From the NCBI GenBank assembly GCA_024451685.1, contig JAMXCW010000007.1, positions 29,120-84,070 on the forward strand: a DNA stretch of 54,951 nucleotides. Reading direction: 5' to 3'. Below are positions 1 to 54,951 of this stretch, piece after piece. Both the position numbers and the translations under genes were made by a program. The stretch is from Candidatus Bathyanammoxibius amoris (GTDB lineage: Bacteria; Planctomycetota; Brocadiia; Brocadiales; Bathyanammoxibiaceae). The notes under the pieces were generated by a model. The model saw nothing but the letters and a program-made list of their open reading frames with translations. It was not told where the DNA came from and made no database searches. Every line of letters starts with the position of its first letter. The stretch's first letter is position 1.

Positions 1-119
1 GCACGTGCGACACAAGGTCGCACGCTACAAAAATTATGATTGTAGCGGTCGAGCTTGCTCGACGTTCGTAGGAGCGACTCTTGCGGTCGCCCAAACAGGG
101 CAGGCGCAAGACCTGCCCC
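1..119. repeat. 119-bp direct repeat, left copy
   Basis: These bases recur at 1225-1343 with a single mismatch (position 78 versus 1302). The two copies flank the TPR gene in direct orientation. The repeat is a chain of short palindromes (TGCGAC/GTCGCA, GTCGAGC/GCTCGAC, GGGCAGG/CCTGCCC). It starts at the window edge, so it may extend further left. Confidence 0.95.
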
Positions 120-123
120 TACA
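41..123. repeat. TGTAG...CTACA palindromic mini-element, copy 1
   Basis: The segment begins TGTAGCGG and ends CCCCTACA, so its ends are inverted repeats. Inside are hairpin-forming palindromes, including GTCGAGCTTGCTCGAC and GGGCAGG...CCTGCCC. Related segments lie at 1204-1253, 1265-1350, 35955-36011 and 36164-36242. No ORF is inside, so it resembles a non-autonomous MITE- or REP-like element. A tail of another copy (CGCTACA, ending at 29) sits just upstream. Confidence 0.7.
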
Positions 124-187
124 TAAAACTTATTTTAGGTAGATTGCCTTGACGCGCACCGCCAAACTTAAATTGGGGGAATTAACA

Positions 188-1183
188 ATGCACATCAAAT
201 TTTGTCCCGTCAGGTATTTAATCCTCACCGCAATAATGGCCGTTATCCTAACGTGCCCCCTCACAGCCCGCGCAGACAGCGCTGTAGAATGGCTGAACAA
301 GGGCGGAAAATTAGGCAGTGCAGGTAGGTATCAGGAGGCTATTGAATGCCTTGATAGGGCGATAGATATTAACCCCAAATATGCCCTAGCATGGTACAAC
401 AAGGGTGTTGTCCTGACGCGGCTGGGCAGGTATCAGGAGGCCATTAACTGCTACGACAGGGCGCTGGAGCTTGACCCAGAGTACGTCGATGCATGGTACA
501 ACAAGGGTGTTGCCCTGGGCAAGCTGGGCAGGTATCAGGAGGCCATAAACTGCTACGACAGGGCGCTGGAGCTTGATCCAAAGTTCAGCTATGCATGGAG
601 CGGCAAGGGTGTTGCCCTGCGCAACATGGGCAGGTATCAGGAGGCGATTGACTGCTACGACAGGGTGCTGGAGATTGACCCAAAGGACGCACATGCATGG
701 TACAACAAGGGTGCTGCCCTGGACGACCTGGCCAGGTATCAGGAGGCCATTAACTGCTACGACAGGGCGCTGGAGCTTAACCCAAAGCTGGCCTATGCAT
801 GGAGCGGCAAGGGTGAGGCCCTGGACGGCTTGGGCAGGTATCAGGAGGCCATAAACTGTTACGACAGGGCGCTGGAGCTTGACCCAAAGTTCAGCTATGC
901 ATGGAGCGGCAAGGGGTTGACTCTAAGTAAACTTGGAAGAAACCAGGAGGCTATTTCCCACATTAATAAGTCGCTGGAACTTGATTCAAAAAACAAATAT
1001 GCCTATGCAAACAAGGGCTGGATTCTAAATAAGATGGGCATGACGCCCATTGAGGTGCTGGAATGCTACGAGAAGGCCCTCGCGATAGACCCGAAGCACG
1101 TGCCAGACTGGAGTAAGGACAAGACACCGCTGGCAGAGACACCCGAATATAAACAGGCGAAGGGTGCGGTAGACGGCAGGTAG
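188..1183 (+). CDS. Exported tetratricopeptide-repeat protein
   Basis: A 331-residue protein with an N-terminal signal peptide (hydrophobic core about residues 9-25, then TARADS) followed by about eight 34-residue TPR units of the form NKGxxLxxLGRYQEAINCYDRALELDP. TPR arrays are protein-binding scaffolds; no partner can be named. The start at 188 is preferred over an in-frame ATG at 149 because GGGGGA lies just upstream and the signal peptide then begins directly. Units are nearly identical at DNA level in the middle of the array, which points to recent repeat expansion. The gene is bracketed by 119-bp direct repeats, so it may have been duplicated or moved as a unit. The terminal unit is diverged and followed by a short charged tail. 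Confidence 0.85.
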   Translation: MHIKFCPVRYLILTAIMAVILTCPLTARADSAVEWLNKGGKLGSAGRYQEAIECLDRAIDINPKYALAWYNKGVVLTRLGRYQEAINCYDRALELDPEYVDAWYNKGVALGKLGRYQEAINCYDRALELDPKFSYAWSGKGVALRNMGRYQEAIDCYDRVLEIDPKDAHAWYNKGAALDDLARYQEAINCYDRALELNPKLAYAWSGKGEALDGLGRYQEAINCYDRALELDPKFSYAWSGKGLTLSKLGRNQEAISHINKSLELDSKNKYAYANKGWILNKMGMTPIEVLECYEKALAIDPKHVPDWSKDKTPLAETPEYKQAKGAVDGR

Positions 1184-1203
1184 GAATAGGGCGTCCGTCG
1201 GAT

Positions 1204-1253
1204 TGTAGCGTCCGAGTTTATCTCGCACGTGCGACACAAGGTCGCACGCTACA
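1204..1253. repeat. TGTAG...CTACA mini-element, copy 2a
   Basis: Starts TGTAGCG and ends CGCTACA, a 7-bp perfect terminal inverted repeat, with internal palindromes CCGAG...CTCG and GTGCGAC...GTCGCAC. Eleven bases separate it from the next copy. Confidence 0.7.
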
Positions 1254-1343
1254 AAAATTATGATTGTAGCGGTCGAGCTTGCTCGACGTTCGTAGGAGCG
1301 ATTCTTGCGGTCGCCCAAACAGGGCAGGCGCAAGACCTGCCCC
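1225..1343. repeat. 119-bp direct repeat, right copy
   Basis: Matches bases 1-119 at 118 of 119 positions. It begins inside one mini-element and covers most of a second, ending just before the stop codon of the hydrolase gene at 1346. Recombination between the two copies would excise or duplicate the TPR gene. Confidence 0.95.
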
Positions 1344-1350
1344 CACTACA
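1265..1350. repeat. TGTAG...CTACA mini-element, copy 2b
   Basis: Same architecture and nearly the same sequence as the element at 41-123. Its terminal CTACA supplies the stop codon of the minus-strand hydrolase gene: the complement of 1346-1348 reads TAG. The end of that gene was therefore probably set by insertion of the element. Confidence 0.7.
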
Positions 1351-2017
1351 CAAACGGGTTGTTTTCCTTCTCTTCTTCTATGGTGGTGGTATCACCGTGG
1401 CCGGGGTATACGGCCGTGTCGCCGTCAAGGACGAGAAGCTTGTCCTGTATGGACCTGATAAGGGCTGCGTGGTCGCCTCCGGGAAAGTCTGTTCTGCCTA
1501 TGCCACCCTGGAACAGGGTGTCACCTGAGAAAAGGACGTCGGGTTTCTTGCCAGAGCCTGAGCCGGAGCCTGAGCCTGAGTCTGAGGACGACCTGCCGAG
1601 GAGGCAGATACCTCCCGGGGTGTGGCCCGGCGTGTGGATTACCTCAAGCTCTATGCCGTCTATCCCCACCTTGTCCCCTTCTTTGAGCACTATATCTGCG
1701 GGCGGTGATTTCAGCAAAAAGCCTCCGAGGAAAGAGAGGTTCTTTTTGGGTTGAGTCAGACATTCCACATCGTCCTTGTGGATAGCAATTTTTATCTCGG
1801 GGAAGGTCTCTTTGACCTCTTTATTCGCCCCCATATGGTCGCCGTGGCCGTGTGTGTTTATTATAAGCCTTGGGGCAAGGCCGTTTTTCTCAATAAGGTC
1901 TATGATGTCCTGGTGGCTTCCGCCGGGGTCTATGATTATCGCCTGTTTTGTATCTTCATTTATGACGATGTAGCAGCAGGCTCCAAGCGGTCCGACGTTT
2001 AATTTCTCTATCTTCAC
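1346..2017 (-). CDS. MBL-fold metallohydrolase (glyoxalase II-like)
   Basis: A 223-residue metallo-beta-lactamase-fold hydrolase. The binuclear metal signature is complete: T-H56-G-H58-G-D60-H61, H132 in HTPGHTPGG, D166 in FSGDTLF, and H207 in YPGHGD. Small single-domain members act on glyoxalase-type thioesters or related substrates; the substrate cannot be read from sequence. Residues about 143-157 are a Ser-Gly-rich insertion (DSGSGSGSGSG) just before the D166 strand, which looks like a flexible loop from simple-sequence expansion. The start is GTG, directly abutting the TAG stop of the upstream NDK-like gene, so the pair is probably translationally coupled. The stop codon lies inside a TGTAG...CTACA repeat element. 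Confidence 0.88.
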   Translation of the reverse strand: MKIEKLNVGPLGACCYIVINEDTKQAIIIDPGGSHQDIIDLIEKNGLAPRLIINTHGHGDHMGANKEVKETFPEIKIAIHKDDVECLTQPKKNLSFLGGFLLKSPPADIVLKEGDKVGIDGIELEVIHTPGHTPGGICLLGRSSSDSGSGSGSGSGKKPDVLFSGDTLFQGGIGRTDFPGGDHAALIRSIQDKLLVLDGDTAVYPGHGDTTTIEEEKENNPFV

Positions 2018-3202
2018 CTAAAAGGGCCTTCCCGCCAGATACGCCTCAATCAAATCCTTTTCTTCGCACTGACTGTCTTCGCCCCAGAAGCCTACAATCT
2101 TTCGTTCTCTTTCGGCGTTTTCTGACGAGTCGGAGGCGTGCGCGGCGTTTCTCATCAGGTTGTAGCCGTATATGCTCCTGACCGTCGCGTCAGCGGCCTT
2201 TAGCGGGTCGGTAACACCCAGTATCGCGCGTATCTTCTCTATCGCATTTATTCCGCGATACAGGAGTGCAAGGCATTTAGCTTTTCCCGGTTTCTTTTTG
2301 TCCTCCGGGTCCTTTATGGTTGAAGGGTTTATCGCGGTCATGTATTCAACAATGCAGTCGAACTCATGCTGGGCGTTCAATTCCTTCAGATTATCCGCAA
2401 ACTTCTCCAGCATCTTATCTTCTACGGTAAATGCTAATGCGGGTGAAAGTGCTTCACCAATTCTTTTTGCCAGGCTCGGTTTGAGTTTCTCCCGCAACAT
2501 CTCCTTAACGGGCAAATAGAACGTCTCGGCACGCGCCACGTCCATGCGCAGGAGTTTTGCCCCCACTATAAACAGCCCCGCGCGGGAGAAAAGGTCTATT
2601 ATGTTGCCCGGACGGGCGCTGTGTTTCAGGAAATTTTCCGGTTTTATGATTACCAGCGTGGTCTCCGGCTTCTCGCCTTTCGGGAATTTAACAATGTGTT
2701 CCAGTACCCCGCCGTCAGACGTTGCATACTCTGCCAGCAGGGCAAGCTGCTTCTTACTGGTCTCTTTATCCGCGGTGGTAAGCACAGCCGGTTCAAAGTA
2801 TTCTACCTCTTTGTCTACCCCCTCAAGATAATCTCCGTAGGTGCCTCTTACCGTATCGCCCCTCATATGGTCGACGGACCCCACAACGTCTTCCTTCAAG
2901 GTCCTCACGGCATCAGGGCCCTTAAAGAGCATCAGCATTGTACGGTTGAGGATGCCAAAGCGGTTATCCCTGCGAAAGTAGTCATTTAAATATTTCAGAA
3001 AGGCCTTTTTAAGGTGTGGCTCTATATCCTGGGCCTCGATGATGGCACAGTAGCGGTCAACAAACTCATCGCTGGGCGCATACATCCTGGCCCCTACAAT
3101 CTCCAGCTTCCCCATGGACAGGAGCCGTCCGATTATACCGCCTGTCCTGCTCTTGATAAGGCTGTAAGGCGTTATCAGCACATAGGCCAACTCATCTTTC
3201 AT
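2018..3202 (-). CDS. Tandem nucleoside-diphosphate-kinase-domain protein
   Basis: A 394-residue protein containing two NDK-like domains. Domain 1 (about 5-150) shows LAYVLITPYSLIKSRTGG, the LMLFKGPDAVRTL strand and GDTVRGTYG. The place of the phosphorylated histidine is taken by a leucine (about L141 in EPAVLTTAD). Domain 2 (about 180-375) has TTLVIIKPENF, TVRSIYGY and N352-A-A-H355-ASDSSENAERE, matching the NxxHGSDSxExAxxE signature with its catalytic histidine. NDKs transfer phosphate between nucleoside di- and triphosphates; here one domain seems degenerate and may be structural or regulatory. A normal NDK is about 140-150 residues with one domain. The next gene's start codon abuts this stop. 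Confidence 0.75.
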   Translation of the reverse strand: MKDELAYVLITPYSLIKSRTGGIIGRLLSMGKLEIVGARMYAPSDEFVDRYCAIIEAQDIEPHLKKAFLKYLNDYFRRDNRFGILNRTMLMLFKGPDAVRTLKEDVVGSVDHMRGDTVRGTYGDYLEGVDKEVEYFEPAVLTTADKETSKKQLALLAEYATSDGGVLEHIVKFPKGEKPETTLVIIKPENFLKHSARPGNIIDLFSRAGLFIVGAKLLRMDVARAETFYLPVKEMLREKLKPSLAKRIGEALSPALAFTVEDKMLEKFADNLKELNAQHEFDCIVEYMTAINPSTIKDPEDKKKPGKAKCLALLYRGINAIEKIRAILGVTDPLKAADATVRSIYGYNLMRNAAHASDSSENAERERKIVGFWGEDSQCEEKDLIEAYLAGRPF

Positions 3203-3320
3203 TGCCGTCCTTTGTAAGTGTAAATGTAAACAGTTTCGCTCACTCGCAACGTCTCAGGTTTAAATGAATCTTAACACACTTAAGAGTGGGCATCAACAGC
3301 TTATAGGAATGTCGAAGAGA

Positions 3321-6300
3321 TTAGACGGAAGCTTTTTTACGGGCGTGGGGGTTCGGGGTCCTGGTTGATGAATGCAGATAACGTATCCGGCCGGGGCCCA
3401 GGAGGTCTTCCATGGCCAGTTTGAACTCGTTTGTAAGGGATACGAAGAATCTCTTGTTAACCTTTACCTTTGTCTTTTCCCCCTTCTGGTCCAAAACCTC
3501 AAGAACGACGGGGCAGTTACCACGGTAGCTCGAAATAACGTCCCTCAGACGGGAGAGCATCGAGTCGCTTATGGAAGAATAATCCAAACTTATAGCCGCG
3601 CCCGCTCTTTGTGTGCCGGGTTTCTTCTTCTCCGTGTTTGACGCCTTCTTGTCCGCCGTCCCCGCCTTAACGCCTTCCCCTCCGTCTTCTAACGAAATCA
3701 ATGACGAGACCTTTATGGAGGGCCTGCCATTGCGTACAATAACCCTTCCTTCCACCAACACCACTTCGTCCTTTTTCAGTATGCCTTCAGCTTTCTCCAA
3801 TTGCTTCTGGAAGAGAAGGGCGTCTGTCTGGCCTTCCAAGTCTTCCAGGACGATGTAGGCCATGGGGTCGCCTTTTCGCGTCGTGGCGAGCTTTAACTCC
3901 GCAATTACACCGGCAACCTTGACCACGTTACCTTCAGCCGATTCAAGAAGGCTTGAAGTGGTGACCGTGGAATGCTCGCCAAGTATTCCCTTCAGCTTGA
4001 GCAGAGGGTGGGAACTGACATAAAAACCAAGAACGCTTTTTTCCTGCTGAAGAGACTCCTTTTCCGTCCACTCCGGCGCGTCGCGCGAGGTAGACCCGCA
4101 GGCGGGACACACGACGGTGAGCCTTGCCGCAGGAGAAGTCTTCAAATCGGCCGTGTCACTGTTTTGTTCGGCGGAGGGTCGTCCTTTCGGCCCCGTTCCA
4201 GCGCTGTTGCCGAAAAGACCGAGCTGGCCGCTGAGGCGCTGTCGCCTCTGGTCCTCCGCGAACAGCAACTCGTGGTCCAGGATGCCTGAGTCAAGGTGCC
4301 CGGCACGGTGTCCGGGAAGACAGTCAAAACAGCCAGCCTTTATCAGGCTCTCTATAACCTGTCTGTTAACCAGTCTGGAGTCAATCCTCTGGTAGAAATC
4401 GTGCCGGCAGGAAAACCGCCCATCATCGTTCCTCGAACTCAAAATGGACTCTATGGCCTTGCTCCCCACGTTCTTGATGGCCCCCAGGCCAAAACGTATC
4501 TTCCCCTCCGCAATCATGGTAAAATTTTCCTGGCTTTCGTTTACACAGGGCGGCAACACCTCGATGCCCATCCGCCGGCAGTCTTCTATGTAGCTTACGA
4601 TCTTTTCAGTATTCTGCATCTCACAGCTCATCAGAGCCGTCATGTACTGGGTCGGGTAGTTGGCCTTCAGATAGGCGGTCTGGCAGGTAATGACGGCATA
4701 GGCGGCAGAGTGGGACTTATTGAACCCGTAGCCTGCAAAATGCTCCATCAGGTCGAAGACCGCAACGGCGGTCTTTTCGGGTATCCCGTTTTTCATGGCC
4801 CCCTTGACGAACTGGGTGCGGTACCCCTTCATTACCTCAGGCTTCTTCTTTCCCATGGCCTTTCTGAGGTTGTCGGCCTCGTTCAGGCTGAAGTTACCTA
4901 GTTTATTGGCTATCCGCATTACCTGCTCCTGATAGAGAATTATCCCGTACGTCTCCTTCAAAAGCGGTTCAAGACTGGGATGGAGGTAGTTGGGGCGTTC
5001 TCTTCCGCGACGGCAGCTTATGAAGGAATCGACCATGCCACTCTGCAAGGGGCCGGGCCTGTAAAGTGCCATCATCGACATTATGTCGGTAAATTTGTCG
5101 GGCTTCAGTTTATTCAACAACTCCTTGAAACCACGGCTGGTCTCTACCTGAAACACCCCTTTAACGTCGCCTCGCGCGAGCAGCTTAAAGGTCTTTTTGT
5201 CGTGCATCGGCGCCTTTGCCAGGTCAACGTCCTCGCCGGTAATCTCCTTTATCAGCTTTACGGCCCTATCAATAACCGTAAATTTCCTCACACCCAGGAA
5301 ATCGGCCTTAAGCAGGCCGATCTGCTCCACCAGCGTCACATCATCAAACTGGGTTGTTACCACGGTACCATTCTTTGCAAGGGGCACGTAGTTGGTAAGC
5401 GGTTCTTCCGATATGACCACGCCCGCGGCATGGACGGAGGCATGCCTGGCCAGTCCCTCCAGTTTGAACGAAATGTCGAACAGATGCCGTATCTTTTTGT
5501 CTGAGTTATATAGTTTCTCCAATTCGGGTTCCTGCTCCAGGGCCTGGACGAGCTTTATCCCCGGGGCGGGAGGTATAAGCTTCGCAACCCGGTCTACCTC
5601 GGCAAACGGTATGTTCATCACCCTTCCCACGTCCCTTATCGCCGCCTTGGCCTTCATCGTCCCGAAGGTTATAATCTGTGCCACATGGTGGTCGCCCCCG
5701 TACTTCTTCCGGGCGTAGTCAATTACCTTCTCCCTGCCCTCCGCGCAGAAGTCTATGTCAAGGTCGGGCATTGAAACCCTCTCTGCGTTCAGGAACCTCT
5801 CAAACAGCAGGTCGTGTTCAAGAGGGTCTACGTTCGTGATCTCTAAGACATACGCAACCAGGCTCCCCGCGCCCGAGCCCCGTCCGCTGGTCATAATTCC
5901 GTCTTTGTGGGCGAAGTAGACGAAATCCCACACTATCAGAAAATAGTCTACAAACCCCGTCTCCTCAATAACCTTCAGCTCATGGTCAAGCCTCTTGAGG
6001 ACGTTATCGCTGATGGCCCCGTATCTTTTGACGGCGCCTTTCTCACACAGGGACCGGAGGTACTGCGGGTTCGCTATGCCTTCAGGCGAATGGAATCTGG
6101 GCAGGTGTAACCGGCCTAATTCCAGCGATAGGTCGCACGCCTCCGCAACGGCGAGTGTATTTTCCACCGCCTCCGGAACGTCGCCAAAGCGTTCAAGCAT
6201 CTCTTCATACGACTTGAAATAGAACTCTCTTGTGGCAAACCTCATGCGTTCAGTATCTTCCACCAACTTCCCGGTGTTTATACACAGCAGTACGTCGTGG

Positions 6301-6953
6301 GCCTCGTGGTCGTCCTGCGACATGTAGTGTATGTCGTTGGTGGCTACCAGGGGTATGTCCAGCCGGTTTCCTATGTTTATCGCCCCCTCGAGAAGTTTCT
6401 TTTGCTCCGGCATGCCATTGTTTTGGGCCTCTATGAAAAAATTTCCCCTGCCGAAGAGCTCCCTGTACGCCGACGCGACACGTTCGGCGTCCCCGGGACG
6501 ATTCTGCAACAGGTGGGAGTTTAACTCAGACTTCATGCAACCGCTAAGGGCTATCAGCCCCTCGGCGTGGTCTTTGAGTAAGTCTTTGTCTATCCTGGGC
6601 TTATAGTAAAAGCCCTCGAGGTATGCGCTTGTCGCCAGCTTGAGGAGATTCTGGTAGCCTGCACGGTTCTTCGCCAGCAGGGTCAGGTGGAAGATGTTAT
6701 CTTTGGACTGCGGGTTCCTCTCAAAACGCCCGTCACGGGCAATATAGGCCTCATAGCCGATTATAGGCCTTATACCCGCCTGCCTGGCCTTGTTGTAGAA
6801 TTCTATGGCGCCGTACATATTGCCATGGTCTGTAAGGGCAACCGCGCCCATTCCCTGGTCTTTTGCCCTGCTGATGAGGTCGTCTAGCCGGCAGGCCCCG
6901 TCCAGGAGGCTGTATTCACTATGGACATGGAGGTGGACAAAACCAGTGCTCAT
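3321..6953 (-). CDS. dnaE: DNA polymerase III alpha subunit
   Basis: The replicative polymerase catalytic subunit, 1210 residues (E. coli DnaE is 1160). Domains in order: PHP (H8xH10SEYSLLDGA, DHGNMYG), palm with catalytic aspartates D399 and D401 in PDLDIDF and D551 in KADFLG, thumb and fingers (SGRGSGAGSLVAY, KSHSAAYA), helix-hairpin-helix region, OB fold (VVKVAGVIAELKLATTRKGDPMAYIVLEDLEG) and a C-terminal tau-binding region. An insertion before the OB fold at about residues 900-940 contains CPACG, a half-zinc-ribbon look. The start is supported by AAGG upstream and a TTGACT-17-TATATA promoter 25-53 bp before it. It stands alone, separated by 118 bp from the downstream NDK-like gene. Confidence 0.97.
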   Translation of the reverse strand: MSTGFVHLHVHSEYSLLDGACRLDDLISRAKDQGMGAVALTDHGNMYGAIEFYNKARQAGIRPIIGYEAYIARDGRFERNPQSKDNIFHLTLLAKNRAGYQNLLKLATSAYLEGFYYKPRIDKDLLKDHAEGLIALSGCMKSELNSHLLQNRPGDAERVASAYRELFGRGNFFIEAQNNGMPEQKKLLEGAINIGNRLDIPLVATNDIHYMSQDDHEAHDVLLCINTGKLVEDTERMRFATREFYFKSYEEMLERFGDVPEAVENTLAVAEACDLSLELGRLHLPRFHSPEGIANPQYLRSLCEKGAVKRYGAISDNVLKRLDHELKVIEETGFVDYFLIVWDFVYFAHKDGIMTSGRGSGAGSLVAYVLEITNVDPLEHDLLFERFLNAERVSMPDLDIDFCAEGREKVIDYARKKYGGDHHVAQIITFGTMKAKAAIRDVGRVMNIPFAEVDRVAKLIPPAPGIKLVQALEQEPELEKLYNSDKKIRHLFDISFKLEGLARHASVHAAGVVISEEPLTNYVPLAKNGTVVTTQFDDVTLVEQIGLLKADFLGVRKFTVIDRAVKLIKEITGEDVDLAKAPMHDKKTFKLLARGDVKGVFQVETSRGFKELLNKLKPDKFTDIMSMMALYRPGPLQSGMVDSFISCRRGRERPNYLHPSLEPLLKETYGIILYQEQVMRIANKLGNFSLNEADNLRKAMGKKKPEVMKGYRTQFVKGAMKNGIPEKTAVAVFDLMEHFAGYGFNKSHSAAYAVITCQTAYLKANYPTQYMTALMSCEMQNTEKIVSYIEDCRRMGIEVLPPCVNESQENFTMIAEGKIRFGLGAIKNVGSKAIESILSSRNDDGRFSCRHDFYQRIDSRLVNRQVIESLIKAGCFDCLPGHRAGHLDSGILDHELLFAEDQRRQRLSGQLGLFGNSAGTGPKGRPSAEQNSDTADLKTSPAARLTVVCPACGSTSRDAPEWTEKESLQQEKSVLGFYVSSHPLLKLKGILGEHSTVTTSSLLESAEGNVVKVAGVIAELKLATTRKGDPMAYIVLEDLEGQTDALLFQKQLEKAEGILKKDEVVLVEGRVIVRNGRPSIKVSSLISLEDGGEGVKAGTADKKASNTEKKKPGTQRAGAAISLDYSSISDSMLSRLRDVISSYRGNCPVVLEVLDQKGEKTKVKVNKRFFVSLTNEFKLAMEDLLGPGRIRYLHSSTRTPNPHARKKASV

Positions 6954-6977
6954 TTGCTTTATATACCTTAACGTTTA

Positions 6978-7006
6978 TATATATGGGGTTGGTCACTAAA
7001 AGTCAA
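6978..7006 (-). promoter_or_regulatory. Promoter of dnaE
   Basis: On the minus strand TTGACT (7001-7006) is followed after 17 bp by TATATA (6978-6983). The predicted transcript start is near 6971, giving a leader of about 18 nt that contains AAGG. Confidence 0.75.
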
Positions 7007-7154
7007 TCTACATTTTGTATGTTTGAAATATCATAAGGAAAGCCCATGACTTAGGAAGTTGAGATTGTTTTTGGCCGTTAATGTATCTTTAACCACTGCC
7101 GACGCACGGAATTGGCCGGTGCAGGCAGGCAATGTCTTTCACGAAGTTTTCTAC

Positions 7155-7183
7155 TTGAAATTCAGCGTCTGAGTTGATATTAT
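7155..7183 (+). promoter_or_regulatory. Promoter of the coiled-coil gene
   Basis: TTGAAA (7155-7160), a 17-bp spacer and TATTAT (7178-7183). Transcription would begin near 7190, about 110 nt before the start codon. The rest of the 346-bp gap between dnaE and this gene holds no convincing ORF. Interleaved short inverted repeats (AATAAC/GTTATT and CCTTCCG/CGGAAGG, about 7193-7232) lie in the leader. Confidence 0.55.
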
Positions 7184-7299
7184 TTCGATTCTAATAACCT
7201 TCCGAACAGATAATCAAGTTATTGGCGGAAGGGCGGTTGTCATGACATTCGTGTTAGAGGAGAGGTATGTGAGATGCGATATTCTGAAAGGAGAAGACC

Positions 7300-8034
7300 A
7301 TGCTTGTAGGCCCTAAGGGACTCACCATCATTTCAATATTAATGGGGCTGGTGGCCATATTCAGCCTTGGCCTTGGAGTTACCGCTACCTCCAAATATCG
7401 CACTCAAAAGCATCGAGTTACGGAGCTGGAAGAAAAGATACTCCTTGGAAAAGAGGCTATGCTAAAGGTTCCCCAGTCGCAGCTAAAGGCCCAGGAGGAG
7501 GCGACGGCAAGGCAGGATGTCGAGAATCAACTGACAGAGGCAACGGATGAATTTGAGGCCCTGAAAGAGGAATTCGAAGTACTGAGACACGAAAGTGAGC
7601 TGCTCGCCGTAGGCAACGCCGCGGGAGGCAGGTTACTGCAACAGAGCGAAGAGGCCGTCAAGATAGCAAAGACCGAACTGGTCGCAGCAGAAGAAACGGC
7701 TGCCACACTGGCGGAAGAAAATAAGCGCCTGAAGAAACAGGTCGCCGCGCTAGACCTGGACGTGCGCGCCGCGGAGACCAAGATTCGGAACCTTACCAAA
7801 GAGCTCGGAGGCGAAACATCTTCCCTTTATGAAGGCACACAGGAAGGTGGGGAAGTCTCTCATCTAGGGTTTGGGCTGGCGGTAACCGGACACGAAATTG
7901 GCTCTCCTTCGGAACTTCCCGAACTCAAGCAAAAGGTTTCGGACCTCACCAGTGAATTAATCACACTGACCAAGGCTAAGGTTTCTGCTGAAAAGGAAGT
8001 TGCAGCACTTCAGCAAAGGCTGGCCGCGAGATAA
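7300..8034 (+). CDS. Membrane-anchored coiled-coil protein
   Basis: A 244-residue protein with one N-terminal transmembrane segment (about residues 7-29, LTIISILMGLVAIFSLGLGV). Long heptad-rich coiled coils rich in Glu, Lys, Ala and Leu follow (about 35-165 and 200-244), separated by a Gly/Ser-containing linker. It would project an extended helix from the membrane. I do not recognise a family. AAAGGAG lies about 8 bp before the ATG, which fixes the start. The stop is 16 bp before tRNA-Glu, so the two may be co-transcribed. Strongly biased composition is typical of coiled coils and does not itself signal transfer. Confidence 0.75.
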   Translation: MLVGPKGLTIISILMGLVAIFSLGLGVTATSKYRTQKHRVTELEEKILLGKEAMLKVPQSQLKAQEEATARQDVENQLTEATDEFEALKEEFEVLRHESELLAVGNAAGGRLLQQSEEAVKIAKTELVAAEETAATLAEENKRLKKQVAALDLDVRAAETKIRNLTKELGGETSSLYEGTQEGGEVSHLGFGLAVTGHEIGSPSELPELKQKVSDLTSELITLTKAKVSAEKEVAALQQRLAAR

Positions 8035-8050
8035 CCCCCACAAAAAAAGA

Positions 8051-8126
8051 GCCCCCATCGTCTAGTGGCCCAGGATGCCAGATTCTCAGTCTGGAGACAG
8101 GGGTTCGACTCCCCTTGGGGGTACCA
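8051..8126 (+). tRNA. tRNA-Glu (anticodon CTC)
   Basis: A 76-nt cloverleaf with acceptor GCCCCCA/TGGGGGT, D arm GTCTAGTGGCCCAGGA, anticodon stem CCAGA/TCTGG around loop TTCTCAG (anticodon CTC, reading GAG), T arm GGGG-TTCGACT-CCCC and an encoded ACCA end. It aligns closely with E. coli tRNA-Glu as I recall it. The first acceptor pair is G1-U72, an unusual wobble for tRNA-Glu. Confidence 0.97.
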
Positions 8127-8177
8127 ATTAGAATTCTTGCCACGTCTTTTTTGCCGTTGGAGTACAGGTATCCCGCT

Positions 8178-8330
8178 TTAATACCAACGTTTCCGCCGCT
8201 TTCGTTTCTTCTTCTTCTTTCTTTCCTCTGACGTCGCCCGGTAATAAACGTACCACCTGTACACTATAACGCCGACTATAACCGACCCCGCAATCTTTGC
8301 TACTGCCTTAGCTTCGCTCATGCTTATCAT
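8178..8330 (-). CDS. Small polybasic membrane protein
   Basis: A 50-residue ORF beginning MISMSEAKAVAKIAGSVIVG. It has one transmembrane stretch (about residues 12-30, ending in an aromatic belt YRWYVYY) and a strongly basic tail (KKKKKRKRRKRW). AAGGTGG lies about 7 bp before the ATG. A hydrophobic segment followed by a dense positive cluster fits an inner-membrane protein with a cytoplasmic basic tail, possibly binding nucleic acid or acidic lipid. No family is recognised. It converges on the tRNA-Glu gene. Confidence 0.55.
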   Translation of the reverse strand: MISMSEAKAVAKIAGSVIVGVIVYRWYVYYRATSEERKKKKKRKRRKRWY

Positions 8331-8511
8331 TTTGCCACCTTCTGTTGTGTAGCTTTACACCGCCATGAACCGGCGTATTATAACCCATTTCAGGGACAGT
8401 CAATCTATAATCGGCACGGGGTTTGTTTCAGGGTGACCGTCTCTCTCCCCATCCACTTGAGATCTTCCTTGTAAAGTGAATGTCAACCTCCAGCGGCCGG
8501 CCATGCATTAT

Positions 8512-8539
8512 TTGACAATCTGGCGTCTTATGGTACACT
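8512..8539 (+). promoter_or_regulatory. Leaderless promoter of the 18-residue-repeat gene
   Basis: TTGACA (8512-8517), a 16-bp spacer and TACACT (8534-8539). The ATG at 8547 is 7 bp after the -10 box, so the transcript should begin at or next to the start codon. The -10 box overlaps the first, partial copy of the downstream tandem repeat (ACACTTTCCGGC versus GCACTTTCCGGC). Confidence 0.65.
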
Positions 8540-8546
8540 TTCCGGC

Positions 8547-8762
8547 ATGGACTGGCGTGAAACTCTAAAATCCCTGGGCCTCAGTGATGCACTTTCCGGC
8601 ATGGATTGGCGTAAAATCCCAAAATCCCTGGGCCTCAGTGATGCATTTTCCGGTATGGATTGGCGTAAAATCCCAAAATCCCTGGGCCTCAATGATGCAC
8701 TTTCCGGTATGGATTGGCGTAAAATCCCAAAATCCCTGGGCCTCAATGATGCACTTTCCGGC
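8547..8762 (+). repeat. Four tandem 54-bp repeats
   Basis: Units at 8547-8600, 8601-8654, 8655-8708 and 8709-8762 each encode one 18-residue block. Units 3 and 4 differ only at the last base (T versus C); unit 1 is the most diverged. The last 12 bases of the unit are also present just upstream of the first ATG, so the repeat extends into the promoter. Confidence 0.97.
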
Positions 8763-8846
8763 ATTAACCAGCGTTTTATCCTCATACTCCTTGCTGTCTT
8801 ATGGATTATATTTTCTGTTGCCCTTGTAATCTATTCAACTAAGTAA
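8547..8846 (+). CDS. Four-repeat small membrane protein
   Basis: A 99-residue protein: four copies of an 18-residue block of the form MDWRKIPKSLGLSDALSG, then INQRF and one C-terminal transmembrane helix (about 78-96, ILILLAVLWIIFSVALVIY) ending STK. Each block is amphipathic and begins with Met, so copy number could change without breaking the frame. No ribosome-binding site precedes the ATG; the promoter geometry predicts a leaderless mRNA. I recognise no family. The topology suggests a tail-anchored protein presenting repeats to the cytoplasm. The alternative, a non-coding minisatellite, is less likely because the non-repeated end encodes a clean membrane helix. Confidence 0.6.
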   Translation: MDWRETLKSLGLSDALSGMDWRKIPKSLGLSDAFSGMDWRKIPKSLGLNDALSGMDWRKIPKSLGLNDALSGINQRFILILLAVLWIIFSVALVIYSTK

Positions 8847-8882
8847 TAAGTAACAATTGTCCCTCGCGCGAGAGGAGGTAGA

Positions 8883-9095
8883 ATGAAAATGGCTGAAGAC
8901 AAGCACGGCTTTTCTTGTAGTTCTAAAAAAATAGGAATGGTTCTGGTTGGAGGCAGCATGTTATGCAGCTATGCCGCTCTGTTGGCGTTAGGGGGCTCAG
9001 CCGGGATAACAATATGGTTTCTTAGCTGGATACCGTTCTCTATCGGCGTTTATCTGAGCGGGAAAACTGTTTGTCCACGATTGCAGACTTGCTGA
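8883..9095 (+). CDS. Small two-helix membrane protein
   Basis: A 70-residue protein with GAGGAGG a few bases before the ATG, a very strong ribosome-binding site. After a polar N-terminus with CSS come two hydrophobic segments (about 17-37 and 42-60) separated by a short loop (GGSAG), and a short tail with two cysteines (CPRLQTC). It lies 36 bp after the repeat-protein gene on the same strand and may be co-transcribed. No family is recognised. Confidence 0.6.
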   Translation: MKMAEDKHGFSCSSKKIGMVLVGGSMLCSYAALLALGGSAGITIWFLSWIPFSIGVYLSGKTVCPRLQTC

Positions 9096-9102
9096 ACGGT
9101 CA

Positions 9103-9150
9103 TTTGTCTTCATACAGGACGCTGTAGACCTATCTACTGATAGGCATTTC
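9103..9150 (-). pseudogene. 48-bp fragment of gpsA duplicated
   Basis: This stretch matches 10154-10201, inside gpsA, at 44 of 48 positions. In the gpsA frame a GAG codon has become TAG, so it is a dead fragment. The last codons and stop of the TPR gene at 9134 are read from it in another frame. Beyond the 48 bp a weaker match continues with a one-base offset. Confidence 0.85.
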
Positions 9151-9979
9151 CCCAATCCGGCTCGCTTCCCTTCTTCAACTCCTCTAGAATCTTCTTTGCC
9201 TTTGCGATGGTACGTCTGTTTTCCAGGACTTTTGAAGGGAGAATATCGTCCGACTGTCTGGAAATGTGTTCCAAGGTTTTCCTGGCCTCTTCTTTATCAT
9301 TCTTATTCCAAAGGATTTTGGCCAGTGCTAACTGGTTCTTCAGCAGCTCAGGCCCTGCCACGACGGCCTTCGCCACATTGCTTTCTGCCTCACCCAGTTT
9401 TCCCTTGGATAGCTCAAGATCCGCCAGTAGCATATTGGGCAGTCCATACTCGCAGTCCGGGTCGAGCTCCGCCGCCTTCTTAAACAGCTTCTTTATCCCT
9501 CCGCCGGTTAGTCCACCCCTAAAAGAGAGCTTATTCACCGTCCTCCACAGTCCCAGATTGGCACCCAGCCAATAATATGCCTCGGCGCTTTCCGGGTCTG
9601 CATCTTTGGCTTTCTTGGCCCAACGCTGCCCCTCGTCAGTTAAGTCCGACAACTCATCTTTACCATTTGAAAAGTATGCCCCAAGCGTAAAATAGGCCTG
9701 AGCGAGCTTAACGTATACCCCGGAGAGGCTTTTTTCATCCCCCTTCGGGATTCCCTTCAACGCCTCCTCATATTTCTTTATCGCCGCATCGATGTCTTCC
9801 TTACCATTAGCCCCGGCCCGTTTCCCATATAATTCATCTCCTTGCTTCACGGTCTCCTGCCAGTCTGCAGCAACGCTAATAAACGGGTGGGCCGTGCACG
9901 CGACAACAAACAATATCAGGCAAAGAGCCTTGCTAATCGAAATAATTTTGTCGTGTATCGGGTTCATGTCGGGATTCAT
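9134..9979 (-). CDS. Exported TPR-like protein
   Basis: A 281-residue protein with an N-terminal signal segment (about residues 13-32, SKALCLILFVVACTAHPFIS, cleaved near VAA). It is followed by helical TPR-type repeats (SLSGVYVKLAQAYFTLGAYF, AEAYYWLGANLGLW, ELLKNQLALAKILWNKNDKEEARKTLEHI), probably a periplasmic scaffold. The ATG at 9979 is preferred over a GTG at 9994 because GAGGA lies about 9 bp upstream of it. Its C-terminal residues (NAYQ) and stop are encoded by a duplicated fragment of gpsA, so the natural C-terminus was probably lost or replaced by a rearrangement. It follows gpsA on the same strand after 105 bp. Confidence 0.75.
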   Translation of the reverse strand: MNPDMNPIHDKIISISKALCLILFVVACTAHPFISVAADWQETVKQGDELYGKRAGANGKEDIDAAIKKYEEALKGIPKGDEKSLSGVYVKLAQAYFTLGAYFSNGKDELSDLTDEGQRWAKKAKDADPESAEAYYWLGANLGLWRTVNKLSFRGGLTGGGIKKLFKKAAELDPDCEYGLPNMLLADLELSKGKLGEAESNVAKAVVAGPELLKNQLALAKILWNKNDKEEARKTLEHISRQSDDILPSKVLENRRTIAKAKKILEELKKGSEPDWGNAYQ

Positions 9980-10084
9980 TAGCGGATTCCTCACAATTCA
10001 AGGTGTAGAATAAATGATTAACCCTTTTCACTCTTCTCAGGGGATTAATAGAAATTCTCGCGTCAAAACGCAGCTAATTGGCAG

Positions 10085-11092
10085 CTATTCCAACTCTTCA
10101 AGTTCTGACCTGGGGGAGCGCATCATTAAATCGCTTACCGCGGCACGGGGGTCTTTGTCTTCGTACAGGACGTTGTAGACCTCTCTACTGATAGGCATCT
10201 CTACTTTATGTTTATCCGCCAGCAACTTGACCGAACGCGTCGTGAAGAAACCTTCGGCCACCTGCTCCATGCCCTCAAGCACCTCTTTTATCTTTTTCCC
10301 TCTTCCAATCTCAAGGCCGACGTGCCTGTTCCGTCCATAGGGACTGGCGCAGGTGGTAATCAGGTCGCCCAGTCCCGTGATTCCGCTGAACGTCGCCCTC
10401 TGCCCGCCCATCCTGACGCCCAGCCGGGTCATCTCCACCAGGCCCCTTGTGATGAGGGCCGCCTTGGTGTTATCTCCGAACCCCAGCCCCTCACATATCC
10501 CGGCGGCGATGGCTATAACGTTTTTCCCGGCCGCGCCTACCTCAACACCCACCATGTCGGGATTGGTATAGACCCGGAACCGGTCCGTAAAGAACGCCTC
10601 TTGTATCTCCTCACACATCTCTCCGCCGGAGACAACCACGGTGGTAGGTAGAGACCGCGCCACCTCTTCGGCGTGGCTGGGCCCCATCATAAGCGCAATC
10701 GGGACGTCGCCCAGGACGTCCCGTATAACCCCGCTTGCCAGTAAAAGCGTATCGTTCTCAATACCCTTGACCACACTCAACAACTTACCGCCGTTTACAT
10801 AGTGGGGCTTAAATCTCTCCATGACAGACCTGAGGTAAGGCGAAGGAACCGCCACGACGATAAGTTCCCGGCCATCGGCTGCCCGGGCCAGGTCACTGGT
10901 AAGCGGGAGGTCGGGGGGGATGGGGATGCCGGGGAGATATTTCACGTTCTCCCTCTTTTCCCTTATGAATTCGACGTACTCCTCTGTGTTTCCCCACAGC
11001 AGGACGTCGTGGCCCTTCTTGTGAAGCAGGAGCGATAAGGCGGTACCCCAACCGCCGTTGCCCAGAACGCAAATCCTTCTAAAGGGCTTCAT
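10085..11092 (-). CDS. gpsA: Glycerol-3-phosphate dehydrogenase [NAD(P)+]
   Basis: Makes sn-glycerol 3-phosphate from dihydroxyacetone phosphate, the entry to phospholipid synthesis; a cytoplasmic enzyme. 335 residues, the usual length. The Rossmann motif GNGGWGTALSLLLHKKGHDV is at residues 11-30. VVAVPSPYLR, KGIE, MMGPSHAEEVA, the conserved lysine in GAAGKNVIAIAAG and FGDNTKAALITRG are all present. It starts 3 bp after the glyA stop, so it is the last gene of prfB-glyA-gpsA. A 48-bp piece of its 3' part is duplicated downstream at 9103-9150. Confidence 0.95.
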   Translation of the reverse strand: MKPFRRICVLGNGGWGTALSLLLHKKGHDVLLWGNTEEYVEFIREKRENVKYLPGIPIPPDLPLTSDLARAADGRELIVVAVPSPYLRSVMERFKPHYVNGGKLLSVVKGIENDTLLLASGVIRDVLGDVPIALMMGPSHAEEVARSLPTTVVVSGGEMCEEIQEAFFTDRFRVYTNPDMVGVEVGAAGKNVIAIAAGICEGLGFGDNTKAALITRGLVEMTRLGVRMGGQRATFSGITGLGDLITTCASPYGRNRHVGLEIGRGKKIKEVLEGMEQVAEGFFTTRSVKLLADKHKVEMPISREVYNVLYEDKDPRAAVSDLMMRSPRSELEELE

Positions 11093-11095
11093 TTG

Positions 11096-12382
11096 CTATG
11101 ACTCTTCGGTAGGCACACTTTCTAAAAGGGGCGCGGAGACTGCCTCGTTTTCGTAAATCGGGAAAGAGGCACAAAAATCTCTTACCTCTTTATTAACACA
11201 TTTCTTGACCTCGTCATCCCTGGGGGCCGAAACCACACGGTCTATCCACGCCGCAATTGTCTGCATCTCTTGCTCCTTCATCCCCCGTGTGGTAGCGGCG
11301 GCGGCGCCTATTCTGATACCGCTGGTCTCAAAGGCTCCCCTCTCATCGAAGGGGATGAGGTTCTTGTTTACGTAGATACCCACGTCTGAGAGACAATCCT
11401 GCGCGTCCCTGCCGGATATATCCTTATTGGTCAAGTCAACCAGGAATAGGTGGTTATCCGTGCCCCCGGTCGGCACGTCAAATCCCCTGTTTATAAGTTC
11501 CTGTGCCAGGGCCCGGGCGTTTGCAACGGTCTGTTTCTGACGCTCACGGAACTCGTCGGTCATGGCCTCCTTAAAAGACACCGCCTTGGCCGCAATAATG
11601 TGCATAAGGGGCCCGCCCTGCATGCCGGGAAAGACCATCTGGTCAATCTTCGCCGCGTATTTCGACTTACAGAGCACGAAACCTCCACGCGGTCCGCCCA
11701 GCGTCTTGTGCGTGGTGGAGGTAACAAAGTCCGCATGCGGTACGGGGTCTGGATGCTGTTTGCCGGCTATGAGCCCGGCTATATGGGCCATGTCCACCAT
11801 GAGAAGCGCGCCCACATCATCGGCAATCTCTCTGAACTTCGTGAAATCTATCACGCGGGAGTACGCGCTGGCCCCTGCAATGATAAGGTCCGGCTGGAAG
11901 CTCCGGGCCTTATCCATAATTACGTCGTAATCGAGAAGCTTCGTCTCCCTGTCAACACCATAGGTCGCGGCCTCGTATATCTGTCCCGAAAAGTTCTTCC
12001 TGAAACCATGCGTAAGGTGCCCGCCGTGATTTATATTCATCCCAAGTATCTTGTGTTCGGGCGTAAGGGCCGCAAAATAGACGGCCATATTGGCCTGCGA
12101 ACCCGAGTGAGGCTGAACGTTGACATGCTCGGCGCCAAAGAGCTTCTTGGCCCTCTCTATCGCCAGCCTCTCCACCACGTCTACGTTGTCGCAACCACTG
12201 TAATACCTCTTATCCGGATAACCCTCGGCGTATTTATTGGTGAGGACAGAACCCTGGGCCTCAAGAACGGCAGGGGTGCAATAGTTCTCTGACGCTATAA
12301 GCTCAAGGTGAAACAGCTGCCGCTCTATCTCTCCCCTGATTGCCTGCCAGACCTCCTCGTCAACCCGTCTTAGCGCGTCCAT
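11096..12382 (-). CDS. glyA: Serine hydroxymethyltransferase
   Basis: Interconverts serine and glycine with tetrahydrofolate, using pyridoxal phosphate. 428 residues. Visible signatures are LIASENYCTPAVLEAQGS, NKYAEGYPDKRYYSGC, VNVQPHSGSQANMAVY, MVDMAHIAGL and the PLP lysine in TSTTHKTLGGPRGG. It has the usual length and an acidic C-terminal tail. It lies between prfB and gpsA with short gaps (56 and 3 bp), consistent with one transcript from the prfB promoter. Confidence 0.97.
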   Translation of the reverse strand: MDALRRVDEEVWQAIRGEIERQLFHLELIASENYCTPAVLEAQGSVLTNKYAEGYPDKRYYSGCDNVDVVERLAIERAKKLFGAEHVNVQPHSGSQANMAVYFAALTPEHKILGMNINHGGHLTHGFRKNFSGQIYEAATYGVDRETKLLDYDVIMDKARSFQPDLIIAGASAYSRVIDFTKFREIADDVGALLMVDMAHIAGLIAGKQHPDPVPHADFVTSTTHKTLGGPRGGFVLCKSKYAAKIDQMVFPGMQGGPLMHIIAAKAVSFKEAMTDEFRERQKQTVANARALAQELINRGFDVPTGGTDNHLFLVDLTNKDISGRDAQDCLSDVGIYVNKNLIPFDERGAFETSGIRIGAAAATTRGMKEQEMQTIAAWIDRVVSAPRDDEVKKCVNKEVRDFCASFPIYENEAVSAPLLESVPTEES

Positions 12383-12438
12383 TTACCCTCCTCTTTTCTC
12401 TTATTTGCGCCCCGTTTTACTCAAGAAACCCTGGCGGT

Positions 12439-13531
12439 CTAAGACCCCTGTTTCTCCAGTTTATGCCTGAGGTATGCGTCTATAAATTCGTCAATCTCAC
12501 CGTCCAGCACAGCCTGCGTGTTACCGGTCTCTTTACCGGTGCGTAAATCCTTTACCAGATTATACGGATGGAGCACGTACGACCGTATCTGGCGGCCCCA
12601 CGCAATCTCGCCCTTCTCATCGTACAGGGCCTCCCGCTCCTTCTCCCTTTCTTTCTCCTTCAACTGGTAAAGCCTTGCCATGAGCATACTCATGGCCGAT
12701 TTCCTGTTCTTGTGCTGAGAGCGTTCGCTCTGACACTGTACGACTACGCCCGTAGGGAGGTGGGTAATCCTAACGGCGGAGGAGGTCTTGTTTACGTGCT
12801 GACCGCCCGCGCCGCTTGCCCGGAAGGTGTTTACCTTGACATCTTCCGGCCGTATCTCCACCTCTTCTTCCTTCGCCATTTCAGGAACAACGTCTACAGC
12901 CGCAAAGGACGTGTGGCGTCTCCGGTTTGTGTCGAAAGGCGATATCCTCACAAGCCTGTGCACACCGACCTCCGCACGGAGGTACCCGTTGGCCCATTCA
13001 CCCTTCACGTGAACGACGGCCCTCTTGACACCCGCCTCTTCGCCCGGCTGTACGTCAACTACCTCATACGCGTAGTCGTTCCTCTCCATCCACCGGCAGT
13101 ACATCCTGAGGAGCATCGCAGCCCAATCACATGACTCGGTGCCCCCTGCTCCGGCGTGTACGCTCAGATATGCGTTACTACGGTCGTGTGGATGACCAAG
13201 CAAGGCCCTTAGCTCAACCCTCTCCAGCTTCTTTTCGAAGGCGCGTACATCCCGCTCCAGCTCCGGCGCGATAGTTTTGTCCTCATCGGCCAATTGGGTA
13301 AGCACAACAAGGTCTTCCCAGGAACTCTCCATCTCTTTGAATGGTGCGGTTATCTCTTTGAGGTTTTTGAGCTTCTTCAGGGTTTCCTGCGCTTTTTGCT
13401 TATCTTTCCAGATGTCCCCGGAAGCTATCCTTTTCTCCAGCAGCCTTTGCTCCTTCTCTTTGGCTGCCAGGTCAAAGAGAGTCTCTCAGACTTAGGAGGC
13501 GTTCACGGAGGGGGGTTACATCTTTTTTCAT
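12439..13531 (-). CDS. prfB: Peptide chain release factor 2 (programmed +1 frameshift)
   Basis: RF2 releases proteins at UGA and UAA. The 5' part is a 19-codon ORF from ATG at 13531 to an in-frame TGA (13472-13474). Reading then shifts +1 at CTT-TGA-C to continue DLAAKEKEQRLLEKR and on to the stop at 12439, giving 363 residues (E. coli RF2 has 365). The anticodon-like SPF motif (VRISPFDTNRRRHTSF) and the catalytic GGQ (SGAGGQHVNKTSSAVRI) are intact. The slippage site is conserved, but the upstream Shine-Dalgarno-like stimulator is weak (AGAGAC where E. coli has AGGGGG). RF2 level therefore probably feeds back on its own synthesis. It heads the prfB-glyA-gpsA operon. Confidence 0.95.
13471..13477 (-). 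promoter_or_regulatory. RF2 autoregulatory +1 frameshift site
   Basis: On the minus strand the heptamer reads CTTTGAC: peptidyl-tRNA-Leu slips from CUU to UUU and the next codon becomes GAC. It sits 18 codons after the ATG and joins two ORFs that together match full-length RF2. Confidence 0.95.
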
Positions 13532-13563
13532 ACTGCTAAACCTTCAGAATTGTTAAGTTCTTT

Positions 13564-13592
13564 TATTCTCAAGACCAAATATTCTCAAGACC
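13564..13592 (-). repeat. Pair of 13-bp direct repeats at the prfB transcription start
   Basis: GGTCTTGAGAATA occurs twice on the minus strand (13580-13592 and 13564-13576), separated by TTT, a 16-bp period. They begin 2 bp downstream of the prfB -10 box and so cover the start site and early leader. They could be an operator or a leader RNA feature. Confidence 0.6.
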
Positions 13593-13594
13593 GG

Positions 13595-13623
13595 ATTATA
13601 TTTTGGGGCAGTATAAAAGTCAA
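13595..13623 (-). promoter_or_regulatory. Promoter of prfB
   Basis: On the minus strand TTGACT (13618-13623), exactly 17 bp, then a perfect TATAAT (13595-13600). The predicted start is near 13588, giving a leader of about 57 nt. Confidence 0.8.
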
Positions 13624-13654
13624 ACTGTTTTTAATGCATTCTCCCATACCATAC

Positions 13655-13683
13655 TTGCACTAATAAATATTATGTAATAGAAT
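13655..13683 (+). promoter_or_regulatory. Promoter of rsmD
   Basis: TTGCAC (13655-13660), 17 bp, TAGAAT (13678-13683). The ATG at 13697 is 13 bp after the -10 box, so the leader would be about 7 nt, too short for a ribosome-binding site. A second -10-like TAAAAT (13685-13690) lies 6 bp before the ATG. Confidence 0.65.
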
Positions 13684-13696
13684 CTAAAATACGCCT

Positions 13697-14284
13697 ATGC
13701 GTGTGATAGCCGGCACAGCCAAAGGAAGACGTTTGTACTGCCCGAAAGGTCTGGGGATAAGGCCCGCACGGGACAGGGTCAAGGAGTCCCTTTTCAACAT
13801 TCTGGGAGACCTTGTAACCGGACGTCCCGCGCTCGACCTCTTCGCCGGCACGGGGGCCGTGGGCATAGAGGCACTCAGCAGGGGCGCTCAGTCCTGCCTG
13901 TTCGTAGAGAACAACGCCCCGGCGATAACCTGCATGCAGAGGAACCTTCGCACGGCAGGGCTTGAGTCCAGTGGCAAAATACTGAAGGTGGACGTGTTCA
14001 GGGTCTTGCCGCACCTCGTAAAAAAAGGCATGTACTTTGAACTGGCCTTTGTGGACCCCCCTTACAAGATTATAGAAGATGACAGGGACAGAAAAAGGCT
14101 CCTCAAACTCCTCGAGGACCTCGCAGAGCAAGACATACTTAGAGACCCCGGCATCGTCGTTGTGGAATACAGGGCCAAGAAGACGGAGCTTCCCGATAAA
14201 ATAGGCAGACTTGTACGTTTTGACGACAGGGGTTATGATATCACCCATCTCGGCTTCTGGCACCTTTCAGAAAAAGGCACGTAA
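13697..14284 (+). CDS. rsmD: 16S rRNA (guanine-966-N2)-methyltransferase
   Basis: Methylates G966 of 16S rRNA during 30S assembly using S-adenosylmethionine. 195 residues. It begins with the family hallmark MRVIAGTAKGRRLYCPKG and has RPARDRVKESLFNIL, the SAM-binding LDLFAGTGAVGIEALSRGA and the catalytic FVDPPYK (DPPY). No ribosome-binding site precedes the ATG; translation is probably nearly leaderless. ispE follows after 3 bp, so the two are co-transcribed. Confidence 0.93.
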   Translation: MRVIAGTAKGRRLYCPKGLGIRPARDRVKESLFNILGDLVTGRPALDLFAGTGAVGIEALSRGAQSCLFVENNAPAITCMQRNLRTAGLESSGKILKVDVFRVLPHLVKKGMYFELAFVDPPYKIIEDDRDRKRLLKLLEDLAEQDILRDPGIVVVEYRAKKTELPDKIGRLVRFDDRGYDITHLGFWHLSEKGT

Positions 14285-14287
14285 CCC

Positions 14288-15166
14288 GTGAACTCAAAGA
14301 CCGTTACCTTAACCGCCCCGGCTAAGATAAACCTGTTCCTGGAGGTACTGGGCAAGAGGCCCGACGGCTACCATGAGCTGGAGACCGTCATGCAGCAGAT
14401 AGACCTGGCAGACACCCTGACACTGGAGGAAACGGACGAGGGCATAGAACTGACCTGTACGGAACCAGACATCCCGTGCGATGAGACCAACCTTGTGTGG
14501 AAGGCCGCCCGCATCTTCCAGAGACAAGTCGCCGTAGATACAGGAGTTAGGGTGCATCTGACAAAGAGGATACCCGTTGCGGCGGGACTGGGCGGTGGAA
14601 GCTCCGACGCCGCCGCCATGCTGAAAGGCATGAACGCCTTGTGGGAGGCGGGCTTAAGCGAACCAAGCCTGATGGACATGGCCGCGGAGCTTGGTTCAGA
14701 CGTCCCTTTTTTCATAAAAGGCGGCACCGCATTGTGCAGAGGAAGAGGTGAAATCGTGACACCTCTGGCGGTCAGGCACAGGTTCTTTTATGTCCTCCTC
14801 TATCCCGACATTAAGGTCTCCACCGCCGAAGTTTATGGCAAGCTGAAAATTGATTTGACAAGAGAAAAAAAAGATGTTAATTTCGTACTATCTGCGCTTC
14901 TGTCTGAGGATATTGACACCTTAAACAATTCGCTCTTTAATAGACTAGAAACAGTAGCTTTAGAGTTATATCCGGAACTCAAAGGGTTTAAAAAACTTCT
15001 TGAGGGCTTTCTCCAGGGCGGGGTATTGCTATCGGGAAGCGGCTCTGCAATCTACGGCTGCTGCAAGAACCAAAAGGAGGCCAAGAACGTTAAAGAAGAG
15101 CTAAATAAACGGGGGGTAGAGAAGGCTTTTGTGGTATCAAGTTTGTCGCCTGCTTCGCTTATGTAA
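14288..15166 (+). CDS. ispE: 4-diphosphocytidyl-2-C-methyl-D-erythritol kinase
   Basis: Phosphorylates CDP-methylerythritol in the MEP route to isoprenoids. 292 residues with GTG start. GHMP-kinase motifs are visible: APAKINLFLEVLGKRPDGYHE near the N-terminus, the ATP-binding PVAAGLGGGSSDAAAML, GSDVPFFIKGGTALCRGRGE and the C-terminal GGVLLSGSGSAIYGCC. It sits between rsmD and spoVG. The same pathway's dxs is encoded at 48.5-50.4 kb of this window. Confidence 0.95.
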   Translation: MNSKTVTLTAPAKINLFLEVLGKRPDGYHELETVMQQIDLADTLTLEETDEGIELTCTEPDIPCDETNLVWKAARIFQRQVAVDTGVRVHLTKRIPVAAGLGGGSSDAAAMLKGMNALWEAGLSEPSLMDMAAELGSDVPFFIKGGTALCRGRGEIVTPLAVRHRFFYVLLYPDIKVSTAEVYGKLKIDLTREKKDVNFVLSALLSEDIDTLNNSLFNRLETVALELYPELKGFKKLLEGFLQGGVLLSGSGSAIYGCCKNQKEAKNVKEELNKRGVEKAFVVSSLSPASLM

Positions 15167-15189
15167 GCTAATGATAAGGGGGTGCTAAA

Positions 15190-15678
15190 GTGGAGATTAC
15201 AGAGATCAGAGTAAAACTAACCGAGGCCAAGAAGAATCGTTTGCAAGCCTTCTGCAGCATTACCATTGACAATGATTTTGTTGTAAGAGACCTTAAGGTC
15301 ATTGAGGGCCAAAAAGGGGCATTCGTGGCGATGCCCAGCAGGAAATTAACGGACAGGTGTCAAAAATGCGGCGGGAAGAACCATGTTCGAGCGAGTTACT
15401 GTAATGAGTGCGGTACAAAACTGGACGAGAGGCACGAGCTGAAGGGTGAAAGCGACTCCGCGGGAAAAGTAAAACTTTACGCAGACACCGCACACCCGAT
15501 AAATTCAAAATGCCGAGAATATATACAGGAACGCGTCCTGTCAATGTACAAGGAAGAATTGGAGAGGTCTACTCAACCGGGATATAAACCCCTGGACATG
15601 CCGGTTAATGTTGACTATGAAAACACGCACATTAAGAAGGACCAGGAGCAACGTTTTGGAGAGGGAATTTTACCCTAA
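15190..15678 (+). CDS. spoVG: SpoVG family protein with inserted zinc ribbon
   Basis: SpoVG proteins are small nucleic-acid-binding regulators. The N-terminal half (MEITEIRVKLTEAKKNRLQA, then FVVRDLKVIEGQKGAFVAMPSRK) and the later TAHPINSKCREYIQERVLSMYKEEL match the SpoVG core. Between them an insertion contains C57xxC60 and C71xxC74, a zinc-ribbon pattern absent from the roughly 85-97-residue Firmicutes proteins. Total length is 162, with an extra C-terminal tail. AAGGGGG lies before the GTG start. ispE next to spoVG is also seen in Bacillus, where the genes are near neighbours. An attenuator-like hairpin follows before ilvB. Confidence 0.85.
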   Translation: MEITEIRVKLTEAKKNRLQAFCSITIDNDFVVRDLKVIEGQKGAFVAMPSRKLTDRCQKCGGKNHVRASYCNECGTKLDERHELKGESDSAGKVKLYADTAHPINSKCREYIQERVLSMYKEELERSTQPGYKPLDMPVNVDYENTHIKKDQEQRFGEGILP

Positions 15679-15712
15679 AAATATTGTAAAGCCCACCGTA
15701 CGCCGATGTCTG

Positions 15713-15745
15713 GTGGTAATTTTGTTAGCAGGTCTGGCCACCTAA
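15713..15745 (+). CDS. Candidate branched-chain leader peptide
   Basis: GTG at 15713 opens a 10-codon ORF, VVILLAGLAT, ending TAA. Six of the ten codons specify Val, Ile or Leu, the end products of the ilv-leu genes downstream. The stop codon abuts the 5' arm of a long hairpin (15746-15805) followed by a T-rich run. This is the layout of a leader-peptide attenuator. Weaknesses: no clear ribosome-binding site, and the frame is open further upstream, so the true start is uncertain. Confidence 0.35.
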   Translation: MVILLAGLAT

Positions 15746-15819
15746 GTCGCCTGCCCACAAGATAAGGCCTTCTATGCCCCCTTATTTTGCAGTTGTGACG
15801 GCGACCCCCCTTTTTCTTT
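15746..15819 (+). terminator. Nested hairpin with T-run before ilvB (terminator or attenuator)
   Basis: Three nested stems: GTCGCC (15746-15751)/GGCGAC (15800-15805), then CACAA/TTGTG, then ATAAGG/CCTTAT around a short loop, followed by CCCCC and TTTTTCTTTC. It lies 67 bp after spoVG and about 40 bp before ilvB. It could simply end the spoVG transcript, or act as the attenuator of the ilv operon. Confidence 0.65.
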
Positions 15820-15858
15820 CTCGTTAACGTATTTTTGGAACGAAGGATGTTTTGAAAC

Positions 15859-17532
15859 ATGACAAAGACTGGCGCACAAACGTTAATAGATACGCTGCTC
15901 GATAAAGGGATTGAATACGTCTTCGGCATCCCCGGTGGTGTCGTCCTACCGCTTTTCGATACCCTTTACGATTCACCCATAAAGTTCATACTGATGAGGC
16001 ATGAGCAGGCCGCGGGACATGCCGCAGACGGCTTCGCCAGGGCGACCGGCAAGGTCGGGGTCTGCATGGTGACGTCCGGTCCCGGCGCGACCAATCTTAC
16101 CACCGCCATCGCCACGGCTTTTATGGACTCGGTGCCCGTTGTCGCCATCACGGGACAGGTCAAGACCAACCTGATAGGCAGCGACGCCTTTCAGGAAGCC
16201 GACGTGATGGGCATAATGCGCCCCATTACAAAACACAGCTATCTTGTAAAGAACCTGAACGATCTACCGAGGGTGTTAAACGAGGCCTTCTACATCGCCA
16301 GTACGGGAAGGTGCGGCCCGGTCGTTATTGACCTTCCCGTTGACGTCACCATGCAGAGCATGAATAGCCCGGTGCCGGAAGACATCGACCTGCCCGGCTA
16401 TAAGCCCAGATACGACGGCAATCCGAGGCAGATTAAGCTGGCGGCCGAGGCCATAAACGACTCCCAGCGGCCCGTGCTATATACCGGAGGCGGTATCATC
16501 CTCTCCGGATGCGCCAAAGAGCTTTTAGCTCTCGCGGAAAAGGCCAATATACCCGTCACCACTACTCTCATGGGTCTTGGAGGGTTCCCGGAGACAAACC
16601 CCCTTTCACTAGGGATGCTGGGAATGCACGGTACGTGCTACGCCAACCATGCCGTCCAGGAATCGGACCTGCTAATAGCAGTCGGCTCACGTTTTGACGA
16701 CCGGGTTACCGGGAAGCTCGATGAGTTTGCGCCACACGCAAAGATCATCCACGTTGACATAGATCCCGCGTCTATCAGTAAGAACCTCAGGGTAGACATT
16801 CCCGTGGTGGGTGACGCCGGGAACATTCTTACCAAGCTTATAGAACTTGTGCGCTTCGTGGACAGGAAGCAATGGTTTGACAAAATCGGCGAGTGGAAGA
16901 AAAAGTTTCCTCTCACCTATGACAACAGCGGGGATGACGTCAAGCCACAGTACGTCGTCGAGCAGATATACGAGGCCACAAAGGGTGATGCCATAATAAC
17001 TACTGAGGTGGGCCAAAACCAGATGTGGGCGGCACATTATTATACATTTACCAGGCCGCGGAGTTTCATCTCCTCGGGCGGGCTGGGGACCATGGGCTAC
17101 GGATTCCCCGCCGCAATCGGCGCACAGTTAGGCTGCCCCGACAAGACAGTGATAGACATAGCCGGTGACGGAAGCATCCAGATGAACATCCAGGAGCTGG
17201 CCACCGTCGTGCATAACAAACTGCCCGTGAAGATAGCGATACTAAACAACGGCTATCTGGGTATGGTCCGTCAGTGGCAGGAACTTTTTTACAACAAGAG
17301 ATACTCCCACACGACCCTGAACGGCAACCCGGACTTCGTCAAGGTGGCGGAAGCCTATGGCGCAAAGGGGTTCCGCGTGGACAAGAAGGAGGACGTAAGG
17401 CCCGTCATAGATAAGGCCCTCTCCATAAAAGGGCCCGTTGTGATGGACTTCAGAGTGACACAGGAAGAAAACGTCTTTCCCATGGTCCCTGCGGGCCAGG
17501 CTATTAACCGCATGATAGGCGGTATGGCGTAG
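15859..17532 (+). CDS. ilvB: Acetolactate synthase large subunit
   Basis: Condenses pyruvate to acetolactate (or with 2-oxobutyrate), the first common step of Val, Leu and Ile synthesis. 557 residues. ThDP-enzyme features: EYVFGIPGGVVLPLFD, the catalytic glutamate in LMRHEQAAGHAADGFARATGKVGVC, SGPGATNL, GQNQMWAAHYY, and the ThDP-Mg motif GDGSIQMNIQELATVVHNKLPVKIAILNN. GAAGGA lies 11 bp before the ATG. It is first of ilvB-ilvN-ilvC-leuA and is preceded by the attenuator-like hairpin. Confidence 0.96.
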   Translation: MTKTGAQTLIDTLLDKGIEYVFGIPGGVVLPLFDTLYDSPIKFILMRHEQAAGHAADGFARATGKVGVCMVTSGPGATNLTTAIATAFMDSVPVVAITGQVKTNLIGSDAFQEADVMGIMRPITKHSYLVKNLNDLPRVLNEAFYIASTGRCGPVVIDLPVDVTMQSMNSPVPEDIDLPGYKPRYDGNPRQIKLAAEAINDSQRPVLYTGGGIILSGCAKELLALAEKANIPVTTTLMGLGGFPETNPLSLGMLGMHGTCYANHAVQESDLLIAVGSRFDDRVTGKLDEFAPHAKIIHVDIDPASISKNLRVDIPVVGDAGNILTKLIELVRFVDRKQWFDKIGEWKKKFPLTYDNSGDDVKPQYVVEQIYEATKGDAIITTEVGQNQMWAAHYYTFTRPRSFISSGGLGTMGYGFPAAIGAQLGCPDKTVIDIAGDGSIQMNIQELATVVHNKLPVKIAILNNGYLGMVRQWQELFYNKRYSHTTLNGNPDFVKVAEAYGAKGFRVDKKEDVRPVIDKALSIKGPVVMDFRVTQEENVFPMVPAGQAINRMIGGMA

Positions 17533-17556
17533 AAAAAGAGATTCTTGTAACTAAAC

Positions 17557-18036
17557 ATGAAACACACGATAACGGCAATAGTTGAAAACAAGGTGGGTGT
17601 GCTGGTCAGGATAGTCGGCCTCTTCAGCAGCAGGGGTTTCAACATAGACAGCCTTAACGTTGGCGAGACCGATGACCCCAGGTTCTCCAGGCTTACTATC
17701 GTGGTCAAGGGGGACAACGCCGTGCTGGAACAGGTACGGAAACAGCTCGGCAAGGTCATAGACGTCATCAGGGTGTCAGACCTCACAAACAAGCCTTACG
17801 TGGAGAGAGACCTGATGCTGGTCAAGATTAACGTTCCGCCGGGGAAGAGAGGCGAGATACTGGAGGTCGTAAACATCTTTAGAGGGAAGATTGTTGACCT
17901 GGGGGGGAAAGACATGATCGTGGAACTCTCCGGTACGGAGGATAAGGTAGAGGCCATGCTGAAACTTCTTCGACCCTTCGGTATAAAAGAAACAGCCAGA
18001 ACGGGCCAAATCGCTATGATAAGGGGAACAAAATAA
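17557..18036 (+). CDS. ilvN: Acetolactate synthase regulatory subunit
   Basis: The small subunit that activates the synthase and confers feedback inhibition by valine in studied homologues. 159 residues: an N-terminal ACT domain ([20 protein letters not shown], then [16 protein letters not shown]) and a C-terminal domain ([19 protein letters not shown], then [20 protein letters not shown]). It starts 24 bp after ilvB and ends 1 bp before ilvC, so it is clearly in the operon. Confidence 0.96.
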
Positions 18037-18037
18037 C

Positions 18038-19033
18038 ATGGCAACGATGTACTACGATAAGGACGCGGACCTGAACCACCTGAAGGATAAGACCTTAGCC
18101 GTCATAGGCTACGGCAGTCAGGGTCACGCACAGACCCAGAACCTTAGGGACAGCGGCCTCAAAGTCATCGTAGGTCTTCGGCCCGGCGGAAGCAGCTATG
18201 AATCGGCCATGGCTCATGGCTTCAATACCGTAACCATCGAGGAGGCAGCGAAGGCAGGAGATGTTGTACACATACTGCTGCCCGATGAGGTCCAGGCAGA
18301 CGTCTACGAATCACAGATAAAACCCCACATGAAGGAGGGAAAGACCCTTAACTTTTCCCACGGGTTCAACGTACATTTCCGCCAGATAGTGCCGCCCGCC
18401 GACGTTGACGTAATAATGGTGGCCCCGAAGGGGCCGGGACATCTCGTAAGGTCGGAGTATGAAAAGGGTGGCGGCGTCCCGTGTCTCATGGCAGTACACC
18501 AGGACCCGTCCGGCACGGCACAGGACACCGCCCTGGCCTTCGCCAAGGGTATAGGCGGTACCCGGGCCGGCGTCATTGTGACCACCTTCGCAGAGGAGAC
18601 CGAGACCGACCTCTTCGGAGAACAAGCGGTACTCTGCGGCGGCGTGTCCGCCCTGATAAAGGCGGGCTTTGACACGCTCGTTGAGGCAGGCTACCAGCCG
18701 GAACTCGCATACTTTGAGTGCATGCACGAAATGAAACTTATCGTGGACCTGTTCTACGAAGGCGGTCTTGCGCACATGAGAGACTCCATAAGCAACACCG
18801 CAGAGTACGGGGACCTTACCAGGGGACCCATGATAATCGACAAAAGGACCCGCAAAGAGATGAAGAAGATACTCAAAGACATCCAGAGCGGGAAGTTCGC
18901 AAATGAATGGGTCGCGGAAAACAAAACCGGCGGAGAAAACTTCCATGCCCTTCGCCGGGAGGAAAAGCACCTGCTGATTGAAAAGGTGGGCAAAGAACTC
19001 CGGCAGAAGATGAGCTGGATAAAGGCAAAATAG
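18038..19033 (+). CDS. ilvC: Ketol-acid reductoisomerase
   Basis: Isomerises and reduces acetolactate or acetohydroxybutyrate with NAD(P)H and Mg2+. 331 residues, the short class I form. The nucleotide motif [20 protein letters not shown] is followed by VGLRPGGSS, where the loop composition sets NADPH or NADH preference. The metal-binding acidic residues lie in [12 protein letters not shown] and the C-terminal [19 protein letters not shown]. It begins 1 bp after ilvN; leuA follows after 68 bp. Confidence 0.97.
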
Positions 19034-19101
19034 TTGTACTCGTCCCAACCTTGACGTAAAATAATGTTTGAGGTAACACCCTCCCTTAAGGCAGCGACAT
19101 A

Positions 19102-20664
19102 ATGAGCCGAATCATCATACATGATACCACGCTGAGAGACGGCGAGCAGTCTCCGGGCGTCAGTCTCAACCTCCACGAGAAACTGCAGATAGCCCATCAG
19201 CTGGCGCGTCTGGGGGTGGACGTCATCGAGGCTGGTTTTCCCATCGCCTCCCCCGGTGACTTCGAGGCCGTTAAGGCCGTGGCAGGGGAGGTAGGAAACA
19301 CCCGTATATCCGCGCTCGCCCGCACCCTGGAGAAGGATATTGACCGCGCCGCCGATGCCCTGAAACCAGCAAAAAGACCCATGATACACGTGTTTCTCGC
19401 CACCTCCGAAATACACAGGCAGCACAAGCTCAAGAAGGCAAAGGCAGAAATACTCAAGCTGGCCACACACGCCGTGCGTCACGCTAAGGGATTTACTGAC
19501 GACGTAGAGTTCTCACCGGAGGACGCCTCAAGGACAGAGCCTGAATTCCTGCGCGAGGTAGTTGAGGCCGTAGTAGATGCAGGGGCCACGGTGGTCAACA
19601 TCCCCGACACGGTGGGATACGCTACACCTGAGGAATTCGCCCGGCTAATCGAATATCTCCTGACGGAGACCGGCAACATAGAGAAGGCCATACTGAGCGT
19701 ACACTGTCATAACGACCTGGGCCTGGCGGTAGCCAACACGCTTGCGGCCATAAAGGCCGGGGCCACTCAGGCAGAATGCACCGTCAACGGTATCGGCGAG
19801 AGGGCGGGCAATGCCGCGCTTGAGGAGATAGCAATGGCCCTCAACACACGCAAAGACTTCTATGACTACACCACGGGCATCGTCACCCAGGAGATAATGA
19901 CCTCCAGCCGGCTGGTAAGCAGCCTGACCGGGCTCCGTGTACAAAAGAACAAGGCCGTCGTGGGTGAAAACGCCTTTGCGCACTCCTCGGGGGTGCACCA
20001 GGACGGCATAATAAAAGAACGCACCACCTATGAGATAATGCGCCCCGAAGACGTCGGTCGCGGAAAAACACGGCTTCCACTCGGAAAGCTCTCCGGACGA
20101 AATGCGTTCCTTCAGAGGATAAAAGAACTGGGTTACGGGCATCTGGACAAAAAAGAACTCGAAGAGGCGTTCAAGGAGTTTAAGATACTGGCCGACAGGA
20201 AAAAGACCATCCACGACGAAGACATAGAGGCTATTGTCATAAACATACTTGACGAGAGCCCTCCCGTCTACCGCCTTGAGCGCGTGAAAATAGACTGCGG
20301 CCCCGGCACCACGCCGCTGGCCGAGGTGCGCCTCAAGCTGCAAGACGACACTATCGTGGACAACGCCACCATGGGTGACGGCCCCATCGACGCGCTATTT
20401 AAGGCCATAGACCTGATAACGGACGTTCCCGGCAAGCTACTCGACTATCAGGTGCGCGCCCTCACCAGCGGCAAGGACGCCATGGGAGAGGTAAGCGTCG
20501 AGGTGGATTTCGGGGGACAGGTCCAGAGGGGACGGGTCGTAAGCTGCGACATCATCGAGGCCAGCGCCAAGGCATATCTGAACGCCGCCAATAAGGTCGC
20601 GCAAAAGACCACCCACAAGACGCCCAAAAAAAAGAAAGAGACGAGACAAAAACAAAGGGTCTGA
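19102..20664 (+). CDS. leuA: 2-isopropylmalate synthase
   Basis: Condenses acetyl-CoA and 2-oxoisovalerate, the first committed step of leucine synthesis. 520 residues. The TIM-barrel signatures are IIHDTTLRDGEQSPGVSLN, HVFLATSEIH, the metal histidines in LSVHCHNDLGLAVANTLAAI and NGIGERAGNAALEE. A C-terminal LeuA regulatory domain (about 390-500) binds leucine in homologues. The tail is Lys/Thr-rich. It is the last gene of the operon, converging on the signalling operon after 26 bp. Confidence 0.94.
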   Translation: MSRIIIHDTTLRDGEQSPGVSLNLHEKLQIAHQLARLGVDVIEAGFPIASPGDFEAVKAVAGEVGNTRISALARTLEKDIDRAADALKPAKRPMIHVFLATSEIHRQHKLKKAKAEILKLATHAVRHAKGFTDDVEFSPEDASRTEPEFLREVVEAVVDAGATVVNIPDTVGYATPEEFARLIEYLLTETGNIEKAILSVHCHNDLGLAVANTLAAIKAGATQAECTVNGIGERAGNAALEEIAMALNTRKDFYDYTTGIVTQEIMTSSRLVSSLTGLRVQKNKAVVGENAFAHSSGVHQDGIIKERTTYEIMRPEDVGRGKTRLPLGKLSGRNAFLQRIKELGYGHLDKKELEEAFKEFKILADRKKTIHDEDIEAIVINILDESPPVYRLERVKIDCGPGTTPLAEVRLKLQDDTIVDNATMGDGPIDALFKAIDLITDVPGKLLDYQVRALTSGKDAMGEVSVEVDFGGQVQRGRVVSCDIIEASAKAYLNAANKVAQKTTHKTPKKKKETRQKQRV

Positions 20665-20690
20665 AATAGATTCGAAGACCTGCAGCCGCG

Positions 20691-22670
20691 CTAACTGAAC
20701 TTAAACTCAAACCCCTTCTCCCTGAAAAGCCTCACGCAGGCGTCTACGACGTCGGGGTCATAGAAGATGCCCCTCTTCTTAGATATTTCCTCAAGGGCGG
20801 CATCAATACCGAGGGCGGGACGGTAGGGACGGTGCGAGGACATGGCCTCCACGACATCGGCTACGCCCAGGATTCGCGCCTCCATAAAAATTCCTCCGAC
20901 TTCCAGCGCGTCAGGGTACCCGGAGCCGTCCATCCTTTCGTGGTGTTGAAGCACTATCTTGGCAATTGGCCGTGGGAACTCTATACTCTTCAATATGTTG
21001 TAGCCCACCTCGGAGTGTCTTTTAATCATCTCAAATTCGGTCTTGGTTATCTTACCGGTCTTACTAAGTATCTCAGCAGGTACGGCTATCTTCCCGATAT
21101 CGTGGACAGTCGCGGCCATGCGGATTCCGTCAATCTGTTCCGCTGGAAGCCCCATCTCCTCTGCCATGGCACAGGCGAGACTGGCCACACGCTGCTGATG
21201 GCCCGCAGTGTAAGGGTCCCTCGTCTCCACCGTTGCAGCCAGGGCCTCGATGGTCCCCCCTAGGGCCTTTCGCAACCTCTCCAGGCTCTGTTTACATTCC
21301 TCCTCCGTCCGTCTGCGCTCGGTGATGTCGCGAAAATAGACTGACAGACCATCTTTCGAGGGATAGGCGTGTACCTCAAACCACGTATTAAGCGGTGGAT
21401 AAAACTCCTCAAAAGCAACGGTTACTTGTTCCGATATCGCCTTGTGATATTCATTGTAAAACGTTGAACCAACCGCCTCCGGAAACTCCTCCCACACGTT
21501 GTTGCCAATGAGCTCTTCCCGCTTTCTAAGCAAAAGCCTCTCCGCTTCCGAGTTAAGGTAGGCAAATCGCCACTTATGGTCTAATGTAAAAAAAGCATCG
21601 GTAATGCTTTCGAGAATCTGTATGGTACGCGTGCTGGACTCCTGCAGCTCTTCCTCCGCCCGCTTGCGCTGAATCGCCTCGGCAAGCACATTTGCCAAGG
21701 TCTGGAAGAAATTTATGTCGTGCTTGGTGAATGTTCGCTGCCTGGATGTGTGCGTGCCTAAGACTCCGAACGGACGGTCCTTACCGTGGATGACGACGCT
21801 CATGCCGCTGACTACGCCGTGCTCAAGAAGTAGTGGCGGGCCGCTAAATCGTGTCTCCTTGCGCAGGTCTTCAACGATTACAGGCTTACTTGAAAGCAGG
21901 GTGTAACCGGCCTGTGAATCTTTCTCTGTCCCTACTGTGGCGCGTCCCACGTATCCCTTCTTCCAGCCCACTCCTGCCTTCAGCAGCAGGGCCTTGCCAT
22001 CCGGAAGGAGTTCCAGCACCTTGCAATACTCCACGTCAAGCGTCTTCGCAACCATAGAAACGGCTTCGTTCATGAGTTCTTGAAGGTCTATTTCTTTCAG
22101 TGCATACAGACCGAGTTTGGAGACAACTTCCTGCTGGCGAGCATGGGTCTTGAGTTCCTCTTCCGACTCCACAAGCGCCTTATGCTCCCTCTCTAATTCT
22201 CGCATTTTCTTGTCAAGCTCCCTTATCAGGGCGTCTTTATGCATCCGTTCTAGCTCTTCCTTATCCACAGTGGGTTGGCTTGGGACCTTGATGTGTCCTT
22301 CTTTATATTTTTTAAGTATCTCCTCAACTGTTTCAAGAAGTTCCACTATGTCCCCAGTCTTTACAAGGAACCGCTCCGCTCCCAACGCCACCGCCAGCTT
22401 TTCGTCTTCGCGAGTTATGTAGGATGCCGTAAGGAACACAAAGGGGATCGTTCTCAGCTTCTCATCGTCCTTGACCGCCTGGCAGAGTGCAAAGCCGTCC
22501 ATCTCGGGCATCAAGATGTCCGAGATAATCAGGTCCGGCCGTGAACGCCTGGCCATTTCCAGGGCCTCCTTCCCCTTAGCGGCGCTCTCTACCGTGTATC
22601 CTTGGGCCGCCAGGACCCTCTCTTGCAGCGCCCGCGCGTCTTTGTCGTCGTCAACAATCAATATTTTCAT
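20691..22670 (-). CDS. REC-GAF-PAS-HD-GYP cyclic-di-GMP phosphodiesterase
   Basis: A 659-residue response regulator. REC (1-120) has the acidic pair in VDDDKDA and the phospho-acceptor Asp in DLIISDILMPEMDGF. A charged coiled coil (about 135-180) leads to a GAF domain (about 190-330), a PAS domain (about 345-455) and an HD-GYP domain (about 470-650) with HDIGKIAVP and HHERMDGSGYP, all metal and GYP residues present. HD-GYP enzymes hydrolyse cyclic di-GMP. The start ATG overlaps the stop of the upstream REC gene by one base (TAATG). It is the output end of a four-gene operon with histidine kinase and binding protein. Confidence 0.93.
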   Translation of the reverse strand: MKILIVDDDKDARALQERVLAAQGYTVESAAKGKEALEMARRSRPDLIISDILMPEMDGFALCQAVKDDEKLRTIPFVFLTASYITREDEKLAVALGAERFLVKTGDIVELLETVEEILKKYKEGHIKVPSQPTVDKEELERMHKDALIRELDKKMRELEREHKALVESEEELKTHARQQEVVSKLGLYALKEIDLQELMNEAVSMVAKTLDVEYCKVLELLPDGKALLLKAGVGWKKGYVGRATVGTEKDSQAGYTLLSSKPVIVEDLRKETRFSGPPLLLEHGVVSGMSVVIHGKDRPFGVLGTHTSRQRTFTKHDINFFQTLANVLAEAIQRKRAEEELQESSTRTIQILESITDAFFTLDHKWRFAYLNSEAERLLLRKREELIGNNVWEEFPEAVGSTFYNEYHKAISEQVTVAFEEFYPPLNTWFEVHAYPSKDGLSVYFRDITERRRTEEECKQSLERLRKALGGTIEALAATVETRDPYTAGHQQRVASLACAMAEEMGLPAEQIDGIRMAATVHDIGKIAVPAEILSKTGKITKTEFEMIKRHSEVGYNILKSIEFPRPIAKIVLQHHERMDGSGYPDALEVGGIFMEARILGVADVVEAMSSHRPYRPALGIDAALEEISKKRGIFYDPDVVDACVRLFREKGFEFKFS

Positions 22671-23038
22671 TACTTCTCTCCGAGAATCTCCCTTATCTGG
22701 TCCACAAACTTATCCGGGTCGATAGGCTTTTCGATGTAGCTGTTGCAGCCCGCGGCCATCATCCTTTCCGAATCGCCTGACATGGCATAGGAAGTCACCG
22801 CAATAACTGGTATGCCGCCGTCAATCTCCGAGCTGCGTATCTTCTGTAGCACCTCCAGCCCGTCCATATCGGGGAGCTGGATGTCCAGAAGAATAAAGTC
22901 CGGCCGTGCCTCTAGCGCAACGTCTAATCCCTGCTGCCCCGTCTCTGCCTTCAGTATCTTGTAGCCGTCTTCCTCCAGAATCCGCCTCATAACCTCCATG
23001 TTGTCTACATTATCTTCAATGACCAATACTGTCTTTAT
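22670..23038 (-). CDS. Single-domain response regulator (possible AUA start)
   Basis: A 122-residue receiver domain with no output domain: acidic pair in VIEDNVDN, phospho-acceptor in FILLDIQLPDMDGLEVL, T/S in AVTSYAMSG and lysine in IEKPIDPD. It resembles DivK-type receivers and may relay phosphate from the hybrid-less kinase to the HD-GYP regulator. The first strand needs KTVLVIEDN; no ATG, GTG or TTG precedes it in frame, since a TGA lies two codons further up. A TTG (23024-23026) falls inside the strand. ATA at 23036-23038, with GGGGGTG a few bases upstream, gives the expected start and would be a rare AUA initiation codon. Confidence 0.85.
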   Translation of the reverse strand: MKTVLVIEDNVDNMEVMRRILEEDGYKILKAETGQQGLDVALEARPDFILLDIQLPDMDGLEVLQKIRSSEIDGGIPVIAVTSYAMSGDSERMMAAGCNSYIEKPIDPDKFVDQIREILGEK

Positions 23039-23065
23039 CTTTCACCCCCTACTATCCATTACTCG

Positions 23066-26000
23066 TCAAGCCTGTTTCTGTTTTAGTTCTTTCGGCACTC
23101 TCAGTGTGAACGTGCTTCCCCTTCCTGGCTCACTCCACGCTGCGACCGTGCCTCCAAGCACTTCTCTTGCAAGCTTCCCTGTCAGATAAAGCCCCAGGCC
23201 CGTTCCCAGTATCTTGGTGCGCACTGCCGAGTCAAGACGCACGAAGGCGTTAAAGAGCTTAGGCAGGTCTTCCTTGGCGATGCCTATCCCGGTATCAGTG
23301 ACTGTGATTTCCACCTCTCCATTGATTTCTTGCGCAGCAATGCTGATAGTCCCGGCCTCGGTGAATTTAACCGCGTTGCTCAGATAATTAAGGATGCACT
23401 GCAGCAGCCTCTTCCTGTCCGTCTTCAATCGTATCCCCGGCGAAACACTTTGCTCCAGAGCCAGCCCCTTTTCCTTTATCTGGGGCTGTACAGACTCGAT
23501 TGCCTCGCTGATGACCTCATCGAGAGTAAACTCCTCCACAAAGGCCTCGGCCTTTCCCGCCTCGACCTTTGATATGTCTATTACGTCGTTAATCAGTGAG
23601 AGTAGATGCTTTGCCGACCTTTTGACCCTGCTCAGGTCGTCTTTCTGCTGTTCGTTGATTTCTCCTCCAATGCCCCGCAGGAGGATCCCGGTAAAGCCGA
23701 TTATGGAATTCAGAGGCGTCCTGAGCTCATGGCTCATCGAGGCAACAAACATGCTCTTAAGCCGGTCGAGTTCCCTGAGGCGGACGTTTGCCTCGGCCAG
23801 CTCTGCGCTTCGTTTCACTATTTCCTCTTCCGTCTTCTTGTGCTTGATGCCCAGGGCTATCTCATCAGTCGCCGCTGCCAGCGCACCAAGGACGTGCCCC
23901 GGCATCGGTTTACGGGCAAACGTCGCTATCACCCCCACCGCACGCCCCTCAACCACAAGAGGATATCCGGCGAAAGCAACTATCCTCTCCCGCTCCACCC
24001 AGTCCCTGTCGCTTACCCAGGGCTCGTTGGCCAGGTCGTTCGTCAGGAACGGCCTCTTTTCCTGGGCGATTACGCCTATCTTGAGTCCACCACCGACTGC
24101 CACGCGGCTGTGGCGACCGTCGATGCGGGTGTACATCCCAGAGCTGGCCTGAAGCTCCAGCACATTCTCGTCTTTATTTAGCGTCCAGACACGGGTGAAG
24201 ACGACATTGAGATGTAATACAATCGCTTCGGTACACTCCTGCAGCATATTCCGCAACGTTTCTTCCCTTGTCAGAGCAACACCCACAGCCTCACCCAACT
24301 TCGCAAGCTGCACCTGTTCTGCCAACCTGCCCTCGGCCTCTTTGCGCTCGGTGATTTCCCTGTCAAACCCTTCGGCCATCACATTGAAGCTGCTTGCCAG
24401 CTCGCCTATCTCGTCCCTGCGTCTAATTTTTACCCTGCTTCCGAGGTCTCCACCTGCAAATCTCCTGGTGGCATACGTTAGTTTCCTGATGGGCCTTGAT
24501 GTTGAGAGGGCAAATATGAATCCAAGACACGTGACCACTGCAGCGCCTATGACCCCGACTGCCAGCGCAATAATGCCCTGCAGCCTTATGGGCGCAAAGG
24601 CCTCAGACTTGTCTACCTTGGCCACAAGGCCCCAGTCCATAGAAGGGATGCCCTGATACGCGGCTACAACGTCAACGCCTCTGTAATCCGGCGCTACCAG
24701 TGCCCCACTCTTTCCCTCCAACGCCAATCTCATCGGCTCAGCCCCTACAGACCCTACAGGGACAGACAGGCTGAGGGGCGCATCGTGTACGTATCGCAGG
24801 GAGCTAAGAAATACAATCCTGCTTCCCTGCGTCCGTCCCAGATACACCTCTCCCGTCCCACCCATCCCGGCCCGGCTGGACGTAATATCACTCAGGGAGG
24901 AGAGGCTATTGGCGTTCACAATGACACCTATCGTGTCTCCGTTGGTCGTGATGGCAATCGGTGCGGAGAAAAAGAGAACGTTTTTGCCCAGATAGGATAA
25001 GTATCGGGGCTGCCCTATATAGGCCTGACCGGAATTCAGGCCCCGGGCTTCTGTGAACACATTCAAGTCGCGGATGTCCTGTCCAAGCAACTTGGAATCC
25101 GAGGAAGCAAGAATCTCACCGTCCATGTCTGCAACCATTATTGCCAGGAGCTCGGGAGCTGATATCTTTTCCTCACTTGAGAGATAGCGGTTAAGGCTCT
25201 CCATGGCGTTCTCTCTATCAGGCCCCCCCCTCTCAATCATGGCGAGACTCTCCCTTATAAACCTATCCCGACTGAAGTGTACGGCGTGTTTCTTCTCTTT
25301 CTCTAAGTAAGATACAATGTGAAGCCTTCTCGATTCGGCAACTGCCGTCAGCCATTCAAGCGCCTGTTTCTTCAGCGCATGCCTGGCATTGAGGTAGTAA
25401 ATCGTGGTCAGTAGAATAACAGGTATGAGAGAGATACAGAGGACGAACGTAAGTAATCTGGCCTTAATCGAGCGGAAGGGCCGTATTCCGCCGGTAGCCT
25501 CGCCGGTGGGCGCACCCGGCGCTTCAGCCGGTGTCTCGGTAAACATTAATCTTGAATAAGCGAAGATAACAACCGTACTGATGACCGCTGCGGCACTGAG
25601 CAGACCCACTATCAGCGCAACGATGCCTAACGTCCTTAACGGCGCAAGGGCCTCCGCCTCGTCTATCTTTGCCACAAGTCCCCAATCTAAAGAAGGAATA
25701 TATTGATAAGCGGCCACAACCTTGACACCCCTGTAATCCGGGGCTATGAGCGCACCGCTCTTCCCCTCCAATGCCAGCCTCATAGGTTCTGCCTCTTTGG
25801 AAGTTAGTGGGATGGACAGGGTGAGGGGCGCATTGTCTGCATACCGCAGGAAGTTTAAGAACACAATATTATTATCTTCCTCCATTTGCCCCAGTACTAT
25901 CTCACCAGTCTTACCCATACCAGCACGGTTGGCCGTAATCTCACTCAGGATAGCCAGGTCGTAGTGGTTGATAATGAGGCCAAGTGTCTCAACGCCGTCC

Positions 26001-26542
26001 CTGGAGGTAACGGGTGCAGAAAAATCCACTGCCGCCGTATTGATGTAATGACCGTTGTGGGGCGGGACAACGCCGGCTTCATTGTAGTTTTTGTCTCTGG
26101 CCTGCGTAAATATCTCCTGGTCGGATATATCCCGCCCAATCATCGCCTCGTTAGTAGATGCAACAACCTTGCCGTCCAGGTCCACAGCTTCTATTCCCCT
26201 AATATAGGGGCCTAGCAGCTTCTTGTTCGTTAAGAGGTGTCTATTCAGGGCAATAACGACATCGTCTTTATGAAATTCATTACGGTTGATTGTCTCAAGG
26301 CTGTCTTTTATATGCCCGTCGGAGGCGAAGTCTGTAACCCGTCCCTTTCTTCCCTCTATAAGTTCAATGACGTGCGCCTTTTTCGACTCTGCTATTGCCG
26401 TCAGACTCTGCATTATCTGTTGCTTCAAGGCCCTCCTGGCGTTGAAGTAGTATATAGTCGTGATTATGGCAATGGGGATGAGCGAGATGCAGAGCCCGAA
26501 GATAAGTAGTCTACTTCTTACTGAGAGGGAAGGCTTCCGCAC
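23066..26542 (-). CDS. Double-Cache sensor histidine kinase
   Basis: A 1158-residue kinase. It has two tandem copies of a TM-periplasmic-Cache-TM module: TM1 (about 10-32), Cache 1, TM2 (about 305-325), a Pro/Ala/Gly linker, then TM3 (about 360-385), Cache 2, TM4. The copies share LCISLIP...TTIYYxNAR, LEGKSGALxAPDYRG and SLDWGLVAK. After TM4 come HAMP (STSRPIRKLTYATRRFAGGDLGSRV), GAF, a short coiled coil, HisKA with the phospho-histidine in SMSHELRTPLNSIIGF, and HATPase (LSNAVKF, DTGIGIA, GTGLGLYL). No receiver domain is fused. GTG start with AGGAG 7 bp upstream. The binding-protein gene lies immediately upstream. Confidence 0.93.
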   Translation of the reverse strand: MRKPSLSVRSRLLIFGLCISLIPIAIITTIYYFNARRALKQQIMQSLTAIAESKKAHVIELIEGRKGRVTDFASDGHIKDSLETINRNEFHKDDVVIALNRHLLTNKKLLGPYIRGIEAVDLDGKVVASTNEAMIGRDISDQEIFTQARDKNYNEAGVVPPHNGHYINTAAVDFSAPVTSRDGVETLGLIINHYDLAILSEITANRAGMGKTGEIVLGQMEEDNNIVFLNFLRYADNAPLTLSIPLTSKEAEPMRLALEGKSGALIAPDYRGVKVVAAYQYIPSLDWGLVAKIDEAEALAPLRTLGIVALIVGLLSAAAVISTVVIFAYSRLMFTETPAEAPGAPTGEATGGIRPFRSIKARLLTFVLCISLIPVILLTTIYYLNARHALKKQALEWLTAVAESRRLHIVSYLEKEKKHAVHFSRDRFIRESLAMIERGGPDRENAMESLNRYLSSEEKISAPELLAIMVADMDGEILASSDSKLLGQDIRDLNVFTEARGLNSGQAYIGQPRYLSYLGKNVLFFSAPIAITTNGDTIGVIVNANSLSSLSDITSSRAGMGGTGEVYLGRTQGSRIVFLSSLRYVHDAPLSLSVPVGSVGAEPMRLALEGKSGALVAPDYRGVDVVAAYQGIPSMDWGLVAKVDKSEAFAPIRLQGIIALAVGVIGAAVVTCLGFIFALSTSRPIRKLTYATRRFAGGDLGSRVKIRRRDEIGELASSFNVMAEGFDREITERKEAEGRLAEQVQLAKLGEAVGVALTREETLRNMLQECTEAIVLHLNVVFTRVWTLNKDENVLELQASSGMYTRIDGRHSRVAVGGGLKIGVIAQEKRPFLTNDLANEPWVSDRDWVERERIVAFAGYPLVVEGRAVGVIATFARKPMPGHVLGALAAATDEIALGIKHKKTEEEIVKRSAELAEANVRLRELDRLKSMFVASMSHELRTPLNSIIGFTGILLRGIGGEINEQQKDDLSRVKRSAKHLLSLINDVIDISKVEAGKAEAFVEEFTLDEVISEAIESVQPQIKEKGLALEQSVSPGIRLKTDRKRLLQCILNYLSNAVKFTEAGTISIAAQEINGEVEITVTDTGIGIAKEDLPKLFNAFVRLDSAVRTKILGTGLGLYLTGKLAREVLGGTVAAWSEPGRGSTFTLRVPKELKQKQA

Positions 26543-26577
26543 CTGGTTTCTCCTAATGTGCCCTGAAAGAGGTCTTA

Positions 26578-27741
26578 TTATTCATCACTGCCCTCTTTTT
26601 CGATATAGTCATACTCATAGAGTCTGTATTTTTTTGGGTTGGCAAGGATTTCTTCAACAATTCGCTTATCAAAGCTGTTTTGCACCTCACTCCAATCTGC
26701 AGTTGCCGGAATCTTGTCCAAGGCCTTCAGAAACTCGAACTCATAGTATAGCGAACCTATCAACTCTAAATCACCTTTCGGGATACGACAAGGTTGCTTC
26801 ATCCCTATAATATCCTCTTTGGCCAGTCTCGCTACCTCCTCGTCAGAAATCTCAAGACTTTTTCCTATTAACTTCTCTCCCGATTTTCTGGACCAGAGAG
26901 AGGCCCTGCCGAGGTTCTCGTCACTGGCCTGCATCCAGCTAATGGCACGCATTGCCGCGGCAACAATGTGGTACATAGCGTCATGATGTTCTATCGCAAA
27001 GTCCTTTGGGAAATATAAGTAACCTGAATTTAATTTACTGTATATGATGATCGTGTCTTTATATTTTTTCAAGGTTATCGTTGGCGTCGGCTCCCAGGCA
27101 GAGAAGGCGTCTACCTTTCCTGAGTGCAAGGCTTCGGGCATTTCGCCGATATCCATGGGGATAAGATGTACATCTTCTTCGTTGAGCCCCACGGCAGAAA
27201 GGGCCTGCAGGAGTGAATAATGGGCATTAGAGCCAAAACCATAACCGATGTGCCTTCCGCGCATCCCCCCCAAAAGTACGTCCCGTCTGGCAACGATAGA
27301 AGTAAACCCCCGTTGCATCATATTGGTGATAACAACATCAAGAGTAGCGGCGATGGTCAAAGCCGGCATGTCCCCTACTATGCCGGCATCAATGTCACCT
27401 CGCCTGAGAAAGAAATTTACATCATCACCTTTTAAAAAATCATAAAACCTAATCTTCATCCCCATTTCCAACAGGGACGTCTTGAGAATAATGTCCCGTT
27501 TCATCGTCTCGGAGATAAGCCCGGTGGGCATATAAACGGACTGGGTACCAATATTTATAACGCCCTCTCCCCTCTCGAAGTCGTATGCGGCATAGGTGGG
27601 ATGTTTTGATAAATCAGGCGTTGAAACTTGTGGATTACTCCCTGCCCATGCCATTGTTGTTGTGGTTATGGCAATGGGGATGAGGGAGACGCAGAGCGTG
27701 AGAAGGAATAATTTGCCTTTGATAGACCGGAAGGGATTCAT
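26578..27741 (-). CDS. SsuA/NMT1-like substrate-binding protein, probable sensor
   Basis: A 387-residue type-2 periplasmic binding fold similar to SsuA, TauA and NMT1 proteins: GVINIGTQSVYMPTGLISETM, RRGDIDAGIVGDMPALTIAAT, HIGYGFGSNAHYSLLQALSAVGL, GKVDAFSAWEPTPTIT. These proteins bind small anions or precursors for ABC importers, but no permease or ATPase gene is nearby; the neighbours are a kinase and regulators. The N-terminal leader (FRSIKGKLFLLTLCVSLIPI) is nearly the kinase's TM segment, also at DNA level (27663-27697 matches 26461-26495 at 32 of 35). It probably presents a ligand to, or sits beside, the kinase in the membrane. It is first gene of the operon. Confidence 0.82.
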   Translation of the reverse strand: MNPFRSIKGKLFLLTLCVSLIPIAITTTTMAWAGSNPQVSTPDLSKHPTYAAYDFERGEGVINIGTQSVYMPTGLISETMKRDIILKTSLLEMGMKIRFYDFLKGDDVNFFLRRGDIDAGIVGDMPALTIAATLDVVITNMMQRGFTSIVARRDVLLGGMRGRHIGYGFGSNAHYSLLQALSAVGLNEEDVHLIPMDIGEMPEALHSGKVDAFSAWEPTPTITLKKYKDTIIIYSKLNSGYLYFPKDFAIEHHDAMYHIVAAAMRAISWMQASDENLGRASLWSRKSGEKLIGKSLEISDEEVARLAKEDIIGMKQPCRIPKGDLELIGSLYYEFEFLKALDKIPATADWSEVQNSFDKRIVEEILANPKKYRLYEYDYIEKEGSDE

Positions 27742-27790
27742 CTTACGAGCCCATATGTAAGTCTCTTTATGGATATGACTTGCGTGGGGA

Positions 27791-27799
27791 GGGGGGGGG
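27791..27799 (-). repeat. Nine-base homopolymer in the operon leader
   Basis: A run of nine G on the plus strand (C on the transcript strand), preceded by GTGGGGA. It lies about 50 bp upstream of the binding-protein start codon. Such tracts can change length by slippage and so vary promoter or leader spacing. The rest of 27742-27990 shows nothing else I can name. Confidence 0.5.
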
Positions 27800-28075
27800 A
27801 AGGTAACAACCTGTTTAGAAATCTGCCCTCAGATGAAGTTCTTTTTTCCATATCCTGCTGACCCTCACACCACTTTTCATCGGGCTGTAGTATCGGCAGT
27901 GTGGCAGAAAACACGCTCCACCGGCAGCCAGACCACTAATAAGGAAATAGAACCACAGATACTATCAAAAAGTATATCGACCTTACAGACGTTTGCAACG
28001 GTAAATTTTGTAAAATTATAAGCAATTTCCGATGCTTGCAGAGAAATTCCTATATGCGTGGTTTTGTGAGACCAG

Positions 28076-28104
28076 TAGATACACACATTTGTTTGTGGTA
28101 TATT
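28076..28104 (+). promoter_or_regulatory. Candidate leaderless promoter of aroDE
   Basis: TATATT (28099-28104) ends 6 bp before the ATG at 28111, so transcription would begin at the start codon; the -35 region is poor. An alternative promoter, TTGCAA (27993-27998)-17-TTATAA (28016-28021), lies upstream and would give a leader of about 80 nt. Confidence 0.45.
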
Positions 28105-28110
28105 ACTCAC

Positions 28111-29604
28111 ATGCTCTGTATACCCATAACTGCTGCAACGACTGAAGATTTCTTGAAGGATATGCGCTCGGCCTCGGAGCAGGCCGACCTTTTGGAACTC
28201 CGTCTCGACTATATAAACGGCCTAAAAGACTCCGATATAGAAACTCTTATAGAGAGAAAGGCCAAACCCGTTATAGCAACCTGCAGACCTGAGAGAGAAG
28301 GCGGGAAGTTTACCGGGCCTTCGAACGACCGGATAACCCTGCTGGAGAAGGCCGCAGCCTCAGGGGCCGAGTATGTTGATGTTGAACACGATGTAGAACT
28401 TGATTCAATAAATAAGCTCATAAAAAAGACTAAGACAAAGGTAATCGTATCCTATCACAATTTCACTGAGACACCTGATGCCACAAAACTGCGGGAGATT
28501 CACAAGAGGCTGTCAGCCACGGGCGCTGATATAGTAAAAATAGTAACGTATGCACATGATATTACCGACAATCTGCGGATATTCAGTCTCCTTGAAGAGG
28601 CGCGTACACCCACCATAGCCCTATGCATGGGTGAGACGGGCCAGATTAGCCGCATCCTTGCACCCAAATACGGAGGCTTTTTGACCTTTGCGTCATTGGT
28701 CAAAGGTAAAGAATCCGCACCGGGACAGCTCTCCGCAAGAGAACTGCTTGAAGTCTACAACTTTCGTGGGATAAACCGCTCCACTGAGATATACGGGCTC
28801 ATCGGAAATCCCGTTGCCCACAGTATGGGCCCGCTGCTCCATAACACCTGCTTCAGGGAGGCGGGGCTGAACGCCGTCTATCTGCCGTTTAAGGTGGAAA
28901 ACCTTGCCTCATTCGTTAACGGGTTCAAGGCCCTGAACGTCCGGGGCTACAGTGTCACCATACCTCACAAGGAAGCCGTCATGGGACTGCTTGACGGGCT
29001 CGACCCGCTCGCTGAGTCTATCGGCGCGGTAAACACCGTGGTAAATAGAGACGGCAGGCTGACCGGTTACAATACCGATTCAACCGCGGCCACAAAAGTG
29101 ATAGAGGACGGGCTGGCGGAACACGGCGAAACGCTAAGCGGGAAACGGGTTACCATCATCGGCGCGGGCGGCGCCGCGCGCGCTGTGGCATTCGGACTCA
29201 AGCAAAAAGACGCGGAGATAACAATCGTCAACCGCACACAGGCCCGCGCGGAGGCGCTGGCGGGGGAACTGGGGTGCGACTACAAGAAATTCAGCGAACT
29301 ATCCGGGCTTGACACCGGGATGATATTGGTAAACTGTACCAGCATAGGCATGCATCCAAACGTGGACGACACTCCCGTACCGGCAGAGGCATTGAGACCG
29401 GGGATGTGGGTCTTCGACGCCGTCTATAATCCGCCGGAGACGCGGCTCCTCAGGGAAGCCGCCGCCGGGGGCTGCCATACCCTGGACGGGGTAAAGATGT
29501 TCGTGCTCCAGGCCGCACAACAATTCGAACTATGGACCGGCAGGCCGGCACCCGTTGAATCCATGGGAGAGACCATCAGGGCCAGACTTGCGGGAATGGG
29601 ATAA
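28111..29604 (+). CDS. aroDE: Fused 3-dehydroquinate dehydratase / shikimate dehydrogenase
   Basis: Bifunctional enzyme for two consecutive steps of the shikimate pathway. 497 residues. The type I dehydratase (about 1-220) shows CIPITAAT, ADLLELRLDYI, EYVDVEHD and the Schiff-base lysine region VKIVTYAHD. The dehydrogenase (about 225-497) shows IYGLIGNPVAHSMGPLLHN, the catalytic lysine in YSVTIPHKEAVM, GAVNTVV, GYNTDS and the nucleotide motif IIGAGGAARAVAFGL. The start at 28111 fits homologues; an in-frame ATG at 28036 would add 25 atypical residues. No ribosome-binding site is present. This fusion is known from Planctomycetes, Chlamydiae and plants. Confidence 0.95.
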   Translation: MLCIPITAATTEDFLKDMRSASEQADLLELRLDYINGLKDSDIETLIERKAKPVIATCRPEREGGKFTGPSNDRITLLEKAAASGAEYVDVEHDVELDSINKLIKKTKTKVIVSYHNFTETPDATKLREIHKRLSATGADIVKIVTYAHDITDNLRIFSLLEEARTPTIALCMGETGQISRILAPKYGGFLTFASLVKGKESAPGQLSARELLEVYNFRGINRSTEIYGLIGNPVAHSMGPLLHNTCFREAGLNAVYLPFKVENLASFVNGFKALNVRGYSVTIPHKEAVMGLLDGLDPLAESIGAVNTVVNRDGRLTGYNTDSTAATKVIEDGLAEHGETLSGKRVTIIGAGGAARAVAFGLKQKDAEITIVNRTQARAEALAGELGCDYKKFSELSGLDTGMILVNCTSIGMHPNVDDTPVPAEALRPGMWVFDAVYNPPETRLLREAAAGGCHTLDGVKMFVLQAAQQFELWTGRPAPVESMGETIRARLAGMG

Positions 29605-29657
29605 TACGTCCAAAAATTCATTGAGTCTTCAATAATATCGTGTAAGGTGTGGTTTCT

Positions 29658-29837
29658 ATGGGCGCAGAAGACGACATTTCTGAAGAGATAAGGTCTTTCG
29701 CCATGACGCTTGTGTGGAGATGCACCCGGTGCGGTTATCAGGGCGAAACCGGCTGTACGGAGACGTGCATGTTGCCGCAAAAGTGTCCCGGCTGCGGAAC
29801 AACGGTAGAGGACCTGGTGGTACTCACCGAGGACTAA
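29658..29837 (+). CDS. Small zinc-ribbon / rubredoxin-like protein
   Basis: A 59-residue protein with six cysteines: C-T-R-C-G-Y, C-T-E-T-C and C-P-G-C-G. The first and last pairs resemble the knuckles of rubredoxin-like or zinc-ribbon domains; the two central cysteines are extra. AAGGTG lies about 9 bp before the ATG; an in-frame GTG at 29649 is an alternative. It could bind iron or zinc; function is unknown. It follows aroDE on the same strand after 53 bp. Confidence 0.65.
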   Translation: MGAEDDISEEIRSFAMTLVWRCTRCGYQGETGCTETCMLPQKCPGCGTTVEDLVVLTED

Positions 29838-29863
29838 GCTGCTCGGCCCTTCGTGTTGTACAG

Positions 29864-31450
29864 CTAGGGTTTGATTCCCACGATTGACAGGGTGGTCACG
29901 TTCCCGGACAGGTCCGCAACCCTGATGGCATGGTTATTGGTGTCGGCGATGTACAACTTGCCGCCGGCAAAATCAAGCCCGCCGGGTTCATAGAACTCAA
30001 TCCCGCCATCGTCCTCATGTCCGGGCCTCCCGCTGCCGAGAAAGGTATTTGAGGTGCCTTCCGCGGGGTCAATGACCTTTATCTTGTGGTTATAGGTATC
30101 AGCTACGTAGACAAGACCGTCACGATATGCGACGCCAAGGGGATGTTGCAGCCGAGCCTCGTTACTATTGCCGTCCCTGTCGCCGAATATAAACAGGCCC
30201 CGGCCGATAACGGTGCGAACCCGCCCACTTTCCGTATCAATCTCACGGACTGAGCTCGTCTCGCTGTCAGCCACATACAGCTTTTTTCCGTCCGAGGCGA
30301 TACCGCTGGGCTGTGCCATCTCGCTCTTATCTAACACACCGTCCCTGATACCCTCACGCCTGCTTCCTGCATACGGTTGCACAAGATTATTTCCAAGGTC
30401 CATCACCCATATCTGATGCAGTCCGGCCATGGCGATATACAGCTTATTACCCCCGACCAGTTCCAGGTCCCACGGCGAGCTGAGCGCGGCCTTTGTGCCG
30501 AGGCCGCCCACGCTGAGAAAATCGGCCTGCCGCCCGCTGCCGGCGATAGTGGTCACCGTCCTTGAAGTTAAGTCCAGACGACGAATCAGATGGTTCTCCG
30601 TGTCCGCCACGTAGAGGACATCCCCGTCAAGTGCCATACCCTGTGGGTGAGAAAAGCCCGCCTCCTCAAACCCACCGTCCTCCACGCCTTCCTCACCGCT
30701 CCCCGCGACGTCTAAAACCTGACCGTCACGGCGGGTAATGACGATGCGGTTGTGGCCTGAGTCCGCAATAAACAACCTGTCGTTATCGGGGTCGGCGAGT
30801 ATCTTACCGGGGAAGGACAGGGGAGTGGGCTCCGTTTCCAGTCTGTCAAATATATCCACAGAGGGGGTTTCATTGAGCATGTCTTTTTGACGGTACCATT
30901 TGACGTATTGCTCTATCTGCCTGTCAATATCCTCAAAATTCCCCTCTCCACTGTATACAGACACGAAATTCCCCTCCGGGTCTATAAGCACCAGTGTTGG
31001 CCAGGCACGCACCCCGTACGCGTTCCAGATGCGAAACTCGCTGTCGTTCACCACCGGGTGCTCCAGCCCGTAGCGGAGCATGGCCTGCCGTATGTTCCCG
31101 GTGACCCGCTCGTTGGTGAACTTTGCCGAGTGCACGCCGATTACCACCAGGTTGTTCGGGTGCCTGGCCTCCAGCTTCTTAAGCTCCGGCATCACGTGCA
31201 TACAGTTTATGCAGCAGTAGGTCCAGAAATCGAGCAGCACCATCTTCCCGCGCAACTCGGCCAGCCGGACGGGCCTGCCGCCCGTGTTCAGCCACTCCAT
31301 ACCCTCGGGAAATTCGGGGGCCTTTATCTTCATCGGCGATGCCTGTGTCTTATGCTCTCCCGGTCCGGAATCCGGCAGCAACGTGCGAACCGGAACCGCC
31401 AGGAAAAACAATAACAATAATAACGGTACCCAGTAACGTTTCATGATCAT
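29864..31450 (-). CDS. Exported thioredoxin-fold protein with NHL beta-propeller
   Basis: A 528-residue protein with a signal or anchor segment (residues 5-22). A TlpA-like thioredoxin domain (about 45-185) has LDFWTYCCINCMHVMPEL, redox pair C80-x-x-C83. NHL repeats follow (about 205-520: LFIADSGHNRIVIT, LYVADTENHLIRRLD, LYVADSETSSVREID, VYVADTYNHKIKVID, LYIADTNNHAIRVAD). The order matches NHLRC2-type proteins. It probably acts on disulphides outside the cytoplasm, with the propeller as binding surface. It stands alone, between convergent and divergent neighbours. Confidence 0.9.
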   Translation of the reverse strand: MIMKRYWVPLLLLLFFLAVPVRTLLPDSGPGEHKTQASPMKIKAPEFPEGMEWLNTGGRPVRLAELRGKMVLLDFWTYCCINCMHVMPELKKLEARHPNNLVVIGVHSAKFTNERVTGNIRQAMLRYGLEHPVVNDSEFRIWNAYGVRAWPTLVLIDPEGNFVSVYSGEGNFEDIDRQIEQYVKWYRQKDMLNETPSVDIFDRLETEPTPLSFPGKILADPDNDRLFIADSGHNRIVITRRDGQVLDVAGSGEEGVEDGGFEEAGFSHPQGMALDGDVLYVADTENHLIRRLDLTSRTVTTIAGSGRQADFLSVGGLGTKAALSSPWDLELVGGNKLYIAMAGLHQIWVMDLGNNLVQPYAGSRREGIRDGVLDKSEMAQPSGIASDGKKLYVADSETSSVREIDTESGRVRTVIGRGLFIFGDRDGNSNEARLQHPLGVAYRDGLVYVADTYNHKIKVIDPAEGTSNTFLGSGRPGHEDDGGIEFYEPGGLDFAGGKLYIADTNNHAIRVADLSGNVTTLSIVGIKP

Positions 31451-31591
31451 AATTTTGAGAAAGAACCCACCTTACCAGATTTTAAACCCATCCGCCCGGG
31501 GATTCAACCGAAGAAAACCCCCGAAGACGTCTGACATCCGGCAGCAAACACCGCCACCAGCATTCGCCGCCACTTAAATAAAGTATTTCTT

Positions 31592-31615
31592 AAAAAACAT
31601 CCGTTCCAGTATAAT
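31592..31615 (+). promoter_or_regulatory. Possible promoter of aspS
   Basis: A perfect TATAAT (31610-31615) lies 17 bp after a weak -35 region in the AT-rich stretch around 31587-31592. The predicted start is about 120 nt before aspS. The remainder of the 291-bp gap 31451-31741 holds no ORF or hairpin I can support. Confidence 0.35.
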
Positions 31616-31741
31616 ACCCCGGATTACATTTTTTTCTTCTGTTTCGCCCCTCGCGGCGCGGTTTATTGAAGCCGTATGGGGCGCATAATTTTTCATTTTG
31701 TCACTCAAAGACCTTTTTTATGCCGCTGATAGAGATAATAG

Positions 31742-33502
31742 ATGCTTAAACGCACACATACATGTGGAGAGCTGCGCAAGACCGACGTTGGCAAGGAGGT
31801 CGTGCTGAACGGCTGGGTGTCGAAACGCCGTGACCACGGTGGCCTGGTATTCATAGACCTGAGAGACCGCTACGGCGTCACACAGGTGGTCTTCAACCCC
31901 GAACAGGATGAGGAACTGCATAAGGCGTCCCGTGACCTGAGGCCCGAGTACGTGCTCGCCATAAAGGGCAATGTCTCTGAAAGACCGGAAGGTACGGTAA
32001 ACCCCGGATTGGACACGGGCGAGGTAGAGGTCTACGCCTCTGAGCTCGACGTGTTGAGCAAGGCCGAGACCCCGCCCTTTGAGATAGAGGAGGCCGGCAA
32101 CGTCTCTATGGACCTGAGGCTCAAATACAGGTATCTGGACCTGAGGCGTCCCGACATGCAGCGCTACTTCCGGTTCCGCCACAAACTCTCCCAGGTCATC
32201 AGGCAGTATTTTGACACTCAGGACTTCCTGGAGATAGAGACCCCCTTCCTCACCAGGAGCACCCCGGAGGGAGCGAGAGACTATCTGGTACCCAGCCGCA
32301 TAAGTCCGGGCCACTTCTACGCCCTGCCCCAGTCGCCACAGTTGTTCAAGCAGATACTGATGATGTCCGGCTTTGACCGCTATTTCCAGATAGTAAAGTG
32401 CTTCAGGGACGAAGACCTGAGGGCGCAGCGCCAGCCTGAATTCACACAAATCGATGTCGAGATGTCATTTGTCGAAGAAGACGACGTGATGGGCACAATC
32501 GAGGGGCTGTTTGTGGAGATTTTTGAGAAACTGCTTGGTAAAAAGATAAAGACCCCCTTCCAGAGACTCGCCTACAGCGAGTCCGTCCGGCTGTACGGTT
32601 CGGACGCTCCCGACCTGCGCTACGACCTCAGCCTGAAGGATATCACGGACATATCCCGCACCTCCGAATTCAAGACGTTCCGCAACGTGGTGGAAAGGGG
32701 CGGGATTGTGCGGGGTATTAACGCCACGGGCTGCTGTAAGGATTTTTCCAGGAAGCATCTCGACGAGCTTACGGCCTTCGTGGGGGAATTCGGCGCAAAG
32801 GGTCTGGCGTGGTTCAAGGTAGAGAACGGCGGTTTCAGCTCGCCCATCGCAAAGTTCTTCCCCGCAGAACAGCAGGCCCGGATAAAGGAGTGCATGCAGG
32901 CGGCCACAGGCGATTTACTCATGTTCGTGGCCGACAGGGAGAAGGTGGTGTCGCAGTCCCTCTCACAACTGAGATCACGCCTGGCCGTGAGACTCGGACT
33001 CATAAAAAAAGAGGAGTACGCGTTCACATGGATAACCGACTTCCCGCTGCTGGAATTCGACGAGACCCTGGGGCGGAACGTCTCTATCCATCACCCCTTC
33101 ACCTCACCGAGACCGGAGGACGTGCCGGCTATGGAGGAGAAACCGCTGGAGGTACGGGCACGGGCCTATGACATAGTGCTGAACGGGGTTGAACTGGGCG
33201 GCGGAAGTATAAGGATACACGACCCCGAACTCCAGCGCCGTATATTCAAACTCCTCAACATAGACGAGGCCACTGCACGAGAGCGGTTCGGGTTCCTGCT
33301 TGAGGCCCTTAAGTACGGCGCCCCGCCCCATGGCGGCATCGCGCTTGGCCTTGACAGGGTGGTGGCCATGTTGTTAGGACTCGATGACATAAAAGAAGTC
33401 ATCGCCTTCCCGAAGACACAGCGGGCCACCTGCCTGCTTACCGATGCGCCCGCCGGCGTGGACGCAGAGCAGTTGAAGGAACTTGGCCTGAGAACTATTT
33501 AG
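31742..33502 (+). CDS. aspS: Aspartyl-tRNA synthetase
   Basis: Charges tRNA-Asp. 586 residues, the bacterial type with N-terminal OB fold (HTCGELRKTDVGKEVVLNGW, VSKRRDHGGLVFIDLRDRYG), class II catalytic core and the inserted GAD domain (about 290-420). Motif 2 is FRDEDLRAQRQPEFTQIDVEMSF and motif 3 is GLDRVVAMLLGLDDIKEVIAFPK. GGVELGGGSIRIH is intact. Whether it discriminates against tRNA-Asn cannot be read here. Confidence 0.97.
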   Translation: MLKRTHTCGELRKTDVGKEVVLNGWVSKRRDHGGLVFIDLRDRYGVTQVVFNPEQDEELHKASRDLRPEYVLAIKGNVSERPEGTVNPGLDTGEVEVYASELDVLSKAETPPFEIEEAGNVSMDLRLKYRYLDLRRPDMQRYFRFRHKLSQVIRQYFDTQDFLEIETPFLTRSTPEGARDYLVPSRISPGHFYALPQSPQLFKQILMMSGFDRYFQIVKCFRDEDLRAQRQPEFTQIDVEMSFVEEDDVMGTIEGLFVEIFEKLLGKKIKTPFQRLAYSESVRLYGSDAPDLRYDLSLKDITDISRTSEFKTFRNVVERGGIVRGINATGCCKDFSRKHLDELTAFVGEFGAKGLAWFKVENGGFSSPIAKFFPAEQQARIKECMQAATGDLLMFVADREKVVSQSLSQLRSRLAVRLGLIKKEEYAFTWITDFPLLEFDETLGRNVSIHHPFTSPRPEDVPAMEEKPLEVRARAYDIVLNGVELGGGSIRIHDPELQRRIFKLLNIDEATARERFGFLLEALKYGAPPHGGIALGLDRVVAMLLGLDDIKEVIAFPKTQRATCLLTDAPAGVDAEQLKELGLRTI

Positions 33503-33584
33503 AGAGGCGTGGCCTGGCGGCATCGGCGTCGTTCTGAATAGAGCGAACTCGTGCCGAAGACAGGCCGTGCCCCGTAAACGGCAA

Positions 33585-34214
33585 ATGGCTAATATTAATT
33601 GGGACTACCCTGAACCGCGGGAGGGTATGGCCGGCTCCTACGACAGGCTGATAGGCCCCGGTGCCACGCGTGCGGAAATATATCTGCAGTTCACATTCGC
33701 CGCTGCGGCAGGGGTCGCGATGCCAACCTACGCCATCCTTAACCACCTGGGATGGAGTACCATACAACTCTTTGTCGCAACCGCTTTTGCCGTCGAGCTG
33801 ACAGGCGGCATCTGTACAAACGCCACCTCATCCGCAAAACGCTGGTATCATCAGCCGGGTATGGAGTTCAGGCAGCATTTTGCCTTCGTTGCCATACACA
33901 TACACCCACTTATCATAGCCTGGCTCTTCCGGTCTATGGACTGGATGTTTTTCGTCGTCGTGTACGGCTATCTTCTTGCCGCCACGGCCATTATCCTGCG
34001 AACGGAACTCTATCTCCGGCGTCCGGTAGCCTTTATACTCTTCAGCGGGGGTATACTGATTAACGGCTATCTGTTTACGCCCACGCACGGACTTGAATGG
34101 TTTGTGCCGTTCTTTTATCTGAAATTGCTTATGGGCCATATTCTGAGAGAAGAACCATATCGCCCGGAGGGCGAGAAAATTTGTCCTCATATGCCGACCG
34201 GCGAACATTCATAA
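33585..34214 (+). CDS. Polytopic membrane protein of unknown function
   Basis: A 209-residue protein with about five or six hydrophobic segments (roughly residues 35-55, 60-80, 98-113, 116-136, 142-160 and 163-180) separated by short loops. Polar marks include RWYHQPGMEFRQHF, HIHP in a membrane segment and HGLEWF. The tail is polar with CPHMPTGEH, which together with the internal histidines could bind metal. I do not recognise the family. The ATG at 33585 is chosen; a GTG at 33567 is an alternative, and neither has a strong ribosome-binding site. It lies 82 bp after aspS on the same strand. Confidence 0.65.
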   Translation: MANINWDYPEPREGMAGSYDRLIGPGATRAEIYLQFTFAAAAGVAMPTYAILNHLGWSTIQLFVATAFAVELTGGICTNATSSAKRWYHQPGMEFRQHFAFVAIHIHPLIIAWLFRSMDWMFFVVVYGYLLAATAIILRTELYLRRPVAFILFSGGILINGYLFTPTHGLEWFVPFFYLKLLMGHILREEPYRPEGEKICPHMPTGEHS

Positions 34215-34291
34215 AGGGAGGCGCGAGCGGGAACAATAATGCGATACAGCTTTAAGCAATTCTGCATCATCCAACGACAGGGGGAAAAGAC

Positions 34292-35185
34292 ATGCAAGGT
34301 GTCTTAGTCGCAGGCTCCACGGGGTATCTGGGGAAATACGTCACACGGGAATTTAAGAGACACGGGTACTGGGTGCGGGCGCTGGCCCGGAACCCGAAAA
34401 AACTTGAAGAGACCGGTCCGTTCCTCGAACCCGCGGTAAGGGACCAGATAGACGAGGTCTTCGTCGGAGAGGCCACAAGGCCCGAGACACTGACGGGACT
34501 CTGTAAAGGCGTGGAAGCGGTCTTCTCGTCACTCGGCATCACGCGCCAGAAGGAAGAGTACACCTTTACGGAAGTTGATTACCAGGCGAACAAGAACATC
34601 CTGGAGCTTGCGCTGGCCTCCGGCGTGAAGAAATTCATCTTCGTGTCCGTCGCCGGGGGTAAGCAGTTGAGGAATATTGACGTCATAGACGCGCGCGAAA
34701 GGCTGGTTGACGAACTTCACAATTCTAAGCTGGACTACACAATCATCCGCCCCACGGGTTATTTTTCGGATATGACGGAATTCCTGAATATGGCCGTCTC
34801 CGGAAGGGTTTATCTGATAGGACACGGCGAGTTCAGAATAAACCCCATCCACGGCGCGGACCTCGCCCGTGTCTGTATTGACGCCGTAAAAGGTTCAGAA
34901 AAGGAGATGGAGGCCGGAGGCCCCGAGACGTTCACCTATGAGGAGGTCGCAGAACTCGCGTTCTCTGTGCTTGGCAAGGAACCGAAGATCACCCACATAC
35001 CCGCGCCGCCATACAGCCTCGCCGTTAAACTGATGTACCCGTTCGTGAGCAGCCGGACATATACAATTTCCAAATTCTACGCGACCGTAGCGCAGATGGA
35101 TTGTGTCACGCCCCCGTACGGGACACATACTCTCGAGGATTACTTTAAAGAAATCGCCCCCGCGGTTGGAGGGGGAGGGCCCTAA
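34292..35185 (+). CDS. NmrA-like atypical short-chain dehydrogenase
   Basis: A 297-residue NAD(P)-binding protein of the atypical SDR group. The N-terminal motif VLVAGSTGYLGKYV (GxxGYLG) binds the dinucleotide and AVFSSLGITRQK follows. The usual catalytic YxxxK is not in its classic place, as in NmrA, NDUFA9 and vinyl-reductase relatives. DYTIIRPTGYFSDMTEFL and INPIHGADLARVCIDA are typical. It could be a sensor or a reductase; the substrate is not inferable. GGGGGAAAAGAC directly precedes the ATG. Confidence 0.8.
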   Translation: MQGVLVAGSTGYLGKYVTREFKRHGYWVRALARNPKKLEETGPFLEPAVRDQIDEVFVGEATRPETLTGLCKGVEAVFSSLGITRQKEEYTFTEVDYQANKNILELALASGVKKFIFVSVAGGKQLRNIDVIDARERLVDELHNSKLDYTIIRPTGYFSDMTEFLNMAVSGRVYLIGHGEFRINPIHGADLARVCIDAVKGSEKEMEAGGPETFTYEEVAELAFSVLGKEPKITHIPAPPYSLAVKLMYPFVSSRTYTISKFYATVAQMDCVTPPYGTHTLEDYFKEIAPAVGGGGP

Positions 35186-35200
35186 CTGTTCAAGATGCGG

Positions 35201-35220
35201 CGTGGGGGCTTGCTCCCACG
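35201..35220. repeat. Isolated palindrome of the mini-element type
   Basis: CGTGGGGGCTTGCTCCCACG forms a short hairpin whose GCTTGC core matches the core of GTCGAGCTTGCTCGAC in the other elements. GTAG follows immediately. It looks like a remnant or partial copy. Confidence 0.5.
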
Positions 35221-35290
35221 TAGTAAATTACCCGCTGAGTCTCTCAATGCTTGGCGTTCTAATATCGTGTGAAAAGGAGCTGACTAAGAA

Positions 35291-35938
35291 ATGTTCACAT
35301 TTATCACCGGCAACCTGCGAAATATCATCCTGGGCCTTATCCTCGCCATCTTCGCCGGCGCCCTCGGCAGCGCCTTATGGCAGAGTGTCCGCAACCCCCT
35401 CTTCAGTCATTTCAGCGAACCGTCGGTCATAATAACGACGCTGGGCTCAAGCGCGCTCCTGGACGCAATGTATCAAGAAATAGGCCGGGGCTTCAGCCAG
35501 AACTACAGTATCTCGTCATATTACAGCCTCCACGAGACCGTGTTCGCGGTGTTTCTCGCGACTGTGTTAATTGCGTCAAGGATATTTATGGCCAAGGAGA
35601 GGAACATGACCAACGTTACGGCAGACGCCTCTGAGAAAACACACTATTTAGAGCATCGCATCAGAAGATTCTTGTACGCATTGACCGTCATGATACTGGC
35701 CCTGCTGGTCTTTTTCCAGATATGCCGCCTGTCGGATGAATACAAGAACAACGCAATCCTTCACATCCATCAGTCGATTACCATCTGTTCCCCCTTTGTC
35801 TCTGCAAATGAAATCGAGAAATTCTACAGCGAATTTTCCAGCATAAGGTCACGAGACGATTACATAAAACTGGACGAGAAACTAAGGACAATATCGGAGA
35901 AGAATGACCTCTACTTCCCCGAATTCAAGGTTTTTTGA
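35291..35938 (+). CDS. Membrane protein of unknown function
   Basis: A 215-residue protein with three hydrophobic segments (about 9-30, 82-100 and 131-150) and a soluble C-terminal domain of about 65 residues rich in charged and aromatic residues (EIEKFYSEFSSIRSRDDYIKL). AAAAGGAG lies about 12 bp before the ATG. I recognise no family. It is flanked on both sides by palindromic intergenic elements, so it may be accessory DNA. Confidence 0.6.
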   Translation: MFTFITGNLRNIILGLILAIFAGALGSALWQSVRNPLFSHFSEPSVIITTLGSSALLDAMYQEIGRGFSQNYSISSYYSLHETVFAVFLATVLIASRIFMAKERNMTNVTADASEKTHYLEHRIRRFLYALTVMILALLVFFQICRLSDEYKNNAILHIHQSITICSPFVSANEIEKFYSEFSSIRSRDDYIKLDEKLRTISEKNDLYFPEFKVF

Positions 35939-35954
35939 AATTTTTAATTTAACC

Positions 35955-36011
35955 TGTAGTTGCCCCATTTATGGGGCGTTATAAATACGCTCGATAAATC
36001 GAGCAGCTACA
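35955..36011. repeat. TGTAG...CTACA mini-element, copy 3
   Basis: Ends TGTAG (35955-35959) and CTACA (36007-36011) enclose two hairpins with near-identical loops: GCCCCATTTATGGGGC (35962-35977) and GCTCGATAAATCGAGC (35989-36004). Confidence 0.65.
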
Positions 36012-36025
36012 CAATATTCTTGTAA

Positions 36026-36128
36026 GGGCGGGGCAACCCCGCCCTACCGCCCACACCCCAAATTCCCCGGTAGACAACGACCTTTACGGTCGTTGATTGT
36101 ATGATGTTATCAACGAGGTGAAACCTCG
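36026..36128. repeat. Run of further palindromes
   Basis: Between two bounded elements lie GGGCGGGGCAACCCCGCCC (36026-36044), CAACGACC/GGTCGTTG (36075-36095) and CGAGGTGAAACCTCG (36114-36128). With their neighbours these make seven hairpins in 250 bp and no ORF. The gap 35939-36263 is thus almost wholly palindromic. Confidence 0.7.
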
Positions 36129-36163
36129 CTGTCCACCTCGTGGCACGGTTTGTCATTCTAATC

Positions 36164-36242
36164 TGTAGCGGTCGAGCTTGCTCGACAATACGCAGAGTAA
36201 ACTCTGCCGCCGCAATAAGATCAAACCAAGCTCTGCCACTAC
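36164..36242. repeat. TGTAG...CTACA mini-element, copy 4
   Basis: Starts TGTAGCGGTCGAGCTTGCTCGAC, the same first 23 bases as copies 1 and 2b (quoted in part: TGTAGCGGTCGAGC), then GCAGAGTAAACTCTGC (36192-36207), and ends CCACTACA. The interior differs from the other copies, so the left end is the best conserved part. Confidence 0.7.
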
Positions 36243-36269
36243 AGTCTATTATGATAACGTCTGTATATT

Positions 36270-36298
36270 TTGCATCGGTTTCTGGATTCTTGTATACT
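36270..36298 (+). promoter_or_regulatory. Leaderless promoter of recG
   Basis: TTGCAT (36270-36275), exactly 17 bp, TATACT (36293-36298). The GTG start at 36306 is 7 bp further on, so the mRNA should begin at or within a base or two of the start codon. Confidence 0.65.
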
Positions 36299-36305
36299 AG
36301 CGGAT

Positions 36306-38432
36306 GTGAAAACCGCTACTACGACTACGGCTACTACTAAAAACCCGGTATACGGCCCGGTGCAGTACCTTAAAGGTGTCGGGCCGTGGAGGGCGGAGGT
36401 GCTCGCGAGACTCGAAATCCATACAATCCGCGACCTGCTATACCATTTCCCCAGAGACTACCAGGACAGGAGCCGGATAAAGTCCATAAATGAGGTAGTG
36501 TTCAACGAGGCGACCACAATAAAAGGACAGATAAAAAGCGTAAGGGTCATACCCACAAGAAACAGGTGGGGGAGAAGACGGGGGGGCATACTTGAGGCGG
36601 TGGTGTCGGACGATACGGGCACCATAGCGGCCACATGGTTTAATATGGCGTTCCTGCGCGACAGGTTCAAGCCGGGCGACGAAGTATTACTCTTCGGCAA
36701 GATACACATGCACAAGTACCTGCAGATTATCAATCCCGAATTCGAGTTCCCCGGCAGGGATGATGACAATGAAACCGATAAAACCCCTGACCCGCTGGCG
36801 TCGGGGCGCATCGTACCCATGTACTCGCTTACAGAAGGGATTAAACAGAATTACCTGCGCCGTTTGATAAGACAAACGCTTGACGACTTCGCCCCGCGTC
36901 TGGAAGAACCCCTGCCGGAGCAACTGCTAAAATCAATAAAACTCGTGCCCGTACACAGGGCCATAGAGGACGCCCACTTCCCGGAGACTCATGATGTGCT
37001 GAAACAGGCCCGCAAACGGTTTGCCTACGAGGAAATCTTGTTATTTCAACTGGCACTGGCCATACGGAAACAGAAGATGACCACGGAGAAGGGCCACGCC
37101 TTCCGCATCGGGCAGACTATTGACAGCCATATACGGGACCGCTTTCCTTTTAAACTTACAGGCGCACAGGAGAGGGTTTTGGCGGAGATCCGGCGGGACA
37201 TGGAGAGTCCGGGCCCCATGAACAGGCTGCTTCAGGGTGACGTGGGTTCGGGCAAGACTGTAATCGCCCTGTACGCGCTGCTTGCGGCGGTCGCGAACGG
37301 TTTTCAGGCGGCGTTTATGGTCCCGACCGAGGTGCTGGCGGCCCAGCATAACAGGACGGTGGGTAAATATCTGGCCGGGTCAAAGGTGAGGACACTGCTG
37401 CATGTGGGCGGCAAGGCCCCAAAGCAGAGGAAAAAGGATTTAGAAAAGATAAAAAACGGCGAGGTTGACCTGGTGATAGGCACCCATGCCCTTGTGTCAA
37501 AGGACGTGCAGTTCAAAAAACTCGGCGTGGTGGTGGTAGACGAGCAACACAAGTTCGGCGTGCTTCAGAGGGCACATCTGAAACAGAAAGGTATCAGCCC
37601 GGACGTGCTGGTCATGACCGCCACACCTATACCACGGAGCCTGTCCCTTACCCTGTTCGGAGACATGGATATATCGATAATAGACGAGCTTCCGCCCGGG
37701 CGCCCCCCTATCGAAACCAGATGGGTGACAAAAGGCAAGACACCCGGGGCATATGAGTTAATAGGAAAGGAATTGAATAAGGGCCGTCAGGTCTTTGTGG
37801 TATATCCGCTGGTAGAGGAGTCAGAAAAGCTCGACCTCAAGTCGGCTGTGGAGGGTGCCGAAACGTTCCGGCATAATTTCCCTGATTACACGATAGGGTT
37901 GCTGCACGGGCGCCTGAAACAGGACGCCAAGGACCGTATAATGGACGATTTCCGGCAGAAGAAGATAAACATACTGGTCTCCACCATAATAATAGAGGTA
38001 GGGATAGACATACCAAACGCCACGGTGATAGTAATCGAGCATGCCGAGAGGTTCGGGTTGGCCCAGCTCCACCAGCTCCGCGGGCGAACGGGTCGAAGCA
38101 GTGACCACTCATACTGCCTGCTCTTCGCGGACCCCAAAAGCGCCGACGCGCGCACGAGACTGCAGACCATCGTAACCAGCAACGACGGGTTCAGGATAGC
38201 AGAGGAAGACCTGAGGTTGAGAGGACCGGGAGCCTTCTTCGGCACACGGCAGCACGGCATGCCGGACTACCGGGTGGCCGACATGACAAAGGACCTGGCA
38301 CTGCTCAAGACAGCCAGGGACGACGCCTTCAGCCTGGTCGAGAAGGACGGCTCACTCCGGGAATACCCCCTGCTCAGAAAGAACGTGCTGGAAAGGTACA
38401 CCAGCAGGATAAGATTGGCGAGCGTTGTATAA
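36306..38432 (+). CDS. recG: ATP-dependent DNA helicase RecG
   Basis: Remodels stalled replication forks and Holliday junctions. 708 residues. The N-terminal wedge domain begins VQYLKGVGPWRAEVLARLEI and LLYHFPRDYQDRS. Helicase motifs: GDVGSGKTVIALYALL (Walker A), DEQHKFGVLQR (motif II), MTATPIPRSLSLTLFGD, STIIIEVGIDIPNATV and QLRGRTGRSSDHSYC. The C-terminal TRG hairpin region is present (RLRGPGAFFGTRQHG). The GTG at 36306 is chosen because a good promoter places the transcript start there; a TTG at 36270 falls inside the -35 box. Threonine-rich codons follow the start (KTATTTTATTK). Confidence 0.95.
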   Translation: MKTATTTTATTKNPVYGPVQYLKGVGPWRAEVLARLEIHTIRDLLYHFPRDYQDRSRIKSINEVVFNEATTIKGQIKSVRVIPTRNRWGRRRGGILEAVVSDDTGTIAATWFNMAFLRDRFKPGDEVLLFGKIHMHKYLQIINPEFEFPGRDDDNETDKTPDPLASGRIVPMYSLTEGIKQNYLRRLIRQTLDDFAPRLEEPLPEQLLKSIKLVPVHRAIEDAHFPETHDVLKQARKRFAYEEILLFQLALAIRKQKMTTEKGHAFRIGQTIDSHIRDRFPFKLTGAQERVLAEIRRDMESPGPMNRLLQGDVGSGKTVIALYALLAAVANGFQAAFMVPTEVLAAQHNRTVGKYLAGSKVRTLLHVGGKAPKQRKKDLEKIKNGEVDLVIGTHALVSKDVQFKKLGVVVVDEQHKFGVLQRAHLKQKGISPDVLVMTATPIPRSLSLTLFGDMDISIIDELPPGRPPIETRWVTKGKTPGAYELIGKELNKGRQVFVVYPLVEESEKLDLKSAVEGAETFRHNFPDYTIGLLHGRLKQDAKDRIMDDFRQKKINILVSTIIIEVGIDIPNATVIVIEHAERFGLAQLHQLRGRTGRSSDHSYCLLFADPKSADARTRLQTIVTSNDGFRIAEEDLRLRGPGAFFGTRQHGMPDYRVADMTKDLALLKTARDDAFSLVEKDGSLREYPLLRKNVLERYTSRIRLASVV

Positions 38433-38470
38433 AAAATAATGTGACCAATTCTCTTTTGTCGACTCAGACC

Positions 38471-39292
38471 ATGAACAAGGTAATGATAATCGGCGGCTCA
38501 GACTCAGGTGGAGGGGCCGGAATCCAGGCAGACCTAAAGACCGTAACGGCCCTCGGTGTCTACGGCACCACCGTTATCACCGCAATCACGGCACAGAACA
38601 CCCTTGGCGTGCAATCCGTCCATGCCACACCTTACAGTTCCGTAAGTGAACAGATAGATTCCATAATGAGTGACATGGGAACAGACGCGGTTAAGACCGG
38701 AATGCTCCTGAACGACGAGATAGTAGGGGCGGTCTCAAGGAAGATAAAAGAGTATCAACTTGACAGCGTGGTAGTCGACCCCGTCCTCTGCGCAAAGGAT
38801 GGGAGTGCGCTCCTTGCGGGTGACGCCGCGGTTAAGAGGTTGGTATCGGAACTACTGCCGCTTGCCGCGATAGTCACGCCGAACATACATGAAGCCGGGG
38901 TGTTATCCGGCGTCTCCATTAACCGGCCGGAACACGTTAAAGAAGCGGCCCAGTCTCTGCGCGGAATGGGCGCGAAGAACGTGCTTATAAAAGGCGGCCA
39001 CGCGCCCGAAGACTGGCCATCGGTGAAAAAAGGGGTGGTAGAGGATCTGTTTTATGACGGCAACAACTTCAGGCAGCTCGTCTCACCCAGGGTTGATACC
39101 GGCAACGCGGGCGGTGTGCACGGGAGCGGCTGCACACTGGCCTCAGCCATAGCGGCAGGACTCGCGCGCGGCAAAGGTGTTGAAGGGGCTATCCTCTTCG
39201 CAAAGAAATTCCTGAACGATATTATCGCAAACAACTTCAGGATTGGCCGCGGTAACAACGTTCTCGACCCATCGGGTTACAAAAAGGGATAA
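38471..39292 (+). CDS. thiD: Hydroxymethylpyrimidine/phosphomethylpyrimidine kinase
   Basis: Makes HMP pyrophosphate for thiamine synthesis. 273 residues of the ribokinase fold: [20 protein letters not shown] near the N-terminus, [52 protein letters not shown] and the anion-hole [16 protein letters not shown]. The ATG at 38471 fits homologues; an in-frame GTG at 38441 would add ten residues. It follows recG by about 40 bp and may share its transcript. Confidence 0.93.
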
Positions 39293-39485
39293 CGACCTTA
39301 ACTTTTCCCCCCTCAAATCCAAGGCTTCTTGCGGCCCCCGGACACGTTTCCGGTCCCTTTTCTACCATCTTATCTCGTTGTCCATGCACATGTTAGAATA
39401 AATGCGGCCCCGGTTTCTACTGGTTTTAGACCGTTCTCACGGGCGAGGAGGGGCAGAAAAGGGCCGCACACCCTATCTCCTTATA

Positions 39486-39501
39486 CTACAACATGTTGTG
39501 T
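39486..39501 (+). promoter_or_regulatory. NrdR-box-like palindrome 1
   Basis: CTACAACATGTTGTGT matches the published NrdR box acaCwAtATaTwGtgt at 12 of 16 positions, including every strongly conserved position (C4, w5, A6, A8, T9, T11, w12, G13). The inner 12 bases are a perfect palindrome. Confidence 0.7.
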
Positions 39502-39516
39502 GTTCATCTAAAAAAT

Positions 39517-39532
39517 ATACAAAATATTGTGT
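39517..39532 (+). promoter_or_regulatory. NrdR-box-like palindrome 2
   Basis: ATACAAAATATTGTGT matches the NrdR consensus at 14 of 16 positions. A 15-bp linker separates it from box 1 (31 bp centre to centre, three helical turns), the spacing known for paired NrdR boxes. The next -35 box begins 7 bp later. A third core, CAATATATAG (39549-39558), lies inside the promoter spacer. Confidence 0.8.
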
Positions 39533-39539
39533 TTCACGC

Positions 39540-39567
39540 TTGACATTTCAATATATAGACATATAAT
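39540..39567 (+). promoter_or_regulatory. Consensus promoter of the glycyl-radical-domain gene
   Basis: Perfect TTGACA (39540-39545), 16 bp, perfect TATAAT (39562-39567). The predicted start is near 39574, leaving a leader of about 120 nt ending in AAAGGAGGT. This is the best promoter in the window and sits directly downstream of the NrdR boxes. The rest of the 403-bp gap from 39293 shows no ORF I trust. Confidence 0.85.
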
Positions 39568-39695
39568 ACTGCCCGTATACTACATGTGGCTTGGCAGGAA
39601 GTTAATCCGGTTTAAGTAAACACTCTTGTCCTTTTTTAAACGTTTAGATTGTTTTAATCCTAATACACTTTAGCGAAAGGAGGTAACTCGGAGAT

Positions 39696-40091
39696 ATGAC
39701 CCCAGCATTACTCGAACAAGAAGTGTGTAATACCTCTGTGTTGGAAGAAAGACTTCAGGCCTTTTGCGACGCGGTTAATTTCCATGATTATCTGGAGATT
39801 GACGGTGTAATTCATGCAGGTGAAGAGAAGCACGGTATCAAGTTTGAAGAAGACGTCCTTAAGGTTCTGAACCACAAGATGCATACGGCTTACTATATCT
39901 CTCTTAAGGCCATAATGAAGCAGAAACTTGGCGACGTAATTGAGGCCTTGGAAACGGGCATAAGGGAGAAGCTCTATAGCGTAACCAGAATCGTGGGTTA
40001 CTACAGCCGCGTGTCCAACTGGAACAAGTCAAAGCTCGGTGAGCTAAAAGACAGGCACAGAGGTGACTATTCAGTCAGGAAGGTCGCTTAG
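39696..40091 (+). CDS. Stand-alone ribonucleotide-reductase-type glycyl-radical domain
   Basis: A 131-residue protein. Its C-terminal third, T97-R98-I-V-G101-Y-Y then WNKSKLGELKDR, matches the end of class III (NrdD-type) ribonucleotide reductases, where the glycine of R-x-x-G-Y carries the radical and a WN/FNxxKxxExKxR tail follows. The first 95 residues are helical and have no recognised motif; there is no CxxC zinc site and no catalytic barrel. It could be a split NrdD C-terminus, a repair module analogous to YfiD for pyruvate formate-lyase, or a regulator. AAAGGAGGT precedes the ATG. Two NrdR-like boxes and a consensus promoter lie upstream and a terminator downstream, so it is a single-gene unit. 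Confidence 0.7.
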   Translation: MTPALLEQEVCNTSVLEERLQAFCDAVNFHDYLEIDGVIHAGEEKHGIKFEEDVLKVLNHKMHTAYYISLKAIMKQKLGDVIEALETGIREKLYSVTRIVGYYSRVSNWNKSKLGELKDRHRGDYSVRKVA

Positions 40092-40135
40092 AGAAACAAC
40101 GTAAAACAAGCAAAGGAAGTATTCTGAGAACCCGC

Positions 40136-40176
40136 GGGGCGAGCGAGATAAAATATCTTGCTCGCCCCTTGTTTTT
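40136..40176 (+). terminator. Rho-independent terminator
   Basis: GGGGCGAGCGAGATA pairs almost perfectly with TATCTTGCTCGCCCC around AAA (40136-40168), then TTGTTTTT. It ends the glycyl-radical-domain transcript. Confidence 0.93.
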
Positions 40177-40253
40177 CTGGAGTTTGTCGCTTTTAGCGTA
40201 ACCCTGCGTATTAAAGCCCCCTGGTTCCTGGTTTAAGACACCCTGGCCGGATA

Positions 40254-40742
40254 TTATTTCTTCTCCAGTGCTTCAAAGGCCATTGATACCGCCTCCTCGG
40301 CATTCCTGGCTATGACCGGGCCGGGCCGGTCAAGCCGGCTGGCGTTGAGGTCAAACCCCCATGTACTTATCCCGACTACGGGTTTATACTTCATCAGGGC
40401 ATAAGCTATCTCTGAAAGGGTGCCTAGTTTTCCTCCTACGGCAATAACTGCGTCACCCGAGTAGGCAACCAGGGTGTTTCTCGCATAACCTAAGCCGGTG
40501 ACAATAGGTATATCAATGTACGGGTTCATTTCTTCGGTATCCTCCCCCGGCAGTATGCCAACTGTCAGCCCGCCGGCCTCTCTCGCCCCTTTCGCCGCGG
40601 CCTCCATAACCCCACCCAGACCGCCGCATATCAACACCGCACCCCGTTTTGCCACCTCACGGCCGACTTCCTCCGCCGTCCTGAACTCTTCTTCCGTCGC
40701 GGAACTGGCGCCTATAACGGATATGCATCTTTTCTTGGCCAT
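40254..40742 (-). CDS. TIGR00725 / LOG-like Rossmann protein
   Basis: A 162-residue protein of the SLOG/LOG superfamily (TIGR00725 type). Motifs: SVIGASSATEEE at the N-terminus, the nucleotide-binding ICGGLGGVMEAAAKGAREAGG, GYARNTLVAYSGDAVIAVGGKLGTLSEIAYAL. LOG enzymes release nucleobases from nucleotides or sense them; the activity of this branch is not established. It has its own promoter with a palindrome in the spacer and is divergent from the MEMO-like gene. Confidence 0.85.
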   Translation of the reverse strand: MAKKRCISVIGASSATEEEFRTAEEVGREVAKRGAVLICGGLGGVMEAAAKGAREAGGLTVGILPGEDTEEMNPYIDIPIVTGLGYARNTLVAYSGDAVIAVGGKLGTLSEIAYALMKYKPVVGISTWGFDLNASRLDRPGPVIARNAEEAVSMAFEALEKK

Positions 40743-40778
40743 TGAAGTTCTTTCTCACAGTAAAAACGTAAGACAGGG

Positions 40779-40807
40779 ATTATTGCCCGGCCAACGTTGG
40801 CTGTCAA
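40779..40807 (-). promoter_or_regulatory. Promoter with palindromic spacer for the TIGR00725-like gene
   Basis: On the minus strand TTGACA (40802-40807), 17 bp, AATAAT (40779-40784). The spacer contains the perfect 12-bp palindrome GCCAACGTTGGC (40790-40801), placed as a repressor operator would be. Confidence 0.65.
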
Positions 40808-40819
40808 GGTAAATTGCGC

Positions 40820-40848
40820 TTGCAATAAATCCAGACCTGCTATATGGT
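40820..40848 (+). promoter_or_regulatory. Promoter of the MEMO-like gene
   Basis: TTGCAA (40820-40825), 17 bp, TATGGT (40843-40848). It is arranged back-to-back with the minus-strand promoter 13 bp away. Confidence 0.45.
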
Positions 40849-40910
40849 AACATTTCCCATAAACGGGGGAGATTTTAATAAAAAAATATTCCTACCGGGA
40901 GTGCAAGGGC

Positions 40911-42143
40911 ATGGAATATCCCAAGTTACGGCCTGTGGAGGCCTTCCCTTATAATGAACCGGGGAAGGAGGGCATCTGCCTGAGAGATCCTTCCAACATC
41001 ACTGACACGATTCTCGTCGTGCCTCATCATTTGTTTGAAATAATAAGACTGTTTGACGGGCGGCACTCCCTCCTTGACGTACAAACGGTATACGCAAAAC
41101 GGCACGGCAATATACCGCTCAAGGAACAGATTGAAGGTGTCATAAACACGCTCGACAAGGCCATGCTGCTGGAGAGTGAGCGCTTTACTCAGTTCCTAAA
41201 AGACCTGAAGGAGGAGTTCAGGCGTTCGAGCATAAGGAAGGCCGCCTTTGCCGGCAAAGGATATGACAGCGACCCCGGGAAACTGAGACAACAGATAGAC
41301 ACCTTTTTCACCTCGGACGGCGGTCCATGTAAGCCGGGTGGAAAAAGGTCCGGGAAGAAATCTAAGAACGTCGTAAAGGGCGCCGTGCTACCGCACATAG
41401 ACTTCGACAGGGGCGGCCCCTGCTTCGCATGGGGATACAAAGAGATAGAAAAGTCTTCCAATGCCAGATGTTTCATACTGTTAGGCACTTCCCATGGAGA
41501 CATGAACGGGCTTTTTTCCGTCACGAAAAAGGATTTTGAGACGCCGTTTGGACTCCTTCGCACCGACAAGGAAATCGTTACCGCCATTGAGAAGGCCGGC
41601 GGGAAGGGATTCTTTAAGGGTGAGTTTGCCCACAAAAACGAACACTCGCTGGAATTTCAGGCCATATTCCTCCACTACCTGTATGACGGCAAGAGGGACG
41701 TCAGCATAGTACCCGTCCTCTGCTCGTCATTCCATGAGATGATAAAGGACGGTAAGAGCCCGTCTTCGGTACAGGAGGTGAATGATTTCATAGAGACACT
41801 AAAGGGCGTCATTAAGGGGAATGGGAAAGACGTCTTTTTAATAGCAAGCGCGGACCTGAGCCATGTCGGACCACGTTTCGGCGACCCCCTGCCCCTGACC
41901 AGCCAGGACCTCCAGAAAATAGCCGAAGAGGACATGGACATGATAAGGTTTATAGAAAACGTTGACGCAGAGGGATTCTTTCACAGTATCCAGAAAGACG
42001 GCGACAGGAGGAAGATATGCGGGCTTTCGCCGATATACGTACTCCTGAAGGTACTGGATGCCTCCAGAGGGAAATTGCTCAAATATGAACAGTGGCCGGA
42101 CCCGAGGGGCATGGTCAGCTTCGCCAGTATCGGCCTCTATTAG
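40911..42143 (+). CDS. MEMO-like protein (AmmeMemoRadiSam protein B family)
   Basis: A 410-residue protein. The C-terminal MEMO domain (about 150-410) has AVLPHIDFDRGG, ILLGTSHGD, FETPFGLLRTD, FAHKNEHSLEFQAIFL, IVPVLCSS and ASADLSHVGPRFGD, keeping the putative metal-binding His and Asp residues. The N-terminal 100 residues (LRDPSNITDTILVVPHHLFEII, LDVQTVYAKRHGNIP) form a separate PqqD-like winged-helix domain. Family members are often encoded with an AMMECR1 protein and a radical-SAM enzyme; neither is adjacent here. Function is uncertain. GGGAG lies upstream of the ATG. Confidence 0.87.
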   Translation: MEYPKLRPVEAFPYNEPGKEGICLRDPSNITDTILVVPHHLFEIIRLFDGRHSLLDVQTVYAKRHGNIPLKEQIEGVINTLDKAMLLESERFTQFLKDLKEEFRRSSIRKAAFAGKGYDSDPGKLRQQIDTFFTSDGGPCKPGGKRSGKKSKNVVKGAVLPHIDFDRGGPCFAWGYKEIEKSSNARCFILLGTSHGDMNGLFSVTKKDFETPFGLLRTDKEIVTAIEKAGGKGFFKGEFAHKNEHSLEFQAIFLHYLYDGKRDVSIVPVLCSSFHEMIKDGKSPSSVQEVNDFIETLKGVIKGNGKDVFLIASADLSHVGPRFGDPLPLTSQDLQKIAEEDMDMIRFIENVDAEGFFHSIQKDGDRRKICGLSPIYVLLKVLDASRGKLLKYEQWPDPRGMVSFASIGLY

Positions 42144-42182
42144 TCCGCCCCGGAAAACCCGTCCAAACCATGGAAACTATGG

Positions 42183-42188
42183 TATAAT
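42183..42188 (+). promoter_or_regulatory. -10 box of the structured RNA candidate
   Basis: A perfect TATAAT lies 9 bp before the first hairpin of the RNA candidate; the -35 region (around 42160-42165) is poor. Predicted start is near 42195. Confidence 0.5.
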
Positions 42189-42196
42189 TATTTAAG

Positions 42197-42405
42197 AGAG
42201 GGTTGTGAAAACAACCTCTATGACAACCGGCAGCACCGGCAGGAGGCAACGTGCACGTGCGTACTAAGAAATTCCATAAGAATTTCTCCTCCCTGAAGAG
42301 CTCTCAGAGAGACCCATAAAGAGTCACGCCCCCTTGCCGGCTGCCGCGGATTATGGATAAGGGTTCGGGGTGTAACCCTGGAGGATGGGCTGCCCCGGTT
42401 TTTTT
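42197..42405 (+). ncRNA. Candidate structured RNA of about 210 nt
   Basis: The 283-bp gap between two convergent genes holds several helices. Hairpin 1 (42197-42219) has a GAAA loop and one bulge. A long-range helix pairs CGGCAG (42228-42233) with CTGCCG (42341-42346) and CCGGCAGG (42236-42243) with CTTGCCGG (42333-42340). Inside it is a perfect 8-bp hairpin (AGAAATTC/GAATTTCT, 42267-42287). Hairpin AGGGTT/AACCCT (42360-42379), or CGGGG/CCCCG (42366-42397), is followed by seven T. A TATAAT box lies just upstream. It does not contain the conserved cores of RNase P, SRP, tmRNA or common riboswitches that I know; a diverged 6S-like RNA is possible. Confidence 0.6.
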
Positions 42406-42426
42406 AACAGCTTCCACGTCTTCAAC

Positions 42427-43314
42427 TTAGGCCATCTGCCCCTGCTTTATTTTGTTATCCGACAAGCCATAATAGTAGGACTTCATACGTAGTGCGTCCT
42501 CGTCCTGGGCGTCCTTGCTCTCACAGATGACCGTAGGGCTAAGTCCATATTCCGCAACAAGTTCTAGAAACGGCTCAAACCTTGGCCCGTAGCCGCCCAC
42601 CTTGTAGTTCTTGTGGCACTTCTCGCCTCTCTCGCCGTACTCTACCGGATAAAAATGGCAGTGCAGTCTTTTCATCTCCTCAAGGCCCAGCCTTTCAATA
42701 AAACGCTCAAATATCCTTTTAAAATCATCTTTTCCCGACAACATTCCTCCCTCGCGGGCGTATATGTGGGCAAAATCAAGACACGGTCTCAGGAAATCCA
42801 ACTCGTTGCACATGTACAAGACCTCATCCAGTGAGCCCAGGTACGACTTCCCACCCGCGGTTTCAACGCAGATAAGCGCGTCCTTGTTGTCGGTGTTTCT
42901 ACGTATTATCCTGAGGTTGCCCAGACACCGCATCATCGCGTCCCGCGCGTCTCCCCGGTAAGGCCCCGGGTGCAGCACTATCTTCCGAGTACCAAGATAA
43001 GAGGCAAATTCCAGACATCTGAGCATAAGCTCGATAGAGTTTTTCACCACCTCTTTATCTGTACTGGTCAGCACCACATAATACGGCGCGTGTATGGAGA
43101 GGGCTATCTCCTTCAGGTCTGCATTTTTTCTGAGTAACAGGGCCCTTTCCCGTGTCAGCCTGATTCCATGGGTAAACTGGACCTCGTAGGCGCCAAGGCC
43201 GATACCCGCCAGCCAGAGGGGATTATTGACACTATCCCGCTTGTATTTGGATTTCCAGAAATTCGGCGGACATCCTGCCACCCCGAATTTTGCACCTTCT
43301 GTCATGGTTATCAT
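42427..43314 (-). CDS. Endonuclease IV / xylose-isomerase-like TIM-barrel protein
   Basis: A 295-residue protein of the AP-endonuclease-2 fold. Metal-binding-type motifs occur in order: LSIHAPYYVVL, IVLHPGPYRG, ICVETAGG, CLDFAHIYAREG, LHCHFYPVEYG and VICESKDAQDED, close to the Nfo zinc ligands (His, His, Glu, Asp/His, His, Glu). It may cleave abasic DNA or isomerise a sugar; the overall pattern is closest to archaeal-type endonuclease IV relatives. The ATG at 43314 is preferred (GGTGGG just upstream) over a TTG at 43338. The gene ends beside the RNA candidate. Confidence 0.75.
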   Translation of the reverse strand: MITMTEGAKFGVAGCPPNFWKSKYKRDSVNNPLWLAGIGLGAYEVQFTHGIRLTRERALLLRKNADLKEIALSIHAPYYVVLTSTDKEVVKNSIELMLRCLEFASYLGTRKIVLHPGPYRGDARDAMMRCLGNLRIIRRNTDNKDALICVETAGGKSYLGSLDEVLYMCNELDFLRPCLDFAHIYAREGGMLSGKDDFKRIFERFIERLGLEEMKRLHCHFYPVEYGERGEKCHKNYKVGGYGPRFEPFLELVAEYGLSPTVICESKDAQDEDALRMKSYYYGLSDNKIKQGQMA

Positions 43315-43350
43315 CAGTCCCACCCGGTACACGAACAATTGAATAAATAC

Positions 43351-43962
43351 TTACTTCACCCCGGAGAGGTCGAACTTGAACTCTACGTCTTTCTGGCCGG
43401 GCAAGCTGACCACAAGGGTTGCCGCGCCGTCAGGGTCCACCTCCTTCGTGTCAAAATAATAGTAGCATATGGCCCTGTACGCCGGCGGGTTGGGCCAGGA
43501 GTCGGTAGGCTCGGCCTTCATGACGGTTTTGGATTCTATGGGTTTTATCGTCTTCTCTTTCTGTACGATGACGGCGCGTGCTCCTTGCGCAAAGTCCCGC
43601 GCCTCTCCGTACACCGACACACCGAAGGCCAATTTACCCCTGGATTTTTCCAAGATCTCGTCAATGACCTCGGAGTCAACGGCTTCGTCTCCGGCGGCGG
43701 CGTGTTTGGCCTCAAAGGCTATCTTCGAGAAGGGGGTGATAACCCTGGCAGAGCCCGTGCCGTAGCCCAGGTCTACCCTCCAGTCCTTGAAGAATTCAAG
43801 GTAGCCGGTGTCTTTGTTGTCCCTCCCATACCGGAGAGCCTCCTTCACGTCTTCCCCGGTGAGGTCTACAAGTACGGCGCCGGCCGGTGGCGATGCGAAC
43901 GAGAATAAGAATGAAAAAATACCCCACATCAAAACTAACGTCGTGAGAACTCTCTTATTCAT
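43351..43962 (-). CDS. Exported protein of unknown function
   Basis: A 203-residue protein with a signal peptide (MNKRVLTTLVLMWGIFSFLF, cleaved near PAGA). The mature part has LTGEDVKEALRYGRDNKDTGYLEF, a charged middle and a C-terminal strand-rich part (TLVVSLPGQKDVEFKFDLSG). Cysteine is almost absent. It is probably periplasmic. The start overlaps the end of the small basic gene upstream by 8 bp, implying translational coupling. No family is recognised. Confidence 0.7.
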   Translation of the reverse strand: MNKRVLTTLVLMWGIFSFLFSFASPPAGAVLVDLTGEDVKEALRYGRDNKDTGYLEFFKDWRVDLGYGTGSARVITPFSKIAFEAKHAAAGDEAVDSEVIDEILEKSRGKLAFGVSVYGEARDFAQGARAVIVQKEKTIKPIESKTVMKAEPTDSWPNPPAYRAICYYYFDTKEVDPDGAATLVVSLPGQKDVEFKFDLSGVK

Positions 43963-44095
43963 TTACGTTGTCCTCCGTATCCTCAATCTCCTCGGGCGTC
44001 GGCTTTTTTCCCCTCTTCCCTCTTTTATCCTTAAAGACCCGTTCCACGGGGCACTTCAGCCTGGGGAGTTTTGGTGTTTTCTTCTTTTTTGCCAT
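43955..44095 (-). CDS. Small basic protein
   Basis: A 46-residue protein, MAKKKKTPKLPRLKCPVERV at the start, highly basic, ending in an acidic stretch (EEIEDTEDNVNE). AAAGG lies about 8 bp before the ATG, and its 3' end overlaps the next gene's start by 8 bp. The length and overlap make it a credible gene; function is unknown. Confidence 0.6.
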   Translation of the reverse strand: MAKKKKTPKLPRLKCPVERVFKDKRGKRGKKPTPEEIEDTEDNVNE

Positions 44096-44127
44096 TACGT
44101 AACCTTTGAAAAAGCTTACGGGTTCCC

Positions 44128-44360
44128 TTAGTTTTTCCACTCCCTTGACGGGAATGGGTGAAGGGCAGGGTGGTCGTTCACCTCCACCTTATCCTCCCCC
44201 TCGAGGCACCGGAAGCCCTGCGTTGACAAGCAAAAAGGAAGGTGAAAAAACCGGGAAGACGGTAGTTAATATAATGAGGGAAAGGGCTGCGGCCGAAGAA
44301 GAAGAAGTATGTCTTTTTACAACCATTACATAAGGAACTACTCTAACACTCCCAATTACT
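44128..44360. other. Gap with degenerate inverted repeat, no gene seen
   Basis: CTCCCTTGACGGGAATGGGT and a facing CACCTTATCCTCCCCCTCGA (about 44138-44206) form a loose inverted repeat, reminiscent of dispersed GGGTGAGGG/CCCTCACCC intergenic repeats. The rest is purine-rich and holds no convincing ORF. Confidence 0.4.
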
Positions 44361-44900
44361 CTAAGGCCCTGCCTCCGGGTTTGCCGGTGAGACGAATTCT
44401 TCCGGATAAGTCGTGCTCTCGGGCACAATGCTTATTTTGTCCAGGATTTTGATCAAAAGTGTATTATAGTCGTCGATTTGTTCTCTCAATGTCTCAAATT
44501 CGAATTCCAGTCCCTCCCGCAGTTTTGCCCTGTCTTTAGATGACTCATCCTGGAAGAACTCCATAAGCGAGAGTTTTTCCTTAATCTGCTGGTAGTCCTC
44601 CTCCAGCACGATTATTCTGACGATGAGGTCTTCCTGAGCCTCTTTCATTCCCTGAGAGAACTGCCTGAAATGCTTATCCATCTCCCGGCGGTATGTCCTC
44701 AGTCGACGTTCCTGCCTTGTAGCTTCTTCTTCTTCATGCTTTTCCTGCGGCGTTGCCTGAGGCGCGGTCATAGTGGTCACGGGGTAGACCGGGGTTCTTT
44801 CTTTCTTCTTATTGCCTCCAAACAGGCAGCCATGGCAGCATAGCGTCAAAAAGGCGAGGCAAAGACACAATAAAGGACTATTCTTGTGTATCTCATTCAT
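44361..44900 (-). CDS. Exported coiled-coil protein, possible lipoprotein
   Basis: A 179-residue protein with a hydrophobic N-terminal segment containing cysteines (PLLCLCLAFLTLCCHGCLFG). A cysteine after G (HGC) could be lipidated, but the sequence is not a canonical lipobox. Then comes a Pro/Thr/Glu linker, a long coiled coil (about 55-150, rich in Glu, Arg, Gln) and a Pro-rich tail. The ATG at 44900 is chosen; a GTG at 44918 is an alternative. Probably periplasmic; no family recognised. Confidence 0.6.
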   Translation of the reverse strand: MNEIHKNSPLLCLCLAFLTLCCHGCLFGGNKKKERTPVYPVTTMTAPQATPQEKHEEEEATRQERRLRTYRREMDKHFRQFSQGMKEAQEDLIVRIIVLEEDYQQIKEKLSLMEFFQDESSKDRAKLREGLEFEFETLREQIDDYNTLLIKILDKISIVPESTTYPEEFVSPANPEAGP

Positions 44901-44985
44901 GGTCTGTGGGTCACGCACTTTCGAAAAATGACAACGTATTGTCTCCCTGCGCAGACAGACGAATAACCGGGGGCTAAAATACCCG

Positions 44986-45549
44986 TCACAGGATGGGTAG
45001 ATTAATCAGGCTGTCATTTCTTATGTAGTTTTCTCCTCGCTCAAGGGCAAGCTTGTTTATTTCGTATAGAGCCGCCTTCTTGCCTCTCAAGGCCTTCTCC
45101 AGACAGTTCAGAAAGATATCGGCAGGTATAATGTTTTTTATATAGTTATACACCCCCATCATCACCATGTTCGACGCCACCACGTTCCCCAGTTCGTTGG
45201 CCATCTCAGTGGCGGGGATCCTGTAGACCTTTACGCCCGGCGGGTCCTCCACGTTTACCATGGAAGAGTTCAACAAAAGGAGGCTGTTCGGTTTCATGAA
45301 GTCCTTGAGCTTTATGTAGGAAGGCTGGTTCATGGCTATCAGGGTATCGGCCTCTTCCACCATTGGTGAGTATATTTCCTCTGTAGAGACAATCAGGTGG
45401 TAACACGCGGCTCCGCCTCTGACCTCTGTGCCATAGGAGGGGAAGAAAGTTACGTACTTGCCGTCAAGCATGGCGGCACGTGCCAGCAACCTTCCAAAAA
45501 GCATCATGCCCTGACCTCCATATCCCACCAGCATGACCTTTTCCGTCAT
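44986..45549 (-). CDS. korC: 2-oxoacid:ferredoxin oxidoreductase gamma subunit
   Basis: The gamma subunit of a 2-oxoacid (probably 2-oxoglutarate):ferredoxin oxidoreductase, which interconverts the 2-oxoacid, CoA and ferredoxin with the acyl-CoA and CO2. 187 residues with VGYGGQGMMLFGRLLARAAM, PSYGTEVRGGAACYHLIVS, ADTLIAMNQPSYIKL and NMVMMGVYN. The ATG overlaps the korB stop by 4 bp. It is the last gene of the long lptD-to-korC operon. Confidence 0.92.
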   Translation of the reverse strand: MTEKVMLVGYGGQGMMLFGRLLARAAMLDGKYVTFFPSYGTEVRGGAACYHLIVSTEEIYSPMVEEADTLIAMNQPSYIKLKDFMKPNSLLLLNSSMVNVEDPPGVKVYRIPATEMANELGNVVASNMVMMGVYNYIKNIIPADIFLNCLEKALRGKKAALYEINKLALERGENYIRNDSLINLPIL

Positions 45550-46295
45550 GACCTCCCCCTTTCCCAGTCCTTAAAAGTGCCCAGCGGATATGTCTTGGTC
45601 ATTTCTTCATCTATAAATTTCATCGAATCAAGGGAGTTCATTCTCCAGTAAACGGGGCATGGAGAAAGCACCTCTATAACGGAGAGACCCTTCTTCCTCA
45701 TCTGTGTCCTGAAACCTTTTTTTATGGCCGCTTTTGTATTTTGCACGTTTTTGGGGTCCGTGATGGAAACCCTGGTCAGGTAGCCGCATCCGTCTACGGT
45801 TGCCAGGAGCTCGCAGATGCGTATAGGATAACCGTGGTCGTCGGCGTTCCTTCCGTCCGGACACGTTATTGTCCGCTGGTCCAGGAGGGTCGTCGGGGCC
45901 ATCTGCCCGTTAGTCATTCCATATACGGAGTTGTTGACAAATATTACGGTTATGTTCTCCCCCCTGCTTGCCGTGTGGATTATTTCCGCCAGCCCTATGG
46001 CGGCCAGGTCTCCGTCGCCCTGGTAGGCAAATATCAGGCTGTCTGGATGGACCCTCTTTATGCCTGTGGCCACCGCTGGGGGCCTACCGTGGGCGGCCTC
46101 ACTCATGTCAATATCGAGATAGTTATAGGCAAGCACAGCACACCCCACCGGGGCGACACCTATAGTCTTACCCCTCATATCCCACTCATCGATTATCTCC
46201 GCAATCAGGCGCTGTACGAGCCCATGGCCGCAACCCGGGCAGTAATGGGTGGCGACTTTGTGAAGCGTCTTAGGCGGTGCATAAAGTGTTTCCAT
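45546..46295 (-). CDS. korB: 2-oxoacid:ferredoxin oxidoreductase beta subunit
   Basis: The thiamine-diphosphate-binding subunit, 249 residues. It begins with THYCPGCGHGLVQRLIAE, then GVAPVGCAVLAYNYLDID, HGRPPAVATGIKRVHPD, the ThDP-Mg motif YQGDGDLAAIGLAEIIHTASRGE and FVNNSVYGMTNGQMAPTT. CPGCGH and downstream cysteines fit the 4Fe-4S-binding type. It lies between korA (74 bp upstream) and korC (4-bp overlap). Confidence 0.94.
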   Translation of the reverse strand: METLYAPPKTLHKVATHYCPGCGHGLVQRLIAEIIDEWDMRGKTIGVAPVGCAVLAYNYLDIDMSEAAHGRPPAVATGIKRVHPDSLIFAYQGDGDLAAIGLAEIIHTASRGENITVIFVNNSVYGMTNGQMAPTTLLDQRTITCPDGRNADDHGYPIRICELLATVDGCGYLTRVSITDPKNVQNTKAAIKKGFRTQMRKKGLSVIEVLSPCPVYWRMNSLDSMKFIDEEMTKTYPLGTFKDWERGRS

Positions 46296-46369
46296 AATGA
46301 TTCAAATATCTCCCACAGAAAAATAAGGGAATACTCCTTGCTTCAGCCTTTGATCATTAAAAGGCAGGC

Positions 46370-47473
46370 TCAAATTTCTATCATCTCTACGGAGTCTGTG
46401 GCCCTGACCTTCGGCATCACTTCTAATATGCTGTTTAGAACATCCTTTGTAGAAGGCACACCACCCCCCGTACGTCCGTAGAAATACACCGGCCGCCGTC
46501 CCAATACGGACAGCTTAACGTCCTCTACCATCTGGCCGGCGCTCATCTCAATTACCATAAAGGCCTTTGCTTTTTGCGAGAGCCGTTTAAGGGCCTCCCC
46601 GGGAAAGGGCCACAGAGTTATAGGTCTCAGAAGCCCTACGCGGTATCCCTTTTCAGAAGTCTTTTTTATAACCTCTCTACATATCCTTGCGCACGTGCCA
46701 TAGGCTACAAATACAAGCTCGGCGTCTTTTGTGTCTATTTCCTCGTAGCGAATCTCCGTGTCTTCGATCCTGCGGTATTTCTTCTGCAGCCGATGGTTAA
46801 ACTCCTCCAACTCCCCTTTTACCGGATAGAAAGATTTTATGACGTTCTTCGGCCTCCCGTCAGCCCCCGTAAGGGCCCACTTCTTGGGCGGCAGGTACGT
46901 CTTCATCTGCTTATAGAACTCCACAGGTTCCATCATCTGTCCCAGCTGCGCGTCCCCCAATATCATAACCGGGTTACGGTACTTGTCGGCCAGGTCGAAG
47001 CCATCGTACACAAGGTCCGCAACCTCCTGCACCGAGCTTGGAGCAAGGACAATAATCCGGTAATCACCATGGCCACCGCCTTTAACCGCCTGGAAGTAAT
47101 CGGACTGAGACGGGGAAATGTCTCCAAGGCCCGGCCCTCCCCTCTGTACGTTTACAATGACGCAGGGGAGCTCACTGCCAGCGAGGTAAGATATCCCCTC
47201 CTGCTTCAGGCTTATGCCCGGACCCGATGAAGAGGTCATGGCCCTGGCGCCGGCAGCGGCACTGCCGTAGAGCATGTTAATGGCGGCTATCTCACTTTCC
47301 GCCTGTATAAAGGTTCCGCCGACCTGAGGCATCCTTACGGCCAGATAGTTAATGATCTCGTTTTGTGGGGTGATCGGGTAGCCGTAATAGAACCTGCAGC
47401 CTGCCTGTACGGCGGCCTCAGCCGCGGCCTCGTTCCCCGTCATTAATTGTTTATTGTGCAGTGACGATTTCAA
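46370..47473 (-). CDS. korA: 2-oxoacid:ferredoxin oxidoreductase alpha subunit
   Basis: The pyrimidine-binding subunit, 367 residues: LMTGNEAAAEAAVQAGCRFY, YGYPITPQNEI, QAESEIAAINMLYGSAAAGARAMTSSSGPG, QRGGPGLGDISPSQSDYFQAVKGGGHG, and a C-terminal domain with VFVAYGTCARICREVI and VIEMSAGQMVEDV. GGGHGDYR and YPITP are typical of the 2-oxoglutarate branch. The TTG at 47473 is chosen: GGAGG lies 6 bp upstream and the residues before LMTGNEA fit the family. An ATG at 47443 lacks a ribosome-binding site. The start overlaps korD by 23 bp. Confidence 0.93.
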   Translation of the reverse strand: MKSSLHNKQLMTGNEAAAEAAVQAGCRFYYGYPITPQNEIINYLAVRMPQVGGTFIQAESEIAAINMLYGSAAAGARAMTSSSGPGISLKQEGISYLAGSELPCVIVNVQRGGPGLGDISPSQSDYFQAVKGGGHGDYRIIVLAPSSVQEVADLVYDGFDLADKYRNPVMILGDAQLGQMMEPVEFYKQMKTYLPPKKWALTGADGRPKNVIKSFYPVKGELEEFNHRLQKKYRRIEDTEIRYEEIDTKDAELVFVAYGTCARICREVIKKTSEKGYRVGLLRPITLWPFPGEALKRLSQKAKAFMVIEMSAGQMVEDVKLSVLGRRPVYFYGRTGGGVPSTKDVLNSILEVMPKVRATDSVEMIEI

Positions 47474-47660
47474 TCGCTGCCTCCGGACACATTATCGCAC
47501 AATGACGGCATCCACTACAAGCGGCGCCGTCCTTAAAATAAACGGGCGTAAGCCCGTAATCATTCAAAGTGTTGCACATTTCCAAAGAATCGTGATGGCA
47601 GACCGGTACACAGAGTTCGCAACCCTTGCAAAGATTCTTGTCTATTTTAACCATTACCAT
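47451..47660 (-). CDS. korD: Ferredoxin-type delta subunit of the 2-oxoacid oxidoreductase
   Basis: A 69-residue 2[4Fe-4S] protein with two CxxCxxC motifs: LCKGCELCVPVCH and ACSGCRHCAIMCPEAAI. It carries electrons from korAB to soluble ferredoxin. The first ATG at 47660 is used; ATG at 47654 is close by. It overlaps the end of nadK by 14 bp and the start of korA by 23 bp, giving strong coupling. korD-korA-korB-korC is the usual order for this complex. Confidence 0.92.
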   Translation of the reverse strand: MVMVKIDKNLCKGCELCVPVCHHDSLEMCNTLNDYGLTPVYFKDGAACSGCRHCAIMCPEAAIEIVTAQ

Positions 47661-48489
47661 ACTTAGGACTGCCTCCCCATGAAAGTTTCTCTCTTAACAC
47701 TGCGTAAAAACTTCTTATCCCGGTATCAACAAGTTTCAGGCGGGTATCAGACCTCTTCACTCTTACTACGTCTCCCGGCAACAAGTCGTCGTAGACCTGA
47801 CCGTCAACGGTCAACCCCGTTTCAACACCATCGCTTACGATTTCCATCATCACATCCGACTCCCCGGAGATTACCAGGGGCCTGTTCGTCAGCGTATGCG
47901 GACAAATAGGAGAGACGACAAGGGCGTCTATATCGGGTGAGAGAATCGGCCCTCCCGCCGAGAGGCAGTGGGCCGTCGACCCCAACGGTGTAGACACAAT
48001 AAGGCCGTCGCTGCTATACGTGGTCACGTCTTCCCCGTCAATAAAGAGTTTTACCGATATCAGCCTAGAGAGGGACGTTCTCGACACCACGGCGTCGTTG
48101 ACCCCCAATGATTCATTTATTACCTTCCCCTTGCGTTCTAATTGGCAGTTTAGCAGCATTCGCGTATTTACTTTGTACTTCCCTTTGAAAACGTTATCCA
48201 GGTGACTGTACATATCCTGCGGAGTCAGCTCCGCCAAAAAACCAAAGAGTCCCAGATGTATTCCTATGACGGGTATACCATATGGACTTACCATTCTCGA
48301 AACCCGCAGGAACGTCCCATCGCCACCCAGCGTGATAGCAAAATCGCCTTCCAGAGGACTCGTCTCCTCCGCCTGTACGATGTCCATGGGAGCAGTAAGT
48401 ACCCTTTCCTTTAACCATGAATCAAGTTCCTTAAGGGTATTTCTAATCTTCTCTTTCCCGGTGTCTCCAATTATTAATACCTTCTTCAT
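47647..48489 (-). CDS. nadK: NAD kinase
   Basis: Phosphorylates NAD to NADP. 280 residues with the family signatures ITLGGDGTFLRVSRMV, GIHLGLFGFLAELTP, NDAVVSR, YSSDGLIVSTPLGSTAHCLSAGGPIL and ICPHTLTNRPLVI. The ATG overlaps the dxs stop by one base (TAATG). Confidence 0.95.
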   Translation of the reverse strand: MKKVLIIGDTGKEKIRNTLKELDSWLKERVLTAPMDIVQAEETSPLEGDFAITLGGDGTFLRVSRMVSPYGIPVIGIHLGLFGFLAELTPQDMYSHLDNVFKGKYKVNTRMLLNCQLERKGKVINESLGVNDAVVSRTSLSRLISVKLFIDGEDVTTYSSDGLIVSTPLGSTAHCLSAGGPILSPDIDALVVSPICPHTLTNRPLVISGESDVMMEIVSDGVETGLTVDGQVYDDLLPGDVVRVKRSDTRLKLVDTGIRSFYAVLREKLSWGGSPKYGNG

Positions 48490-50423
48490 TAAACCGATTG
48501 GTGTCTGACCGGCCTCACCGGTGCATGGAGACCCGACTTCTCAAGCTCGTTCATAAAAGTCCCGAAAATACCCTCTTCATCAAGCCCCAGGTCCCTTAGA
48601 AGTTCACTTCTGGAACCATGTTCAATAAATCTGTCGGGGATTCCAAGTCTCCGTATCTTTCTCGTGTCCGCGCCCTCTTCGGAAAGCATCTCCAGCACGG
48701 CGGAACCAAATCCACCCGGTAAGGCGTGGTCTTCAACCGTGAAAACAACGGGGTGCGTTTCGACTGCCTCCAGAATGGTCTTCTTGTCAAGAGGTTTGAC
48801 GAACCGCGCGTTTATAACGGTTACTTCAACCCCCTCCCTGCCAAGGGCCTCGGCTGCCTTAAAGGATGGGTAAACCATGGCGCCATAGGCGATTATGGCA
48901 CCGTCGCGGCCCTCCTTTAAGACCTCCGCCTCGCCCCAGGAGAATTTACGGGCCGGGAGGTCGAGCTCGTCGTCGGGCACGTTTGCCCTGGGGTAACGGA
49001 TGCCGCTGGGGCCCTCCCCGTCTATCGCCAGTTCAAGCATCAGCCTCAGCTCGCGGCTGTCCTTTGGGGCCATCAGCTTCATGCCCGGAAGGTGTCTGAG
49101 GTAAGCGATGTCGAACGTCCCGTGATGAGTGGGGCCGTCGTTCCCAACAAGTCCGCCCCTATCCATGGCAAACACTATGTTATTCTCTTGTTGCTGAAGA
49201 CAGACGTCGTGGAATACTTGATCGAAGGCTCGCTGCAGGAAGGTTGAATATACGGCAATTACCGGCCTGAGGCCCGAGGCCGCCAACCCGTTTGCCAATC
49301 CTACGGCATGTTGTTCGCATATGCCTACGTCAAAATATCTGTCAGGGAATTTGTCCCTGAATGTAGTCAGCCCTGTACCGCTCGGCATGGCCGCAGTAAG
49401 GGCGATTACTTTTTCGTTCTTCCCTGCTATCTTTACCAGCGCCTCTCCGAAGACCGAGGTGTAGCTGGCCTTCTTTTTCTTAGAAGTCTTTACTATCCTG
49501 CCATTTTCCAGTTGGAAGGGACCTGCGCCATGAAATTCGGCCGGGTCCCGAAGGGCCGGTTCAAAACCCTTCCCTTTTTTCGTGATGACGTGCAGTAATT
49601 TAGGCCCCTTTATGGATTTAATCCGATTAATTGTGCCGATGAGAAGCGGAATATTGTGCCCGTCTACAGGACCATAGTATTGAAGTCCCAGGTCCTCAAA
49701 TATCTGTCCGGGGGTCATGCCTCTCTTCATGGCCTCGGCAAGGTGCTCCAGGACGTTCTCTACGGGCTTGCCGAAGATGGGCAGTATGTTCAGGAGGTGG
49801 CGTACCTCCTTCTTAAAGTCCTTGTATAAGGGCAGTGTTCTCAGCTCAGTAAGATATTTCCCCACGGCCCCGACGGTTGGGGATATGGCCATTTCGTTAT
49901 CATTTAATACCATAAACAGGTCCTTTTTTATGCCTCCGGCATGGTTAATGGCTTCAAAGGACATGCCGGCTCCCATGGCGCCGTCTCCCACTACTGCAAC
50001 TATCTTTCTGTCCAGGCCCAGCAAGTCGTTGGCACAGGCCAGGCCCAGGGCGGAAGATATGGCGTCACCGCTGTGGCCGGAGGTGAACTGGTCGTAGACC
50101 GGGCTCTCTTTCCTGTCAGGGAAACCACTTAGGCCCTTATACTGACGCAGGGTCTCAAAGGCGGCCTTCCTTCCCGTAAGGATCTTGTGTACATAGCACT
50201 GATGACCTACGTCCCACACCAGCCTGTCCTTGCCAAAGTCAAAACAATAGTGCAGCGCTATGGTCAGCTCCACTACTCCCAGGTTGGACGAAAGATGGCC
50301 GGGATTCTTGGAAACTGCATTTATAATTAAGTCGCGTATCTCCTCGGCCAGTTGAGGCAGGGACTCTACAGGCACCTCCTTCAAATCCTTCGGACCGTTA
50401 ATTGTATCCAGTACACTCAACAT
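48489..50423 (-). CDS. dxs: 1-deoxy-D-xylulose-5-phosphate synthase
   Basis: Condenses pyruvate with glyceraldehyde 3-phosphate, the first step of the MEP isoprenoid pathway. 644 residues. Signatures: GHLSSNLGVVELTIALHYCF, WDVGHQCYVHKILTGR, the ThDP motif VGDGAMGAGMSFEAINHAG followed by VLNDNEMAISP, and the C-terminal FAMDRGGLVGNDGPTHHGTFD and RYPRAN. The start at 50423 is preferred over an ATG 33 codons upstream, as AAGGA is placed correctly and homologues begin here. xseB ends 19 bp upstream and nadK overlaps downstream. Pairs functionally with ispE at 14.3 kb. Confidence 0.96.
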   Translation of the reverse strand: MLSVLDTINGPKDLKEVPVESLPQLAEEIRDLIINAVSKNPGHLSSNLGVVELTIALHYCFDFGKDRLVWDVGHQCYVHKILTGRKAAFETLRQYKGLSGFPDRKESPVYDQFTSGHSGDAISSALGLACANDLLGLDRKIVAVVGDGAMGAGMSFEAINHAGGIKKDLFMVLNDNEMAISPTVGAVGKYLTELRTLPLYKDFKKEVRHLLNILPIFGKPVENVLEHLAEAMKRGMTPGQIFEDLGLQYYGPVDGHNIPLLIGTINRIKSIKGPKLLHVITKKGKGFEPALRDPAEFHGAGPFQLENGRIVKTSKKKKASYTSVFGEALVKIAGKNEKVIALTAAMPSGTGLTTFRDKFPDRYFDVGICEQHAVGLANGLAASGLRPVIAVYSTFLQRAFDQVFHDVCLQQQENNIVFAMDRGGLVGNDGPTHHGTFDIAYLRHLPGMKLMAPKDSRELRLMLELAIDGEGPSGIRYPRANVPDDELDLPARKFSWGEAEVLKEGRDGAIIAYGAMVYPSFKAAEALGREGVEVTVINARFVKPLDKKTILEAVETHPVVFTVEDHALPGGFGSAVLEMLSEEGADTRKIRRLGIPDRFIEHGSRSELLRDLGLDEEGIFGTFMNELEKSGLHAPVRPVRHQSV

Positions 50424-50442
50424 CTTGTCTTCCTTCAAAACA

Positions 50443-50685
50443 TTATTCCTTGCTGTCGGCCTCGTCCGGGGGCCCTTCCGGCAGGTCTTTGACCAAGAGC
50501 CTCCCCTTTCCATCCCTGGCAAAAACCTTCAATCTCTCTTCTGCTTTCTCCAGGAGCTTCAGGCTCTTACGGTATATTCTAATGCCGTCTTCGTATTTTG
50601 CAAGAGATTCATCCAGGCTGAGCTCGCCTTGTTCCAATTCTACCACTATCTCCTCCAGCTGTTTCAAGGCCTCTTCAAACTTCAT
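50443..50685 (-). CDS. xseB: Exodeoxyribonuclease VII small subunit
   Basis: An 80-residue protein with the XseB signature FEEALKQLEEIVVELEQGEL-SLDESLAKYEDGIRI, a helical pair that binds the large subunit. It begins 10 bp after xseA ends. The last 20 residues are an acidic tail. Confidence 0.95.
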   Translation of the reverse strand: MKFEEALKQLEEIVVELEQGELSLDESLAKYEDGIRIYRKSLKLLEKAEERLKVFARDGKGRLLVKDLPEGPPDEADSKE

Positions 50686-50695
50686 GGCCGCTCTC

Positions 50696-51958
50696 TTAGC
50701 GTTTTAGTTGCCGGGTTGTCTTTTCTATTACAGAAACCGCGGAGCCTTTATGGAAACGCGTCTCAATCCTGTCTCCGCGCCTCAAGCCTTTTGCGGCGGT
50801 AAGCACCTCGCCGTCCTTCGTGGTAATGGAATAACCCCTGGCCAGCACCTTCAATGGGCTCAGGCCTTCCAGCTTGTTGCCCGTACCTGCCAGGCGTTCC
50901 CTCTTTAATGTAAGCAAATGGCTCAGGCCTCGGCTAAACCCGCAGGATAACTCTTCCACCCTGGCCCTGTACCGGTGCACAGTTTCCAGAGGCTGACGAA
51001 AACCATATCTGCGCGGGAACTCCATCAGCCTGTTTCTCACGCCTTCCAGCCTGCCACGCGCGGCGTTGTGTATCCTCGATATCAGTGTGTCCATCCTTTC
51101 CAGAAGTTCATCTCTTACGGGAACAACCATCTGCGCGGCCGCGGTTGGAGTTGGGGCCCTCAGGTCGGCCACAAAGTCAGAGATGGTAAAATCTATCTCA
51201 TGTCCCACCGCAGATATTACGGGAATTTCAGAGGCGTAAATGCTCCTCGCTACCACTTCCTCATTAAAGGCCCAAAGGTCCTCTATGCTCCCTCCGCCCC
51301 TGCCGACGATGATTACATCGACAGGAGTATTGGAGCGGTTATTATTGATGTCAGTTATGGCAAGGGCTATCTCCTCACCGGCCCCCTCTCCCTGAACCCT
51401 TACGGGGTAGATAATAACCTCAACCTGAGGTGACCTTGTGCGCAAAATCTTTAGCATGTCTCCCAAAGCCGCGCCACTGAGAGAACTAACAATAGTCACC
51501 CGCCGTGGCAAAAAGGGTAACGGCTTCTTGTGTGCAGGGTCAAAAAGACCCTCCTTTTCCAGGCGCTCCTTTAGCTGCAAAAACGCGAGCTGCAGCGGGC
51601 CAATTCCCCTGGGTTCAACCACCTCAATTACGAGTTGATACTGGCCCCTGGGGGCATAAACGGAGATAGAGCCAAAGGCTATTACCTCCATCCCGGTTTT
51701 CAACGTAAAGGGGACTCTGACAGCGACGTTACGAAACATCACGGCCTGGAGTTGAGCATACTTATCTTTTAACGTCATGTACACGTGGCCGGACCCCGGC
51801 CTGCTTATATTCGAGACCTCTCCTACCGTCCACACCTCCCAAAACTCTTCTTCGATAGAGTCTTTAATCCTTTGGGTTATCTCAGAGATTGTATGGACCT
51901 TTTGCTCTATGGAGCCCGGTTCTCTGGTCAGGGTCGATATGTCAAGGTTGTTGCTCAT
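50696..51958 (-). CDS. xseA: Exodeoxyribonuclease VII large subunit
   Basis: Degrades single-stranded DNA to acid-soluble oligonucleotides. 420 residues. An N-terminal OB fold (VWTVGEVSNISRPGSGHVYMTLKD) precedes the catalytic domain with FDPAHKKPLPFLPRRVTIVS, TSLSGAALGDMLKIL-like, DVIIVGRGGGSIEDLWAFNEE, ISAVGHEIDFTISDFVADLRAPTPTAAA and the C-terminal LARGYSIT repeat-like strand. The start lies 2 bp after ymdB. Confidence 0.95.
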   Translation of the reverse strand: MSNNLDISTLTREPGSIEQKVHTISEITQRIKDSIEEEFWEVWTVGEVSNISRPGSGHVYMTLKDKYAQLQAVMFRNVAVRVPFTLKTGMEVIAFGSISVYAPRGQYQLVIEVVEPRGIGPLQLAFLQLKERLEKEGLFDPAHKKPLPFLPRRVTIVSSLSGAALGDMLKILRTRSPQVEVIIYPVRVQGEGAGEEIALAITDINNNRSNTPVDVIIVGRGGGSIEDLWAFNEEVVARSIYASEIPVISAVGHEIDFTISDFVADLRAPTPTAAAQMVVPVRDELLERMDTLISRIHNAARGRLEGVRNRLMEFPRRYGFRQPLETVHRYRARVEELSCGFSRGLSHLLTLKRERLAGTGNKLEGLSPLKVLARGYSITTKDGEVLTAAKGLRRGDRIETRFHKGSAVSVIEKTTRQLKR

Positions 51959-51960
51959 TG

Positions 51961-52770
51961 TTAGTGTCGGTGTCCGTATCCGTTGTTTTCGTGTACTACC
52001 AGTCTTTTGATCCCTTCCGCCTTGCCTGTGGAGGCGTCAACCGTTATGATAACGCCGCTCATTCTCACGTCCTCCTTTGCCACCTCGAAGCGGGTAGGCA
52101 TCTGTGTCGTAATGAACTTCAGGACATGGTCCTTGTTCCTGCCCAAAACAGAGTGATAGGGACCCGTCATCCCCAGGTCGGTTATATAAGCGGTGCTTTC
52201 CGGTAAGACCCTCTCGTCCGCCGTTTGTATGTGAGTGTGGGTCCCTACCACGGCACTTACCCTTCCATCCAGATACCATCCCATGGCTACCTTTTCAGAA
52301 GTCGCCTCGGCGTGAATATCGACAATAATTATCTGCGCCCTTCCGGAGACCTCCTTAAGTATCCGGTCGACCGCCCGGAAGGGGCAGTCTATAGGAGACA
52401 TGAACACCCGGCCCAAGAGGTTTATGATGGCTATATCAGGCCCCAGATGGGTTTTTACCACAACCCACCCTCTGCCCTTGGCCAGGGGTGAGTAGTTTGC
52501 GGGCCTTAGTATCCGGCTTTCCGTCTCCAGGACCGGAATTGCCTCCTTTTTCTTCCAGACATGGTCCCCTGTGGTAAGGACATTCAGTCCAGAGGCAAAC
52601 AGTTGTCTGGCCGCATCCTGAGTTATGCCTGAACCGCCTGCGGCATTTTCCGCGTTGGCCACGGCGAAGTCTATTTTTTCTTCTTTTAAAAGAGCGGGCA
52701 GTCTATTTTCTATGATGTCCCTTCCCGGTTGCCCGACAACATCACCTAATACTAGAACGTTAAACTTCAT
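51961..52770 (-). CDS. YmdB-type metallophosphoesterase
   Basis: A 269-residue calcineurin-like phosphoesterase of the TIGR00282 family. Motifs: VLVLGDVVGQPGRDIIENRL, ANAENAAGGSGIT, LTTGDHVWKKKE, IIVDIHAEATSEKVAMGWYLDGRVSAVVGTHTHIQTADE and MTGPYHSVLG. In Bacillus YmdB hydrolyses 2',3'-cyclic nucleotides. The ATG at 52770 fits homologues; 52782 would add four residues. Confidence 0.92.
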   Translation of the reverse strand: MKFNVLVLGDVVGQPGRDIIENRLPALLKEEKIDFAVANAENAAGGSGITQDAARQLFASGLNVLTTGDHVWKKKEAIPVLETESRILRPANYSPLAKGRGWVVVKTHLGPDIAIINLLGRVFMSPIDCPFRAVDRILKEVSGRAQIIIVDIHAEATSEKVAMGWYLDGRVSAVVGTHTHIQTADERVLPESTAYITDLGMTGPYHSVLGRNKDHVLKFITTQMPTRFEVAKEDVRMSGVIITVDASTGKAEGIKRLVVHENNGYGHRH

Positions 52771-52826
52771 TTTCCGGCCCATCTCGATGTTGGTACTGAT
52801 TAGGCGTAAAGACGCCGATTGTGGAT

Positions 52827-53315
52827 TTAACGGCTTTTTGCTTGAAGCCGTTTTTTTAACATCTCCTCGATATCTTGCGGGATGAAGGCGCTTACTTCTC
52901 CGCCAAGGCTAACCGCGTCTTTTATTAACGTGGAATTTAAAAAGGAATACTTTTCACTCGTCATTATGAAAACTGTCTCCACGTCTTTTCTCACGGTGCG
53001 GTTGGTAAGGGCCATCCGGAACTCATATTCAAAATCCGACAAGGTTCGTATGCCCCTAAGGATGATGTTTATGTCCTTTCTTTGAAGGTAGTCCACGAGC
53101 ATACCGTCAAAGCTGTCAACCTGTATGTTCTTAAGGTGTCTGGTGTGGTCGGTAAGCATCCGTTTTCGTTCTTCAACACTGAACAAAGGTTCTTTATGCG
53201 GGTTGACTCCAATGGCGACTATTACTTCATCGAAGACCTTACTGCCTCTTTCGATTAGATCCAGGTGCCCGAAGGTGAGCGGGTCAAAGGTGCCGGGGTA
53301 GACCGCCTCCGTCAT
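52827..53315 (-). CDS. coaD: Phosphopantetheine adenylyltransferase
   Basis: Transfers AMP to 4'-phosphopantetheine in coenzyme A synthesis. 162 residues: YPGTFDPLTFGHLDLIERG carries the TxGH nucleotide motif, with NPHKEPLFSVEERKRML, RGIRTLSDFEYEFRMALTNR and a C-terminal STLIKDAVSLGG (ISSTxVR region). Its ATG overlaps the stop of the LptD-like gene (ATGA). Confidence 0.96.
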   Translation of the reverse strand: MTEAVYPGTFDPLTFGHLDLIERGSKVFDEVIVAIGVNPHKEPLFSVEERKRMLTDHTRHLKNIQVDSFDGMLVDYLQRKDINIILRGIRTLSDFEYEFRMALTNRTVRKDVETVFIMTSEKYSFLNSTLIKDAVSLGGEVSAFIPQDIEEMLKKRLQAKSR

Positions 53316-54951
53316 GGTTTTCTCCCGGTAAAGGTACGACTACGCCCGAAGGCCTGCGCCAAGCCCTTGGGCCGAAGCACAAAACTGAAACCTTTATTAC
53401 GGTTTACGATATCATAATTCACAGAAAAACCTGCAATCCAGTCATGAGACTCTCGAGTAAAGGAGAAGTTACTGAAAAGGTTTTTTGAGGTTGTCCCGCC
53501 GCTTTTTGTTCTGGCCCCCAGGTCAAAACTTTCAGTAAAGTTCGCGCGCCATTTCTTGCTGACCAGGACGTTCGCACCAAGTGTCACAGTCTTGCTGGTA
53601 TGTTGTATAAACCTGTAGCCTCCAAAGTATCTCCAGCTTTCCGATTTCTGAAATGAAAGGCCAATGTTAAAAACGTCGAGGTTCCTTTTGTTCAAATTAA
53701 ACTCGTTACGTTCAGACGTCACGGCTAATCTGTTGGTAACCTGCGCCCGGAGGTCAGTTTGTAAGTAGCTGTCCCGCCTTGGAATAAAGGCGCCTTCCGG
53801 AGTCTCCACCGTACGGACTACTTCACCTCTCCCTTGTTTGCTCGGCCTGAAAAAATGTAATTCGGTATTTAACTCAAGCAGATCTACAACCGACATCTTC
53901 CATGGCGGGCCGCGGCGGGTCTGTATACGGTTCCTCACACCGATAGTTGCGGTGCGGTAATCCTCAAGCCCGTCCGACCTTTCATACTGAAGTATGTTTT
54001 CAGAGGTTTGCGTCGAGAGCGGCGCTAATAACACACGCCACTGGGGGATGATTATGTGGCGCAGCCCGTTGATTCTTAACAACCTGTTCTCATAGCTGTA
54101 GACCCTCCATAATTCCGTGCTGCCCTCAAAACCCAGACTCCCAATAAACCTCGCCGTGGCCGGACCCTTGGGTCCGCCGTCCTCCAGGCTCTTGCTGTAT
54201 GCAGCCACCCGGCCTCCTACAAACGGGTTGGCCTTAAAGATCGACCACTTGAACGGCGCACCGAGCGTGCCATCCAGGTCCAATCGGAATGAGTCCCCGG
54301 TGGTCGCCTTGAGTCTATCGAACGTCTCCTTGTCCCTATCTTCCATTCCTTCATCTATCTGATACCGAAGGTAGCCCACATCGGCCCTGGAGGTCATGTT
54401 AAGTCTATTCTCCCACAGAGGTTGTCCTATCATGTCGTAGGTCAGTTCGGGAAACGCCTCAGGGCCTGTCTGAAAATCATTTAACTGGTCTTTTACGAGG
54501 AAGACCGCACCGCGATTATCCCTGAGCCACCTGAGATTGAGATACGTCTCCTGCTTCTTGCCTTCAAAAAACTCCCTTTCAAAAAATTCTCTCAAGAAAT
54601 CTCTATCGCTCAGGTAAGAAAGCTCAATATCCGCACGCAGTTCCTCCGTGGCCTGCAGCCTGTTACGCAAGAGAATTCTACCTCTATTCCTGTTTTTGAC
54701 CTCCTCCTGGGGCGTGGAAACGTCCCTCTTGAGTTTGTCGTTGAGGTAATATGTCAGGAAGAAGCCTTCCAGGCCATGCAGTACGTCTTCACGTTTATAA
54801 TCGTACTCAGAGCCGAATCCCGGTCCCCTCTTATCAAAGTAGTCTGCGTTTATGAGCAACTTACTCCAACTGCTTAAGCTGTCCGGGACAAACGGAAGCA
54901 CAAAGGGATTCCAATCTGTAGTTACATAAACACCGTAACGGTCAGTTTTTC
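53312..54951 (-). CDS. lptD: LptD-like outer-membrane beta-barrel (N-terminus beyond window)
   Basis: The frame is open to the window edge, giving 546 codons without an N-terminus. The sequence is a series of alternating amphipathic strands with aromatic ends (ILLRNRLQATEELRADIELSYL, ANPFVGGRVAAY, YENRLLRINGLRHIIIPQWR, LNTELHFFRP, VNYDIV), typical of the C-terminal barrel of LPS-assembly proteins. RHIIIPQWRV fits the LptD RH...P region. It would insert lipopolysaccharide in the outer membrane. It is the first visible gene of the coaD-ymdB-xse-dxs-nadK-kor operon and overlaps coaD by 4 bp. An unrelated barrel cannot be excluded. Confidence 0.65.
   Translation of the reverse strand, partial: KTDRYGVYVTTDWNPFVLPFVPDSLSSWSKLLINADYFDKRGPGFGSEYDYKREDVLHGLEGFFLTYYLNDKLKRDVSTPQEEVKNRNRGRILLRNRLQATEELRADIELSYLSDRDFLREFFEREFFEGKKQETYLNLRWLRDNRGAVFLVKDQLNDFQTGPEAFPELTYDMIGQPLWENRLNMTSRADVGYLRYQIDEGMEDRDKETFDRLKATTGDSFRLDLDGTLGAPFKWSIFKANPFVGGRVAAYSKSLEDGGPKGPATARFIGSLGFEGSTELWRVYSYENRLLRINGLRHIIIPQWRVLLAPLSTQTSENILQYERSDGLEDYRTATIGVRNRIQTRRGPPWKMSVVDLLELNTELHFFRPSKQGRGEVVRTVETPEGAFIPRRDSYLQTDLRAQVTNRLAVTSERNEFNLNKRNLDVFNIGLSFQKSESWRYFGGYRFIQHTSKTVTLGANVLVSKKWRANFTESFDLGARTKSGGTTSKNLFSNFSFTRESHDWIAGFSVNYDIVNRNKGFSFVLRPKGLAQAFGRSRTFTGRKP

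Follow-up and report, generated by a model that had tools for sequence, protein, structure and literature searches.

The closest described systems are the spare-part proteins of pyruvate formate-lyase, YfiD (GrcA) of E. coli and Y06I of phage T4 (PMC8683613). The 2021 study of YfiD reported that spare parts had been validated only for pyruvate formate-lyase and raised the question of other glycyl radical enzymes (PMC8683613). Canonical class III ribonucleotide reductases carry the radical glycine on the NrdD chain itself, after the zinc site (PMC11226230). Split reductases are already known in class II (PMC5704485, PMC4520616), for example NrdJa+b, whose C-terminal domain comes from a separate gene (PMC5704485), and phage nrdD genes are interrupted by introns, inteins and homing endonucleases (PMC3653736). 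No description of a class III reductase with its glycyl radical on a separate protein was found in open-access full text, subscription journals and preprints being outside the scope of the search.

With a probability of roughly 85%, the gene described here encodes such a separate glycyl-radical subunit of a class III reductase, obligatory where the radical site of NrdD has decayed and a spare part in Brocadiaceae. It shares with YfiD/GrcA and Y06I a product of about 14 kDa, a stand-alone gene, phage copies, a C-terminus that copies the glycyl-radical domain and an N-terminal half unrelated to the partner enzyme (PMC8683613). It differs from YfiD in that the proposed partner is NrdD instead of pyruvate formate-lyase, in matching no GrcA model and in possessing NrdR boxes; moreover, its N-terminal domain is predicted to be folded whereas that of YfiD is disordered, and the partner's own radical site has been lost in many lineages. 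ATP cones, barrel, zinc site, nearby nrdG and nrdR and the same radical motif are common to this system and the canonical class III NrdD system, but the radical glycine is here located on a second protein. The separate part of NrdJa+b, in contrast, is the cysteine-rich reducing domain of a B12 enzyme and not a radical carrier. Unlike the parts of interrupted phage nrdD genes, the separate protein has an extra domain of its own, sits elsewhere in the genome and is mostly encountered without any viral NrdD.

The open reading frame for this protein of 131 amino acids lies at 39696..40091 on the forward strand of the window, that is, the whole stretch of 54,951 nucleotides analysed, and is supported by orthologues in more than 60 genomes and by a match to the NRDD family. 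thiD-like and LOG-like genes flank it on either side, and nrdD is far away. On the same strand were identified a sigma-70 type promoter, TTGACA-16-TATAAT (39540..39567; 12/12, by consensus match only), a ribosome-binding site, AAAGGAGGT (39676..39684; by reading of the sequence), and an intrinsic terminator with a stem-loop of 15 pairs, 9 of them G-C, followed by a T run (40136..40168). Promoter and terminator hits occur in numbers near the shuffled expectation and carry little weight on their own.

Two NrdR boxes precede the promoter on the forward strand, CTACAACATGTTGTGT at 39486..39501 (12/16 to the consensus) and ATACAAAATATTGTGT at 39517..39532 (14/16), each with all six core positions kept. 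Their starts are 31 bp apart, leaving a spacer of 15 bp. NrdR binds box pairs with spacers of 14-17 bp (PMC12051234), and the spacing criterion for an NrdR regulon (14-17 bp, helical phase) is met upstream of the stand-alone gene. For the 300 bases upstream of the open reading frame, the summed pair score of 26 was reached by none of 500 dinucleotide shuffles (maximum 22), and nowhere else in the 55-kb window is it attained. The genome-wide statistics, a pattern search for the exact paired core, gave three places in the 2.07-Mb genome and none for the reversed control. A sequence-only reading of this DNA had described the open reading frame, promoter, ribosome-binding site and terminator as they were found here, and its paired palindromes, at 12/16 and 14/16 with cores kept and 31 bp apart, stood up to the shuffles.

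A 31-bp box pair, diverged in sequence, recurs upstream of the stand-alone genes of the gene's own family (f1) and of families f3, f4 and f5, and is present in part of f41 and others, where 8/17 reach p 0.02 or less. Elsewhere in the gene's own genome, the pair of nrdJ is weaker and spaced at 32 bp, and nrdR/nrdD shows only a poor match. Two perfect NrdR-type pairs were observed at other loci of genome G000. One (L229, G000:C1:162884-162924) lies between lexA (reverse strand) and a 99-aa open reading frame of unknown family (forward strand), which hints at a possible influence of NrdR on the SOS regulator in this genome. The other (L231, G000:C9:18693-18733) lies between the gene for a ferredoxin:thioredoxin reductase beta chain (reverse strand), which could feed electrons to a reductase, and parB (forward strand).

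Residues 93-121 of the protein correspond to positions 533-560 of the 562 in the Pfam model NRDD (profile search, E 1.8e-5; 24.1 bits, slightly under the gathering cut-off of 26.2). The same match is present in 44/44 members of the stand-alone family alignment, indicating that the similarity of the tail is not due to chance, and is the only consistent Pfam match across them. The glycyl-radical tail (residues 95-125, 39978..40070, forward strand), with the motif TRIVGYYSRVSNWNKSKLGELKDR and the radical glycine Gly101, is supported by this alignment, in which R98, V100, G101, Y102, S104, N108, W109, N110, S112, K113, E116, L117, D119, R120 and Y125 are invariant; a chance tail match was ruled out by this segment as well. 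An RVxGY-type radical motif followed by an NW-N..K helix satisfies the test for a class III glycyl-radical domain, and the tails are nearly identical to those of intact NrdDs of the same phylum. The test for an NrdD catalytic subunit, which asks for a 10-stranded barrel with active-site cysteines, is not satisfied: only the tail is present, the barrel being the product of a separate gene; similarity to NrdD starts right after the zinc site; and the zinc cysteines are missing from the protein, whose N-terminal domain is a different one. From its sequence, it is proposed as a subunit and not as an NrdD. No match to the GrcA or Gly_radical models of Pfam or NCBIfam was found at E values up to 10. 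The protein is proposed to work like GrcA/YfiD, with radical carriage and restoration of the partner inferred, yet is no member of that family by sequence.

The N-terminal domain (residues 13-90, 39732..39965, forward strand) is the proposed docking domain, its docking role being inferred. A helix, three strands and two helices are predicted by AlphaFold2 over these residues with pLDDT mostly 74-93, followed by a loop at 100-105 of low confidence and a helix at 106-121. This predicted fold would suit a docking domain bearing a mobile radical loop; docking itself remains an inference, no model of the complex being available. Foldseek of the model against the PDB gave no match at E 0.001, and a PDB sequence search with the protein gave one chance match only (E 0.2). 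The glycyl segment evolves more slowly than the N-terminus in seven of eight pairs, the exception, G010/G026, being unexplained. The family extends over several phyla and phages.

The genome that carries the gene possesses a single NrdD, whose length is 796-821 amino acids according to the start codon chosen; it has ATP cones, a barrel and a CxxC...CxxC zinc site. Its gene is closely preceded by nrdR and followed by an NrdG-like gene of the radical-SAM type. In this NrdD the radical motif has decayed to RSDNYES (VERSDNYESRLSNWN), as against RIVGYYS, with Asn in place of the radical glycine, so that the test for a radical glycine in the genome's own NrdD is not met. Its tail reads VERSDNYESRLSNWNASR, compared with TRIVGYYSRVNNWNKSK in intact relatives and TRIVGYYSRVSNWNKSK in the stand-alone protein. 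An assembly error was ruled out, since the decayed motif recurs in varied forms in dozens of independent assemblies. The AlphaFold2 model of this NrdD was poor, and the decayed tail could not be located on it. The genome also encodes a class II reductase and therefore does not, taken alone, force the split reading.

The comparison was extended to 197 relatives and to 392 genomes sampled evenly from the phylum Planctomycetota; the order is Candidatus Brocadiales, and the relatives include Scalindua arabica, Kuenenia hertensis, Brocadia and Jettenia. NrdDs without the glycine (Gly-less) occur together with the stand-alone protein in f1, in the Scalinduaceae-like f3 and in f4. The Brocadiaceae-like f5 combines an intact NrdD with the stand-alone protein, as do three Elusimicrobia-like genomes outside Planctomycetota. 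In f41, f47, f72 and f88, unrelated sequence replaces the NrdD tail after the zinc site and the stand-alone protein is present. Most other families have an intact NrdD and no stand-alone protein, with G065 and G382 as exceptions. Among the 70 NrdDs scored for both traits, the stand-alone protein accompanies 33/38 Gly-less and 13/32 intact NrdDs. The barrel tree requires six changes of glycine state, and the Gly-less plus stand-alone combination appears at three or more points on it. The independent-pairs test, which corrects for phylogeny, was not significant; with only two well-supported pairs it is underpowered, and the case is therefore built on conservation and on the only-reductase argument given below and not on counting. 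No stand-alone protein was detected in five Gly-less genomes: G006 (96% complete), G009 (77%), G126 (73%) and G134/G207. Two NrdDs of the Gly-less type keep the glycine in a decayed context (RLDGY in G004, RTDGY in G007).

Several further loci were recorded in this survey. G134 (L196) and G207 (L346) carry a distant NrdD type of family f57, in which TRIVGYF has become TRIADYF by a change of Gly to Asp. Two f3 assemblies, G034 (79% complete) and G038 (93%), have the stand-alone gene (L067, L227) and no NrdD barrel match, perhaps by an assembly gap. At L197 (G102:C42), a stop interrupts an nrdD that belongs to another subtype, and a 64-aa open reading frame with TRVMGYHRPVETFN comes directly after it.

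The rival explanation that survives best, though an unlikely one, is that the protein is a YfiD-like spare part only, repairing oxygen-cleaved NrdD and never serving as an obligatory subunit. The Brocadiaceae and the Elusimicrobia-like genomes, with an intact NrdD beside the stand-alone protein, are what it would predict. However, the NrdDs of f1, f3, f4, f41, f47, f72 and f88 have no working radical motif to repair while their barrels are strongly conserved, and ten genomes with a Gly-less tail and the stand-alone protein have no other reductase. In these ten (G011, G013, G028, G030, G106, G115, G165, G195, G269 and G334; 83-95% complete), no class I or II reductase barrel and no second NrdD barrel were found; G038, in which no NrdD was found, and G040, in which the tail was not read, had been excluded. 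Ribonucleotide reductase is a necessity for any free-living cell. With no other found, the Gly-less NrdD together with the stand-alone protein is most likely the ribonucleotide reductase of these ten genomes, as far as their gene content can tell.

In a second and considerably weaker rival, the Gly-less NrdD would be a dead or purely regulatory leftover, a class II reductase would be used, and the stand-alone protein would be an orphan. A class II type reductase is indeed present in the genome under study and in several other f1/f3 genomes. Against this, invariance of at least 95% among 51 intact NrdDs defines a set of 229 barrel columns, and a comparison with 29 Gly-less NrdDs finds 98.5% of this set preserved; cysteines 295, 498, 499 and 520 (numbered in the 821-aa frame), the catalytic ones among them, and the four zinc cysteines are kept in 29/29, as compared with 36% of tail columns and a glycine in 3/29. 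The pairwise dN/dS of the Gly-less barrels is about 0.05, with tail dN roughly 4-9 times barrel dN, and by this estimate the barrels are under strong purifying selection. NrdG is also kept, and in f1 and several genomes of f41 its gene comes immediately after the Gly-less nrdD; the ten genomes lack a class I/II barrel on which to fall back; and the stand-alone gene is retained with its NrdR box pair. Some decayed tails retain a W...EL helix, which might occupy the docking site and counts against the split model. The weakest rival, that the protein works with some other glycyl radical enzyme or takes part in an unrelated process, can draw on the distance of the gene from nrdD, among its thiD-like and LOG-like neighbours, and on an N-terminal domain without a known fold, but is hardly tenable beside a tail that all but duplicates those of same-phylum intact NrdDs, NRDD as the sole consistent Pfam match of 44 members, the NrdR box pair and the co-occurrence with Gly-less NrdD.

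The split model is thus preferred. The sequences themselves show that the radical site has decayed and the barrel is conserved, that Gly-less NrdD and the stand-alone protein co-occur and that the boxes are paired; docking, radical installation, catalysis in trans and repression by NrdR are inferred, without biochemical data. The N-terminal domain of the stand-alone protein would dock on NrdD, and NrdG would install the radical on Gly101, probably within the complex, as has been proposed for YfiD (PMC8683613). The flexible TRIVGYYS loop would then enter the NrdD barrel and, acting in trans, produce the thiyl radical of the active site. Under plentiful dATP, NrdR would be expected to repress the stand-alone gene and so to match production of the radical subunit to the level of dNTPs. 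Since the radical site of NrdD is lost in the gene's own family and several others, the subunit would be obligatory there, while in Brocadiaceae, with an intact NrdD, it would be an exchangeable spare part like YfiD for pyruvate formate-lyase. The two roles seem to be divided between lineages, some using it as a spare part and others as an obligate split subunit. Their states suggest a route in which the spare part came first, as in Brocadiaceae, the built-in site decayed and obligate splitting followed.

The sequence-only reading had taken the gene for a radical-repair or split-subunit module analogous to YfiD, with a reductase-like C-terminal tail and no barrel. The biochemistry of that proposal is still inferred. 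Support comes from the NRDD similarity (E 1.8e-5, 44/44 relatives) with the barrel absent, from a protein with Zn_ribbon_NrdR and ATP-cone domains beside nrdD, from an nrdD that has lost its radical site and from the boxes conserved upstream of orthologues. It had suggested as checks an NrdD profile search of the protein and searches for nrdR and for an nrdD lacking its C-terminus; none of the outcomes that would have refuted it, namely a chance tail similarity, no nrdR or boxes absent from orthologues, was found.

A scan of viral contigs identified 67 loci (L276-L342) on about 60 contigs, nearly all short stand-alone open reading frames, with no full-length NrdD among them. Sampled neighbours include genes for the major head protein, portal, head-maturation protease, terminase and primase. 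The NrdD barrel is absent from 42/45 viral records, many of which are fragments; the other three have a barrel open reading frame whose match ends before the radical motif, and a separate glycyl open reading frame. A significant NrdR box pair was found in 0/43 phage copies, and tblastn of the stand-alone protein in annotated phage records gave no match. In viral record G479 (L353, L339), the NrdD breaks off within the zinc site (..CNDCKKTSRGWNRDS); the other CxxC and the glycyl motif are found about 6 kb away in an open reading frame of 53 aa. On another viral contig, a radical-SAM gene that may encode an activase lies close to a stand-alone glycyl open reading frame (L283:4266-5150). Second stand-alone copies in Brocadiaceae (L141, L140, L142) adjoin phage terminase, portal or anti-repressor genes and are therefore probably prophage genes.

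A wider hypothesis, favoured with clearly less assurance than the split itself, is that in several lineages of Planctomycetota the class III reductase has become a radical enzyme of two obligatory chains, via a spare-part stage that Brocadiaceae still display, and that phages of such hosts carry a box-free radical subunit to switch on or sustain anaerobic DNA-precursor synthesis in the host. If the split model is true, this would be the first spare-part family for ribonucleotide reductase, an essential enzyme, with natural experiments available in the form of a spare part beside an intact partner, an obligate split and phage-borne copies. For work in vitro, it would also provide a class III reductase with a radical that could be made, exchanged or left out. 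A separate subunit would let cells and phages replace an oxygen-damaged part of ~15 kDa and not an enzyme of 800 residues. Anammox bacteria drive much of the nitrogen cycling at oxic-anoxic borders, and it is these bacteria that the finding concerns.
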